From: a virus
IMG/VR virus record: IMGVR_UViG_3300007735_000724
Coordinates: 1-40,692 of that record
Length of the DNA: 40,692 nt
Direction: 5' to 3' (one strand)
Shown here: piece by piece, positions 1 to 40,692 of the stretch
Numbering within the stretch: the first letter of the stretch is position 1
Layout of the letters: the number at the start of each line of letters is the position of its first letter
Notes under the pieces: generated by a model
What the model saw: only the letters and a program-made list of their open reading frames with translations
Database searches by the model: none
What the model was told of the DNA's origin: nothing
Program-made: the position numbers and the translations under genes

Positions 1-127
1 AACGCATCCCATCTGCCCTGATGCGTCATAATATTGGCAATAGTGCTTACAGAAACTTTCATCTTTTTCAGGATCAGGTGCTTCCTTTGCTTCTTTAACT
101 GCTGCTAACCAGTTAAGAGCATCAAGT
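1..127. repeat. Left copy of the 127-base terminal redundancy
   Basis: These bases are identical to the last 127 of the window (40566-40692). A nuclease reading frame passes through the repeat and stays open when the two ends are joined, giving one continuous 318-residue protein. The repeat therefore marks a circular or circularly permuted molecule of 40,565 bp. The length 127 equals a common maximum k-mer of de Bruijn assemblers, so the overlap is more likely an assembly trace than a physical direct terminal repeat. Confidence 0.95.
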
Positions 128-648
128 GCCATCGCTTCATCATAAGGCTCGGAGTGAAGTCTTACATCATTTTCATCACCATCACGGGCAATCGCTACCA
201 AGTTAACATTGTTAACCTTGGCCTTGCCAGATTTTTCTAACAGGTATCCATAAACCTGAACCTGCCAACGCTGTTGCATTGACGGGAAGTAACTTAGGTT
301 CTTAACCTTTACAGTTTTCCAATCAACTACATCACCAGTTCCTGGTATGAATAAATCTATATGAGCTTTGATACCACCATATTCAACTTCTGTTTCAACC
401 CAATACTTCTCACCCTTTGGGTCAATAGCCTCAATAGATCGTTCAATCTCTGAGTGGATAGCAGTTCCCATAATTGCAGCCAACTTCTTTAATTCAAAAT
501 TAGTTTCAGGCTGGTTATTCAACCGATACCAAACTTTACGACGGCAACCACCAATCTCTGATGGGCCAACTTGGGTCTGCTTAGAGCGAGATTTATTAGC
601 ATCCTTCTGATGTAATACTTCTAGTAAAAACTCTTTTGGATTACTCAT
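1..648 (-). CDS. Cas4/RecB-like PD-(D/E)XK nuclease, N-terminal 216 codons (cut by window edge)
   Basis: ATG at 648 opens a frame that runs off base 1 and resumes at 40565, ending at 40257, for 318 residues in all. The PD-(D/E)XK core is visible: GTAIHSEIE with His65, HID with Asp98, DWK with Asp109 and Lys111, then the QVQVYGYLL motif near 129-137. Cys35, Cys200, Cys204 and Cys215 are placed like the four ligands of the Fe-S cluster in Cas4/AddB-type nucleases. The expected role is 5'-3' or ssDNA exonuclease activity in phage recombination or replication. The start overlaps the end of the PP-loop gene by 8 bases, so the two are translationally coupled. Motifs are seen; the function is inferred from the family. 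Confidence 0.85.
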   Translation of the reverse strand, partial: MSNPKEFLLEVLHQKDANKSRSKQTQVGPSEIGGCRRKVWYRLNNQPETNFELKKLAAIMGTAIHSEIERSIEAIDPKGEKYWVETEVEYGGIKAHIDLFIPGTGDVVDWKTVKVKNLSYFPSMQQRWQVQVYGYLLEKSGKAKVNNVNLVAIARDGDENDVRLHSEPYDEAMALDALNWLAAVKEAKEAPDPEKDESFCKHYCQYYDASGQMGCV

Positions 649-1480
649 TGCTCTCTCTTTCATCTTCCTGGAAGAAACATCCGCAACCGCCAATATCTAG
701 TTCATCAACCTCTTGCTTGGCTTCTACTCTACGCCTTAATTCTATTAAAGGCAAAGGCTTTTTTACTCCAGCTACCATCTCGGTAAGGATGGATACATCT
801 TTGCCAATATGAGCAATTGTTTCCTGTTCTTTGCGTTCCCACATTTCAAAACGTTCAGGCATAACTTCTAATAATTTCTTAAACTGCCCCTGTCCTGCAC
901 GGACACAACCACCACCACAATTGTTATGCGAGAACCCAAGATCATAAAGTCTTGGAGTCTTCAACCCTTCATTCTGCGCCCATTTAATAAGTTCTTCTTT
1001 ATCCCAATATGGCTTGGCAGTTGAATGATAGTAAGGAATTGCTAATGGAGCCTGTGCCTCATAAGGCTTATAGTTCTTAATGATTGCTGGTAAACGATGA
1101 GTTTCAGTCCAATCAATACCAACATAAACTATTGTGTTATTAACTTCGCAATTTTCATTAAGCCATTCACGAGCTGGCTTTTGTTTTAAAATATGGGAGC
1201 AGTGAGCAAGTCTACTATTGCCTAAGAAATTTCTATCTTTAAATACTTCCCAAATATCTCTACCTTCATTTAGGTAAACCAAAGTTCCACCTATATTTTC
1301 AGCAGCATCTTTAATAAAACGGTAGGTATCTTCATCTTCCCCGACGTGTGGGGATTCATTACTTCCCTTAACATCGGTGAAGACTAGATACAATCCTTCG
1401 GTGCCGAATCTGTTGGCAACCATTTTAGCTGCGCCCCAAGATCCGATACCTCCGGAAAACATCACCACTCGTTTAATCAA
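641..1480 (-). CDS. PP-loop (PAPS-reductase-like) adenine nucleotide alpha hydrolase family protein
   Basis: 279 residues. The N-terminus MIKRVVMFSGGIGSWGAAK holds the PP-loop SGGIGSW (residues 9-15) that binds ATP pyrophosphate in PAPS reductases, QueC-like and tRNA-thiolating enzymes. There is a CSHILK motif in the middle, HNNCGGGCVRAGQG further on, and CGC near the C-terminus. These cysteines could bind a metal or Fe-S cluster or carry sulfur. The gene overlaps the peptidase upstream (ATGA, 4 bases) and the Cas4-like nuclease downstream. Phage homologues are often labelled PAPS reductase, but the true substrate is unknown. A nucleic-acid thiolation or modification role is equally possible. 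Family confident, reaction not. Confidence 0.75.
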   Translation of the reverse strand: MIKRVVMFSGGIGSWGAAKMVANRFGTEGLYLVFTDVKGSNESPHVGEDEDTYRFIKDAAENIGGTLVYLNEGRDIWEVFKDRNFLGNSRLAHCSHILKQKPAREWLNENCEVNNTIVYVGIDWTETHRLPAIIKNYKPYEAQAPLAIPYYHSTAKPYWDKEELIKWAQNEGLKTPRLYDLGFSHNNCGGGCVRAGQGQFKKLLEVMPERFEMWERKEQETIAHIGKDVSILTEMVAGVKKPLPLIELRRRVEAKQEVDELDIGGCGCFFQEDERESNE

Positions 1481-2040
1481 AATATTGTCCTCTCCTGGAT
1501 TACCAACTGTAAAGGCTTGCCAGTGTTGACGTCAAGGACCGACGCAATCTCAACTGCTTTTCGGGCGAGTCGCTTTGCTTCCTCTAACCCAATGTCAGCC
1601 TTGACACCTGAATATAAATACCCAAGAGCAAACTGCCCGCCACTACCAATAGCGTAGGCTCCGACATCGCTTTGGAAAAAAGAGAGGTCACAAGCAACGC
1701 GAAAGATATTGCCGTTAAAACTAAGTAAATAATCGAAACCACCATCTGGGTCCACCTTATTGAAGTCGTAGTTGTTCTCATTAAAAGCCTTAATGATACT
1801 TGGTATTACTTTCTTGCCCATAAAACTTACTGGATTTTCCCCGCGATAAGCAGGTGGTTTCCAGTTGTATGCGAGTATATCTCCTGGTCTAGTATCACCA
1901 GAGATAGCAAGTAAGAACTTACCTACTTCAACTATCTTTGGTGTGCTAAGTGCAAGAGTTACCAGATTAGATTCGGTGATCTGACTATCAGCTACGAGAA
2001 CTGCGTAATCAATTCCTTCTATTCCAACAACCGTTGTAAT
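1477..2040 (-). CDS. Ntn-hydrolase peptidase, HslV/proteasome-beta-like, with probable ATT start
   Basis: The first in-frame ATG is at 1821, but homologous sequence continues 73 codons upstream without a stop. Those codons read TTVVGIEG, VADSQIT and ISGDTRPGD, the N-terminal strands of an HslV/proteasome-beta fold. Extending to ATT at 2040-2038 gives 187 residues beginning (M)TTVVGIEG. An AGAAGG Shine-Dalgarno lies 6 bases upstream of that ATT, and no ATG, GTG or TTG is in frame there. After Met removal Thr1 would be the nucleophile; Asp17 and a Lys at 34 match the catalytic Thr1/Asp17/Lys33 plan of HslV. YAIGSGGQFALGYLYSG is the conserved glycine-rich loop. It probably cleaves capsid or host proteins. 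It heads the leftward replication block. Confidence 0.85.
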   Translation of the reverse strand: MTTVVGIEGIDYAVLVADSQITESNLVTLALSTPKIVEVGKFLLAISGDTRPGDILAYNWKPPAYRGENPVSFMGKKVIPSIIKAFNENNYDFNKVDPDGGFDYLLSFNGNIFRVACDLSFFQSDVGAYAIGSGGQFALGYLYSGVKADIGLEEAKRLARKAVEIASVLDVNTGKPLQLVIQERTIF

Positions 2041-2133
2041 GTGCCACCTTCTTTCATCGGGCGTGAATCATATCACGACACGCCAGGATTTGATATCAGG
2101 CGTTTATTACCAGTGTCTGTGTATAATACGAGC
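2041..2133. promoter_or_regulatory. Divergent promoter region between the peptidase operon and the HNH island
   Basis: This 93-base gap separates two diverging genes. Rightward, a perfect TATAAT lies at 2122-2127, seven bases before GTG 2134. Leftward, an extended -10 (TGATATGAT read on the minus strand, hexamer at 2067-2072) would start RNA near 2060, just ahead of the SD of the peptidase gene. Inverted repeats GTGA-N6-TCAC (2063-2076) and GCGTG-N13-CACGC (2061-2083) straddle the leftward -10 and could be operators. No convincing -35 hexamer is seen on either side. All of this is read directly from sequence; the function is inference. Confidence 0.5.
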
Positions 2134-2427
2134 GTGAGCGAGTTTAAACGGTCTGAGCGCCCTTCAAGGGCGCAGAACAGTCAGTATACGGTTACAGTGC
2201 GGCTCCGTCTACCAACCCTGTTCAAAAAGAAAGACCGCCTGCCCGATAAGTTTGGCTCGGACTTGAGGTCCTTGGGACCGATACACGCCTGTCCCTGCGG
2301 TTCGCAGGTATTTAGCGTTATGGCTTCCTTTGAAGACTACGAGCTAGTCTGGTATCACTTAGACGCAACCTGTGTTAACTGCGGTAATCTGGTAATAGTT
2401 CCGTGTCCGGTGGACAAAGATGAATAA
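2134..2427 (+). CDS. Small zinc-ribbon-like protein, possibly leaderless
   Basis: GTG at 2134 gives 97 residues. An upstream GTG at 2041 is in frame, but it would place the -10 box inside the gene. The C-terminal half carries HACPCGS and CVNCGNLV, a CxC/CxxC pair suggesting zinc binding. A TATAAT box ends 6 bases before the GTG, so the transcript may begin on or next to the start codon, as is common for leaderless mRNAs in Actinobacteria. An 8-bp inverted repeat with a 1-base centre (2157-2173) lies in the first codons. The gene overlaps the HNH gene by 8 bases. Function unknown. Confidence 0.7.
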   Translation: MSEFKRSERPSRAQNSQYTVTVRLRLPTLFKKKDRLPDKFGSDLRSLGPIHACPCGSQVFSVMASFEDYELVWYHLDATCVNCGNLVIVPCPVDKDE

Positions 2428-2782
2428 ACTACAACACCAGTTAACAAGAATAAATGAGATCACACTTGAGGCGATTTGTTCCCTCTGTGGTCCTGTAACC
2501 ATCCGGCTCCGAGATAGACGGGCAAATACGGTAAATTCCAGGTGGCGATGCCGTAATCTAGCCGCCCTTAATGTATCTAATAGCCTCTCTCCTTACCGCA
2601 AACACAAGAAGGATTTCTGTGAGGAATGTGGCTTCATACCAGAGCACTCTAGTCAGCTCGACGTTGACCATATGGACGGCGATAGATGGAACAATGACCC
2701 TAGTAACCTTCAAACCCTTTGTGCCAATTGTCACCGATTAAAGACTCACAAGAGCAGGGACTATGATGGCAAAAAAAAATAA
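2420..2782 (+). CDS. HNH endonuclease
   Basis: 120 residues. The C-terminal half has the HNH pattern: CEECGF, then LDVDHMDGDRWNNDPSNL, then CANCHRLK, with two CxxC knuckles for structural zinc and the His-Asn-His metal centre. An extra CSLCG lies near residue 20. The gene starts inside the 3' end of the zinc-ribbon gene. Phage HNH proteins assist terminase cleavage or act as homing endonucleases. This one lies far from the terminase in a two-gene plus-strand island, so mobility of the island is conceivable. Family clear; role not. Confidence 0.88.
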   Translation: MNKLQHQLTRINEITLEAICSLCGPVTIRLRDRRANTVNSRWRCRNLAALNVSNSLSPYRKHKKDFCEECGFIPEHSSQLDVDHMDGDRWNNDPSNLQTLCANCHRLKTHKSRDYDGKKK

Positions 2783-2802
2783 GCCCTACTCCCCGAAGGG
2801 AG
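2771..2802 (-). terminator. Terminator of the leftward late block
   Basis: Read on the minus strand, CTCCC-TTCG-GGGAG (2802-2789) forms a 5-bp stem closed by a UUCG tetraloop, followed after about ten bases by nine T (2779-2771). It lies between the convergent ends of the HNH gene (2782) and the holin gene (2835). The spacing to the T-run is longer than ideal. It is the only candidate stop for late transcription before the opposing gene. Confidence 0.55.
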
Positions 2803-2834
2803 CAGAGCCATTTGTGCCTCGCAGAAATACAGTG

Positions 2835-3032
2835 TTACGCTTTTTTAGAACCAACTCCATACTCAGTTTGCTTAGGGTCAAGCGCCTTGAGAAGCGGTCC
2901 TGCAACTGCAGCGACGAGTGCTGCTAATAGTTTCTTAGGATCGGTTTCGCCAGCTAGATAGAGAGCCAATACAGCAGCGATGCCTGCACGAATGTAGGTT
3001 CCTGCTATTGACTTGATGATTGCTTTATTCAT
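2835..3032 (-). CDS. Holin-like small membrane protein
   Basis: 65 residues from ATG 3032, chosen over ATG 3044 because a GGAG motif sits 6 bases upstream and the start overlaps the endolysin stop as ATGA. Two hydrophobic stretches, TYIRAGIAAVLALYLAG and LLAALVAAVAGPLLKAL, are separated by a charged turn (ETDPKK) and followed by a charged tail. That is the layout of a class II holin. Position immediately after the endolysin supports the call. The alternative is an unrelated membrane protein. Confidence 0.75.
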   Translation of the reverse strand: MNKAIIKSIAGTYIRAGIAAVLALYLAGETDPKKLLAALVAAVAGPLLKALDPKQTEYGVGSKKA

Positions 3033-3517
3033 TTCTTGCTCCATTTCGGTCTGCCAAACCCGACGATAAATACACCGAGCTTGCGCTTATTGTCTGCCTT
3101 ATACGCACGGATGCGTTCGGCAACTTCTCCACCATTGGCTTGTGAGCCTTTTGGTTTCTTCTCTGGACTGGTATTGCCTTCGATAGTGGTAACTGTTCCA
3201 TCGCCATTATCCTTGAGGATAATACCGACGTGGTCTACCTTCTCGCCGCCAGGGAAGTCGAAGAAAACTATATCACCAGGTTGTGGTTTGGCTGTTGCAA
3301 TATTAAACCAAGTGCCTAGGCCCTGGAATCCTGCCTTACCAGCAGGTGTGTAAACACAATTAGGAATCTTTATCTTGGCTTTTGTAGCACACCAGTTGAC
3401 AAAGTAACCACACCAGGGTTGTCCGTTGTTCTTGTTGTATTTAACCTTGTTGCCTTCAGCTTCAGCAACGCCTATCTCTGCCTTGGCTATTTCTAAGAAT
3501 GTTTCTAACTGAGTCAT
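3029..3517 (-). CDS. Endolysin with CHAP amidase/peptidase domain
   Basis: 162 residues, essentially one CHAP domain. The catalytic Cys36 is in GQPWCGYFVNWC, His96 in KVDHVGII and the third polar residue in TIEGNTS (113-118). GDIVFFDFPG is the usual CHAP strand. CHAP enzymes cleave peptidoglycan stem peptides or cross-bridges at the end of infection. No separate cell-wall-binding domain is visible, so this is a minimal single-domain lysin. Flanked by a small membrane protein upstream and the holin downstream, it forms the lysis cassette. ATGA overlaps on both sides. Confidence 0.93.
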   Translation of the reverse strand: MTQLETFLEIAKAEIGVAEAEGNKVKYNKNNGQPWCGYFVNWCATKAKIKIPNCVYTPAGKAGFQGLGTWFNIATAKPQPGDIVFFDFPGGEKVDHVGIILKDNGDGTVTTIEGNTSPEKKPKGSQANGGEVAERIRAYKADNKRKLGVFIVGFGRPKWSKK

Positions 3518-3711
3518 TTGCGGTCCAATAACATATCTATAACTTCATCTAAGCGTCGTTCAAGCCTATTGACCTGATCTTTGAGCGAGCCGCCACCATT
3601 CGGGCGAAGTTCATATAGATAATGTTTGACTAGCCATCGCACTGCTCCAGCAAATGCTGTTACTACTGCGATGATGGCTACGATTAGTGATGCCCAGTTA
3701 GCAGGTGTCAT
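3514..3711 (-). CDS. Small membrane protein with coiled coil, lysis cassette
   Basis: 65 residues: a single N-terminal transmembrane segment (about 6-26, WASLIVAIIAVVTAFAGAV), a basic stretch, a Gly turn, and a charged amphipathic helix (LKDQVNRLERRLDEVIDMLL) to the C-terminus. Such one-span proteins often sit beside endolysins as a second holin or antiholin or as a spanin-like partner. The start overlaps the upstream structural gene closely and the stop overlaps the endolysin start. Role inferred from position. Confidence 0.7.
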   Translation of the reverse strand: MTPANWASLIVAIIAVVTAFAGAVRWLVKHYLYELRPNGGGSLKDQVNRLERRLDEVIDMLLDRK

Positions 3712-3712
3712 T

Positions 3713-5944
3713 TTATACGCTCCGAATTGTTACGAGTAGCATTCCCCCATAGCCGGAGAAACGCTTATCTGAAGGTGTCTTGTTAATAAAATCCATTTCC
3801 TCAATGAGTCCGATATAAGACTCACCTGTTCTGAAGTCTTCAACCTTGATGGTATCGCCGACATTTTCTACAGCTTCTAGTTGTGACATACGGGCATAGG
3901 CAGATCCTTCGTAGCCTACTTCGTTGCCGAACTTATCCATCTCGTGGTCATAGCAGAACAATGGGTATTGGATTAAACGCTGACGTGGGATAGCAGGTAG
4001 CGCTTTAACTTGGTATCCGGTAAACAATGGGCCAAGTGCTGAGTTAGAACTAGAGCGATTCATCGTAAACTTAAAGCCTAGGTATTGTTGAGCACCTACT
4101 GGGTAGCCAACGTTAATCTCAGGGACGGTTTCACCTTGTGCAAATGAACCAATATCAATCTCAGTTCCATCTTCAGCAATAGAACTTATAGCAAATGCGC
4201 CATTGACAGTATCAATACGTGCTTGAACTAATTTAAATATCTTAGATTCAAGAGTGTTGTAGCGGATGTAGCCTGTTTGTAGGTATCCCTCCGCAATTAG
4301 TTCAGTATCAGACTCTATATAGATAGCGCCATCAACACCATCACCAGCATTACAGAATGCTAGACGGTTGGTATCGCCAAGGAAAGCACAGGCAGTTGTG
4401 TAGTGACCAAGAGTATCTGCAGGATTGTATAAATCAAAAGCGTAGGCAAATACTAATTGGCTAATCTCAGTGCCAAGGTTTACGCGAGTAACACCTACTT
4501 GCCCTTCTACACCAGTAGCTGCCCAGATGTATTTATCTCTAAAGGCAAAGTCATAGACTGGTTGGTCTGACTCAAATAGCAATGGGCCATAGGCAATAGT
4601 TCCATCGGTTGAATTAACATCAGCCACACGCATACCTAGGCTAGTTCCGATAGCCATATAGCCAAGGTAGTAGGAGATCTTAAATATAGATTCACCTACT
4701 GGCATTTCAGCAGCAGTAATAGCGCTGGTAAGGGTAGGCATAGCACCAGTTGTTTCAAGGGTAAACTTCTGGATAGTTGATTGAATGTTTGTATAGCCAG
4801 CTAGGTAGATAGCAGCGCCAGATGAGGTAATACTGGTATAGATAAAGTCATTGCTTGGATGGGTATAGACAGCAGTTGGTAGCGCAGTTGCGCTTGTAGC
4901 AAACTCATAGACTTTGTTGTTAGCAGCCAGGACAAGGCGCTCTTTTGTAAATTCCATTACAGCATTAGTAACTAAGATACCTGTTGCGTTAAACATCAAG
5001 GTAGGTGAAACCGTTGAATCATCCGTTAGTAACTTCTTATAGACGTGAATCTTCTTTGCGCCACCTGCAGTCTGGTTAGTTACCCAGTAGGCATAGGTTC
5101 CGTCATCGCAAATAGCAAATACTGGATCATCTGTTCCAGCGTTGTAGTCAATAAAGTGTGTTACTTCTGCATAGGCAGTTCCTGCAGGAGATACAGGAGT
5201 TGATGCTACGTTGCTTGCTGTCTTTGCATAGGTAAAAGTTGTAGCGCTAGGAACGGTGGTAATTCTATATTCGCCATTGAAGGTTGCATCTACACCGCTA
5301 ACGTTAATCTGCATACCAACTGCTAGACCGTGCGCTGCGCTAGTAGTCAGCGTTGCTACGTTTGTAGTTAGCGCCTTGTTGGTAATAGATACAGTAATGC
5401 GTGGGGTTATTTTATCTACATCATACTCATCTAGTAACAAGACTCCGTTATAGGTGTTGTTAGTAGTAGCACCGGTAAAGGTAGGCTTGACCCACTTTAT
5501 AGAACGCATTATTTGATTTGGTCTACCAGTAGAATTGATAGCACCAGTGATGGCGTGGATACCACCATCTACATCTTTAAGCAGAGTTGCTTGGCCCTTA
5601 GTCCAAATATCTAACCCTTTAGATTCGGTATATTGAAAGCGAAGCGACTCATCTTGGATAGGCTCAAAGAACTTGATACCTTGCCCGTAATGAAATGAGC
5701 TTTGAGAGCGTAGCCACCAACCGGTAAGAGTCTGCTCACCTGGTTCACGGCTCTGATCTATCTGTTGCTTGCGGTATTGGGCAGTTACACGGCGGTATGG
5801 AACTTCATCACTAGCACCAACAAAGAATGGCAGACCAGCTAGGGCTACATCGTATGCCTCACCAGTTGCTATATAACTTGTTGAACCTGCAGGATTGGAC
5901 AATGTGTAGGGTATTGCCTCTGTAATGTCATCGCCGTATGCCAC
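3713..5944 (-). CDS. Large tail/minor structural protein
   Basis: 743 residues from GTG 5944, with AAAGGAGA 5 bases upstream. No enzyme motif is seen. Residues about 180-255 contain a Thr/Val-rich module (ITVSITNKALTTNVATLTTS, then GLAVGMQINVSGV and TFTYAK) resembling Ig-like or beta-sandwich decorations in phage structural proteins. The middle has repeated short beta strands suggestive of a propeller or fibre-like body. It is the first gene after a strong terminator and the last structural gene before the lysis genes, so it may be a tail hub, stopper or fibre. Structural role inferred from size, composition and position. Confidence 0.7.
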   Translation of the reverse strand: MAYGDDITEAIPYTLSNPAGSTSYIATGEAYDVALAGLPFFVGASDEVPYRRVTAQYRKQQIDQSREPGEQTLTGWWLRSQSSFHYGQGIKFFEPIQDESLRFQYTESKGLDIWTKGQATLLKDVDGGIHAITGAINSTGRPNQIMRSIKWVKPTFTGATTNNTYNGVLLLDEYDVDKITPRITVSITNKALTTNVATLTTSAAHGLAVGMQINVSGVDATFNGEYRITTVPSATTFTYAKTASNVASTPVSPAGTAYAEVTHFIDYNAGTDDPVFAICDDGTYAYWVTNQTAGGAKKIHVYKKLLTDDSTVSPTLMFNATGILVTNAVMEFTKERLVLAANNKVYEFATSATALPTAVYTHPSNDFIYTSITSSGAAIYLAGYTNIQSTIQKFTLETTGAMPTLTSAITAAEMPVGESIFKISYYLGYMAIGTSLGMRVADVNSTDGTIAYGPLLFESDQPVYDFAFRDKYIWAATGVEGQVGVTRVNLGTEISQLVFAYAFDLYNPADTLGHYTTACAFLGDTNRLAFCNAGDGVDGAIYIESDTELIAEGYLQTGYIRYNTLESKIFKLVQARIDTVNGAFAISSIAEDGTEIDIGSFAQGETVPEINVGYPVGAQQYLGFKFTMNRSSSNSALGPLFTGYQVKALPAIPRQRLIQYPLFCYDHEMDKFGNEVGYEGSAYARMSQLEAVENVGDTIKVEDFRTGESYIGLIEEMDFINKTPSDKRFSGYGGMLLVTIRSV

Positions 5945-5964
5945 TTGATCTCCTTTAGGTTGTC

Positions 5965-5992
5965 AAAATAAAAAGCCCGCCGAAGCGGGCTT
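5965..5992 (-). terminator. Intrinsic terminator inside the late block
   Basis: On the minus strand AAGCCCGC-TTCG-GCGGGCTT (5992-5973) forms a perfect 8-bp stem with a UUCG loop, followed at once by TTTTATTTT. It is the best intrinsic terminator in the window. It separates the appendage genes from the 743-residue tail protein and lysis cassette, which must therefore be reached by read-through or by a separate promoter. Confidence 0.85.
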
Positions 5993-6008
5993 GTAAAACT
6001 GGTATTGC

Positions 6009-6242
6009 TTACTTGCTTAGTGCAGCGATTTCTTCTGCGGTTAGTCCGATTGCTGCCAACTTAGCGTGTGCTGCTTCCTTGGCTGCAGCAACTGCTGCTG
6101 CTTCGGCTTCTGCTGCTTTGCGTTGATCTTCAGCAGCTAGGGCTGCTGCCTCTTGTGCCGCAATTTCTTCAGGTGTTAAGTCACGTTCTGTAACAACGCC
6201 TGTTTCGCAATTGACCTCAATTGCTTTTGGTGTATCTGTCAT
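6009..6242 (-). CDS. Ala/Glu-rich small helical protein after the appendage genes
   Basis: 77 residues. The first third reads MTDTPKAIEVNCETGVVTER and the rest is a long Ala/Glu/Lys helix (AAQEAAALAAEDQRKAAEAE and onward) likely to form a coiled coil. Small proteins with a 'VNCETG...ER.LT.EE' opening often lie next to tail-fibre genes and have been viewed as fibre chaperones or minor tail proteins. It is the last gene before the internal terminator. Function inferred only from neighbourhood. Confidence 0.65.
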   Translation of the reverse strand: MTDTPKAIEVNCETGVVTERDLTPEEIAAQEAAALAAEDQRKAAEAEAAAVAAAKEAAHAKLAAIGLTAEEIAALSK

Positions 6243-6263
6243 TGTATTGCTCCTTAGTTGTTG

Positions 6264-6791
6264 TTAGTTGGTCTTGGATATACCATAAAGATAGAATGAT
6301 GAGCCGATTGCAAATGTTGCAGGTGCAGTAATAACCATTGACGAAATAGCATTTGTATCTCTATATAGTTGCGCCCAAGAATCTATCTCAGAATCTCCAG
6401 CGGTTGCAGAATTATTTTCAGTAACATTAAATTGACCAATAGGTTTATTTTGTGATGCTGTGTATGAAGGTATGTAAATCTCAACTGAACTAAAAGTATT
6501 TGTAGTCATTCCAGCATTATTGCCCGCACAATTAAAAGCAATACTTGCTAAGTTTGATGTCATTGTTGATGAAGCAACAGAACCATCTCCAATTAACCTT
6601 ATAACGGAATATATATTTGTTGATGAACCATTAAACTTGACATTACCCCCACCAATTATGATACTGGTACTTGTACTCCTAATGCTCATCCTCAACACCA
6701 AATCCGTATAAGTAGCAGGAATACTGCTGAAGGTAACTGTTGCTGCGCTGGATGCCAGCGTCTGTGAAGATATTAAAAATCTTGCTCCCAT
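6264..6791 (-). CDS. Appendage protein paralogue A2
   Basis: 175 residues. It shares with its five neighbours a core of 'TFSSIP.TYTDL.L' near the N-terminus and a C-terminal 'LYGI' strand. It pairs best with the gene at 7880-8389: both have the path VTFSSIPxTYTDL, then a V/IPxY segment, then FNVTENN, then a short FYLYGI end. Ser, Thr, Asn and Ala dominate, with no Cys catalytic motif, as in beta-rich virion appendages. It is the last member of the second C-B-A cassette. A receptor-binding or surface-decorating role is plausible but not shown. Confidence 0.72.
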   Translation of the reverse strand: MGARFLISSQTLASSAATVTFSSIPATYTDLVLRMSIRSTSTSIIIGGGNVKFNGSSTNIYSVIRLIGDGSVASSTMTSNLASIAFNCAGNNAGMTTNTFSSVEIYIPSYTASQNKPIGQFNVTENNSATAGDSEIDSWAQLYRDTNAISSMVITAPATFAIGSSFYLYGISKTN

Positions 6792-6801
6792 TTATATCTC
6801 C

Positions 6802-7296
6802 TTAAAGCAATCCGTATAGTGTGGCGGTTGTGCCAATATCCATTGTTGAACCTAAAAACACAATTTGAGTAATTGCGGAAGTTGTCTGCCATAAACCAAC
6901 TGATCTAATTACATTGCCGCTACCATTTAAGTCAGCAGAACCAGTCATTAAAGTTGTTTTGAAGGTTGAACCAGCATAAGAAAAAACATCAAAAGTGAAC
7001 ATTTGTGGTTGAGCATCCGAAACGCTACCGCCAAGAACGATATTCAAACCACTTGCGCTTGTCGCGGAAGATGAAGTTGCAGAAGCACCATCTCCATTTA
7101 TTCTAGTTTGACTATAACCAGTAGTGCTGCCATTAAATCGTATAATGCCGTTGCTGCCTAATCCTGATGCTGCTTTACCAACTATCACCAACCGCAAATC
7201 TGTCCAACTTGCGGCAATAGAACTAAAGGTTATTGAAGCAGCGGCAGAAGCAAGGGTTTGTGTAGCGATTGCAATTTCAGTAGATATATCGGCCAT
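6802..7296 (-). CDS. Appendage protein paralogue B2
   Basis: 164 residues. Closest to the gene at 8393-8893: both have ATQTLASAAA, ITFSSIAASWTDLRLV, RxNGDGASA, FSYAGST(F/Y)KTTL, NGSG and a TTATLYG end. The match spans the whole length, so these are full duplicates rather than domain sharing. The protein is Ser/Thr/Gly-rich with no membrane segment or enzyme motif. It lies 1 base from C2 and 10 bases from A2. Likely a beta-sandwich virion surface protein; the exact location on the particle is unknown. Confidence 0.75.
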   Translation of the reverse strand: MADISTEIAIATQTLASAAASITFSSIAASWTDLRLVIVGKAASGLGSNGIIRFNGSTTGYSQTRINGDGASATSSSATSASGLNIVLGGSVSDAQPQMFTFDVFSYAGSTFKTTLMTGSADLNGSGNVIRSVGLWQTTSAITQIVFLGSTMDIGTTATLYGLL

Positions 7297-7297
7297 A

Positions 7298-7873
7298 TTA
7301 TTTTATCCCATACAGAGCGAAAGTAGTTCCAGTTTGGAAAGTTCTATTTTGAAATAAAGTAATAGATGTGACTGCTGCTGTGCTGCGCCAAGCCATTGAA
7401 TCTAATTCAAGATTAGCGCCAGTGGAGTTATCGTTGTAACCACTAATAGACCTACCAGTTTTGTATTTAGTAGTTGAAGTATAATCAAGAACATCATAAA
7501 TAAAGTTTGCTGGATAAGTTAATCCACCACCAGAAACATTTAGTGCAGCGATTCCAGAAGTTGATAACCTACTACCAGCAGTTACGGTAGTGCCGTTTCC
7601 ATTTAGATAATGAGCATTATATGTTGAAGTAGTATCACCATTAAATTGAATAAACATAGAATCACTTATGTTTAATAAATAATTAGCCCTAATCTGTAAT
7701 GATGAATATGTTTGAGGAATAGAACTGAAAGTAATTGAAGTGCCGCTTGTTGGGGATACTCTTTGAATTAGCCAAGTAGCACTTGGGTCATAGGCAGTAT
7801 TGCCAGCAAGGAATGAGTCGTATTTCTGCAGGTTCTTAAAGCTCGATCCTGTTTTTACGCTAGTGATTGCCAT
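7298..7873 (-). CDS. Appendage protein paralogue C2
   Basis: 191 residues. Class C members carry an N-terminal extension of about 30 residues containing FLAGNTAYDP here and SLLAGNAYYVP in C1, followed by the common SSIPxT core. The shared middle reads DYTSTTKYKTGRSISGY and the end TFALYGIK. The extension may anchor the protein to the particle. It starts the second cassette, directly after A1. Confidence 0.75.
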   Translation of the reverse strand: MAITSVKTGSSFKNLQKYDSFLAGNTAYDPSATWLIQRVSPTSGTSITFSSIPQTYSSLQIRANYLLNISDSMFIQFNGDTTSTYNAHYLNGNGTTVTAGSRLSTSGIAALNVSGGGLTYPANFIYDVLDYTSTTKYKTGRSISGYNDNSTGANLELDSMAWRSTAAVTSITLFQNRTFQTGTTFALYGIK

Positions 7874-7879
7874 AGTGTC

Positions 7880-8389
7880 CTAACTGTTCTTGATGCCGTA
7901 TAAATAGAATGTTGAACCTGAATCCATATTATTACCAAGCGATATTGAAAGGCTTGTAATGATTTCGGCTGTGGTATTTACCGCAGCAACTGCTTGCATT
8001 GCTGCTGCTGTTGCGTTATTTTCAGTTACATTGAAAACTGAATAAGGTCTTGCAACGCTAGTGGCATAATTGGGAACATATAACTCACCATTTGCAAATG
8101 TAGATGCAGTCATTGCTGAAGTTTCCGCACCTGCTGTCTTGATTGCATATTGGCTTGTAAATCTATCTGAAGTAGCCGCAGAACCAGAACCAGCCAAACG
8201 AGTGCTACCAGTTGTAAATAGGCTTCCAGCGTTAGTGTAAAAATCTAATGTGGTTGAAGTTGATGAATTTCGTAAAGAATACTTTAAGCACAAATCGGTA
8301 TAAGTTCCTGGAATTGAACTAAAAGTTACTGTGTTTGATGAACCAGATGCGGTTGCGCTAGCAATCAAAGTAAATGTATTCGCTGCCAT
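7880..8389 (-). CDS. Appendage protein paralogue A1
   Basis: 169 residues. The opening TFTLIASATA differs from A2, but the two share VTFSSIPGTYTDL, LYVPNYATSVARPYSVFNVT (A2: IYIPSYTASQNKP, then FNVTENN) and the STFYLYGIK end. It closes the first C-B-A cassette; C2 starts 7 bases later. Divergence from A2 is greatest between residues 40 and 100, which would be expected of an exposed, selected surface. Confidence 0.73.
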   Translation of the reverse strand: MAANTFTLIASATASGSSNTVTFSSIPGTYTDLCLKYSLRNSSTSTTLDFYTNAGSLFTTGSTRLAGSGSAATSDRFTSQYAIKTAGAETSAMTASTFANGELYVPNYATSVARPYSVFNVTENNATAAAMQAVAAVNTTAEIITSLSISLGNNMDSGSTFYLYGIKNS

Positions 8390-8392
8390 AGT

Positions 8393-8893
8393 CTATGCCT
8401 TCGCTATTCCGTAGAGTGTGGCGGTTGTGCCAGCCTTTAAATTACTTGCAGCACCAAAAACATAAATTGAAGTAATTGCGGCGGTTGAACGCCAAAGGTG
8501 GACCATTTGCTCAACTCTGCCAGATCCGTTTTGGTCTGATGATTGTGTGCCTAAAGTGGTTTTGTAAGTAGAACCAGCATAAGAAAATATGTCCAAAACT
8601 CCCATACAAGGAATGGTATCTGAACAAGAAATTATGAGTGAACCGATAGTAAGAGAAGTTGATCTGACAGATGAAGCACTTGCACCATCTCCGTTTAATC
8701 TAGTTCCCGAATAATTTGTTGTAGTATCGCCGTTAAATTGAAAGCGAACATTGTCTGAAGCGGTTGCAACTGTCCCAGTTAAAACTAATCTAAGGTCTGT
8801 CCAACTTGCAGCAATAGAACTAAAGGTTATTCCAGCAGCGGCAGATGCAAGGGTTTGTGTTGCTATCGGTTCGTAAGTTGCGCCAGCAGCCAT
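8393..8893 (-). CDS. Appendage protein paralogue B1
   Basis: 166 residues, nearly co-linear with B2. Diagnostic strings are ATQTLASAAAGITFSSIAAS, FQFNGDTTTNYSGTRLNGDG, DIFSYAGSTYKTTL and TTATLYGIAKA. The variable segment (about 75-95) contains two cysteines (ISCSDTIPCMG) absent from B2. Transcribed between C1 and A1 with 2-3 base gaps, so it is certainly co-expressed with them. Confidence 0.75.
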   Translation of the reverse strand: MAAGATYEPIATQTLASAAAGITFSSIAASWTDLRLVLTGTVATASDNVRFQFNGDTTTNYSGTRLNGDGASASSVRSTSLTIGSLIISCSDTIPCMGVLDIFSYAGSTYKTTLGTQSSDQNGSGRVEQMVHLWRSTAAITSIYVFGAASNLKAGTTATLYGIAKA

Positions 8894-8895
8894 TG

Positions 8896-9474
8896 TTACC
8901 CCTTAATTCCGTATAGTGCAAAAGTTGATGCGGTTGTCAGAGTTCCAGAAGCCGTTAAAGTGATAGAAGTAATCGCTGCGGTGTTCATCCATAATCCAGA
9001 TGTTAAATAAAGATTGCCTGAACCATTTAAATCCCATCCCATAAGACTTCTGGCAGTTTTATATTTTGTCGTAGAAGCATAATCAACAATATCTATTATC
9101 GAAGAACCATAAATGTTAGCGGTTCCAGTTGCGAAAGCCATATTGAACATATTTGTTGTTGTAGCCGTTCCAGATGCCGCGACTGTTGTGCCATCTCCGT
9201 AGAGCCTATGTCGCGCATAATTGCTACCAGTATCAGCATTGAAGATCATATTTATTTGAGAACCTAAAGCATCATTGGCTAAAGTTCTAATTTGTAAATG
9301 TTTGAAAGTGCCGGGAATTGAACTAAAAGTTACTGACGCACTTGAACCTGTTCCATTAGCGGTTGCAATAGATTCAAAGGAAGGTGGAACATAATAGGCA
9401 TTTCCCGCAAGCAAAGACCTACTCTTGGGAAAACCCTGCAATATAGATGATTTTGTTATGCGGGAAACAGCCAT
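8896..9474 (-). CDS. Appendage protein paralogue C1
   Basis: 192 residues, first gene of the six-member run. An N-terminal class-C extension (SLLAGNAYYVPPSFESIATA) precedes the core VTFSSIPGTFKHLQIRT; the middle has DYASTTKYKTARSLMGWDLN and the end TFALYGIKG. It lies 3 bases after the 109-residue structural gene. The C extension is a candidate attachment module because only the first member of each triplet has it. Confidence 0.75.
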   Translation of the reverse strand: MAVSRITKSSILQGFPKSRSLLAGNAYYVPPSFESIATANGTGSSASVTFSSIPGTFKHLQIRTLANDALGSQINMIFNADTGSNYARHRLYGDGTTVAASGTATTTNMFNMAFATGTANIYGSSIIDIVDYASTTKYKTARSLMGWDLNGSGNLYLTSGLWMNTAAITSITLTASGTLTTASTFALYGIKG

Positions 9475-9477
9475 TAG

Positions 9478-9807
9478 TTATGCAATCTCGCTTCCGAAAG
9501 CGGTGAATGAAATGTTAGCGGTAGATCCGTATACAGTAATAACATCGGTAGCACCAAGGGTAATACCAAGAGTTAGAGCTGTTGAGTCTGACGCGCCTAC
9601 TGTAATGTCATAAGCGACATACATAGCGTTAGTCTGTGCTGCGCCAGCAGGACGAACTGAGATACGGAAGGTAGCTGCAGTAGATGTTAGGTTAGCAATT
9701 ACGATTGTTGATACGACTGCCTGTGTAGAAGCCGGAACTGTGTATAGAGTTGTTGCGGTTGTTGCTGCTGGGTTCGATTGTCCCAACACTTTATAGGTTG
9801 TTGCCAT
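9478..9807 (-). CDS. Small beta-rich virion protein
   Basis: 109 residues, beginning MATTYKVLGQSNPAATTATT and continuing with a run of alternating hydrophobic/Thr strands (VVSTIVIANLT, TFRISVRPAGA, SFTAFGSEIA). This is the layout of a single beta-sandwich domain common next to fibre genes. No catalytic or membrane feature. It is co-transcribed upstream of the six-paralogue cluster and is probably a component of the same appendage. Family resemblance is from memory of similar phage proteins and is not verified. Confidence 0.68.
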   Translation of the reverse strand: MATTYKVLGQSNPAATTATTLYTVPASTQAVVSTIVIANLTSTAATFRISVRPAGAAQTNAMYVAYDITVGASDSTALTLGITLGATDVITVYGSTANISFTAFGSEIA

Positions 9808-9833
9808 TTGTTTTTCTCCTTGTTAGTTGTTGG

Positions 9834-10373
9834 TTAAGCGCCCATAAGCATAAGCACGGTTGGTGTTGAAGCATCTCCTGCTGCGGTAGCAGCCCATTTG
9901 ACACCAAGTGTCTGTGTTGAATCAGCAGTAAGAACATAAGTATTAGTTCCAACGGCTAAGTTATCTACTACACCACTAGCACTTGCTACCAGAATATCGC
10001 CTTTAGCCGTAACAATAGATTCTGGAACTGCTGCATCTGCGGTAGCAACGCCTGTTGTATAGAATGTTAAATCACTTGAGGTAAGCACGTGCTTTACCGA
10101 AGCACCTGCTGTGTGTGAGATACCAGTGGTTCCGGCTTGAGCACGAACTACGGTAAGTGTGTCTGATGAAATTGCGGTAACAAATACAATTTCCTCATTG
10201 ATGGTATCAACATCAAGAGCTACTGTGAACTGATCTACGTTACCTCCGGCAAGAGTTACACCACCCATAAGAGCAGAACCAGTGCCACTAGCTACCGTAA
10301 TATTCGTAGCGGTGCTGTTGATACCAGCCGCTAACGTCGTTGCAACCGAAGTTGAACTGTATTTTCTAGTCAT
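9834..10373 (-). CDS. Tail-fibre/appendage-like structural protein
   Basis: 179 residues. The N-terminal two-thirds is a Thr/Val-rich beta domain ([36 protein letters not shown]). The C-terminal segment [20 protein letters not shown] followed by YVLTADS is a motif frequent in fibre tips of environmental phages. It precedes the paralogue cluster and likely belongs to the adsorption apparatus. Confidence 0.72.
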
Positions 10374-10383
10374 TTATCCTGCC

Positions 10384-11280
10384 TTACTTGGTGTAGTGTA
10401 GACGAATCGGGAATTTGTCTGAAAGTTTAAGTGACTCATCTTGTAGTCGTTGCTGGTAAAGAGCGTAGACATAACGAGATGAACTGGTAGAAGCTGTGCT
10501 TGGTATCTTGCTATCGTTTAGGTCAGCCTCAGCAGAGGTAAGGTTGATACGGCCTGAGTCAACATAGGTCAATAAACGATATGCGGCACCTAGCGTGATT
10601 ACATCACGGCAAGATTCAGGTAGACCTGATACATCTACGAAGTCATCTGAAGCGTTAGTTAAAGTATTTGGTGAAGCGGCATACCAGACTTGAATAGTTC
10701 TACCAGGTTGAACATTCTCATAAATGTTAATTGTCTTTTGAGTATTAAAGGTAGCAACGTTAGCCATCAGATCTTGACGCCAGCGCTTAATTGGTAGCCA
10801 CTCACGGCTAGAACCTGTTGTCTGCCAAGACATATAGAGAACATTCTGCACATCATCTGGTAGCGGATATGTTGTCTGGCTTGCATTGAAAGTAAAGGTA
10901 GTTGAATAGACAGCCCATAACTTCGGATAGACAGAGGTAATGGTGTCGTTAATTGATTGCTTGATTACATTGCGTGGGAAAGACGGAGTCAAAGTTACTT
11001 GTGCATATTGAGCGTGAGGCGCAGCAGATGTTCCGTTGTAGCCACGACCAAAACCAGGAGCCGCATTCATTGTGTTGTTTGCCTTGTTAAAGTTATCTAC
11101 CCAGATAAGTTCGTCATCAATCTCGACGATACCTTTTGCTAGGTTTGAAGATGAACCAATTTGGAATGATAAGTCAGTTGTGCCAATGGCAGCATTGAGA
11201 TACGAGATACGGTCTTGGCGCAGGGTATAACCAGCGAGCGAGGACCGAACCTCGGAGATCATATCATTTAGTGTTGCCAT
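10384..11280 (-). CDS. Structural adaptor-like protein
   Basis: 298 residues with AGGAGAA ahead of the ATG. It opens with a helical segment (MATLNDMISEVRSSLAGYTL), a pattern typical of head-tail adaptors and tail-completion proteins. A beta-rich region (IVEIDDELIWVDN, FTFNASQTTYPLPDD) follows, and the C-terminus is a helical bundle. It overlaps the glycosyltransferase gene by 17 bases. In short-tailed phages a protein of this size between capsid and fibre genes often forms the tail tube or adaptor ring; that assignment is inference. Confidence 0.65.
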   Translation of the reverse strand: MATLNDMISEVRSSLAGYTLRQDRISYLNAAIGTTDLSFQIGSSSNLAKGIVEIDDELIWVDNFNKANNTMNAAPGFGRGYNGTSAAPHAQYAQVTLTPSFPRNVIKQSINDTITSVYPKLWAVYSTTFTFNASQTTYPLPDDVQNVLYMSWQTTGSSREWLPIKRWRQDLMANVATFNTQKTINIYENVQPGRTIQVWYAASPNTLTNASDDFVDVSGLPESCRDVITLGAAYRLLTYVDSGRINLTSAEADLNDSKIPSTASTSSSRYVYALYQQRLQDESLKLSDKFPIRLHYTK

Positions 11281-12319
11281 TCAGTTTCTCCTTATAGAAC
11301 TGTAAGTTCTTAACCAATCGTTCATCGTTGGGTGTTATCTCTACTGCTTGCTTGCCATACTTGTAAGCATCTTTCCATTTGCCTAACTGCCAAGCTGATA
11401 TTGCTATCAAGTCGTGAGGCATATGACTCCACGCCCAATACTCGGACATAAAGTTAAGTGACTTGTTCTTTATCTCTAAAGCCTTCTTTGCTACTACGTA
11501 GCATTCATCCCACATCTGTTTGTGGTAGTAATAGTTAGCCAGAGCAAGGACTGCTTCTCTGCTACCAAATTCTTCTGTTGAACGGATTAGATATTCCTCA
11601 GCCATATCAGGCTCGCATTTACTTAAGATGCGATAGGCATAACCACGTTCTTCAGGAAACTTACTTATCTCAAGATATGCTTTAAGCATCTTTGCTGCTT
11701 CTTCATATCTCTGCTTGTAGTAATACTCTCTACCAAGGTAGTAAAGGTTTCTACTGTTTGGGTCTTCCTCTACCGCCATTTCTAACATTGGTAAATATTG
11801 ACCACGAGATTTAGAATTATCAGGCTTATGGTGCATCTCTAAACCAATAAAGCCTCTGATTTCTTCGGTCATATAAGGATCTATCACTTCGTGGATTGGA
11901 TACTTCCACCGATAGTTCTTACGCTTGTGAATCTTAAAGCCATTAAATTCTTCTGATGGTGTTCCATCTTCATTCCAAGCGTAGATGAATCTATAACTTG
12001 GTCTGGTAATTCCTTGTTTAAAACCTTTTTCTAGTTCTTCTCGCCAACCTGGTAGAAGTAACTCATCCATATCCATACTGATACAGAAGTCAGCATCCAT
12101 TGGGACTGCTGCTAAGGACGCATTTCTCGCATCATCAAACCTAAATGGAGATACCCCAATTTTAACAACAGTGATGCCCAACTCGGTAGCTCGCTTGACC
12201 GTATCATCAGTGGAGCCGGTATCTGCGATAATGTGGTAATCGGCTTCTTTGCTTGATTCATACCAGCGTTCAACGTGTTGTTCTTCGTTTAAAGCGATTG
12301 TATAGATAGCAACTTTCAT
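11264..12319 (-). CDS. GT2-type glycosyltransferase with C-terminal TPR-like helices
   Basis: 351 residues. The GT-A nucleotide-sugar fold is evident: VAIYTIALNEEQHVERWYES at the N-terminus, IADTGSTDDTV (31-41), and a DMDE metal-binding DxD motif at 83-86. Residues about 180-350 are helical repeats (YLGREYYYKQRYEEAAKMLK, LANYYYHKQMWDECYVVAKK) like TPRs. The combination is known in SunS-like and tail-associated glycosyltransferases, where TPRs help bind protein substrate. It lies between the collagen-like fibre and the adaptor gene, so a virion protein is the likely acceptor. Enzyme class firm; acceptor inferred. Confidence 0.88.
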   Translation of the reverse strand: MKVAIYTIALNEEQHVERWYESSKEADYHIIADTGSTDDTVKRATELGITVVKIGVSPFRFDDARNASLAAVPMDADFCISMDMDELLLPGWREELEKGFKQGITRPSYRFIYAWNEDGTPSEEFNGFKIHKRKNYRWKYPIHEVIDPYMTEEIRGFIGLEMHHKPDNSKSRGQYLPMLEMAVEEDPNSRNLYYLGREYYYKQRYEEAAKMLKAYLEISKFPEERGYAYRILSKCEPDMAEEYLIRSTEEFGSREAVLALANYYYHKQMWDECYVVAKKALEIKNKSLNFMSEYWAWSHMPHDLIAISAWQLGKWKDAYKYGKQAVEITPNDERLVKNLQFYKEKLNGNTK

Positions 12320-12331
12320 AGTGCAAGGTTA

Positions 12332-13661
<1,330 letters not shown>

Positions 13662-13665
<4 letters not shown>

Positions 13666-13952
13666 GAGGTGAGTCCTTGGAGAGCTGTGTTAGCAGTAAG
13701 GCCAGTAGTGCCAGCGATGTAATTACATACACCATTATAGTCAAGATGCTGCCACGCAGGAGTCGTAATACCAGCGATGTCATTTAGAATACCTACTGTA
13801 TCTGTGTGTTGTGTTGTTACTCCACGAGCAGTAGCCCAATTCTTAGCGGCTTTTGCTTCGTCTACATATGCAGAGATTGGTGGATAGGTGCCACCATTGG
13901 CTAAACGGTTAAGTTCCGCTACTAGGGTTGAACCTGGATTTCCTGTTGGCAC
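13662..13952 (-). CDS. Small structural protein of unknown function
   Basis: 96 residues. It contains an N-terminal helix (GSTLVAELNRLANGGTYPPI) and a central helix rich in Ala/Lys, with TTPAWQHLDYNGVCNYIAG near the end. Nothing catalytic is visible. It sits between the run of tiny basic genes and the collagen-fibre genes with a 4-base overlap downstream, so it is probably a minor virion component. Confidence 0.65.
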
Positions 13953-13960
13953 CTTCTACC

Positions 13961-14125
13961 TCACTTCTTCTTTTTGCGAGCTGCTGCTGCGTTATCTATT
14001 AGATTTGGATAAGGTCTGCCTGCAGCCTTAGCCTTTGCTTTTGCACTTGCTTTTTGAGCAGGTGTTAATTTGGTTGATTTTTCTTTAGGATTCTTGGTAT
14101 CCCAAAATTCTTTCTTCTTCACCAT
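13961..14125 (-). CDS. 54-residue Lys/Ala-rich basic protein
   Basis: From ATG 14125 (AAGGTGAA upstream) to TGA 13961. The protein begins MVKKKEFWDTKNPKEK, has an Ala/Lys helix in the middle and ends in four lysines. It overlaps the upstream 86-residue gene by 7 bases. It is strongly basic, like its neighbours at 14119-14606, and may bind DNA or acidic capsid surfaces. Not a recognised family. Confidence 0.65.
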   Translation of the reverse strand: MVKKKEFWDTKNPKEKSTKLTPAQKASAKAKAKAAGRPYPNLIDNAAAARKKKK

Positions 14126-14379
14126 TTCACCTTATTCGCCCAATACGCAGCAGACATTTTGCCCTTAGCAATGTTCTCTGCGTGACGTGCTTTGAATGAT
14201 GCTTGACGTGCTGTTGGCTTCTTATCACCAGTGACGCCTTGCTGACCAAAACGAATTGTTTTAATCTTATCTCCATCCTTTGCCACAACAACGTGTGACT
14301 TGGTTGGGTGCGACGGTGTGCGCTTAGGCTTATTAAAGCCTGCCACTCCTGCTCGTTCTAGGCGTGGATCTTTAGCCAT
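14119..14379 (-). CDS. Conserved phage protein of virion region, unknown function
   Basis: 86 residues, basic. It opens MAKDPRLERAGVAGFNKPKR, with a central KTIRFGQQGVTG and a C-terminal ARHAENIAKGKMSAAYWANK. This combination of a central RFGQQGV and a terminal KGK(M)SAAYWAxK is widespread in environmental phages as a domain of unknown function. It lies in a chain of tiny genes between the capsid and fibre genes and may be a packaged or assembly protein. Confidence 0.78.
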   Translation of the reverse strand: MAKDPRLERAGVAGFNKPKRTPSHPTKSHVVVAKDGDKIKTIRFGQQGVTGDKKPTARQASFKARHAENIAKGKMSAAYWANKVKW

Positions 14380-14538
14380 TTACTTCTTCTTGCCCATTTT
14401 CTTCTTGGACATTTTTGCTTCGCTCAAAGCGATAGCGATTGCTTGCTTACGGTTCTTAACTACTGGACCCTTCTTACCTGAATGAAGTGTTCCTGTCTTG
14501 AACTCGTGCATTACCTTTTCAACTTTAGTCTTCTTCAT
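14380..14538 (-). CDS. DUF6496-like small basic protein
   Basis: 52 residues. The string KVEKVMHEFKTGTLHSG followed by VKNRKQAIAIALSEA is the signature I associate with the DUF6496 family of phage and bacterial proteins; function unknown. The start codon overlaps the stop of the 22-residue gene upstream as TAATG, so translation is coupled. The Lys-rich C-terminus (KMSKKKMGKKK) suggests nucleic-acid contact. Confidence 0.78.
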   Translation of the reverse strand: MKKTKVEKVMHEFKTGTLHSGKKGPVVKNRKQAIAIALSEAKMSKKKMGKKK

Positions 14539-14606
14539 TAGCACTTACACATTTTCTTTGACTTGCCGCACTTCTTGCACATTCCTGCTGCTGGCTTCTT
14601 TTTCAT
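14538..14606 (-). CDS. 22-residue Cys-rich microprotein
   Basis: ATG 14606 to TAA 14538 encodes a 22-residue peptide with Lys/Ala at the N-terminus and four cysteines in the pattern CKKC-x6-CKC. A consensus GGAGGT lies 8 bases upstream. Its start overlaps the preceding stop as TAATG and its own stop overlaps the next start as TAATG, so it occupies exactly one slot in a coupled chain. Four Cys in such a short basic peptide suggest one zinc ion or a disulfide. No family is recognised. It could instead act mainly as a translational relay. Confidence 0.6.
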   Translation of the reverse strand: MKKKPAAGMCKKCGKSKKMCKC

Positions 14607-14773
14607 TACTTCTTACCTCCGACACCTGTAGAGATTGATTCGTAAGTCATATACTTACGGGCATTTGGATATTGCTTATCTGCTGATGGGTAAGAATCTG
14701 CTTCTTCGACGTTCTTGACTAGCTCGACGCCTTCATTTTCTTCCATCATTCCGTTATCTTTTGAATCGTCCAT
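14606..14773 (-). CDS. 55-residue acidic protein in the virion microgene chain
   Basis: From ATG 14773 (AAGGAG 8 bases upstream). The protein begins MDDSKDNGMMEENEGVELVK and ends SISTGVGGKK. It is acidic, in contrast to the four basic proteins that follow. Its 3' end contains the Shine-Dalgarno of the 22-residue gene (coding GlyGlyLys). A virion assembly or scaffold-like accessory role is possible. Confidence 0.65.
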   Translation of the reverse strand: MDDSKDNGMMEENEGVELVKNVEEADSYPSADKQYPNARKYMTYESISTGVGGKK

Positions 14774-14782
14774 TATTGCTCC

Positions 14783-15064
14783 TTAGTTTTTGAGTGTCAT
14801 ATTGATACCATCAAAGGCTTTACCAGCATCATTACTGATTGCGACTGCGGCATCAATATCTTTGTTACGAGTAGAGCGAGGTTCAATACCTTGTGCTACT
14901 GCTGAGTAGTAGTTACTTAATTCCTTCTCATCACGCTTAACAGCGTCTTGGTCCCAACCAGACTTGGTAGGACTTACTCCCATAAACATTGGACTGTTCT
15001 GCTTTATACATTCGCCATAAGTTTCGTGATCTTGAGTCTTACAAGAGCTTGTGCAATTTGACAT
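14783..15064 (-). CDS. Conserved small protein with N-terminal Cys pair
   Basis: 93 residues. The N-terminus MSNCTSSCKTQDHETYGECI has a CxxxC plus a third Cys, a motif repeated in many actinophage proteins next to the capsid gene. The rest is helical (KELSNYYSAVAQGIEPRSTR). The start overlaps the preceding stop as TAATG. Function unknown; the genomic slot suggests a head-related role. Confidence 0.72.
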   Translation of the reverse strand: MSNCTSSCKTQDHETYGECIKQNSPMFMGVSPTKSGWDQDAVKRDEKELSNYYSAVAQGIEPRSTRNKDIDAAVAISNDAGKAFDGINMTLKN

Positions 15065-15387
15065 TAAACCACCGGAGTTAGGTAATCGCTGTAACCAGCG
15101 TCTATTAGAATTTGTGCTTCTGCATCAGTCAGGGTATATGCGTGACCGCCAAGGTAATAAGCATCAGCATCAGCCAAGTCATCTTGGCTTGGTGTTCTGT
15201 TCTCGCTAACAGTAGTTCCGTTTATCAAAAGTGTGATACCTCTAGGAACATCTGTAAGACTTACTGGGATTGGTCCATCTGGTGTTCCACCTGTTAGGCG
15301 CTTACCAGCAAGACGTCCATACATACTAAAGACTGTGCTATCTACCCAGGTTTCATTGTTCCAAGGTGTGATTAAAGTGTATGACAC
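15064..15387 (-). CDS. Structural protein downstream of the capsid gene
   Basis: 107 residues from GTG 15387, with AAAGGAAG upstream. It contains beta strands (SYTLITPWNNETWVDSTVFS, GITLLINGTTVSE) and a short helix with an Ala/Asp-rich loop (DLADADAYYLGGHAYTLTDA). It is the first gene after the capsid protein, where head-completion or decoration proteins commonly lie. No motif settles which. Confidence 0.65.
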   Translation of the reverse strand: MSYTLITPWNNETWVDSTVFSMYGRLAGKRLTGGTPDGPIPVSLTDVPRGITLLINGTTVSENRTPSQDDLADADAYYLGGHAYTLTDAEAQILIDAGYSDYLTPVV

Positions 15388-15410
15388 AGGCTTCCTTTCT
15401 ATAGTGATGA

Positions 15411-15430
15411 AGGGTGGTTTGACCCACCCT
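15411..15430 (-). promoter_or_regulatory. Hairpin immediately after the major capsid gene
   Basis: AGGGTGG (15411-15417) pairs with CCACCCT (15424-15430), a perfect 7-bp stem with a 6-base loop. It lies 14 bases after the capsid stop on the minus strand and is not followed by a T-run. It probably protects the capsid mRNA 3' end or slows read-through, so that downstream genes are made at a lower level. A weak terminator is the alternative. Confidence 0.5.
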
Positions 15431-15444
15431 CCACCGTGCTCTTA

Positions 15445-16374
15445 TTAGCCGAGGCTTGAAGAAGTTTCGATACGATACAAAGCTGCTTCACGGAGGCGAG
15501 CAAAGCCACCCATATAATACCAACCGATTGTGCGGAAACGACGCAGTGCGTCAATCTCTGGTCCAATAACAGTTGAGATATCTTGCGCTTGCGCTTCTGC
15601 AAGTGCTTCACGACCAGCAATAACCGCCTTGTAGACGTTTACTGAGCCTGAGTTTGCGGCGTAAGGAACACGAGGTGTTTCTACGACGAATGCACCTTCA
15701 ATTACGCCAACTGCGCCAGCCACGAATGGTGTGCGGTCTACGTATTGTGTCAATGCTTGGAATCCACCAGTGCCTGATTCGGCGCGGAGATCTGCTGCTT
15801 GACGTGGGTGTAGGTATGCAGCATATAGATCGTTGATGCGTGGAACAGCCTTGTTTGTGCGAAGTTCTGTTACAGCCTTACGAATTGCCGCTACTGACAT
15901 TGTTGAACCAGCAACAATTGTGTTGGTTGTGGTTGCAGTTCCACCGTAGATTACGTTGGTTCCACCAGTTAGAACTGATGCAACAACAGAATCAATAGAG
16001 TCTGCAGAGTTGTAAGCGATGATGTCAGCAAGAGCTGAATCTACATCGTTGAAAGAAGTTAGGTTTAGCTTCTTTGTTGTTGTTACTGCTGAACCGTATT
16101 CGTTTAGAGTTACGGTTACTTGGTTTGGGTTGCCAAGTGCAATGCTTGATACATCTGAAGTTTCTGTCAATGTAGATGTAGCTTGTGCTAGATCTGAGTA
16201 GATAGAGAAAACAACTGATGAACCAGGCATAGCTTGTTGCACTGGCTTGACATCTGCAAGTCCACGCATAACAGGAATAGAGCGAAGCGCCATTCTTACG
16301 TATTGATCATACGCTGTTTTTACGAGGTTGCTAATGTCCGATGTTCCGGTAAGGGAACCACCTGGAATTGCCAT
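15445..16374 (-). CDS. Major capsid protein, N4-gp56-like HK97 fold
   Basis: 309 residues. N-terminal helix DISNLVKTAYDQYVRMALRS followed by LADVKPVQQAMPGSSVVFS resembles the N4-gp56 branch of HK97-fold capsid proteins, as do VTVTLNEYGSAVTTTKKLN in the E-loop/strand region, YAAYLHPRQAADLR in the P-domain and GWYYMGGFARLREAALYRIE at the C-terminus. It is directly downstream of a scaffold-like acidic gene. Start supported by GAAAGG 9 bases upstream. Family assignment by pattern; capsid role strongly supported by position. Confidence 0.9.
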   Translation of the reverse strand: MAIPGGSLTGTSDISNLVKTAYDQYVRMALRSIPVMRGLADVKPVQQAMPGSSVVFSIYSDLAQATSTLTETSDVSSIALGNPNQVTVTLNEYGSAVTTTKKLNLTSFNDVDSALADIIAYNSADSIDSVVASVLTGGTNVIYGGTATTTNTIVAGSTMSVAAIRKAVTELRTNKAVPRINDLYAAYLHPRQAADLRAESGTGGFQALTQYVDRTPFVAGAVGVIEGAFVVETPRVPYAANSGSVNVYKAVIAGREALAEAQAQDISTVIGPEIDALRRFRTIGWYYMGGFARLREAALYRIETSSSLG

Positions 16375-16402
16375 TAGGTTTGCCTTTCGTTAGTTGGAGT
16401 TT

Positions 16403-16873
16403 TTAAAGTCCAGACTCACGAATGATTGCATCCAATTCTTCTTTGCTATTTGCATTCATTAAGCGACTCATAGTATCTGCACCACGCTCAGGAGTCATCC
16501 CTTGCTCGGCAGTATTAGTCATTCGCTGGTATGCAGCAACTTGTGCTGGATCTACATTCGTAGTTTGGTTTTGCTCAAGAGTAATTCCGAATACATCGGC
16601 GTTAGCCTCAAGCCATTTAGACACAGACTCCTCAGTTGGGTCAATGTCCTGTGGGATAAAAGAAGCGATCTTCTGATTTACCCCGCGAGCTGCGAGGGCA
16701 TCCTTGATTGTTCTTTCGCGCTGCGCCTTGTTCAAAGATTCAAACTGGGACTTTAGTTCCTGCAGTTCTTTATCTTTTTGCTTAGCTGCTTTGCGTAGTT
16801 GTTTGACAAGGTCGTTTGAATTTTCACTTGGAGTGAAATCTTCATCCTCATCCTCGTAGTCGTAATTGGACAT
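16403..16873 (-). CDS. Capsid scaffold protein
   Basis: 156 residues from ATG 16873, with GAGAAGGA 7 bases upstream. An in-frame GTG at 16963 lacks a usable SD. The acidic N-terminus (MSNYDYEDEDEDFTPSE) leads into a long charged coiled coil (about 20-60: LVKQLRKAAKQKDKELQELK) and then KDALAARGVNQKIASFIPQD. An acidic head, coiled coil and position directly before the capsid gene are the usual signs of a phage scaffold. Confidence 0.85.
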   Translation of the reverse strand: MSNYDYEDEDEDFTPSENSNDLVKQLRKAAKQKDKELQELKSQFESLNKAQRERTIKDALAARGVNQKIASFIPQDIDPTEESVSKWLEANADVFGITLEQNQTTNVDPAQVAAYQRMTNTAEQGMTPERGADTMSRLMNANSKEELDAIIRESGL

Positions 16874-17000
16874 ATTGGTCCTTCTCCCTATCGTTGGTTG
16901 ATTCGCCAGCCTCATATTCCGTTGGGGGACGGGTATGGCTCTGACTCCTGGTATTATTGTCACTCCGTTGGGCCAGTCGTTCCAACGGCAGGTCTATGTT

Positions 17001-18167
17001 TTAGAAGTTACCTGCACCGGCACTTCTGTATACGCCTTGTGAAGACGCTCTATCGCGGCTTAGTGCACCGCCAGCCATACCTGCTGAACCAGCAAACTGC
17101 GCTTGTTCAAGTTTGGTTAACTTTTTACGAGCTGCTGCGGCTTCAGCCGCACCTGCTGTATTAAATACTTCTGCTTCTGCAGTTGCTTGCGTGTATGGAT
17201 TCTCACCATAGATTGATGCTAGTTGTCCACCACGAGGTGCAATACCGGCAACTGTTTGGAATCCTTGTTGTGCTTGGTCTTTAGTTACTCCATAGCCAGC
17301 AAGTTCTTCAGCTCTAGTTACATTAGTCTGTAGTCCTTGTGCTAGTGCAGCACCGCCAATTTCAGCAGCAGTTACTTTACGCTTAATATTAGATAGACCC
17401 TGTTGTGGATCTAATGTGTAGGCCAAGATATCGCCATTAGTAATATCAGGATAGAATTGCTTTAGCGCCTTTGATACTTCTGGGTTAGCGTTAATGACAC
17501 GATTTTGTGCGGTCATAATGCGGTCTTCTAACTCTGTTGCAGATACATCTGCAGCCAAGAACTTTTCAAAACCTTGCTGTGTTCCCATTGCATCTTTGGT
17601 GTAATAAGAAGCAGGTAGTCCGTAGTTACGCATAACATTCTGGTATTGGTCTTCTAGCGCTATGTATTCTGCTGGAGATAGCGCAGCCAAACCCTTGTTA
17701 ATACGTTCTTGGTTGGCAGCAAAGCGCTTCTTGTAAGCATCTGTTTGTTGTAACTTTAATGAGAATTCTGCAGGTGAAGCACCTGAAGTAATTAAACTTT
17801 TAAGCGGTTCTACTAAGGCTTGCAGTCCGTATCTTGTAAATTCACCAAGAAGAATGTCATAGGCTGATTGACCTTGGCGACGCTTTTCTTCCGCTAAAGC
17901 ATCAGCTTGTTGTTTTGCAAGAAGTGCTGCTTGTGCTTGTTGTTGAGCTAAAAGTGTAGAATAATCAACTTGTGTGCCAGTTGTTCCAGCAGTTCCAGTT
18001 GTTTTAGATGTTGAACTTCCAGTTGGAATTCTGGCATTAACGCCTTTTAAAGTTTCTGGAGTTACGCCTGCTTGTTGGTAGATATCAGGCAATGCTGGCT
18101 TTGTAGCAAAAGGATTAACTTTAGTATTAAGCGGGTTTCCAGAACCATAAGTAAAATTAGTAGCCAT
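17001..18167 (-). CDS. Probable internal virion protein, 388 residues
   Basis: Ala/Gln-rich helical protein. After a Gly/Thr-rich opening, residues 65-100 are a Gln/Ala coiled coil (LLAQQQAQAALLAKQQADAL); long helices follow (TRYGLQALVEPLKSLITSG, EYIALEDQYQNVMRNYGLPA). The end is ARKKLTKLEQAQFAGSAGMA followed by SRDRASSQG. I recognise this C-terminal 'AARKKLTKLEQA.F.G' signature only from environmental phages. Together with the 386- and 1741-residue neighbours, between portal and scaffold, it fits a set of ejected or internal core proteins of a short-tailed phage. Confidence 0.68.
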   Translation of the reverse strand: MATNFTYGSGNPLNTKVNPFATKPALPDIYQQAGVTPETLKGVNARIPTGSSTSKTTGTAGTTGTQVDYSTLLAQQQAQAALLAKQQADALAEEKRRQGQSAYDILLGEFTRYGLQALVEPLKSLITSGASPAEFSLKLQQTDAYKKRFAANQERINKGLAALSPAEYIALEDQYQNVMRNYGLPASYYTKDAMGTQQGFEKFLAADVSATELEDRIMTAQNRVINANPEVSKALKQFYPDITNGDILAYTLDPQQGLSNIKRKVTAAEIGGAALAQGLQTNVTRAEELAGYGVTKDQAQQGFQTVAGIAPRGGQLASIYGENPYTQATAEAEVFNTAGAAEAAAARKKLTKLEQAQFAGSAGMAGGALSRDRASSQGVYRSAGAGNF

Positions 18168-18170
18168 CAG

Positions 18171-19331
18171 TTACCCCATAAATCCAAAGTCTTTTAAGAC
18201 TTTTTGAACGGAATTGGAAACATCTTCTCTGGCGTTATTTGTATATTGCCAACGAGGATCTTGTTTTAGTGTTTTCTGAAAATCATAAATAGACATTTCT
18301 TTATCAGGTCCGATAGCCATACGAAGCGTTGGGTCATTAACGTTTATAGCATTTGGGTTAATTTCTAATATAGAAGCCATAGTCTGTTTATATGGAGAGT
18401 AAATTGTATCTAAGTCAATGCCTTGGTCAATTAAATTCTTAACAGAATCAGGCAAACCTAATTTTGCTGCGTTACGGATTGTCTGCTTAAATGTTTCAAT
18501 AGGTTCACCAGCAGCAATACGAGATGCCCATTGTCCAGCATCTGCAAATTGGTTAATGTCAAGACCATTAGCCATAGCGGTTTGAGATAGAATATCTTTA
18601 TAACTCAACTCTTTGGAAAGCTTAACTTGTTCTTTTTCTGCTTTTACTTTTTTATACTCAGGAGTTTTTTTGACAATATCAGTTAAGAATTGATTTTTGT
18701 CAAGGCCCCCATATGTAACACCATTAACATATTTAGAAGGATTTTTCTTTTGAGCATTATTTAATTTAACTGTAAGACTTTTAATTTCTTTATCGGTTGC
18801 ATCTCGTCCAAGAATATTCTGAAATACAGTATTAATATCAGATTTAGCTTGTGTAGGACTTGATACATAAGATTGCGGTAAAGAAGTTTTAGTGTTTGCT
18901 GCAGCATTTTTTGCCGCTGCATTAAAGTAATCTTCTAATGTTCCAGTTCTAGCTATTATGTCAGAAGAGCCCATAATATTTGTAGCTAGTTTGCTAACAT
19001 ATCCACCAACATAACTTGGATCAAGGGTTTTTCTGCCTGTTAATTTGGCTACAGCATTTTTAACTCGCGCATATGCTTTTGCATCAGTTCCAGCTAAAGT
19101 TGCTATATAAGAGCCAATTTGAATTGGTGGTAAGGCAAGAGGTTTTCCATCTTTATCAACTAAGCCAAAACCTACATCTACTGTATAGACAGAACTACCA
19201 GTATTTCCTGTGGTTCCTGCTCCCATATCAAAAGTAGGTCTAGGAGCTTGATTATCTCCAGGCTTGTTTGGGTTGCCCTTGCCATCAGCAGTCCAAACCC
19301 AGGTGCCGTTCTTATCTTTACTCCAAGACAT
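18171..19331 (-). CDS. Probable internal virion protein, 386 residues
   Basis: Helical and Lys/Asn-rich. The N-terminus (MSWSKDKNGTWVWTADGKGN) resembles short Trp-rich loops; the middle has DINTVFQNILGRDATDKEIK, which recalls the DUF4214-like 'GR.AT..E' helical motif seen in phage internal proteins. It starts on the stop of the 1741-residue gene (TAATG), ensuring coupled synthesis. A role in genome ejection with its neighbours is likely; no enzyme motif is seen. Confidence 0.68.
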   Translation of the reverse strand: MSWSKDKNGTWVWTADGKGNPNKPGDNQAPRPTFDMGAGTTGNTGSSVYTVDVGFGLVDKDGKPLALPPIQIGSYIATLAGTDAKAYARVKNAVAKLTGRKTLDPSYVGGYVSKLATNIMGSSDIIARTGTLEDYFNAAAKNAAANTKTSLPQSYVSSPTQAKSDINTVFQNILGRDATDKEIKSLTVKLNNAQKKNPSKYVNGVTYGGLDKNQFLTDIVKKTPEYKKVKAEKEQVKLSKELSYKDILSQTAMANGLDINQFADAGQWASRIAAGEPIETFKQTIRNAAKLGLPDSVKNLIDQGIDLDTIYSPYKQTMASILEINPNAINVNDPTLRMAIGPDKEMSIYDFQKTLKQDPRWQYTNNAREDVSNSVQKVLKDFGFMG

Positions 19332-22300
19332 TACTTATTCACCTCAATTATTTCATAGTTATCGTTTTCAAGATAGCGTGTATATAAATCAGAAAATCCA
19401 GTATCATACTGTTTTAAATCAATAATGTATTGATCCCATTTATCTTTTAAGTCAGCATTTGCTGGATTTGTCAATCCTGAAATTCCAAGATATTTTTTAC
19501 GATTAGCAAGTTCATTGGCAACATAATCCCTGTTAAGGACATAATCTTTAACGGCTAACATTGTTGGAGTATTACCATATTCTTTCATCCATTGTTCATT
19601 ATTTAAAGTCTTAAGAAGACCTTTTACATAACGCTTGGTTTTAGTATAATCGCCAATGGAATTATCGTATGCCTCTGCCCAAGAAGGAAGGTATGTTTTA
19701 ATTGAATTAACGGCTGCTTCCCATTTAGCAGTTAAGCCCATTTGCTGTGCAGCTTGTGAGTTAATGCTTTTAATACCATACTTAGTAAGCATAGCATCTT
19801 TTTGTTGAGAAAATTTTTCGTAATAATTCCAACCAAGGCTTTCTTCACGATCAGTTATAATATCTTCGGTAGCACGAGATTCAGTATATTTAATTTCCCC
19901 ACCAGGGCGAACATTTTTGTTGCGGAAATAATTGGCCGCTGCTTCTGAATATTTATCGGAGTTATTGCCGTAGTTAGCAATAAAACCAACAAGTCCTGGC
20001 ACATTAAGTTTATCCATCTCACCAAGGAGTGGTTTAAACTTCTTCTCATTTACAACTGCCCCAATTGTTGGGTTAAGATTAGTTTTATTTTTACTTGTAG
20101 GTGCTGTAATAAGATAGCCTAAATCACCATATTTATTAAGAATATAGTCATCAACTTTTGTTTTACCAACTTTAGGATCTTGCAAAGCGGCTCTGTAATC
20201 ATCCATAATTGGTTGCCACTCAGGTCTAAACGTAAATGTAAATGGCAAACTTAAATTAGCGCCAATACGAATCTTGAATAATGTATTTGCAAGGTTTATT
20301 GCATCTTGGAAATTTGGTTGAGGACCAACGCTTCCATTTGATTCCCATTCATATCGAAGACTTTTCATAGCACTTGCTACGGATCGTGCATATGTTGCAT
20401 CATCTAATCCAGATTGAAGTGCTGCATACTTTTGACCAGCAGCTGGCAATAATAATTTCCAAGGATTAGCTGGAGCTTTTCCAAACGGAATTATACTATT
20501 CATAATTGCATTTGATGTCTGCTCACCAAAGAAATCAGTCAAAAATGTTTTAACATTTTCAACTCTATCAGGTCTGCTATTTGCAAGCATAGATACTGGG
20601 ATAGTCACAGGGACGCCAAACGATGGCGCTAGTGGATTATCCCCAGTAAGGAAAACGTTAAGGCTATTTTTAGGTATAGAAATTTGATACCCTTTAGGTA
20701 TCCCAAATCTTCCTTGAACGCCTTCCGGAATAGTAATAATAATAAATTGATTTTCAGAAGGTGGCGCTCCTGGTGGAACTTCTTTACCTTCATTATCAAT
20801 AACAGTTGCTACTCGGTTTGGAAGATTCCATATTTGCTGAGCGCGAGCGATACGTGAAGGATCTTCAAGCAAGAACTTTCCATAAACCTTAACAGCGTTA
20901 TACTGAGCATTAAAGAATGGAACTAGGAAACGCATAAAATTAGATAAACCAGTATTATTGGCAACACGGTATAAAACGTTTTTAAGCGTTTTTTGTGATT
21001 CAGCGTGAGCTGTGCGTTGCATTTGAATAATTAAATCTGGGTCTTGTATATTTTTACCTAGACCTTCAGCAAGGTTAATTTCTTGTTGAAGATTCTTTTT
21101 ATACAAGTTATTATAAAATGGCCAAGCAACAAGATTGTTTTCAGGTGTTGAACCAATTACTTTAAATATACCGGAAATAGCATCGTTAATGGTTGTCTTG
21201 ATAACACCTTTGTTATAACGAAGAGTGTCTTCAACTAAAGAACGTCCAGCAATAGGAATTAAATTTGGTTGACCTCGCATAAGCAAGTCAAATTGTTCTG
21301 GTGTAATTTCTTCTCTTGCAAGAAGAGAACGAACTTGCTGGTCTGGCAATAACTTAAAAATACGTGAACGCGCTTCAGATACGTGTAAAGGAATATCAAT
21401 TTTACTTACGTCAGCATTAATTTCTTTTAAGTAAAAATTTCCCTTTGAACTTTGAAGCCATTTAACAATCTTTGCATCTGGCGCACCTTCAAGGATTTGC
21501 ATAGCAAGTTGATCGTTACGCAAAATACGATTAGCAAAAACAGACATTTCATTAAAGTATTGTGGGTCACCAGGATTAACTTTAATTCTGTTTTCGCTAA
21601 GGTTTAAAGCAGACGTTAAGGTCTTTGATCCTTTTGCTGCATCAAAACTTAAGTAAGCCTGACCTTCGGTCATCCAGTTAAGAGATCCTTCGCTGGATGT
21701 TTCAGCTCTTACCAAGGAACCGTTTGGCCCAGCAAATGCTCCATCGGCAATTACTTTTTTACCATTAGGAGAAATAAATACTTCTTCTGTTTCTCCTGCT
21801 TTAATAATCTTTAATTCAGAGCGACGCTGAGCAAGAAGTTGAGATTGTTGAACTTTTTCAAGAATTTGGTTATCAATCTTATTAGCAAAATCTTGATAGA
21901 AGCGAATGCGTAGCATCTGTTCTTCGCCAAGAAGATCAGCAATTTCTTCAAATCCCTGACCTCGTGAAGTTTCGTAAGATGTAATTACTTTAATATTTGG
22001 ATACTCAATAGGACCTTTAGCGCGAATATTGATTAGACCAGCCGACTCAAGTTCATCCGCAAGAACACCTGCAGGCAAACCACGACGTGCTTCAATTTCA
22101 GGAGTGGCACCTTTAGGTAAACGTTTTCCACTACCTGGAATTTTGTAAAATACTTTTCCACTTAGATAGTCAGCGTATACGAGGGTTGTTCCCTTTGGAA
22201 GTGTTGGCACAACTTCTTCTCTTACATATTTTGAAAATGCTTTATTTTGCAATGTTTCAAATTTAGACTTGTCATTTGCAAACAAAAGACCCTTTTGTTT

Positions 22301-24556
22301 CTTTCGCTTTTCCATTAATTCAAAGTAAGCCTTAGTATCTGCTTCTTTAAGTAGTGGTTTAGACTTTGAAGTAATTGCAAGTTCAACAGATTCTGGTAAT
22401 ACTTGCTTTCCAAATGTTCCGGCAGCATTAGCGTAATAAGATTTAGGCGTTAGTTCATTAAGGATTGACTCACGAACATTAATTACATCTTGGCGTTGTT
22501 GAATTAATTTGCCAATTTGCGTATTAAGTTGAGATGGCCTTGCTGTTAAAAGTGTTTCAGTTGCAAAATTTATTGCTTGCTTTTTACGAGTTCCTAAATT
22601 TTGTTTAAGTGTCTTAAATACTTCATCTGTTTTTGCAATAGAACCCAACGCTAAAGCAGCACGTAGTTGTCCATCAATAGTGTTACGGATTGGATAACCC
22701 ATACGTGTAAGAACAGATGCTTTAAATATTGAGTTTGCAAAATCCATTACATCTTCAAGTTCTTTGCCAGCAAGTCTTGCTGTTAATCCAGCTTTGGTTA
22801 CTACATCTCCAGATGGAACAAGTCTTTTATACACTTTAAGAAAATTATCAAAATCTTTAAAGTCCATCATCGGAATTACGTTAGGCATTTCTGATTTCCA
22901 AAATGGGGATGTAACTAATTCACCATTATCGGCAACCCAAAAACCTTTTGTGCCAATAGCGTTCATAATTCCGCGACGAACTGAACCAAAAGCTTTATAC
23001 CACATAGTTGCTTCTTCAATAGTTAAACCATTTTCAAGAGCGACAACGTTTGCCATCTCTTGCTCTATGTTTTCTACTGCGTCCCAACGTTCAGTGGAGT
23101 TTCTAGCAAGCGCATACTCTGAATATAGTTCTGTTTTTACTGCAAGATATTCTGGATTACGCAATGCAGGCACTGAGTTAAGCGCATATTTAATTTCATT
23201 TGCAGACTCAGCCATAGGTCCACCATCAACGCGGACAATTCCGCGAGGAAGTTTATTAAATGCTGCTTGAATTACTGCGACTGGCCTTGAAAAAGGAGTT
23301 TTTTGAAATGTTTCTGTATAAAAAGAAAAATCGTGACGCAAATCGGCTGCTCTAGCACGAGCTTTTTCAACAGCAACACCAATATTCTTATTAAATAAGT
23401 TAACATCAGCAGCAGATGTATATTCATTAATAACGCGATAGTCACCTAAACGCTCATCCATTGCGCGAGCAAGGTTCACATCACGTAGTTTTAGATCATC
23501 AAGAACTTTGCTTAATCTATCATATTCTTGAATAGTTGGTTGCAAGTTATCAATATTAACACCAGCACCCCATTCAATATTTGCATATTTTTTAGCAACA
23601 GGATCTAGTAAATCTTGTGAACGTTGAATTTCATCTGCAATAGATGCGCGAGATGCTGCAATTTTTGCAAGAGAAGCTGAGTCACCGGCTGCAGCAGCAA
23701 CAAAATTGGCGGCATCTTCATATGTATTTGCTTCACCTATAAGAGCTGTCATCAAACGTGGGTTATTACTCTTAGTAATCAGTGGGTGGGTAGAGACTTC
23801 TGCTAGATTCTTTCCAACAAGAGATTGAACTGCAGTGCCAATAGGAGTTTCTTTTCCAACTTGACCACCTGATTCAACCCAAGCACCGTGTTGAGTTAAG
23901 TCATTACGTAAGCGAACAATGTCATCGGCTGATTCAATAGGTTTAATAAATAATTTTTTACGTGCTAATCCAGCGCCTTTACCAAAAAGAACTAAAGGAT
24001 CTACATACCAATTTAAAAGTCCATCAACTCCACCTGAAGCTGCTTTACCAAAAATATTTTTTTCAAATGTTTCTTTGCGATCTGTAGGGTTTGCTATATC
24101 AAATTTTGAATTAAAAAGTTCAACATATTTACCAAGCGCAGCTTGTGCAGGACTAACATTTTCAGCAAGTTTCCAGTTGGCAGGAATGTCTGGAATTTGC
24201 CCTTTTTCTAATTCTGATATAGATAATGCGGCTGCTGATAAAGGTTGTGAAACTTTTGGATATAAAAATTCATAAGCTTTATTAGCTTCTTCCATACCAA
24301 GATTAAAAAGTGTATCGGCTTTAACTGTTTCAGCAGGTTTAACCATAGCATTAACTATAGTTTTACCAGCTTTTTGTCCAGCTGCTTTAATAGGAGCTGC
24401 GGCAGTTTTTGAAATTTGAGTAGTATCAATAGTAGGAGCAATTTTACCTGCAGCTGATGCAGCAAAACCACTAGCTACATTTTCTGTAACCGCAGTTAAA
24501 CCTTCACCTATTTTAGAGGCGATGGCATTTTTAATGGTATCCCAATAATTAGCCAA
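19331..24556 (-). CDS. Giant internal/ejection-type virion protein, 1741 residues
   Basis: Largest gene of the phage, from TTG 24556 (GAGAGG 8 bases upstream). It is almost entirely helical, without the repetitive hydrophobic heptads and transmembrane spans of a tape-measure. The N-terminal 100 residues are Ala-rich; a segment near 1180-1230 reads RFLVPFFNAQYNAVKVYGKF and is the most conserved-looking; the last 250 residues are Asn/Lys/Tyr-rich. Position between portal and scaffold, with two smaller helical partners, matches ejectosome cores of podoviruses. No lysozyme, transglycosylase or polymerase motif was found. Role inferred. Confidence 0.7.
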   Translation of the reverse strand: MANYWDTIKNAIASKIGEGLTAVTENVASGFAASAAGKIAPTIDTTQISKTAAAPIKAAGQKAGKTIVNAMVKPAETVKADTLFNLGMEEANKAYEFLYPKVSQPLSAAALSISELEKGQIPDIPANWKLAENVSPAQAALGKYVELFNSKFDIANPTDRKETFEKNIFGKAASGGVDGLLNWYVDPLVLFGKGAGLARKKLFIKPIESADDIVRLRNDLTQHGAWVESGGQVGKETPIGTAVQSLVGKNLAEVSTHPLITKSNNPRLMTALIGEANTYEDAANFVAAAAGDSASLAKIAASRASIADEIQRSQDLLDPVAKKYANIEWGAGVNIDNLQPTIQEYDRLSKVLDDLKLRDVNLARAMDERLGDYRVINEYTSAADVNLFNKNIGVAVEKARARAADLRHDFSFYTETFQKTPFSRPVAVIQAAFNKLPRGIVRVDGGPMAESANEIKYALNSVPALRNPEYLAVKTELYSEYALARNSTERWDAVENIEQEMANVVALENGLTIEEATMWYKAFGSVRRGIMNAIGTKGFWVADNGELVTSPFWKSEMPNVIPMMDFKDFDNFLKVYKRLVPSGDVVTKAGLTARLAGKELEDVMDFANSIFKASVLTRMGYPIRNTIDGQLRAALALGSIAKTDEVFKTLKQNLGTRKKQAINFATETLLTARPSQLNTQIGKLIQQRQDVINVRESILNELTPKSYYANAAGTFGKQVLPESVELAITSKSKPLLKEADTKAYFELMEKRKKQKGLLFANDKSKFETLQNKAFSKYVREEVVPTLPKGTTLVYADYLSGKVFYKIPGSGKRLPKGATPEIEARRGLPAGVLADELESAGLINIRAKGPIEYPNIKVITSYETSRGQGFEEIADLLGEEQMLRIRFYQDFANKIDNQILEKVQQSQLLAQRRSELKIIKAGETEEVFISPNGKKVIADGAFAGPNGSLVRAETSSEGSLNWMTEGQAYLSFDAAKGSKTLTSALNLSENRIKVNPGDPQYFNEMSVFANRILRNDQLAMQILEGAPDAKIVKWLQSSKGNFYLKEINADVSKIDIPLHVSEARSRIFKLLPDQQVRSLLAREEITPEQFDLLMRGQPNLIPIAGRSLVEDTLRYNKGVIKTTINDAISGIFKVIGSTPENNLVAWPFYNNLYKKNLQQEINLAEGLGKNIQDPDLIIQMQRTAHAESQKTLKNVLYRVANNTGLSNFMRFLVPFFNAQYNAVKVYGKFLLEDPSRIARAQQIWNLPNRVATVIDNEGKEVPPGAPPSENQFIIITIPEGVQGRFGIPKGYQISIPKNSLNVFLTGDNPLAPSFGVPVTIPVSMLANSRPDRVENVKTFLTDFFGEQTSNAIMNSIIPFGKAPANPWKLLLPAAGQKYAALQSGLDDATYARSVASAMKSLRYEWESNGSVGPQPNFQDAINLANTLFKIRIGANLSLPFTFTFRPEWQPIMDDYRAALQDPKVGKTKVDDYILNKYGDLGYLITAPTSKNKTNLNPTIGAVVNEKKFKPLLGEMDKLNVPGLVGFIANYGNNSDKYSEAAANYFRNKNVRPGGEIKYTESRATEDIITDREESLGWNYYEKFSQQKDAMLTKYGIKSINSQAAQQMGLTAKWEAAVNSIKTYLPSWAEAYDNSIGDYTKTKRYVKGLLKTLNNEQWMKEYGNTPTMLAVKDYVLNRDYVANELANRKKYLGISGLTNPANADLKDKWDQYIIDLKQYDTGFSDLYTRYLENDNYEIIEVNK

Positions 24557-24559
24557 GTA

Positions 24560-24706
24560 TTAAGCCTCTCGTGTTAAATGTTTGATAAAATTATCTCGGT
24601 CTTGATCTGATTCCCAAGGAATATTAGAAAGTGAAAGCACTATTCCAGGATAATCATATCCAAGCGCATCAACAAACGCTGTAACATCTTTAACAAATTG
24701 ATTCAT
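24560..24706 (-). CDS. 48-residue acidic protein before the giant virion gene
   Basis: ATG 24706 overlaps the stop of the 140-residue gene as ATGA and runs to TAA 24560. The product begins MNQFVKDVTAFVDALGYDYP and ends IKHLTREA; it is a short helical acidic protein. Its 3' end carries the GAGAGG that serves the TTG start of the next gene. Translational coupling is clear; function unknown. Confidence 0.62.
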   Translation of the reverse strand: MNQFVKDVTAFVDALGYDYPGIVLSLSNIPWESDQDRDNFIKHLTREA

Positions 24707-25125
24707 AGAGAACCTTGAAGAAAACTTACAAAAGCTCTAAATGATTTTGGCGTGTCTTGCATCGAAGCCATAGCACTAAGTGATGGTAAATATTTTGCAA
24801 CAATATCTTTATCATCTTGTTTAATTTGATTCATCATAAGAGCGTCTGAACCTGCACCTAAACCAGTATCTATACCATTTGTAATTGGTTCATTAGGACG
24901 TTCTGTTGGAGCAAATAACGGAGTTATTGGTTGTTGAGATAACATACCAGCCGCTTGTTCAGTTGCTACATTTCCCGTCTTTGCAAGTGGAGCACCGGAC
25001 TTAATAGCGGCAGTATCTTTGCCTTCGCCGTATGCGATTGAACCTAATTTCATTTCAGGTGTTCCTACATCTGTGCGCTTAGAAAAAGCACCAGGGCCTG
25101 ATGGTCCGACTAATGGGTTAGCCAT
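24703..25125 (-). CDS. 140-residue protein between portal and giant virion gene
   Basis: Gly/Pro/Ala-rich N-terminus (MANPLVGPSGPGAFSKRTDV) that looks disordered, then a helical C-terminus (VAKYLPSLSAMASMQDTP, FRAFVSFLQGSL). AGGAGGAAC lies 5 bases upstream of the ATG and overlaps the previous gene. Disorder followed by a helix suits a minor head or internal protein. No recognised family. Confidence 0.62.
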   Translation of the reverse strand: MANPLVGPSGPGAFSKRTDVGTPEMKLGSIAYGEGKDTAAIKSGAPLAKTGNVATEQAAGMLSQQPITPLFAPTERPNEPITNGIDTGLGAGSDALMMNQIKQDDKDIVAKYLPSLSAMASMQDTPKSFRAFVSFLQGSL

Positions 25126-25333
25126 CTTGTTCCTCCTGTAAGTTCTCTAAGTCTTGAGCCATTTCTTCCCACGCACGATTTACTTTAGTGCGGTGGTTTG
25201 AATTGTAAATTGCCATTTCATATAATTCTGATGTTAATACTTCAACTGATTGTGCGAGGTTATGAACAAAACCTGCAAGCACTGCTAGAAAATCTGAGGA
25301 GTGCACTGGGCGATTGATCTTATTATCGTTCAT
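25118..25333 (-). CDS. 71-residue helical protein
   Basis: AGGAGC lies 8 bases ahead of the ATG. Two amphipathic helices (DFLAVLAGFVHNLAQSVEVL and KVNRAWEEMAQDLENLQEEQ) suggest a small coiled-coil partner. It overlaps the next gene by 8 bases. Likely co-assembled with the portal-proximal proteins; no family recognised. Confidence 0.62.
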   Translation of the reverse strand: MNDNKINRPVHSSDFLAVLAGFVHNLAQSVEVLTSELYEMAIYNSNHRTKVNRAWEEMAQDLENLQEEQDG

Positions 25334-25358
25334 TGCCCAGTGCTCCTATCAATAACAT

Positions 25359-25487
25359 TTACGCCTTCTTGCCTGTGCGAGCCTTGCCAGCGTAACCGAA
25401 TTTTACTTCGCCACCCTTTGGCTTTGGAGCTTTTGTATCAACCTTTACTGGTTGAACTGAAGCCTTAGCTTGTGATCCTTTGTTCAT
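25359..25487 (-). CDS. 42-residue Lys/Gly-rich basic protein
   Basis: ATG 25487 is preceded by AAGGAGGTG, a textbook Shine-Dalgarno, 6 bases away. The product begins MNKGSQAKASVQPVKVDT and ends KFGYAGKARTGKKA; it is strongly basic and probably unstructured. It stands alone between the portal and the 71-residue gene with small gaps. The strong SD argues for real translation. Confidence 0.65.
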   Translation of the reverse strand: MNKGSQAKASVQPVKVDTKAPKPKGGEVKFGYAGKARTGKKA

Positions 25488-25503
25488 ATTGCACCTCCTT
25501 CGG

Positions 25504-27255
25504 TTATGCTGCGCCTCCAATAGAGGCGAGTAGTTGTGCTATATCGGGACGTTGACCAGCAGCAGGGGCCGAACCAGCTTGTTCTTGTGGAGGTTGCTGC
25601 GAGGCAGGAGCGGGGGCCGCACCTACTGCTGGAATTTGTTGTGGAGCACCTGGCATTGCAGCCGGTGCTTGAGGTTGAGGTTCAGGCATAAAAACCTTTT
25701 CCACAATATTTTCTAGTGAGAGTCCTTTTTGACGACCCTGGATAACACCCGCAATACGGGTAACAATTTGTGATGGGTCTTGTCCTTGCGCTGCAAGCTG
25801 CGGTATAGCTTGTGCATACTGAGCAACAGCAACGCGGAGAGAATCACGCATTTCTTCAATGTCTACTCGCTGTTCTTCTTGGGTTACGTTTAGGTCCATT
25901 GGGATTTCACGACGAACATAGTCGCGGCTGACGAGCTTATCACTACGCATTTGTAGGAGCGCAATGATTGCTCGGTTAGGATCCATACCAGACATAATGC
26001 CATAACGGACATCAACTCCGTATTCGCCCTTAATGTCCCTTGATGGGATGTATTTAAGAACAAATGGATTTCCGTCATCGGTTCCCTTAATAGTCTTGGT
26101 AACAGTTGGGAATAGTTTTTCGTCAATCTCAAAGCAGACAGAGATTAGTTCACCAAAGATACGAGCGAACATTGCTTGTGCTGATTTGATTTGTGTATCG
26201 AATCCAGCTTGTAGCGCTTGAACACCGCGTCCTGTTACAACAGATGCATCAATTTGTCCTGAACGTGACTCAGGATAACGAGCACCCATACGTAGTTCGC
26301 GTTCTAATACACCGGACTCTGTAAAGACTCCTGGTGGAAGTTCAAGGCCAACGCGACGAATGTTCTGTGGTTGTGATGAACGCATAATTGAATCTGGTCC
26401 AAGAGCCAGTTCTTGCACATCTTGTGGAATAGCAATAGGTGCTTGGATAGATTTTTCTGCGGCTTGAATTTGAAGGATAGCAAAACGAGCACGGGCTAAT
26501 TGAACTGATAGCACATCATCAAACTGACCACGTGCTTCACCATCTAATGATGGACGTGTGATAACACGTGCTAGGCATTTACCAATTGGGTTAGGCACAC
26601 GAGCTAGCGTTAAGTTCTTACGCTCTGGTAAGTAAATCAAATCTTGTTCTGCATCGTGATAGCGAACCATAGTAATATAAGGGCTACCAGGTTGATAGTT
26701 TTGACGAGCAAGGATTTGGTCGGCAAATTCTGGATACTGTGCGGCAAGTGACTCAGTATCAATATTAGTAACTTGGGTCAAAGAAACTGTGCGTCCAAAA
26801 CGATCCACTTCCGGATATACACCAAAAGGATTTAAAAGGCGAATACGTGGATTGTTTGTTTCGTAATCTAGTTCGACGATTGCAGCCATTGAGCCGTAGG
26901 TGTTATACCAGTCAGCGCCTTGATACATCTGGATAGGCAAGTCAGATGAGGTCACATAGAAGTTAGCAATGCGTGTTCTGATATCAGCAGCCTTGCGTTG
27001 TGCATCTGAAACCATATTGGTAGCAGAGCAGTTGAAAGATGGCATAGGAGCCATTGCTTCTGCTAAGTCACGAGCGGCAACGTCAATGAAGTTAGCGACT
27101 AGCGGCTTTGGGTAATCCTCTGAGAACATTGAAGGAAAGACTTTAGAGAGATCACCTTGGCGCACGGAAAGAACGTCGCGCATACGCTGGTCACGTGCTG
27201 CAAACTTGGTCTGCAAGCGACCTAACTTCGCATTAACTTCTTTGGCTGTTAACAA
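25504..27255 (-). CDS. Portal protein
   Basis: 583 residues. Typical portal layout: N-terminal helices (LGRLQTKFAARDQRMRDVLS), a wing region with NPFGVYPEVDRFG and MVRYHDAEQDLIYLPER, a stem/crown with ARFAILQIQAAEKSIQAPIA and GRGVQALQAGFDTQIKSAQA, and a Pro/Gln/Ala-rich disordered tail. The gene lies two positions after the large terminase and ahead of the internal-protein genes. It forms the dodecameric DNA channel of the head and docks terminase. No fused protease or muramidase. Confidence 0.9.
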   Translation of the reverse strand: MLTAKEVNAKLGRLQTKFAARDQRMRDVLSVRQGDLSKVFPSMFSEDYPKPLVANFIDVAARDLAEAMAPMPSFNCSATNMVSDAQRKAADIRTRIANFYVTSSDLPIQMYQGADWYNTYGSMAAIVELDYETNNPRIRLLNPFGVYPEVDRFGRTVSLTQVTNIDTESLAAQYPEFADQILARQNYQPGSPYITMVRYHDAEQDLIYLPERKNLTLARVPNPIGKCLARVITRPSLDGEARGQFDDVLSVQLARARFAILQIQAAEKSIQAPIAIPQDVQELALGPDSIMRSSQPQNIRRVGLELPPGVFTESGVLERELRMGARYPESRSGQIDASVVTGRGVQALQAGFDTQIKSAQAMFARIFGELISVCFEIDEKLFPTVTKTIKGTDDGNPFVLKYIPSRDIKGEYGVDVRYGIMSGMDPNRAIIALLQMRSDKLVSRDYVRREIPMDLNVTQEEQRVDIEEMRDSLRVAVAQYAQAIPQLAAQGQDPSQIVTRIAGVIQGRQKGLSLENIVEKVFMPEPQPQAPAAMPGAPQQIPAVGAAPAPASQQPPQEQAGSAPAAGQRPDIAQLLASIGGAA

Positions 27256-27264
27256 TGTGAGTCC

Positions 27265-27642
27265 TTACTTAGATTTTGTTGAAGGCTTCTTTTTATCTTT
27301 TTTAGCTACTGCTATACCAACTGCTGCGGTTCCTACAGTAGCGCCGCCAACGGCGGCTCCAGCTTTAAAGCCTTTAATTTTTGCGGCTTTTATTTCTGCT
27401 GCTTTTCTTTTTAAAGATGCTTGGTATTTAGCCTTGTTCATTTCCATTGCATCCATATCTTTAATCTTGTAAGATTCGGCTGCTTTGTTTTGCTTCTTAA
27501 CCATACGCTTTGTTCCAGCGTCAATTTCACTTGTGCGAGTTGAAACACCAAGTCGGCCTCGTTCACCTTTAGGAGTTATTTTTCCAGCTAAGCCGCCACC
27601 GGAAGCTTTGGAACCCCAGTCAGATCCTGATTGCTTTGCCAT
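27265..27642 (-). CDS. 125-residue basic protein between terminase and portal, one hydrophobic segment
   Basis: ATG 27642 has AAGGAGAAG upstream and is preferred over an ATG at 27690 inside the terminase end. Gly/Ser-rich start (MAKQSGSDWGSKASGGGLAG), a Lys/Met-rich helix (MVKKQNKAAESYKIKDMDAM), then a glycine-rich hydrophobic stretch (GFKAGAAVGGATVGTAAVGI) bracketed by lysines. It may be a membrane-active or DNA-binding virion protein. No family recognised. Confidence 0.68.
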   Translation of the reverse strand: MAKQSGSDWGSKASGGGLAGKITPKGERGRLGVSTRTSEIDAGTKRMVKKQNKAAESYKIKDMDAMEMNKAKYQASLKRKAAEIKAAKIKGFKAGAAVGGATVGTAAVGIAVAKKDKKKPSTKSK

Positions 27643-27652
27643 TGTCTTCTCC

Positions 27653-29512
27653 TTAGATGAAGGTCTTGTCTTTTTGTGCAAATAGTTCATCTAGGTTGAC
27701 GACTATTCTCTTACGTTTTTCTGCTGTTGATAAGAATGGATTTTTTAAATGGTGGGTTGCATAGTTACCATAGTTGAGCATTTCTCTTGCTCTAATCTCA
27801 CAGAACCAAAGTGCCATAACCAAGTCGGTCTTACCCTTAGTAGTAGGCGACCAGGTAATCAATTGCTCTATTAGAGCCTTGACATTTTCTGTTTGATCAC
27901 TAGGTAGGTGTATCAGATTATCTCTATGGTGTTTGCCGTCGTGCTGTTTGCTTCCAAACAAGGTAGCCATAGAAGCTACACCGAAACCAGAATCCCATTT
28001 ATTGTTTCCGGTATGGTGCTCGCGTAGTAGAACGCCGCGAGATGCTAGATGCTGACGGATACCTTCGTCTTGAGTTAGGAACGACTGAAAGGCGTTCTTC
28101 TCAACTATCCATTCACTAGGTGAATAGAGTGAAGTCCAATTGAATATCAAGTCGCGGATAGCCGCAGGGCTTGGTCTAGTGATTTTTATAGCATCAACTA
28201 TGTATCGCTTATTACTTGATCTATCAATTGCGTAGCAAATCGCGGCTGTATCACCAATCATCGCGGGGTCTAGCCCGCAGATAATGCTGAAGCCTTGTAA
28301 ATCTCGTGGATGTCCTGGGTGGCCTGCAATCAATGGACCTGCTTTACGCATTCCATCAATAGAACCACGAACACATACTGGGTCAAAGGCTGAGTCATCT
28401 GATATATCTTGTTGCTGATAAATCAAAGCCCAGGTAGAAGCGTCCATAGACTGGCGTTCGTTGTAAAGGTTGCGACCAGACCAGCGAGGATATAGACCAT
28501 CTGGTGTTTTTTGGTCTTCTGTCTGTCCATCGAATGGAGCATCAGAGTAAGGCCACAAGGTTTCCCACTTGTCAGGGTCTTCATCAGCCGTAAGTAGGGC
28601 TGGCATAGCTAGATACTTCCAAGGGACTAAGCCACCTGGGTATCTATCTTCGTTGCGTAGTTCCTTGTATAAATCTACAGAGGCAACCCGCGTTCCAATA
28701 ATAATAAGTTTACCAGTTGGGTTAAGGCGAGACCTAACGTCCTGCGTTAACCACTTGATCTGGCGTTCAAAGTCATTTGCGTTACTAAGCGTTACCGCAT
28801 CGTCTACAATAATCATATCGGCACGTTTACCGTAGATCTGACCGCCGATACCAACTGCCTCGATGTTTGGGTCTTTTTCACCGGACTCACGCAGTTCATC
28901 ACCGAAGGTGATTCTAGTAGCCTGCCAAGAGGCTGATTTAGAGTTGAACCCTACGCCAGCAGCATATGCACTCTGAAGTTCCTGATACATTGGATGTGTT
29001 AGGCGTTGCTTGATGGCGTAGAGAAAGTCTGCCGCTAGGCGCTGAGTCTGGGAAACTATCAAGACTCTAAAGTTGGGGTTGCGGGCTACCATCCAAGTTA
29101 CATAGTCCACCGTGACGGTGATTGACTTGGCGTGGTTTGGCGGGATGTTAATAAGGATTCTGTTATCAGATACGCCAGGCTCATATTTCATAGAAGGATG
29201 TAGCCAGCTTGGGGTTCTACCCTCGATTAAGTCTATTAAGTTTTGTTGGTGTGGAAAGGTCTTTGAGTTTAGGAAGCGTTCACGAAATTCAGAGAAGGAA
29301 ATGTCGTGGACATCACCGGAGGCGAAAGCCTTATCTTTAAGTCCAAGGCGGGTGCGATCCATTTTATCTGCGAAGACTTTATCGGTGCGCCGGTAATATT
29401 CATAAGTCTTCATAGACTTACCAGCCGAGGCACAAGCCGCGTCTACAGTCATACCTTCTGCTATACAGCCGAGGATAATCCTCTTTGCTATATCTGCTGA
29501 GTTTTCTGCCAC
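27653..29512 (-). CDS. terL: Terminase large subunit with fused N-terminal helix-turn-helix
   Basis: 619 residues from GTG 29512 (AGGAGATG just upstream). Residues 1-50 contain a HTH-like segment (TVDAACASAGKSMKTYEYYR) of the type normally found in the small terminase. The ATPase has Walker A PPNHAKS (124-130) and Walker B DMIIVDD (232-238), with GTR coupling motif near 273. The RNase-H-like nuclease has GLDPAMIGDTAAI (Asp415), WIVEKN (Glu471) and a late Asp in DLVMALWF. No separate small terminase gene lies nearby, so this protein may supply DNA recognition itself. First gene of the late block. Confidence 0.93.
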   Translation of the reverse strand: MAENSADIAKRIILGCIAEGMTVDAACASAGKSMKTYEYYRRTDKVFADKMDRTRLGLKDKAFASGDVHDISFSEFRERFLNSKTFPHQQNLIDLIEGRTPSWLHPSMKYEPGVSDNRILINIPPNHAKSITVTVDYVTWMVARNPNFRVLIVSQTQRLAADFLYAIKQRLTHPMYQELQSAYAAGVGFNSKSASWQATRITFGDELRESGEKDPNIEAVGIGGQIYGKRADMIIVDDAVTLSNANDFERQIKWLTQDVRSRLNPTGKLIIIGTRVASVDLYKELRNEDRYPGGLVPWKYLAMPALLTADEDPDKWETLWPYSDAPFDGQTEDQKTPDGLYPRWSGRNLYNERQSMDASTWALIYQQQDISDDSAFDPVCVRGSIDGMRKAGPLIAGHPGHPRDLQGFSIICGLDPAMIGDTAAICYAIDRSSNKRYIVDAIKITRPSPAAIRDLIFNWTSLYSPSEWIVEKNAFQSFLTQDEGIRQHLASRGVLLREHHTGNNKWDSGFGVASMATLFGSKQHDGKHHRDNLIHLPSDQTENVKALIEQLITWSPTTKGKTDLVMALWFCEIRAREMLNYGNYATHHLKNPFLSTAEKRKRIVVNLDELFAQKDKTFI

Positions 29513-29550
29513 GTCATCTCCTAAAGCGCCGCGAGGCGCGAAGTCTTATT

Positions 29551-29559
29551 CTTATACCA
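29551..29559 (-). promoter_or_regulatory. Extended -10 element upstream of the terminase gene
   Basis: Read on the minus strand, TGGTATAAG (29559-29551) is an extended -10 hexamer with the TGn motif. Transcription would start near 29544, leaving a leader of about 30 bases ahead of GTG 29512 that includes a GCGCC/GGCGC hairpin. No good -35 is seen, as allowed for extended -10 promoters. A second candidate (GATAAT, about 29565-29570) lies just upstream. Confidence 0.35.
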
Positions 29560-29833
29560 GGGGAGATAATTATCAGGCGTCTAGCATTTTAATAGAACTA
29601 TCCCTACTAAAAGCGGTGCACAGCACCGCACACTGTTCGGGCTTGGCGCCCGAAGGAGCCACAGCGAACTGAGGGGTAAATATAGGCTCAGCCCTAGGGG
29701 GCCTCGCCAGAGGCCAACCGTAGGTCGCAAAGCGTAGTGCGCCCAGCTTTGCTCCCTATACTGTATAAGGCAGTAAATTTAGAGCGTTTCCCGCTTTCTG
29801 TTAAAAAATCTTTTATTTGTGGTGTAACTCACT

Positions 29834-29850
29834 AAAACAGTATACAGATC
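29834..29850 (+). promoter_or_regulatory. Candidate rightward promoter in the control region
   Basis: TATACA near 29841-29846 is preceded 18 bases earlier by TTGTGG (about 29817-29822), an acceptable -35/-10 pair directed toward the early block. The -10 overlaps the second of three AGTATA-type motifs, which could make it an operator instead. The distance to the first early gene is about 380 bases, implying a long leader if used. Confidence 0.3.
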
Positions 29851-30075
29851 GGGGTCCTAGTGTCTAATTACAGCCGTTTCACTTTAGGAAAAATATTTGT
29901 ATTGGGAGTATACCTACCCGCCCGCTCAAAGTTAACAACAGGGGGTCACGGTTCTGTCCTAGCCTCACGGTAAGGTAGAGGGTTAGACACGGCACGGCAG
30001 AATTGTCTAGGCTAAGGCTATGTAAAATAGACTGGCGGGCTAACCTAACGGCGCTCTCTCCCCTAATTTAATAAC

Positions 30076-30146
30076 CCGATAACCGCGAGGCCTAGCTCTA
30101 ACCGATAGGCCCGGCGCTATCCGATACGGCAAGGCCCGGCCCGATA
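30076..30146. repeat. CCGATA iteron-like array
   Basis: CCGATA occurs at 30076, 30102, 30121 and 30141, in the same orientation, with spacings of 26, 19 and 20 bases. The last three are close to two helical turns apart, so bound proteins would lie on one DNA face. AGGCCCGGC recurs between them (near 30107 and 30132). Such arrays occur at replication origins and at multi-site operators. A chance composition effect in this GC-richer stretch cannot be excluded. Confidence 0.5.
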
Positions 30147-30225
30147 CTTAACAAGATTATCGCCATCGGTGAGTAAGTAAGTAACGGCGGCAATAGGCCG
30201 CCACCTAATCGAAAGGCCTTACCTA

Positions 30226-30420
30226 ATGGACCTAAGCTCTAGCCCTATGCTCGCCCGCCTCTCTCCTCGCTCGGTTGACGCCCTTATTTTGTGGGCTATC
30301 GGATACGCCATTACTCACCCGCAAGAGATAAGCCGCGAGGGTGTAGACCGCCTAAGCCGTGGGACTTACGGCGAGAGGGTAGCCGCCGCCACTATGCGAG
30401 CCGCCGGCCTAGGCCAATAG
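30226..30420 (+). CDS. 64-residue protein, first gene of the early block
   Basis: MDLSSSPMLARLSPRSVDAL leads into a hydrophobic helix (ILWAIGYAI) and a basic Ala/Arg-rich end (RVAAATMRAAGLGQ). A GAAAGG lies 14 bases upstream, a weak position, and the sequence ACCTAATGG overlaps the start, as it does before two later genes. It is the first gene after the control region. Function unknown. Confidence 0.6.
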   Translation: MDLSSSPMLARLSPRSVDALILWAIGYAITHPQEISREGVDRLSRGTYGERVAAATMRAAGLGQ

Positions 30421-30461
30421 CTACTAGATCGGATTAAATAACCTGGCCCGACACGCTACTA

Positions 30462-30526
30462 ATTGCCTATTGCGTATAGGTTATATTCTGCTATACCATT
30501 AACCCACTAGCCGGCGCCCGCCGGCT
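30462..30526 (+). promoter_or_regulatory. Promoter-like and hairpin element before the 99-residue early gene
   Basis: The gap holds an inverted repeat CCTAT-TGCGT-ATAGG (about 30465-30479), TTGCGT and TATACC hexamers 16 bases apart, and then TAGCCGGC-GCCC-GCCGGCTA (about 30507-30526), a perfect 8-bp stem with a 4-base loop just before the AAGAGGAA ribosome site. The set resembles a regulated promoter with a structured 5' leader. No T-run follows, so it is not an ordinary terminator. Confidence 0.4.
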
Positions 30527-30541
30527 AAGAAAGAGGAAACT

Positions 30542-30841
30542 ATGGATACTTTAGAACTACGCGCTCGCCAAATTCTCGCAACTACCGATGAGGACCGCGA
30601 CGCCGGCGACGAAACTAATCCGATTATATTTGCGGAGTCTGGCCCTAATCGGTTTAATCTAATGACTCTATTTTTCGAGGATAAGCCGGGCGGCGTTAAT
30701 GACGGCGTAACTATTCAAGAGGACTTAGAACTAAACGAAATAACTATTAAGTATTTTACCGAGGCATACGCCGACACTATCGAGCTAGACGAAGGCCCGG
30801 TTTATGAATGGGCACTTAACTATTACAAGGAGAATTTCTAA
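30542..30841 (+). CDS. 99-residue acidic early protein
   Basis: AAGAGGAAACT precedes the ATG. The protein is acidic, with MDTLELRARQILATTDEDRD at the start and EGPVYEWALNYYKENF at the end; EITIKYFTEAYADTIEL in the middle is helical. Leu is almost always CTA. The stop overlaps the next start as TAATG. Strongly acidic early phage proteins are often DNA mimics or inhibitors of host enzymes, but nothing here proves that. Confidence 0.75.
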   Translation: MDTLELRARQILATTDEDRDAGDETNPIIFAESGPNRFNLMTLFFEDKPGGVNDGVTIQEDLELNEITIKYFTEAYADTIELDEGPVYEWALNYYKENF

Positions 30842-30969
30842 TGAATATCCTAGAGCAGACACTAACCGCATATCTTCGCGGCGTATTTATTGCCGGCCTA
30901 ATCCTAGGCCTACCGTTACTAATCGCACTAATTAAAGACACTATCCGATCAACTAAGGAGAATAACTAA
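30841..30969 (+). CDS. 42-residue single-span membrane microprotein
   Basis: MNILEQTLTAYLRGVFIAGL opens a helix that continues as a hydrophobic span (VFIAGLILGLPLLIALI, 15-31) and ends with a Lys/Asn tail (STKENN). Seven of nine Leu codons are CTA. Its last codons AAGGAGAATAAC are also the Shine-Dalgarno of the next gene. TAATG overlaps at both ends. Likely an inner-membrane peptide; partner unknown. Confidence 0.7.
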   Translation: MNILEQTLTAYLRGVFIAGLILGLPLLIALIKDTIRSTKENN

Positions 30970-31103
30970 TGAGCCTAGTAATTCAATTACCGGAGCAGCT
31001 AACCGCAGCGCAAGGCCTAGCTATATTAGATGCTTATATTGAAGGCCTAGAGCGCGGCTATATTTTAACTATGACACCTACAACACCTAAGGAGAATAAC
31101 TAA
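30969..31103 (+). CDS. 44-residue early protein ending in the same KENN tail
   Basis: MSLVIQLPEQLTAAQGLAIL followed by an amphipathic helix (LDAYIEGLERGYIL). It ends TPKENN, from the same DNA string AAGGAGAATAACTAATGAG that ends the previous gene. The repeat carries the ribosome site and the following start codon, so it looks like a duplicated translation-coupling unit rather than conserved protein. Function unknown. Confidence 0.68.
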   Translation: MSLVIQLPEQLTAAQGLAILDAYIEGLERGYILTMTPTTPKENN

Positions 31104-31420
31104 TGAGCACACTAGACGATATGATAAAAGAGATTAAACAAGAGCTAACTAACGGCGTAGAGCTTGATGAAATACGCGATAATAGTGGCGAATGGGTAGA
31201 CGGTTATCTACCCGTTTACAATAACCGCATAATTGAAGAATGGCAAAATATGCCCGGCGATTATGATAATCGCGGCGCGGCAGAACTAGGCCACCTAGGG
31301 CAAGAGATAAATATCGTTAACCTAATGAGCCTAGACCTATATCTTTACTATAACGATATATTTAATGAGGCCCTAGACGCCGTAGAGAGTGAATTAGAAG
31401 AGCTAGCTACCGCTAATTAG
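31103..31420 (+). CDS. 105-residue acidic helical early protein
   Basis: Very acidic and helical (MIKEIKQELTNGVELDEIRD; EALDAVESELEELATAN). A Trp/Pro-containing centre (GEWVDGYLPVYNNRIIEEWQ) may form a small core. It starts on the preceding TAA (TAATG). The acidity and length again suggest an interaction with a host basic or DNA-binding protein, which is inference. Followed by a gap with three hairpins. Confidence 0.73.
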   Translation: MSTLDDMIKEIKQELTNGVELDEIRDNSGEWVDGYLPVYNNRIIEEWQNMPGDYDNRGAAELGHLGQEINIVNLMSLDLYLYYNDIFNEALDAVESELEELATAN

Positions 31421-31432
31421 TGCCGGACTATC

Positions 31433-31497
31433 GGCCACCGCTTGCCGGTGGCCGGTGGTCTGCTACTAGGTGGCAGACTTACCCGCAGAATTGCGGG
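31433..31497 (+). promoter_or_regulatory. Three consecutive hairpins in the intergenic leader
   Basis: Three perfect stem-loops follow one another: GGCCACCG/CGGTGGCC (31433-31453, 5-base loop), GTCTGC/GCAGAC (31458-31478, 9-base loop) and CCCGCA/TGCGGG (31482-31497, GAAT loop). None is followed by a T-run, and the AAGAGGA ribosome site of the next gene comes 14 bases later. They could be an RNA stability or processing cassette, a protein-binding leader, or a small structured RNA. Confidence 0.55.
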
Positions 31498-31528
31498 GAG
31501 AGTAACTAAGAGAAAGAGGACCGATCGA

Positions 31529-31690
31529 ATGACGATAGAGAAAGTGCGACATAGTGGCGCCTATATTATCTCCCAATTTATAGGAGAGGGGGCGGGCGAA
31601 TATCTATTTACCCGGACCTATTACGGCTACACCTTAGCGCAAGCTAAGGCTAAATTTAGAACGGCAATTAGAGAGGGCGACGGTAAATAA
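31529..31690 (+). CDS. 53-residue conserved early protein
   Basis: ATG 31529 is chosen because AGAGGA lies 8 bases upstream; an in-frame earlier ATG or TTG would put coding sequence in the hairpins. The product begins MTIEKVRHSGAYIISQFIGE and has TYYGYTLAQAKAKFRTAIRE near the end, a pattern I recognise from small conserved actinophage proteins of unknown role. The 3' end (GAGAGGGCGACGGTAAATAATG) holds the next ribosome site. Confidence 0.75.
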   Translation: MTIEKVRHSGAYIISQFIGEGAGEYLFTRTYYGYTLAQAKAKFRTAIREGDGK

Positions 31691-31848
31691 TGACTAGGCA
31701 CGAAATACTATGTAAAATTTCGCATTATGAATGGATGATATCAAGCCTAACTCTAGATTCGCGCCACGAATCTTGGATTAAGGGCCAATTACGAATCCTA
31801 ACGGCTAGCTTGGCAGAATTTCACGCAAACAAGGGAGAGGATAAATAA
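31690..31848 (+). CDS. 52-residue early protein
   Basis: MTRHEILCKISHYEWMISSL, then RHESWIKGQLRILTASLAEF, a helical hairpin with a single Cys. It starts on the previous stop as TAATG and ends in GEDK from the ribosome-site sequence AAGGGAGAGGATAAATAATG. No family recognised. Confidence 0.65.
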   Translation: MTRHEILCKISHYEWMISSLTLDSRHESWIKGQLRILTASLAEFHANKGEDK

Positions 31849-31991
31849 TGACTTACACAATTGAAGAAACCGGGCTAGGCGGATGGATGGCCTACCGATA
31901 CCAATACAAGAACGGCGCAATTGACCGATTTGGTTACGCAGAAACTAAGGAAGAAGCGTTAAAGAATATACAAGAGGGAGAGGGCGAATAA
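31848..31991 (+). CDS. 47-residue early protein
   Basis: MTYTIEETGLGGWMAYRYQY followed by KNGAIDRFGYAETKEEALK. The pattern of alternating beta strands then a helix resembles a small dsRBD-like or FHA-like fold seen in many actinophage microproteins, but I cannot place it in a family. Ends in EGEGE, coded by the ribosome site of the next gene. TAATG overlaps on both sides. Confidence 0.67.
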   Translation: MTYTIEETGLGGWMAYRYQYKNGAIDRFGYAETKEEALKNIQEGEGE

Positions 31992-32131
31992 TGAGTAAAT
32001 ATTTAATAATTTGCCCTAATTGTAAGCAGACCGAACTTAATCTAGTGATAAGTAAGTCTGGGCAAGAGTGCGAAATATGCTCTTGCGGTTTCCCGGAGAA
32101 TATGAATATTAAAGAATGGGCGGTGGCCTAA
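31991..32131 (+). CDS. 46-residue zinc-ribbon microprotein
   Basis: Two Cys pairs, CPNC near residues 8-11 and CEICSC near 27-32, make a treble-clef or ribbon for one zinc. The rest is LVISKSGQE and FPENMNIKEW. It is one of at least four tiny zinc-type proteins in this block. It overlaps both neighbours by TAATG. Nucleic-acid or protein binding is typical of such domains; the target is unknown. Confidence 0.72.
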   Translation: MSKYLIICPNCKQTELNLVISKSGQECEICSCGFPENMNIKEWAVA

Positions 32132-32445
32132 TGAAACTAGACACGGCTAAATTACTAAGCACTAGCGCGTCAAGCGACGCGATGAATGGGTGGGGGGAGG
32201 TGAGCGAAACTATACGCACGGGCCAAAAGATCCGCGTTACTTTCGATGGCCTTAAACCTAAGAGCGGCTACGCTTACAAAGTAGAGGGCGCCTGGATAGG
32301 TATCCGCTACACCTGGAAAAGTATGCGATGGTGGAGTCTGCTTAACTACAATAACCCGCTAATAAAATTAGAGGTAGAGGAATTAGCTACGCCTACCGGC
32401 GATAAGTTTATCTATCGGACACTATGGGAGAGGGAGGGCGAGTAA
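32131..32445 (+). CDS. 104-residue early protein, Trp-rich core
   Basis: The ATG at 32131 lies on the preceding TAA; an ATG 15 bases upstream is inside the previous gene without its own SD. The body has alternating strands (KIRVTFDGLKPKSGYAYKVE, GAWIGIRYTWKSMRWWSLLN), suggesting a small beta-barrel with several Trp that could bind nucleic acid. Ends in EREGE from the GAGAGGGAGGGCGAGTAATG ribosome site. Function unknown. Confidence 0.72.
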   Translation: MKLDTAKLLSTSASSDAMNGWGEVSETIRTGQKIRVTFDGLKPKSGYAYKVEGAWIGIRYTWKSMRWWSLLNYNNPLIKLEVEELATPTGDKFIYRTLWEREGE

Positions 32446-32606
32446 TGAAATTACAAGAGATAGACACGATAGACGATTTAAAACTATGGCTAGAGGAGAA
32501 TATGCCCGGCTCACGCATTACCGAGGATAGCGACGGCGATATTGTTATCCACACCGGGCTAATCTCCACTATGGGCGGTTATCTAAGCGAGAGGGAGAGC
32601 GAGTAA
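32445..32606 (+). CDS. 53-residue acidic early protein
   Basis: MKLQEIDTIDDLKLWLEENM and GSRITEDSDGDIVIHTGLIS give a helix then two strands. The layout resembles small HTH-less acidic phage proteins with a C-terminal SERESE tail from the ribosome-site DNA. TAATG overlaps at both ends. No family recognised. Confidence 0.68.
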   Translation: MKLQEIDTIDDLKLWLEENMPGSRITEDSDGDIVIHTGLISTMGGYLSERESE

Positions 32607-32737
32607 TGGGCCAACCTATGACCTGCGCCGAATGTAACGGCTCGATCCGGGTAACTATCAAGCCCGGAATTGTAGGGCGAATGGTAATTTTTACCTGCCG
32701 GAAATGCGGCATAAGCTACGATACTAATATAGACTAG
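32606..32737 (+). CDS. 43-residue zinc-ribbon microprotein
   Basis: CAEC at residues 7-10 and CRKC at 31-34, separated by 20 residues, form a classic zinc ribbon. The loop is SIRVTIKPGIVGRMVIFT. It begins on the stop of the previous gene and ends with TAG 32735-32737, the only gene in this chain not directly overlapped by the next. Function unknown. Confidence 0.7.
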   Translation: MGQPMTCAECNGSIRVTIKPGIVGRMVIFTCRKCGISYDTNID

Positions 32738-32738
32738 A

Positions 32739-32874
32739 CTAACCTAATGGAAAGAGGAAGATAATGAATTGTAAGTGTAATTGTGAGTGCCGTAATAAAT
32801 CTACGCAAGTAGGCGAATATTGCGGATCTTGCTCAGTAAATCATTAAATAAACCTAACCTAATGGAAAGAGGAA
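32739..32874 (+). repeat. 21-base direct repeat pair flanking the 27-residue gene
   Basis: The 21 bases at 32739-32759 recur exactly at 32854-32874. Each copy reads CTAACCTAATGG then AAAGAGGAA and so includes the ribosome site of the following gene, 4-5 bases before its ATG. The two copies bracket the Cys-rich 27-residue gene, so the unit repeat-gene could expand or be lost by homologous slippage. A related ACCTAATGG overlaps the start at 30226. Confidence 0.8.
32764..32847 (+). CDS. 27-residue Cys-rich microprotein
   Basis: ATG 32764 to TAA 32847, with AAAGAGGAA upstream. The peptide begins MNCKCNCECRNKS and continues to CGSC near residues 20-23, giving six cysteines in 27 residues. Enough for one or two metal ions. 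It lies between two copies of a 21-base repeat. Strong SD supports translation; a mere leader or relay function cannot be ruled out. Confidence 0.58.
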   Translation: MNCKCNCECRNKSTQVGEYCGSCSVNH

Positions 32875-32877
32875 AAA

Positions 32878-32964
32878 ATGCTTAAAGAGATTAACGATAT
32901 AATTAAAGAGTTACTAGAGGGAGAGGGAGAGAATGAGCGCGATATTTTACTCAACAACAATTGA
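32878..32964 (+). CDS. 28-residue helical microprotein overlapping the next gene
   Basis: ATG 32878 follows AAAGAGGAA by a few bases. The product begins MLKEINDIIKELLEGEGENE and ends LLNNN. An amphipathic helix then a Gly/Glu run. The GAGGGAGAGGGAGAG part codes the run and is also the ribosome site for the zinc gene at 32933, which overlaps by 32 bases in another frame. It may serve mainly to deliver ribosomes to that gene. Confidence 0.5.
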   Translation: MLKEINDIIKELLEGEGENERDILLNNN

Positions 32965-33079
32965 CGCAGACTGCGGCGATTGTAATAAAACCTACGAGGA
33001 TATTCCGGCACAAGCCGGTGGCGGGGTAGTCGTCTGGACTTGCCCTGATTGCGGAAACGAAAAGGAAAGAGGACAATAA
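32933..33079 (+). CDS. 48-residue zinc-ribbon microprotein
   Basis: ATG 32933 sits after GAGGGAGAG. CGDC (14-17) and CPDC (37-40) are two zinc knuckles separated by a 19-residue loop. The C-terminus (GNEKERGQ) is coded by DNA containing AAAGAGGA, the ribosome site of the next gene, whose ATG overlaps the stop as TAATG. Third zinc ribbon of the block. Confidence 0.7.
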   Translation: MSAIFYSTTIDADCGDCNKTYEDIPAQAGGGVVVWTCPDCGNEKERGQ

Positions 33080-33345
33080 TGAAAGTAACACTTAAGGATA
33101 ACGAGATATACCACTATGTATTAAGTGTAAAAGTAGAGGTAGAGGGCAAGGAATATAATGCCGATCTAGCTTATAGCACTTATGACGGATACGAAGTAAC
33201 CTTCCTAGATGATAATGGGAAAGGGATTAGTTACCCTCAATGGGCAATTGATTATGACGGCGATGACTCACTAGGTTATTGGTTAGAGTCCCAAATTGGC
33301 GGGTTCTTCAAGTGGGAAAGCGAGAAGGTGGAAACTAATGTCTAA
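33079..33345 (+). CDS. 88-residue early protein
   Basis: ATG 33079 on the preceding TAA (AAGAGGAC upstream); ATGs farther upstream are inside the previous gene. Beta-rich: MKVTLKDNEIYHYVLSVKVE, YNADLAYSTYDGYEVTFLDD; then QWAIDYDGDDSLGYWLESQI. Acidic overall. No family recognised; overlaps the next gene by 8 bases. Confidence 0.7.
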   Translation: MKVTLKDNEIYHYVLSVKVEVEGKEYNADLAYSTYDGYEVTFLDDNGKGISYPQWAIDYDGDDSLGYWLESQIGGFFKWESEKVETNV

Positions 33346-33508
33346 ACCTACGGCGGAGTATTACCAAGCTAAGGCGGATCTATGCGAAAGGCTAGCCATT
33401 CAGCAGATATGGTCCGGCAATACTGAAATGGGTATGCGTAACATAATGCGTATGTCCCACGCACTAGCAGAGATACAATTAGGAGAGGGAGAGGGAGAGA
33501 ATGAGTAA
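33338..33508 (+). CDS. 56-residue helical early protein
   Basis: ATG 33338 has GAAGGTGG upstream. MSKPTAEYYQAKADLCERLA and MRNIMRMSHALAEIQLGEGE give two helices with a Met-rich turn. The C-terminal Gly/Glu run comes from the GAGGGAGAGGGAGAG ribosome site for the following gene. Possibly a small helical-bundle inhibitor; unknown. Confidence 0.66.
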   Translation: MSKPTAEYYQAKADLCERLAIQQIWSGNTEMGMRNIMRMSHALAEIQLGEGEGENE

Positions 33509-33764
33509 TGTCATCAGCTTTAGAGGCAAGAGCACTAATGTAACCTTCTATGATGTGGTTGATGAGCAAGGCATAGCCATATGGGGCGGGGGAGATGTAA
33601 CCGATTGCGTTAGGTATTGGCGCAGAAGTCCGGTAAACTCTCGCATATTCGTAACGAGCTGGTCGGAGGACGGCGAGGACGCGGTCCTAGTAGGAGAAGC
33701 GATAGACATAACTCCTTTAGTTTTAGCCGTGCTTACGAACACACTAGAGAGGATAACCCGATGA
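33501..33764 (+). CDS. 87-residue early protein
   Basis: MSNVISFRGKSTNVTFYDVV, GIAIWGGGDVTDCVRYWRRS and SRIFVTSWSEDGEDAVLVGE are beta strands and loops with a helix at the end (LAVLTNTLERITR). Many actinophages have a similar 'VTFYDVVDEQG.AIW' protein of unknown function. The start overlaps the previous gene by 8 bases and the stop overlaps the next start as ATGA. Confidence 0.7.
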   Translation: MSNVISFRGKSTNVTFYDVVDEQGIAIWGGGDVTDCVRYWRRSPVNSRIFVTSWSEDGEDAVLVGEAIDITPLVLAVLTNTLERITR

Positions 33765-33841
33765 TGTTTATTGGAGTAGCAGTAGCCCTGCTACTAGCTT
33801 ATGTAATAATAACTATTGACTGGAAACTTAATGGAAAGTAA
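33761..33841 (+). CDS. 26-residue single-span membrane microprotein
   Basis: ATG 33761 overlaps the previous stop (ATGA), with AGAGGA 8 bases upstream. A two-Met start is followed by a hydrophobic span FIGVAVALLLAYVIITI (3-19) and a basic end (DWKLNGK). Typical of phage micro-membrane proteins, and the smallest gene of this region. The next gene starts 11 bases before its stop in another frame. Confidence 0.6.
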   Translation: MMFIGVAVALLLAYVIITIDWKLNGK

Positions 33842-34115
33842 GCGTTTAATATCTGCCGCTAAGACTGCGGTAATCCTACGAAACTATCAACGAGCGAGAC
33901 AGAGGGCGCTAACAAGGTTAGCTAACGCTCACCCTGAAGAATATAAAGCCTATCTCAAAGAGGAGAAGCAGAATGATTACACGCAGGGGAAGACTTGGAT
34001 TGACCTTAACGGGAACACTAATAGCAGTTTGGATCCTAACACCCATTCACTCACCAGTAGAGGTGAAGGTGAACCTTCACAAACCGAAGGTCCAACAAGG
34101 ACCGGCAACTTATGA
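33831..34115 (+). CDS. 94-residue actinophage-type basic helical protein overlapping the transglycosylase
   Basis: From ATG 33831. The first half (MESKRLISAAKTAVILRNYQ, RARQRALTRLANAHPEEYKA, LKEEKQNDYTQGKTW) matches a small protein I know from many actinophages, usually about 55-60 residues. The rest (from about residue 55) is Ser/Thr/Asn-rich with no homology feel and runs 143 bases into the transglycosylase in another frame. The true family domain is probably only the first 55 residues; the tail may be a by-product of the overlap. Confidence 0.68.
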   Translation: MESKRLISAAKTAVILRNYQRARQRALTRLANAHPEEYKAYLKEEKQNDYTQGKTWIDLNGNTNSSLDPNTHSLTSRGEGEPSQTEGPTRTGNL

Positions 34116-34416
34116 GCAGAAGTTACAAAACAAGAAGCTCGCAATCCGTTACGCTGACCTTGCTTTCGGGTGGAAGGGGAGAGAGCGAGAGTGCCTCGTC
34201 GCCTTATGGACCCGTGAGAGCAGGTTTGACAACTATGCCAGACCTCTCAATAGTGAAGGGAGAGCGAGATCAACAGCTTTCGGAATTGCTCAACACCTTG
34301 GGGAGAGAAGCCGAGATCCTGCTACTCAAATCTTACGAGGTCTTAGATACATTTCTCACCGATACCACACACCTTGTCGAGCCGACAGCTTCCAACGCAG
34401 ACACAACTGGTATTGA
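33973..34416 (+). CDS. Secreted lytic-transglycosylase-like protein
   Basis: 147 residues. ATG 33973 has GAGGAG 8 bases upstream. Residues 8-24 form a hydrophobic signal/anchor (LGLTLTGTLIAVWILT). The domain 60-135 has the SLT layout: ECLVALWTRESRFD with candidate catalytic Glu82, NYARPLNSEG, TAFGIAQHLG and ATQILRGLRYISHRYHTP. Rpf-like and aggregation-promoting domains have the same 'TRES.F...A...AFGIAQ' string. It would cut cell-wall glycan outside the membrane. It is in the early block, away from the lysis cassette, so a role in entry, superinfection exclusion or late lysis support is open. Confidence 0.8.
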   Translation: MITRRGRLGLTLTGTLIAVWILTPIHSPVEVKVNLHKPKVQQGPATYEQKLQNKKLAIRYADLAFGWKGRERECLVALWTRESRFDNYARPLNSEGRARSTAFGIAQHLGERSRDPATQILRGLRYISHRYHTPCRADSFQRRHNWY

Positions 34417-34419
34417 CCT

Positions 34420-34593
34420 ATGAAGAATTACCTACGTTACTATTGGTTTAAAATTGGTATTAAAGCTAACTGGATAACTGATTCATATTGTATGACACAC
34501 GAAGGTAACTATGATTATATGACTGAAGAGGAGAGGGAGGAGTGGGATGAGGGAGGCGATCCTTGCCACGTAGTAGTATCCGTGTTAGAATAA
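34420..34593 (+). CDS. 57-residue acidic protein, last gene of the early block
   Basis: MKNYLRYYWFKIGIKANWIT and then acidic DYMTEEEREEWDEGGDPCHV, ending VVVSVLE. The pattern resembles small actinophage proteins with a 'MTEEEREEWEE' helix. It starts 3 bases after the transglycosylase stop. The next feature is the terminator at 34641. Function unknown. Confidence 0.7.
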   Translation: MKNYLRYYWFKIGIKANWITDSYCMTHEGNYDYMTEEEREEWDEGGDPCHVVVSVLE

Positions 34594-34640
34594 AGTTTGC
34601 GGGTTGATGTATTGCATCCTCTTTCCGTCCCCGCATAAGT

Positions 34641-34675
34641 AAGCCCCACCTATCCGTCCGGTGGGGCTTTACTAT
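34641..34675 (+). terminator. Terminator of the early block, probably bidirectional
   Basis: AAGCCCCACC (34641-34650) pairs with GGTGGGGCTT (34660-34669): a perfect 10-bp stem with a 9-base loop, followed by TTACTATTT. On the opposite strand the stem is followed by a weaker run. It lies between the ends of the early plus-strand block and the leftward FmdB-like gene (stop 34672), serving both. Confidence 0.85.
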
Positions 34676-34848
34676 TTAGCGTGATCGGTGGAGTAAAAAC
34701 CCTTACCTTTGAAAGTCACAGGAGGAGAAGTCCAGACTCTCTCCATAGTTTCGTGGCAGTCATAACAAGTAGGGTTGATAGCGTCCTCGTGCATAGACCT
34801 TTCAACTTGAATGGTAGAACCACACTTACACTTGTAATCATAAATCAT
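34672..34848 (-). CDS. FmdB-type zinc-ribbon protein
   Basis: 58 residues from ATG 34848 (ATGA overlap with the nuclease gene). MIYDYKCKCG and TCYDCHETMERVWTSPP give the CxC and CxxC ligands of the FmdB putative regulatory family, followed by VTFKGKGFYSTD, which is that family's usual tail. A short zinc protein of unknown function common in Actinobacteria and their phages. Last gene of the replication block. Confidence 0.85.
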   Translation of the reverse strand: MIYDYKCKCGSTIQVERSMHEDAINPTCYDCHETMERVWTSPPVTFKGKGFYSTDHAK

Positions 34849-35228
34849 AGCTGGACTGCCTCCTCAATTGAAAGATAACCTACTGACTTAGCTACCTTTT
34901 GCTGGTTCTCGAACTCACTTGTTGCTGGCATAATATGACTAACCCATTCAGGTTCAGGTATATCCATCAGGTCAAACGAATAAACTCCTAGCGGAGTCGA
35001 GTTAATATAAAAGGGGATGAGGTCGCGCTCTGCGCTCTGCGTTATGAGCTTGCGATACTTTAGTTCTTCAATGAGCAGGGTAGGGTAGTGAGTATGACGG
35101 CACTTGAGTTCAATGTAATGACCTGCTTGCTCGCTGATACAATCAAATGAGTCATAGATACCAGGACTTTTAACAAGGTCCGGATATAAGTTCTGCTTTA
35201 GATAGTCAAATAACTCTGCCTCTATCAT
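34845..35228 (-). CDS. PD-(D/E)XK nuclease-like protein, 127 residues
   Basis: A short restriction-endonuclease-like core: YDSFDC (Asp26/Asp29), then HYIELKCRHTHYPTLLIEEL in which Glu40-Leu-Lys42 is the (D/E)XK motif. Two further Glu follow on the same helix. This matches small phage nucleases. It sits between the sigma-like and FmdB-like genes with overlaps at both ends. Substrate unknown. Confidence 0.65.
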   Translation of the reverse strand: MIEAELFDYLKQNLYPDLVKSPGIYDSFDCISEQAGHYIELKCRHTHYPTLLIEELKYRKLITQSAERDLIPFYINSTPLGVYSFDLMDIPEPEWVSHIMPATSEFENQQKVAKSVGYLSIEEAVQL

Positions 35229-35857
35229 CTGAAAGGACTATCCCCACCTAGTAAGTTCTGTAACTTACGAAGTGAATTAGAACAGCGACGATCAGCAGTA
35301 GATAAGGCGCAACCATAAACCTCTGCTATCTGTTGCAGGGTGAGCGCTTCGTGATGACGAAGCAGTAGTAAATCTTTATCGGCTTGTTCTAACTTCAGGT
35401 AAGCCTTCTTAATATCTATTAACACGGCAAGCAGGTTGCCACCCTCAGAAGGAGATGATGAGCCGCGAGGTTGCCCATCTTTAATCATATCTTGTGCCTG
35501 TTCTAGCACTGTGCCATCTACTATCGAAGCAATTACATAGGGCAGGAGCTGGCCCAAGGTAGCAGTTTCATAATAAGTTTCATCTGTTATCGAATAGCCA
35601 GACTTATCTGCCTTCTGCCTGCGAGCGTAGCGCTCTGCAACTCTACGCATTTGCCACGCAATACGCTGAAGGTTATGTTTATTCTGTTCAGGATCAGGCT
35701 CTGCTAACTGCTCGTTGATATAGTAAGCACGACTAACTGCCCATATGTAACACTCTTGGGCAAGGTCTGCCTTCTCTATGAAGTTCTTGTAACGGCGATA
35801 GATACTGTTAGTAACCGAAGGAACTAAGTCGTATACTGCAGGGTCTAGTTCAGTCAC
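35225..35857 (-). CDS. Sigma-70-family-like transcription factor
   Basis: 210 residues. Region 2-like: VTNSIYRRYKNFIEKADLAQ then ECYIWAVSRA, comparable to the helices of ECF sigma factors that bind core polymerase and the -10 element. A long helical linker follows. Region 4-like: LEQADKDLLLLRHHEALTLQ, then QIAEVYGCALSTADRRCSNS, a HTH that would bind a -35. It overlaps both neighbours by 4-8 bases. It probably switches host RNA polymerase to phage promoters, consistent with the lack of clear -35 boxes in this genome. Family call from pattern. Confidence 0.75.
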   Translation of the reverse strand: MTELDPAVYDLVPSVTNSIYRRYKNFIEKADLAQECYIWAVSRAYYINEQLAEPDPEQNKHNLQRIAWQMRRVAERYARRQKADKSGYSITDETYYETATLGQLLPYVIASIVDGTVLEQAQDMIKDGQPRGSSSPSEGGNLLAVLIDIKKAYLKLEQADKDLLLLRHHEALTLQQIAEVYGCALSTADRRCSNSLRKLQNLLGGDSPFR

Positions 35858-36257
35858 AGTCAGGTAGCACCAAATCTATTACGTGTTGGATGTTAAGTAG
35901 TTTAATTGCTAGGAAATCTATGTAGTTACTAGCGTCAGCTAGTTCTTCTAGCAGTTCTCGGATGGTATCTGCGGTGGTAAATGACTCGAACTTCTGCCCA
36001 TTGGCGAGCGCATACTGCTCGTGTCCTACACTCTTAACTCTGTTAGCACGAAGCGAAGCAAAGGACTCTATGAATGAAGTCAGGTCATCAGTATTAACAC
36101 CACCGGCACTGCGGTATCCCGCAACTACTGGATGATCTACTAACGGACTGGAGGCAGGGTTACGATAAACTGCTTTAGAGCTGGCTCTACGCTCAGCACT
36201 ATAAAGCCGTTGTCCATCAATATCTTCAGGGCTAATTCTATTTCCTCGCTCATTCAT
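35850..36257 (-). CDS. Putative MazG-like/helical early protein
   Basis: 135 residues. The N-terminus is Arg/Ser-rich (YSAERRASSKAVYRNPASSP); residues 75-125 read GHEQYALANGQKFESFTTAD and TIRELLEELADASNYIDFLA. The 'EELADA.NYIDFL' helix is like that of MazG-type pyrophosphohydrolases and similar actinophage proteins. With a single helix pair it could be a minimal nucleotide pyrophosphohydrolase or simply a helical scaffold. Uncertain. Confidence 0.55.
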   Translation of the reverse strand: MNERGNRISPEDIDGQRLYSAERRASSKAVYRNPASSPLVDHPVVAGYRSAGGVNTDDLTSFIESFASLRANRVKSVGHEQYALANGQKFESFTTADTIRELLEELADASNYIDFLAIKLLNIQHVIDLVLPDCD

Positions 36258-36900
36258 TAGACTCTCCTATAAGTAGGTTACGGGTTGCTTCGGCACCATT
36301 AAGTAGGTAGTAGTCATTGATATCCATACTAGGTGGTAGTGTAACAATAGTAGAGTTCATCACCTCGTTTGCGACACGCTTGCTAAACTCAGCTCCTGGG
36401 TTAGAGCCATCCTCTTTGACATCGTTGTCGCCGACTACAAATACTGTTTCATATCCTGCAAATAACTTTGGGAAGTGCGACTTCCAAGCCGCTACTCCTG
36501 GCACTCCTACTGCTGGTATGCCTAGCACACCGCTAGTAATGACTGCATCTAACTCACCTTCGGTAATAACAATATACTTACTTGAAAGCGTCAGGTCACT
36601 GACGTTATAGAGGTGGGCCTTCTGCCCAGTTGGACTGCCATACTTAGGTTTGCCATCATCTAATCGCCGGAACTTAAAGCCAACACAATGACCACCAGCA
36701 GTGATATAAGGAATGGATATCCACCCTGTATACATCTCGTGTCCGTTGATAGGTTCAGTAATAGTTCCTATCTGATACTTACCTGCTACTAGCTCAGAGA
36801 TCCCACGTTCTTCTAATACGGCTAGAGTTTGTGGACTTATTGCCTGAGCGTATCGTTGCGCCGCTTCCAGTAGCAATTTCGACTGCACGTTTGAGGCCAT
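36250..36900 (-). CDS. Primase TOPRIM subunit
   Basis: 216 residues. TOPRIM motifs: VITEGELDAVI (Glu114), PAVGVPGVAAWKSHFP, and VFVVGDND (Asp158 and Asp160). An N-terminal region with HCVGFKFRRLDDGKPKY leads into a LYNV segment. This is the catalytic core of a DnaG/T7-type primase without its own zinc domain; the CHC2 zinc domain is in the preceding gene, overlapping by 107 bases. The two together would form one primase. No helicase fused. Confidence 0.88.
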   Translation of the reverse strand: MASNVQSKLLLEAAQRYAQAISPQTLAVLEERGISELVAGKYQIGTITEPINGHEMYTGWISIPYITAGGHCVGFKFRRLDDGKPKYGSPTGQKAHLYNVSDLTLSSKYIVITEGELDAVITSGVLGIPAVGVPGVAAWKSHFPKLFAGYETVFVVGDNDVKEDGSNPGAEFSKRVANEVMNSTIVTLPPSMDINDYYLLNGAEATRNLLIGESNE

Positions 36901-37177
36901 CCTTAAACTCCATATTCTCTAATATACAAACCAAGTTCACTGCGTTACCGCCTTTGCCGCAAGTGTGGCAATAGTAAACATTGCCTACTGTATCTATCAC
37001 TGCGCTTCTTCTACTATCGTTATGAAGCACACACTTAACTGATACGTTCTTGCCTTCCTTTACTTCCCCACCAAACGCTAGGACTATCGGTCCTATGGGG
37101 ATTGCGTTTGCATCGGTGGCACCTTTGAACCTTTTGTTACGATTAACCCTGGACCAACCTTGTGCTGACACACGCAC
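36794..37177 (-). CDS. Primase CHC2 zinc-binding subunit
   Basis: 127 residues from GTG 37177. VSVKCVLHND (Cys49, His52) and VYYCHTCGKG (Cys70, Cys73) form the CHC2 zinc finger, followed by NAVNLVCILE and FKDGLKRAVEIA, as at the N-terminus of bacterial and phage primases. It recognises the priming triplet. Separate from the TOPRIM gene and overlapping it by 107 bases. The 5' end also overlaps a small Cys protein by 85 bases, so the real start might be farther in. Domain certain; start less so. Confidence 0.85.
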   Translation of the reverse strand: MRVSAQGWSRVNRNKRFKGATDANAIPIGPIVLAFGGEVKEGKNVSVKCVLHNDSRRSAVIDTVGNVYYCHTCGKGGNAVNLVCILENMEFKDGLKRAVEIATGSGATIRSGNKSTNSSRIRRTWDL

Positions 37178-37272
37178 CCCTTATCCTCGCATTGGTAGTG
37201 TAAGTCTGATGCTTTATCGTAGTAGCCCTCGGTGTTTAAGACACCACCTACTAAGCAGTCGTGGCAGATCAT
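37093..37272 (-). CDS. 59-residue Cys/His-rich small protein
   Basis: ATG 37272 overlaps the stop of the gene above (ATGA). Sequence MICHDCLVGGVLN, then ASDLHYQCEDKGCVCQH and a disordered tail. The CxxC plus C-x4-CxC/His set resembles a small actinophage zinc protein with 'CH.C..GG....D.A..LH..C...GC.C.H'. The last 85 bases overlap the CHC2 primase gene in another frame, so the tail may not be under its own constraint. Confidence 0.65.
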   Translation of the reverse strand: MICHDCLVGGVLNTEGYYDKASDLHYQCEDKGCVCQHKVGPGLIVTKGSKVPPMQTQSP

Positions 37273-37385
37273 TCAGGTTCTTCCTCGATTAGTTCTAAAT
37301 CTGGTGTTACTTCTACTGGTGCTTCTTCTGCTGGAGCTGCGCTCCAAGTTTCTGTGCTAGTAATTTGTCCTTCTGGTGTTGGCAT
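37269..37385 (-). CDS. 38-residue acidic microprotein
   Basis: ATG 37385 with AAGGAGAA 3-6 bases upstream; MPTPEGQITSTETWSAAPAE then PVEVTPDLELIEEEPE. Disordered and very acidic. Ends on the start of the Cys-rich gene (ATGA). Such short acidic peptides occur in actinophages; function unknown. Confidence 0.6.
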   Translation of the reverse strand: MPTPEGQITSTETWSAAPAEEAPVEVTPDLELIEEEPE

Positions 37386-37394
37386 AACTTCTCC

Positions 37395-37898
37395 TTAAAA
37401 CTTTGCTAGATAAGCGCCTGTTTCAGCACCTAACCGGCATTCGATTATATTCTTAAATGATTCAAAGACTGAGATATTATTCCAGTCATCTACTACGTGT
37501 ATCTCGTGGTGGTTATCATCAATAACACCCTGCGGATAATGGATGATAGGTATAGAAAGGATTGCATACTTGCAACCTTTGCTTGCCACATCCCATACCT
37601 TGATTGCTTCTTCTCTAGTCATATGCTCAAGCACATCACCGAAGATAATCAGGTCAGCTTCTAGGCTTTCATACTCACGGATATCACCAAGCTGAACATC
37701 ATCATACAATTCGTGTAACTTGTATTGATCTATATTCTTTTGGTAAACCTCTATCGCTACATAGTGCGCTGGTATGAATGGTCGAAGTAACTTAGAGTAA
37801 GTTCCTCCACCTGCTCCAACATCTATAACAGTCTTAGGTTGCAGTTGAAACGCCTTGTTTAATACCCAAGTTCTGTTCTCAGGATTAGAACCAGCCAT
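37395..37898 (-). CDS. Class I SAM-dependent methyltransferase
   Basis: 167 residues from ATG 37898 (AAAGGAGAAAC upstream, TAATG overlap with the resolvase stop). Motif I is TVIDVGAGGGTYSKLL (23-38), motif II HYVAIEVYQKNIDQY, and motif IV reads LEADLIIFGDVLEHMTREEA (no NPPY/DPPY of DNA methylases). It is like small-molecule or protein methylating enzymes (UbiE/GPR-like), perhaps linked to virion or cell-wall decoration. Substrate unknown. Confidence 0.85.
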   Translation of the reverse strand: MAGSNPENRTWVLNKAFQLQPKTVIDVGAGGGTYSKLLRPFIPAHYVAIEVYQKNIDQYKLHELYDDVQLGDIREYESLEADLIIFGDVLEHMTREEAIKVWDVASKGCKYAILSIPIIHYPQGVIDDNHHEIHVVDDWNNISVFESFKNIIECRLGAETGAYLAKF

Positions 37899-38251
37899 TA
37901 TTGTTTCTCCTTTAACCATTGCTTTAGATCTTGAATAACCCAAGCGTTTTCTATACCGGAGTTGCGACGCTTAACTACTACATAATGCAGTGGCACTTCC
38001 CCGATACCACGAGCCTTAGCATAATTAAGCGCCTCAACTTCTGCTTCCCTCCAGAACTCAGGCAGTGAAAGAGTTGCCCTGTTCTTGAGTTCTAAGATAT
38101 AGCTCTTACCAGCGATGATAACAACCATATCTCCTTCATCCTTGCTACCCGCTTTTGTTAAGCGTTCAGCTAGGACACCTGCTTTACGGAGCCACTTCAT
38201 AACATCTGTTTCAAAGATGCTACCTTTGACTCGGTTGTATTTACTTGCCAT
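37898..38251 (-). CDS. Holliday-junction-resolvase-like PD-(D/E)XK nuclease
   Basis: 117 residues. Glu14 in SIFETDVM, Asp41 in KDEGDMVV and Glu54-Leu-Lys56 in YILELKNR are placed as in archaeal Hjc/phage resolvases. The helix around LPEFWREAEVEALNYAKARG is typical. It would cut branched replication or recombination intermediates before packaging. Coupled by TAATG to the methyltransferase. Confidence 0.8.
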   Translation of the reverse strand: MASKYNRVKGSIFETDVMKWLRKAGVLAERLTKAGSKDEGDMVVIIAGKSYILELKNRATLSLPEFWREAEVEALNYAKARGIGEVPLHYVVVKRRNSGIENAWVIQDLKQWLKEKQ

Positions 38252-38402
38252 CTAGTTTTACCTTATTAACTTTAAAGACTTGTTGTCCATCTTCGTCAAT
38301 AACATCTACTATTTTGGCTTGAATGAGTAGCGAAGCGAAGCCCGCAAAGTCCATCTCTAGCTTGGCTATACGCTTCTTTAGATACTGAATCTCTGTGTTC
38401 AT
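38241..38402 (-). CDS. 53-residue protein upstream of the resolvase
   Basis: ATG 38402 to TAA 38241; starts MNTEIQYLKKRIAKLEMDFA and continues with LLIQAKIVDVIDEDGQQVFK. A coiled-coil N-terminal half and a short beta hairpin. It overlaps the resolvase start by 11 bases. Possibly a cofactor of the resolvase; no family recognised. Confidence 0.65.
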   Translation of the reverse strand: MNTEIQYLKKRIAKLEMDFAGFASLLIQAKIVDVIDEDGQQVFKVNKVKLDGK

Positions 38403-38626
38403 AGTAACCCTTTCTCAATAACCTCAATAGTAGGACACGGATATAATACGCCGTTGGCATTTTCTCCTATGCAAGAAAAGCAATAACGACCTGCTGGCCT
38501 ATGCAATTCCACTACTGCACGAAGGGCAAACAATGCCCTGATTGGGTAATAATCTTTCACCAATGGCATTTGGTCTATGTCTTTGTTTATCTCTGCCAGC
38601 AGTTCATCGTGTGTCACTGCTGTCAC
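38399..38626 (-). CDS. 75-residue conserved small protein
   Basis: From GTG 38626. MTAVTHDELLAEINKDIDQM, PIRALFALRAVVELHRPAGR, then YCFSCIG and LYPCPTIEVIEKGLL. Helix plus a CxxC...C motif, a layout I recognise from actinophage proteins between helicase and resolvase genes. GTGA overlap upstream and ATGA downstream. Function unknown. Confidence 0.72.
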   Translation of the reverse strand: MTAVTHDELLAEINKDIDQMPLVKDYYPIRALFALRAVVELHRPAGRYCFSCIGENANGVLYPCPTIEVIEKGLL

Positions 38627-38769
38627 TTCTTCTTACTCCTAATGATATTGATTGCTACTGCCATACCCCTGTTAAGGCCACGTTCATAATCATCTTCCGG
38701 ATAGTCAATACAATTCTCTATCTCTTTGATGATCTTATCTCTGATACTGCGTTCAATCCACTCAAACAT
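38623..38769 (-). CDS. 48-residue basic helical protein
   Basis: ATG 38769 was chosen over a start at 38823 inside the helicase gene because it overlaps the helicase stop by 8 bases, as in other coupled pairs here. MFEWIERSIRDKIIKEIENC, then DYPEDDYERGLNRGMAVAIN and a basic end (IIRSKKK). Likely a single helix-turn-helix bundle; function unknown. Confidence 0.65.
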   Translation of the reverse strand: MFEWIERSIRDKIIKEIENCIDYPEDDYERGLNRGMAVAINIIRSKKK

Positions 38770-39598
38770 TATTTGCCACCATTGCTTGATGTCTATACAT
38801 TCTGCCATAAGCGTCAGCATCATTTATCTGACAAGCAGCATAGTTAGTAAAGAGCGAAGCGTTATCTGTTCCATCAGCAGTGTGTGGACCAAAACGATTC
38901 TTAACTGCTGCAACCTTTAATATGTGATCTCCTGGATTATATCCAAGGGTAAGTATTAGTGCCGGTAATTGGCTCACCTTGCCGTGAATAGCACGACGAG
39001 CTGGTGGATTATGAGTAGAACCATACTCACTCTGCTCTGATACGTGGTGCAATACCAGCACACACGCTTCAGTCTTACGAGCCATATCGTGTAGTTCCAT
39101 CATAATTGCACGAAGTCCAGCCCACTCATTATCCGTTTCCGATACCACGTTCATTAAGTTATCAATGATTATCAACTCTGGAGCTACGCCATATAGTTCA
39201 ACATAAGCCCGAATCTCAAGTTCAAGGTCATCTATTGAAGGTGATGAATCAAAGACCCACTTTATGTGGCCCAACTTAGGTAAGTGGTGGTCGTAATAAT
39301 GAGTGTCGCTAGACAGATTGCTTTCAACTAATACCTGAGAATGTCCTGATATGTGCGCTGCCGCCCTCATCATAACCGTAGTTGTATCAGTATCAGCAGA
39401 GAAGAAAAGTGTGGGCACTTCTGCTTTGATTGCGTAGATCAATGCAAACATTGACTTACCAGCATTAGGTGCTGCTGCAACCATACATACCTGCCCACGT
39501 CGAAACTTAATTTGCTTATACGCTAACGCGTTCCAGACATCAGGTAGCGGTGTCGCTTTGGTAAGAACACCACTCCACGCTCTGGATAAATCAAGCAA
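38762..39598 (-). CDS. DnaB/RecA-like replicative helicase-type ATPase
   Basis: 278 residues. Walker A APNAGKS (43-49) after GQVCMVAA, Walker B ELIIIDNL (141-148), and the DnaB-like VLVLHHVSEQ (180-189). No N-terminal primase-interaction domain is present, so it is the ATPase core only (T7-gp4C-like or RecA-fold loader/helicase). With the separate primase it forms the replication core. The start overlaps the WhiB gene by 8 bases. Confidence 0.85.
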   Translation of the reverse strand: MLDLSRAWSGVLTKATPLPDVWNALAYKQIKFRRGQVCMVAAAPNAGKSMFALIYAIKAEVPTLFFSADTDTTTVMMRAAAHISGHSQVLVESNLSSDTHYYDHHLPKLGHIKWVFDSSPSIDDLELEIRAYVELYGVAPELIIIDNLMNVVSETDNEWAGLRAIMMELHDMARKTEACVLVLHHVSEQSEYGSTHNPPARRAIHGKVSQLPALILTLGYNPGDHILKVAAVKNRFGPHTADGTDNASLFTNYAACQINDADAYGRMYRHQAMVANNV

Positions 39599-39857
39599 CG
39601 TTTTCTCCTCTTAATCTAATATTTTTAGTTCTTCTTATTGTCGCTCTAGTTCTTGGAGTTAATCCACCCCAGATGCCAAAGCTTTCATTATGTATGCCCC
39701 ATTCAGCGCATTCAGTTTGGTGAGGACATTGACCACAGATTGACTTTGCATAAAGAACAGTCTGTTGTGGTTGATAACCGATTTCATTTTCCGGAAACCA
39801 GTAATCACCGCCCACTTCGGCACACAATGGAGCCTCGTATTCGTGAGGCTCTCGCAT
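39591..39857 (-). CDS. whiB: WhiB-family Fe-S transcription regulator
   Basis: 88 residues. The four Fe-S ligands are Cys12, Cys41, Cys44 and Cys50 (LCAEV, CGQCPHQTEC), followed by the turn GIWGG (61-65) and an Arg/Lys-rich end (TPRTRATIRRTKNIRLRG). This is the WhiB signature, restricted to Actinobacteria and their phages, and is the best evidence for the host. Phage WhiB proteins bind SigA and alter host transcription. Located between the zinc gene and the helicase. Confidence 0.95.
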   Translation of the reverse strand: MREPHEYEAPLCAEVGGDYWFPENEIGYQPQQTVLYAKSICGQCPHQTECAEWGIHNESFGIWGGLTPRTRATIRRTKNIRLRGENVA

Positions 39858-39860
39858 TAT

Positions 39861-40256
39861 CTATCGAACCCACACCGTATCGCACTGGTTAGGTGAGCCT
39901 TTCGGTGATGAACACATCCATCCCTTCCAAGCCTTACCAGAAGCGTTAACTCCTGAGCGGAAGTTCATTGGACCGTGATGACATTGTGGGTCAGCTCCTG
40001 TCGAAGCAGGAGCAGGATTAAAAGGTGGTTTATCCTGGTGAATTGGTGTAGGTGTTGCGTTGAATTGACGCGCTGCATATGCAACGTTGCCACCGCTACC
40101 TAGTGATGCTGATGTTGCTTTAATAAGTTCAGCAAGGTCTTGAACAGTTGTTAGTTGTGCTTCAAGTTCTGCTTGTGATCCTGCATAGATGTTGATAAGA
40201 GTTCCATCAGCCAATTTAAAATTAGCCTGGAGCTTGGTTGAATCTGGTGCTGCCAT
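39861..40256 (-). CDS. 131-residue protein with C-terminal zinc-ribbon-like domain
   Basis: N-terminal half: KLQANFKLADGTLINIYAGS, a small beta domain, then a helix (QLTTVQDLAELIKATSASLG). A Pro/Ala linker leads to ADPQCHHGPMNFRSG, GKAWKGWMCSSPKGSPNQC, a CH...C...C metal site of the kind found near ssDNA-binding proteins and recombination genes in actinophages. Adjacent to the Cas4-like nuclease (ends 40257). May bind ssDNA; no direct proof. Confidence 0.75.
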   Translation of the reverse strand: MAAPDSTKLQANFKLADGTLINIYAGSQAELEAQLTTVQDLAELIKATSASLGSGGNVAYAARQFNATPTPIHQDKPPFNPAPASTGADPQCHHGPMNFRSGVNASGKAWKGWMCSSPKGSPNQCDTVWVR

Positions 40257-40692
40257 TTACTTTCCTCCACTTTGTTTGATTGATAACCGATTAGATTCTG
40301 TTCCAACTTTCCTTGGAACAAAGCCTAGAAGTTTCTCAACTTCCTTGTCGTCAACAGTAGACCTACCAGCAACTGTTGTCCAACTGATTTGCACTCCGCT
40401 AAGAGTGCTACCTATTACTCCCTCAAAGCTGGTCTTTAAGGAATCCCTTTGCTTTTCTAACTCTTTAATCTGTGCGTCGTATTGTAAATATAACAACGCA
40501 TTCTTGTCTATATCAGGGTCCGGTATTACTACCTCACTGACTTCGATACGTTCTTTTTTTAGACCAACGCATCCCATCTGCCCTGATGCGTCATAATATT
40601 GGCAATAGTGCTTACAGAAACTTTCATCTTTTTCAGGATCAGGTGCTTCCTTTGCTTCTTTAACTGCTGCTAACCAGTTAAGAGCATCAAGT
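40257..40692 (-). CDS. Cas4/RecB-like nuclease, C-terminal part (continues from 1-648)
   Basis: This piece enters at the right edge, includes the codons repeated from 1-127, and ends at TAA 40257. Joined at 40565/1 the protein is 318 residues. The last 100 residues (GLKKERIEVSEVVIPDPDID; KQRDSLKTSFEGVIG; STVDDKEVEKLLGFVPRKVG) have charged helices typical of the end of Cas4/RecB-like exonucleases. CKHYC and MGC (Cys200, 204, 215) lie just before the join. An internal ATG at 40577 is not a real start. Confidence 0.85.
   Translation of the reverse strand, partial: LDALNWLAAVKEAKEAPDPEKDESFCKHYCQYYDASGQMGCVGLKKERIEVSEVVIPDPDIDKNALLYLQYDAQIKELEKQRDSLKTSFEGVIGSTLSGVQISWTTVAGRSTVDDKEVEKLLGFVPRKVGTESNRLSIKQSGGK
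40566..40692. repeat. Right copy of the 127-base terminal redundancy
   Basis: Identical to 1-127 base for base. See the left copy: it shows that the window is one full turn of a circle plus a 127-base overlap. No feature should be counted twice from this stretch. Confidence 0.95.

Follow-up and report, generated by a model that had tools for sequence, protein, structure and literature searches.

A phage gene for a proteasome-beta/HslV-superfamily peptidase carries a conserved ATT or ATC in place of a canonical start codon

We asked where translation begins in a peptidase gene on the minus strand of a viral DNA of 40,692 nucleotides (IMG/VR record IMGVR_UViG_3300007735_000724; the whole stretch analyzed is referred to as the window). 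An in-frame TGA (2070-2068) bounds the reading frame upstream, a stop codon (1479-1477) closes it, and the first ATG, GTG, or TTG that it offers is the ATG at 1821-1819, use of which would remove the strand carrying the N-terminal nucleophile. The original prediction had placed the start instead at an ATT (2038..2040, minus strand) lying six bases after AGAAGG (2052-2047), and the frame, the ATG, the ATT, and the AGAAGG with its spacing were all found where they had been described. Read from the ATT, the gene spans 1477..2040 (minus strand, stop included) and comprises 187 codons. Start codons of the 57 genes scored in the window were ATG (39), GTG (9), TTG (8), and, for the peptidase, ATT (1). 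Relaxed start-codon use throughout the phage was ruled out, as the peptidase is the sole gene among these 57 that needs a non-canonical start.

The encoded protein belongs to the proteasome-beta/HslV superfamily of Ntn hydrolases according to its Pfam, PHROG, and fold matches. More specifically, it scored 53.1 bits against Pfam Proteasome PF00227 (cut-off 22.4) and matched PHROG 1040 (peptidase HslV family) over residues 2-184, i.e., as a full-protein match (E=4.6e-23). An AlphaFold model based on 35 diverse phage homologues had a pLDDT of 90.4 and replaced an earlier model from a shallow alignment (pLDDT 36). A Foldseek search with this model returned BPH (the beta-proteobacterial proteasome homologue, 5ovs) first (E 5.5e-12), with proteasome beta and HslV chains next, and VIA-align gave a Z of about 20 to proteasome beta chains, the residue after the ATT (model residue 2) being superimposed on proteasome Thr1. 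BPH, the 20S proteasome beta subunit, and HslV share with the phage peptidase the Ntn fold and the Thr1/Asp17/Lys33-34 positions, but sequence identity to them is roughly 16-26%, and the phage protein scores below the equivalog cut-offs for both HslV (21.7 bits versus 157.75) and the archaeal proteasome. A search of the 40.7 kb record, which may itself be incomplete, revealed no hslU; the partner ATPase could be a host unfoldase. Thus, the earlier assignment to an HslV/proteasome-beta-like peptidase holds at the level of the superfamily, whereas the name HslV is too narrow, given the equivalog score, the failure to find an HslU in the record, and a fold nearest to proteasome beta and BPH. A protein of Actinomycetia phage DSL-LC01 (PHROG 1040) belongs to the same family, with an M-T-T N-terminus and 34% identity. 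We also noted a phage protein of 134 residues (BFVD A0A6J5NF82; 45% identical) that is shorter than the family and may have been annotated from an internal ATG.

The N-terminus is confirmed by comparison of related sequences, in which the N-terminal segment, codons 2-73, is under strong purifying selection. Within the clade that contains the window (see below), variable columns in this segment numbered 9, 7, and 38 at the first, second, and third codon positions, respectively; the 33 nt just before the ATT gave 4, 1, and 4 and are not coding-like. In three within-clade pairs, dN was 0.000-0.006 at dS 0.35-0.44, and the two pairs that include the most distant member gave a dN/dS of 0.11-0.15 (about 0 to 0.15 overall), the segment being conserved equally with or more than the rest of the gene. 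Thr1, Thr2, Asp17, and Lys34 are invariant across 135 distinct sequences, Lys34 lying one position off HslV Lys33. Homologues begin M-T-T at the same place, and the ATG relatives all begin at the homologous position among the matches listed. The active-site residues of the original prediction (Thr1, Asp17, and a Lys near 34) are therefore present throughout the homologue set, and the extended N-terminus, the lack of which in homologues had been named as grounds for rejection, is present there as well. The proposed N-terminal nucleophile likewise agrees with the structural superposition and with the selection on these codons.

IMG/VR contained 14 further contigs, from 13 metagenomes (by contig name), that form one clade with the window. 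The proposed start codon is ATT in 11 of the 15 clade members and ATC in 4, all four among the related contigs; ATG, GTG, and TTG occur at this position in none. Two pattern scans, run independently, sought ATH followed by the N-terminal peptide (a complete scan) and the Shine-Dalgarno (SD) sequence followed by any codon and the peptide; both returned the identical 14 loci. Members bearing the SD all have ATT or ATC, and the ATH members found all bear the SD. A protein scan of IMG/VR yielded 80 loci in which the homologous codon was ATG (63), TTG (3), ATT (10), or ATC (4). In the window and eight other clade members, no ATG, GTG, or TTG occurs from the in-frame stop to the ATT; in the remaining six, a GTG that precedes the predicted -10 box, at -36, is the sole in-frame canonical start. 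The ATT at 2040-2038 is thus the only plausible initiator, a part of the original prediction that gains support from the ATT or ATC behind the same SD in the 14 other contigs.

In a tree built from the coding sequences minus the start codon, the window and the 14 contigs form one clade (support 100/99), with a single switch from NTG and at least two exchanges between ATT and ATC. No ATT or ATC start was found among 131 other distinct close sequences in the matches listed or among the 79 distant relatives in PHROG 1040, which have ATG, GTG, or TTG instead; within these sets the codons are limited to the window's clade, the scan of relatives with canonical starts having covered such starts only. 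GTG and TTG stand at the start site in a few relatives, with no visible SD among the matches listed, a point against the account favored below. A search of bacterial genomes found no relatives of the peptidase. The gene order (tail, endolysin, holin, a divergent small gene, peptidase, helicase, and sigma factor) is broadly alike in both start-type groups, and the peptidase genes are therefore orthologues. Judged from these comparisons, the phage gene family has a real, fixed non-canonical start.

The SD sequence AAAGAAGGTG (2045..2054, minus strand) is invariant in all 15 clade members. Its anti-SD pairing in the window (-13.8 kcal/mol) ranks first among the 57 gene starts, and values across the ATT/ATC clade range from -13.4 to -14.2 kcal/mol in the AAAGAAGGTG context. 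Upstream lies a predicted -10 box, TATGAT (2067..2072, minus strand; TAYGMT in the clade), which holds the in-frame TGA in 9 of the 15 members and from which a transcription start, and hence a 5' leader of about 20 nt (2041..2060, minus strand), can be predicted. The box is preceded by a block, GGCGTGTCGTGA (2073..2084, minus strand), that is invariant in the clade and also precedes the leaderless ATG starts of three more distant relatives (L304, L306, and L307), in which the promoter core GGCGTGTCGTGATA is joined directly to the ATG. In the ATT/ATC clade, the predicted box stands at -32, i.e., 20 nt further upstream than in the ATG relatives. All 129 distinct ATG relatives among the matches listed carry TANNNT starting at -11 to -14 (nearly all at -12 or -13), which leaves a gap of 6-7 nt to the ATG, and their anti-SD pairing is weak (median, -5.7 kcal/mol). 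Their mRNAs are thus predicted to be leaderless; in the ATT/ATC clade, the -10 box does not have this spacing. Among the matches listed, the relatives that lie closest to the clade without belonging to it, L145 (ATG) and L130 (GTG), are of the leaderless type. Folding of the leader RNA from five members revealed no common structure.

Several further features of this region were observed. The promoter block was considered as a repeated phage element and rejected, as the window holds one exact copy. The predicted leaderless promoters of the relatives (60 nt upstream of the start) share, ahead of the -10 box, an inverted repeat (GTGTCG...CGACACGCC) that may serve as an operator or as a promoter for a phage sigma factor, and in the window's clade a half-site of this repeat is reversed (GGCGTGTCG). 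A sigma-factor-like protein with sigma-70 region 4 is encoded at 35225-35857 (minus strand) and might recognize the promoter that precedes the peptidase gene. Between the -10 box and the SD, an out-of-frame ATG (2055-2057, minus strand) opens a 12-codon ORF that overlaps the ATT start.

Explanations that dispense with initiation at ATT or ATC fare poorly against these data. The rarity of ATT starts is the only point in favor of reading the ATT as an ATG miscalled during sequencing or assembly, and the idea is refuted by the ATT or ATC of 14 other contigs, which stem from 13 metagenomes; an ATG at 2038-2040, sought as a refutation of the original prediction, was seen in no clade relative, leaving error with a negligible probability. 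Translation from the ATG at 1821, with the upstream frame dead in a truncated or decayed gene, would employ the first canonical start in frame. It is contradicted by the low dN over codons 2-73, by the loss of the nucleophile strand, and by the position at which the ATG relatives begin, and we regard it as scarcely credible. Use of another start (an ACG at -24, a GTG at -7, the ATG at -17 combined with a frameshift, or a start farther upstream with a self-cleaved propeptide) is very improbable, if somewhat less so. The out-of-frame ATG (2057-2055) does occur in the window and in one relative (L014), and the GTG overlaps the SD. However, that ATG is missing from the other 13 members, the ACG precedes the inferred transcription start, the upstream 33 nt lack a coding pattern and, in nine members, are interrupted by a stop codon in frame, and the shared M-T-T beginning marks the same N-terminus in homologues.

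A more serious alternative accepts AUU/AUC initiation and denies it regulatory meaning, the start having drifted after the gene had acquired a strong SD and expression having remained adequate. The phage's strongest SD does belong to the peptidase, and the repeated ATT/ATC exchange would fit a third base that varies freely between T and C. Selection against G is not evident, and selection against ATG at the start site could not be demonstrated in the clade: the lack of G there is expected anyway, because G is ever present in only 4 of 40 fourfold T/C clade columns. Against drift, ATG is strongly favored in general, reconstructed switches from AUG to AUU numbering 1 in 61,358 (PMC5622118), so a weak start under no selection would be expected to return to ATG; none of the 15 members did so. 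We consider drift possible, although unlikely.

The account we regard as probable is one in which an AUU/AUC start behind an SD-bearing leader gives low output and arose once from a leaderless ATG ancestor. The AUU (AUC in some sister phages) would be read by the ordinary fMet initiator tRNA, while the extended SD in the leader of ~20 nt would hold the ribosome, allowing initiation, albeit inefficient, at a start codon that pairs poorly; removal of fMet would then expose Thr1 as the catalytic nucleophile. As to its origin, a leaderless-ATG ancestor may have gained the SD-bearing leader. The codon would then have been free to become ATT or ATC, because leaderless messages need AUG itself and an SD-led message does not, and peptidase output would have been held low. 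On this view, the strong SD most likely compensates for a weak start codon that IF3 discriminates against, with output kept low.

Such starts have precedents in bacteria. AUU, AUC, and AUA serve as bacterial start codons that are discriminated by IF3, and leaderless messages, which depend on the AUG itself, are antagonized by IF3 (PMC4611024). The original prediction held that AUU is known mainly for infC, which is incomplete, as further cases of non-canonical starts are pcnB (AUU), sigR (GTC), cvfC1 (AUU), and ccpN (AUA). In infC, which encodes IF3, an AUU (Escherichia coli), ATC (Streptomyces), or AUA (Staphylococcus aureus) initiator is fixed across a lineage as in the phage clade; however, infC autoregulates since its product is IF3, whereas the phage product is a peptidase and could be linked to IF3 in one direction only, if at all. 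In S. aureus, conserved AUU/AUA starts behind an extended SD reach about 10% of the output from AUG in poor medium (PMC13009471). Like the phage gene, cvfC1 and ccpN combine a conserved non-canonical start with an extended SD, but they are cellular Firmicutes genes with ribosome-profiling evidence and the phage gene is known from comparative evidence. E. coli pcnB and Streptomyces sigR exemplify an inefficient start that limits one protein, as proposed for the peptidase, although their functions are unrelated to it and sigR's anti-sigma partner is made in excess; in Streptomyces, sigR starts at GTC and is repressed by IF3, and infC starts at ATC (PMC5472188). We found no earlier report of an AUU- or AUC-initiated phage gene among the open-licence PMC papers searched.

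Control of the peptidase by IF3 levels, in line with the link to initiation factors suggested in the original prediction, is plausible and a reasonable extension of known biochemistry, in which leaderless AUG and SD-led AUU/AUC starts are both disfavored by IF3 and favored by IF2. A bolder and rather doubtful proposal is that the leaderless AUG of most phages and the SD-led AUU/AUC of the clade are two solutions to one requirement, namely that the peptidase, the first gene of the replication-side run, be placed under the host IF2/IF3 balance.

The host probably belongs to the Actinomycetota, as suggested by a terminase with 42-43% identity to Streptomyces phage terminases, a neighboring protein matching mycobacteriophage L5/D29 gp49, and the best named peptidase homologue, which comes from a lake Actinomycetia phage and lies beside a WhiB gene. 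The carriers are a phage family known from metagenomes. On comparative grounds, they provide a clear, fixed phage case of a weak start that is rare and has otherwise been described in a few bacterial genes. Common gene finders accept ATG, GTG, and TTG only; a prediction of the peptidase would therefore lack the catalytic N-terminus, and phage genes of a similar kind may be missed or shortened in annotation. One orthologous gene here offers a natural series of starts (leaderless ATG, leaderless GTG, SD plus ATT, and SD plus ATC), and the cost and use of weak starts are therefore directly testable.

Two neighboring genes deserve mention. A PAPS-reductase-like gene (641-1480, minus strand) shares 4 nt with the peptidase stop, its TTG start lying within TTGA; it is also found downstream in L001 and L013 and was not detected in most other clade members. 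A small divergent ORF (2188-2427, plus strand) with CxC...CxxC motifs and no Pfam match is conserved next to the peptidase gene in both start-type groups.

Follow-up and report, generated by a model that had tools for sequence, protein, structure and literature searches.

The locus studied here raises two connected questions: how did a phage come to carry the same three genes twice in a row, and what do these genes build together? Within the window, as we call the whole 40,692-nt stretch of DNA that was analyzed, six contiguous open reading frames, only a few bases apart, lie on the minus strand and read C1-B1-A1-C2-B2-A2. According to the original prediction, these are six paralogues of three classes that belong to a virion appendage and arose stepwise, from one gene to three and then, by duplication of the whole cassette, from three to six. 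The genes and segments concerned are the following.

8896..9474, minus strand: C1, 192 aa, beta-sandwich head domain preceded by the slot-1 anchor peptide (class C clade; AlphaFold2 model)
9385..9474, minus strand: anchor peptide of C1, anchor type A1, MAVSRITKSSILQGFPKSRSLLAGNAYYVP (33-column alignment; also on glycine-rich and propeller tips of relatives)
8393..8893, minus strand: B1, anchorless head subunit, 166 aa (class B clade)
7880..8389, minus strand: A1, anchorless head subunit, 169 aa (class A clade)
7298..7873, minus strand: C2, 191 aa, head domain preceded by the slot-2 anchor peptide (in the class C clade, its head not being sister to C1)
7784..7873, minus strand: anchor peptide of C2, anchor type A2, MAITSVKTGSSFKNLQKYDSFLAGNTAYDP (A2 anchor alignment; always in the second slot)
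6802..7296, minus strand: B2, 164 aa, head subunit (in the class B clade; closest to the B protein of relative L172 at 63%, own B1 at 59%)
6264..6791, minus strand: A2, head subunit, 175 aa (class A clade; sister the A protein of relative L077, support 0.90)
8796..8866, minus strand: conserved 5' joint of B1, a 71-nt stretch with 91.5% identity to 7199-7269 of B2 (DNA comparison)
7199..7269, minus strand: conserved 5' joint of B2, partner of the B1 joint (DNA comparison)
9306..9335, minus strand: 30-nt block of C1, 93% identical to 8302-8331 of A1 (DNA comparison)

The predicted architecture of the array was confirmed. From the first start to the second, the distance was 1601 nt in class C, 1597 nt in B and 1598 nt in A (about 1.6 kb), and reciprocal best matches ran class to class (B1/B2 59%, C1/C2 about 43-45%, A1/A2 about 39-39.5%), with between-class identities of 29-39%. 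All 15 protein pairs scored 9 to 45 standard deviations above shuffled sequences and all six proteins end in an LYG(I/L) strand, in agreement with the proposed common core and LYG-type end; L-Y-G is invariant in 112 aligned C proteins. Variable segments differ most, as had been expected, and the variation is concentrated in the domain bodies. At the DNA level, similarity among the six genes is limited to short blocks, such as the 71 nt common to B1 and B2 and the 30 nt common to C1 and A1. Searches of the six proteins against Pfam and PHROGs gave no match, Gly_rich_2 (PF21722) included, and searches against PDB sequences returned only chance-level hits to antibody chains and the like.

Relatives were retrieved from IMG/VR by eight scans, six using the window proteins as queries and two the anchor peptides, yielding some 280 loci (designated by L numbers); these were found via queries from this window, and phages with just one or two such genes may be under-sampled. 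A single C-B-A cassette is the norm of the family. Among 155 complete non-redundant arrays, 137 were CBA and 13 were CBACBA (12 intact and one, L074, broken by frameshifts), and no gain or loss of one single class member was found in this set. The five others are L238, a CBA array in which an ambiguous base and a frameshift break the C gene, L242, where CBACB is followed by an HNH gene at the contig end, and L148, L219 and L062, each with CBA and one weak, divergent, unclassifiable relative elsewhere. L238 lies in a contig of a Polynucleobacter metagenome-assembled genome, a single match too weak to name a host. In a tree of 512 non-redundant sequences from 159 loci, with class labels assigned from gene position alone, A, B and C formed perfect clades (170, 171 and 171 sequences, 0 exceptions) with supports of 0.974, 0.957 and 0.988. 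The copies group by class and not by position, as the original prediction had implied, and C, B and A form an obligate, non-interchangeable set. Since all three class clades are perfect, the step from one ancestor to three classes stands, and it is old and common to the whole family.

The step from three genes to six is a different matter. A tandem duplication of the cassette in the phage's own lineage, followed by fast divergence and leaving two heads that are redundant or split two receptors between them, would agree with the like order and spacing of the two cassettes and with the unusual closeness of B1 and B2 (59%), whose mutual closeness ranks 1 and 2 of 193. The trees, however, argue against it. 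Two copies of one phage are usually non-sisters: C2 of the window is sister to the first C protein of L233 (0.95), A2 pairs with L077 as listed above and B2 clusters with the B protein of L172 and others. Mean identity within a phage equals that between phages (C 0.425/0.419, B 0.436/0.430, A 0.417/0.426), and the two C copies in the window, like the two A copies, differ from each other as much as heads of unrelated phages do, the B pair being the exception. When sisterhood was enforced, it was rejected for C1 and C2 (AU p 0.005) and, by the AU test, for B1 and B2 (p 0.003; SH p 0.054), it was not rejected for A1 and A2 (AU p 0.25), and it was rejected in every class when applied to all double loci (AU p 0.0012, 0.0004 and 0.0023), all within the limits that short sequences and recombination near gene starts set on such tests.

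The N-termini of the C proteins point to another origin for the double array. An anchor peptide is present there and absent from B and A; that of C1 is of type A1 (MAxSRxKTSSILQGFPKSRSLLAGNA) and that of C2 of type A2 (MAITSIKTGSSFTNLxKYNDFLAGN). A scan of IMG/VR with the A1 peptide retrieved phages bearing it fused to other domains, and the layout is a 298-aa protein, a tail-fibre-like protein, p109, slot 1 (A1), slot 2 (A2), p77 and p743. In the window, the two slots are flanked by these genes.

10384..11280, minus strand: conserved virion protein, upstream border of the module (phrog_7578; conserved position)
9834..10373, minus strand: tail-fibre-like protein, possible slot carrier (phrog_38058 tail fibre; homologues of 155-719 aa at the same place in relatives)
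9478..9807, minus strand: p109, directly upstream of slot 1 and kept in two-slot relatives (phrog_1276 and tail-fibre phrog_693; conserved position)
6009..6242, minus strand: p77, a small protein rich in Ala and Glu, downstream of slot 2 (position kept in most relatives)
3713..5944, minus strand: p743, downstream border of the module (phrog_11667; conserved position)

Wherever a contig had two anchored genes, A1 was the best-scoring type for the first and A2 for the second, and many of the contigs obeying this rule were outside the set from which the anchor models were built. The occupant of either slot may be a C-B-A trio; it may also be a single anchored gene that encodes a glycine-rich domain, a kelch-like repeat or a beta-propeller. 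Heads fill both slots in the window, L073, L233, L234, L249, L254 and others; a glycine-rich tip precedes a head in L241, L243, L245, L246, L250, L251, L253, L255 and L217, and follows one in L240, L248 and L252; both slots are glycine-rich in L263, both carry a kelch-like repeat in L166 (a label taken from the repeats alone), and L244 combines a propeller with a head. Pfam backs Gly_rich_2 and beta-propeller in the slot tips checked. Because a slot holds either the trio or one anchored single gene, the trio amounts to one exchangeable tip. The two-slot layout is found in a subset of the family, and many single-cassette phages have C with other short N-termini. Candidate slot carriers are the proteins encoded at 9834-10373, 9478-9807 and 10384-11280.

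The two anchor types are themselves related (cross-match E about 1e-5), and an old duplication of a slot gene is likely; to this extent the anchors speak for duplication. A simple en-bloc duplication from three genes to six is nevertheless at odds with the single cassette as the norm, with the rejected sister constraints for C and B (that for A was not rejected), with the different anchors of C1 and C2 and with the unlike tips that fill the two slots in many relatives, and we consider it distinctly improbable. The better reading is that the phage has two conserved docking slots, that both contain a C-B-A head in the window, and that phages exchange heads among themselves. A separate arrangement, in which head domains would group by slot into ancient slot-1 and slot-2 lineages, was rejected (AU p about 1e-55 or less).

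Exchange also takes place on a smaller scale: at gene junctions, relatives replace individual genes by others of the matching class. Among 192 complete cassettes, all 35 pairs with one gene at 80% identity or more had another at 60% or less, or near it, a count made after de-duplication at 90% mean identity and in which ten pairs represent one shared B allele. DNA comparisons revealed one or two replaced gene bodies between well conserved flanks: A in L143/L146, B and part of C in L101/L146, and both B and A in L224/L172 and in L251/L250. Chimeric assembly could account for some of these apparent mosaics, most of the contigs being of metagenomic origin. The breakpoints lie at gene junctions, with conservation extending over the final ~30 nt of the preceding gene and the initial ~60-100 nt of the following one. 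The 71-nt block of B1 and B2 is such a junction, and identical residues of these two proteins use the same codon at 18/23 positions within the joint vs 34/69 elsewhere in the gene. Family-wide, synonymous-site conservation was not raised at junctions and a general DNA-level recombination signal was not seen, and Mantel correlations of 0.36-0.51 indicate that C, B and A genes also share history. HNH_3 genes sit at the C-B or B-A junction in L003, L006 (two), L035, L087, L135 (two), L153, L217, L233 (two), L234, L242 and L261 (ten checked by Pfam, the rest read by eye), and such HNH endonucleases could promote exchange at these sites.

The AlphaFold2 model of C1, built from 112 rows, is all-beta with 11 strands (mean pLDDT 86.8), and the anchor, modelled with low confidence, contains a short helix. 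Foldseek gave no PDB match for the head domain at E<=0.001, whether to TNF/C1q-like or to galectin-like solved domains; the resemblances were faint, to galectin-8-like and lambda-gpJ-like structures, with galectin-8 best at a TM of about 0.3-0.44. As no solved structure matches the head at this threshold, trimerization by analogy is not available. Among viral predictions, Foldseek retrieved numerous proteins of uncultured phages, among them FN3, side-tail-fibre and glycine-rich proteins. Two BFVD entries from uncultured Caudovirales phage, A0A6J5NFQ6 and A0A6J5Q8S9, have the same fold (TM 0.80-0.81, 54% and 37% identity) and one is named Fibronectin type III; they are isolated entries without a function, and the three-class system is not described there.

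These neighbours bear on what the heads are for. A decoration of head or tail without a receptor role, for instance one that binds particles or polysaccharides at the capsid surface, would be in keeping with the lack of a functional annotation in Pfam and PHROGs. Against this stand the placement of the genes after tail-fibre genes, their exchange with glycine-rich proteins, the fast replacement of alleles and the tail-fibre, FN3 or glycine-rich annotation of the structural neighbours, and we regard mere decoration as very improbable. The gene context supports the role in an appendage or in receptor binding that had been proposed at the outset.

The three classes seem to divide the labour within the head. 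N-terminal extensions were found in 10/192 C, 0/194 B and 0/192 A proteins (Pfam fn3 where checked), and glycine-rich C-terminal extensions in 7 A, 3 B and 0 C (Pfam Gly_rich_2 where checked); on this pattern, C appears to be proximal in the head and B and A distal. In six loci, C, B and A share one frame and the stops between them can be read through. AlphaFold modelled the read-through C-B-A chain of L077 (537 residues) with a pTM of 0.77 and a mean pLDDT of 71.5, as one chain with artificial linkers of 2-4 residues and a six-row alignment, a setting that cannot tell a heterotrimer from homotrimers. The six in-frame triples were the only rows, and MAFFT with single domains added piled B and A onto the first domain. 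A pTM of 0.77 is above that generally expected from three independently tumbling domains, and the model supports a compact three-domain assembly, short of a proof of heterotrimerization.

The explanation that we hold to be probable is an obligate three-subunit head, most likely a C:B:A heterotrimer, with two anchor-defined slots and with replacement of both tips and alleles. Three similar beta-sandwich domains would pack 1:1:1 with pseudo-threefold symmetry; the all-or-none copy number of the trio, the restriction of the anchor to C and the read-through model point to this ratio indirectly. The N-terminal peptide of C, the proximal subunit, would plug the head into the virion at slot 1 or 2, B and A would add distal binding surface, and loops of three different subunits would face the receptor. 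Fixed, non-equivalent positions in such a complex would impose the class-for-class rule. Selection for new receptors would work through like-for-like allele replacement, in which C, B or A is swapped for an allele of its class by recombination at the conserved junctions, and through tip replacement, in which a tip of one kind gives up its slot to another kind. Within this best explanation, the class structure, the obligate set of three, the anchors, the slot rule, the alternative tips and the gene-by-gene mosaicism are shown by the data, and it is the heterotrimer, the receptor binding and the endonuclease-driven recombination that we infer. That the genes of a heterotrimeric head are swapped independently, class for class, for combinatorial host recognition (C x B x A alleles, times two slots) has in our view an even chance of being right.

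The main alternative is that C, B and A are three homotrimers, stacked on the fibre or set side by side as an obligate three-storey tip. Beta-sandwich phage fibre tips can be homotrimers, as in Pam3 gp24 (PMC9608196). A stack would agree with a proximal C and distal B and A, and the obligate set would be needed here too. Yet the anchorless B and A proteins both bear the distal glycine-rich extension in L047, L100 and L060, which suggests that they stand at the same level; the slots can alternatively be filled by a propeller, usually a single-chain fold, or by a glycine-rich domain, which in S16 gp38 is a single chain on a gp37 trimer (PMC6851490), and both would suit a single anchor for each tip; and the read-through chain folds as described. 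Homotrimers strike us as rather unlikely.

Homo-oligomers are the general rule among phage tail fibres and tips, and we found no case of a heterotrimeric phage fibre, tailspike or adhesin in the full-text literature (open-licence papers). C1q-type globular heads are A-B-C heterotrimers of three similar paralogous chains, one each, with three binding faces; their likeness to the C-B-A head is one of design only, without a sequence or fold match. Three related small genes probably build one three-part host-gripping "hand" of a freshwater-type phage, and no earlier description was found of like-for-like part swapping of this kind to recognise new hosts. If true, this would give phages a new route through host-receptor space, namely an obligatory head of three paralogues whose alleles are swapped independently, with a logic comparable to that of multi-chain immune receptors. 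With six small proteins, the idea of a heteromeric head is directly testable, and the anchor peptides can serve as probes for exchangeable tips in phages that have not been cultured.

Several elements of this arrangement have counterparts in known systems, and shuffling of receptor-binding protein (RBP) parts is general in phages (PMC10684548). Phages K1-5, SP6, G7C and Klebsiella KP32 carry two RBPs per virion with slot-specific short N-terminal peptides (PMC6872550). The two-slot layout resembles that of K1-5 and G7C in that neighbouring putative RBP genes begin with conserved N-terminal peptides of different kinds and continue into distal parts that are unrelated; here too, each RBP would dock by its own conserved peptide and distal parts are freely exchanged. 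Unlike those phages, where each slot takes one gene product, a slot here can be filled by three genes together, of which just one encodes the anchor. Similarly, S16 gp38 is a small detachable tip at the end of a fibre, a single glycine-rich chain on the gp37 trimer with a polyglycine-sandwich adhesin fold (PMC6851490), and both the alternative slot tips and the A and B extensions match Gly_rich_2; in contrast to that one chain, the head domains here are three paralogues without a PF21722 match. Finally, the freshwater phage fibre Pam3 gp24 is the homotrimeric product of one gene, with a TNF-like and a glycine-rich domain and a chaperone, gp25 (PMC9608196). The head domain described here differs in having no sequence or PDB fold match, whereas the succession of a beta-sandwich domain and a glycine-rich tip recurs in the A and B proteins of L047, L100 and L129.

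Both docking slots of the related locus L166 are occupied by anchored proteins that we term kelch-like from their repeats alone; neither had a match in Pfam.
L166 3036-4001 and 5083-6048: anchored kelch-like repeat proteins, one per slot

Between these two genes, L166 encodes proteins of 262 aa and 91 aa, which may be an assembly chaperone and a small partner.

HNH_3 endonuclease genes were found inserted between head genes of classes C and B or B and A (L003, L006, L035, L087, L135, L153, L217, L233, L234, L242 and L261). No HNH_3 insertion was seen within a head gene.

The sole bacterial-genome match to the B query was L238, a contig of the Polynucleobacter sp. UBA2650 MAG. It is a phage contig binned with Polynucleobacter, and weakly hints at a freshwater betaproteobacterial host.

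In the window, a glycosyltransferase-like gene is flanked by the gene for the 298-aa virion protein and a collagen-like fibre gene, whose product may be its substrate. Other window genes are also listed.
11264-12319: beta-1,4-glycosyltransferase-like (phrog_13126)
12332-13330: collagen-like fibre
641-1480: PAPS reductase-like, adjoining the next
1477-1821: HslV-family peptidase-like
19331-24556: 1741-aa protein, TTG start, surrounded by virion genes (phrog_10618, a family without assigned function)
35225-35857: phage-encoded sigma-factor-like protein, within the replication region
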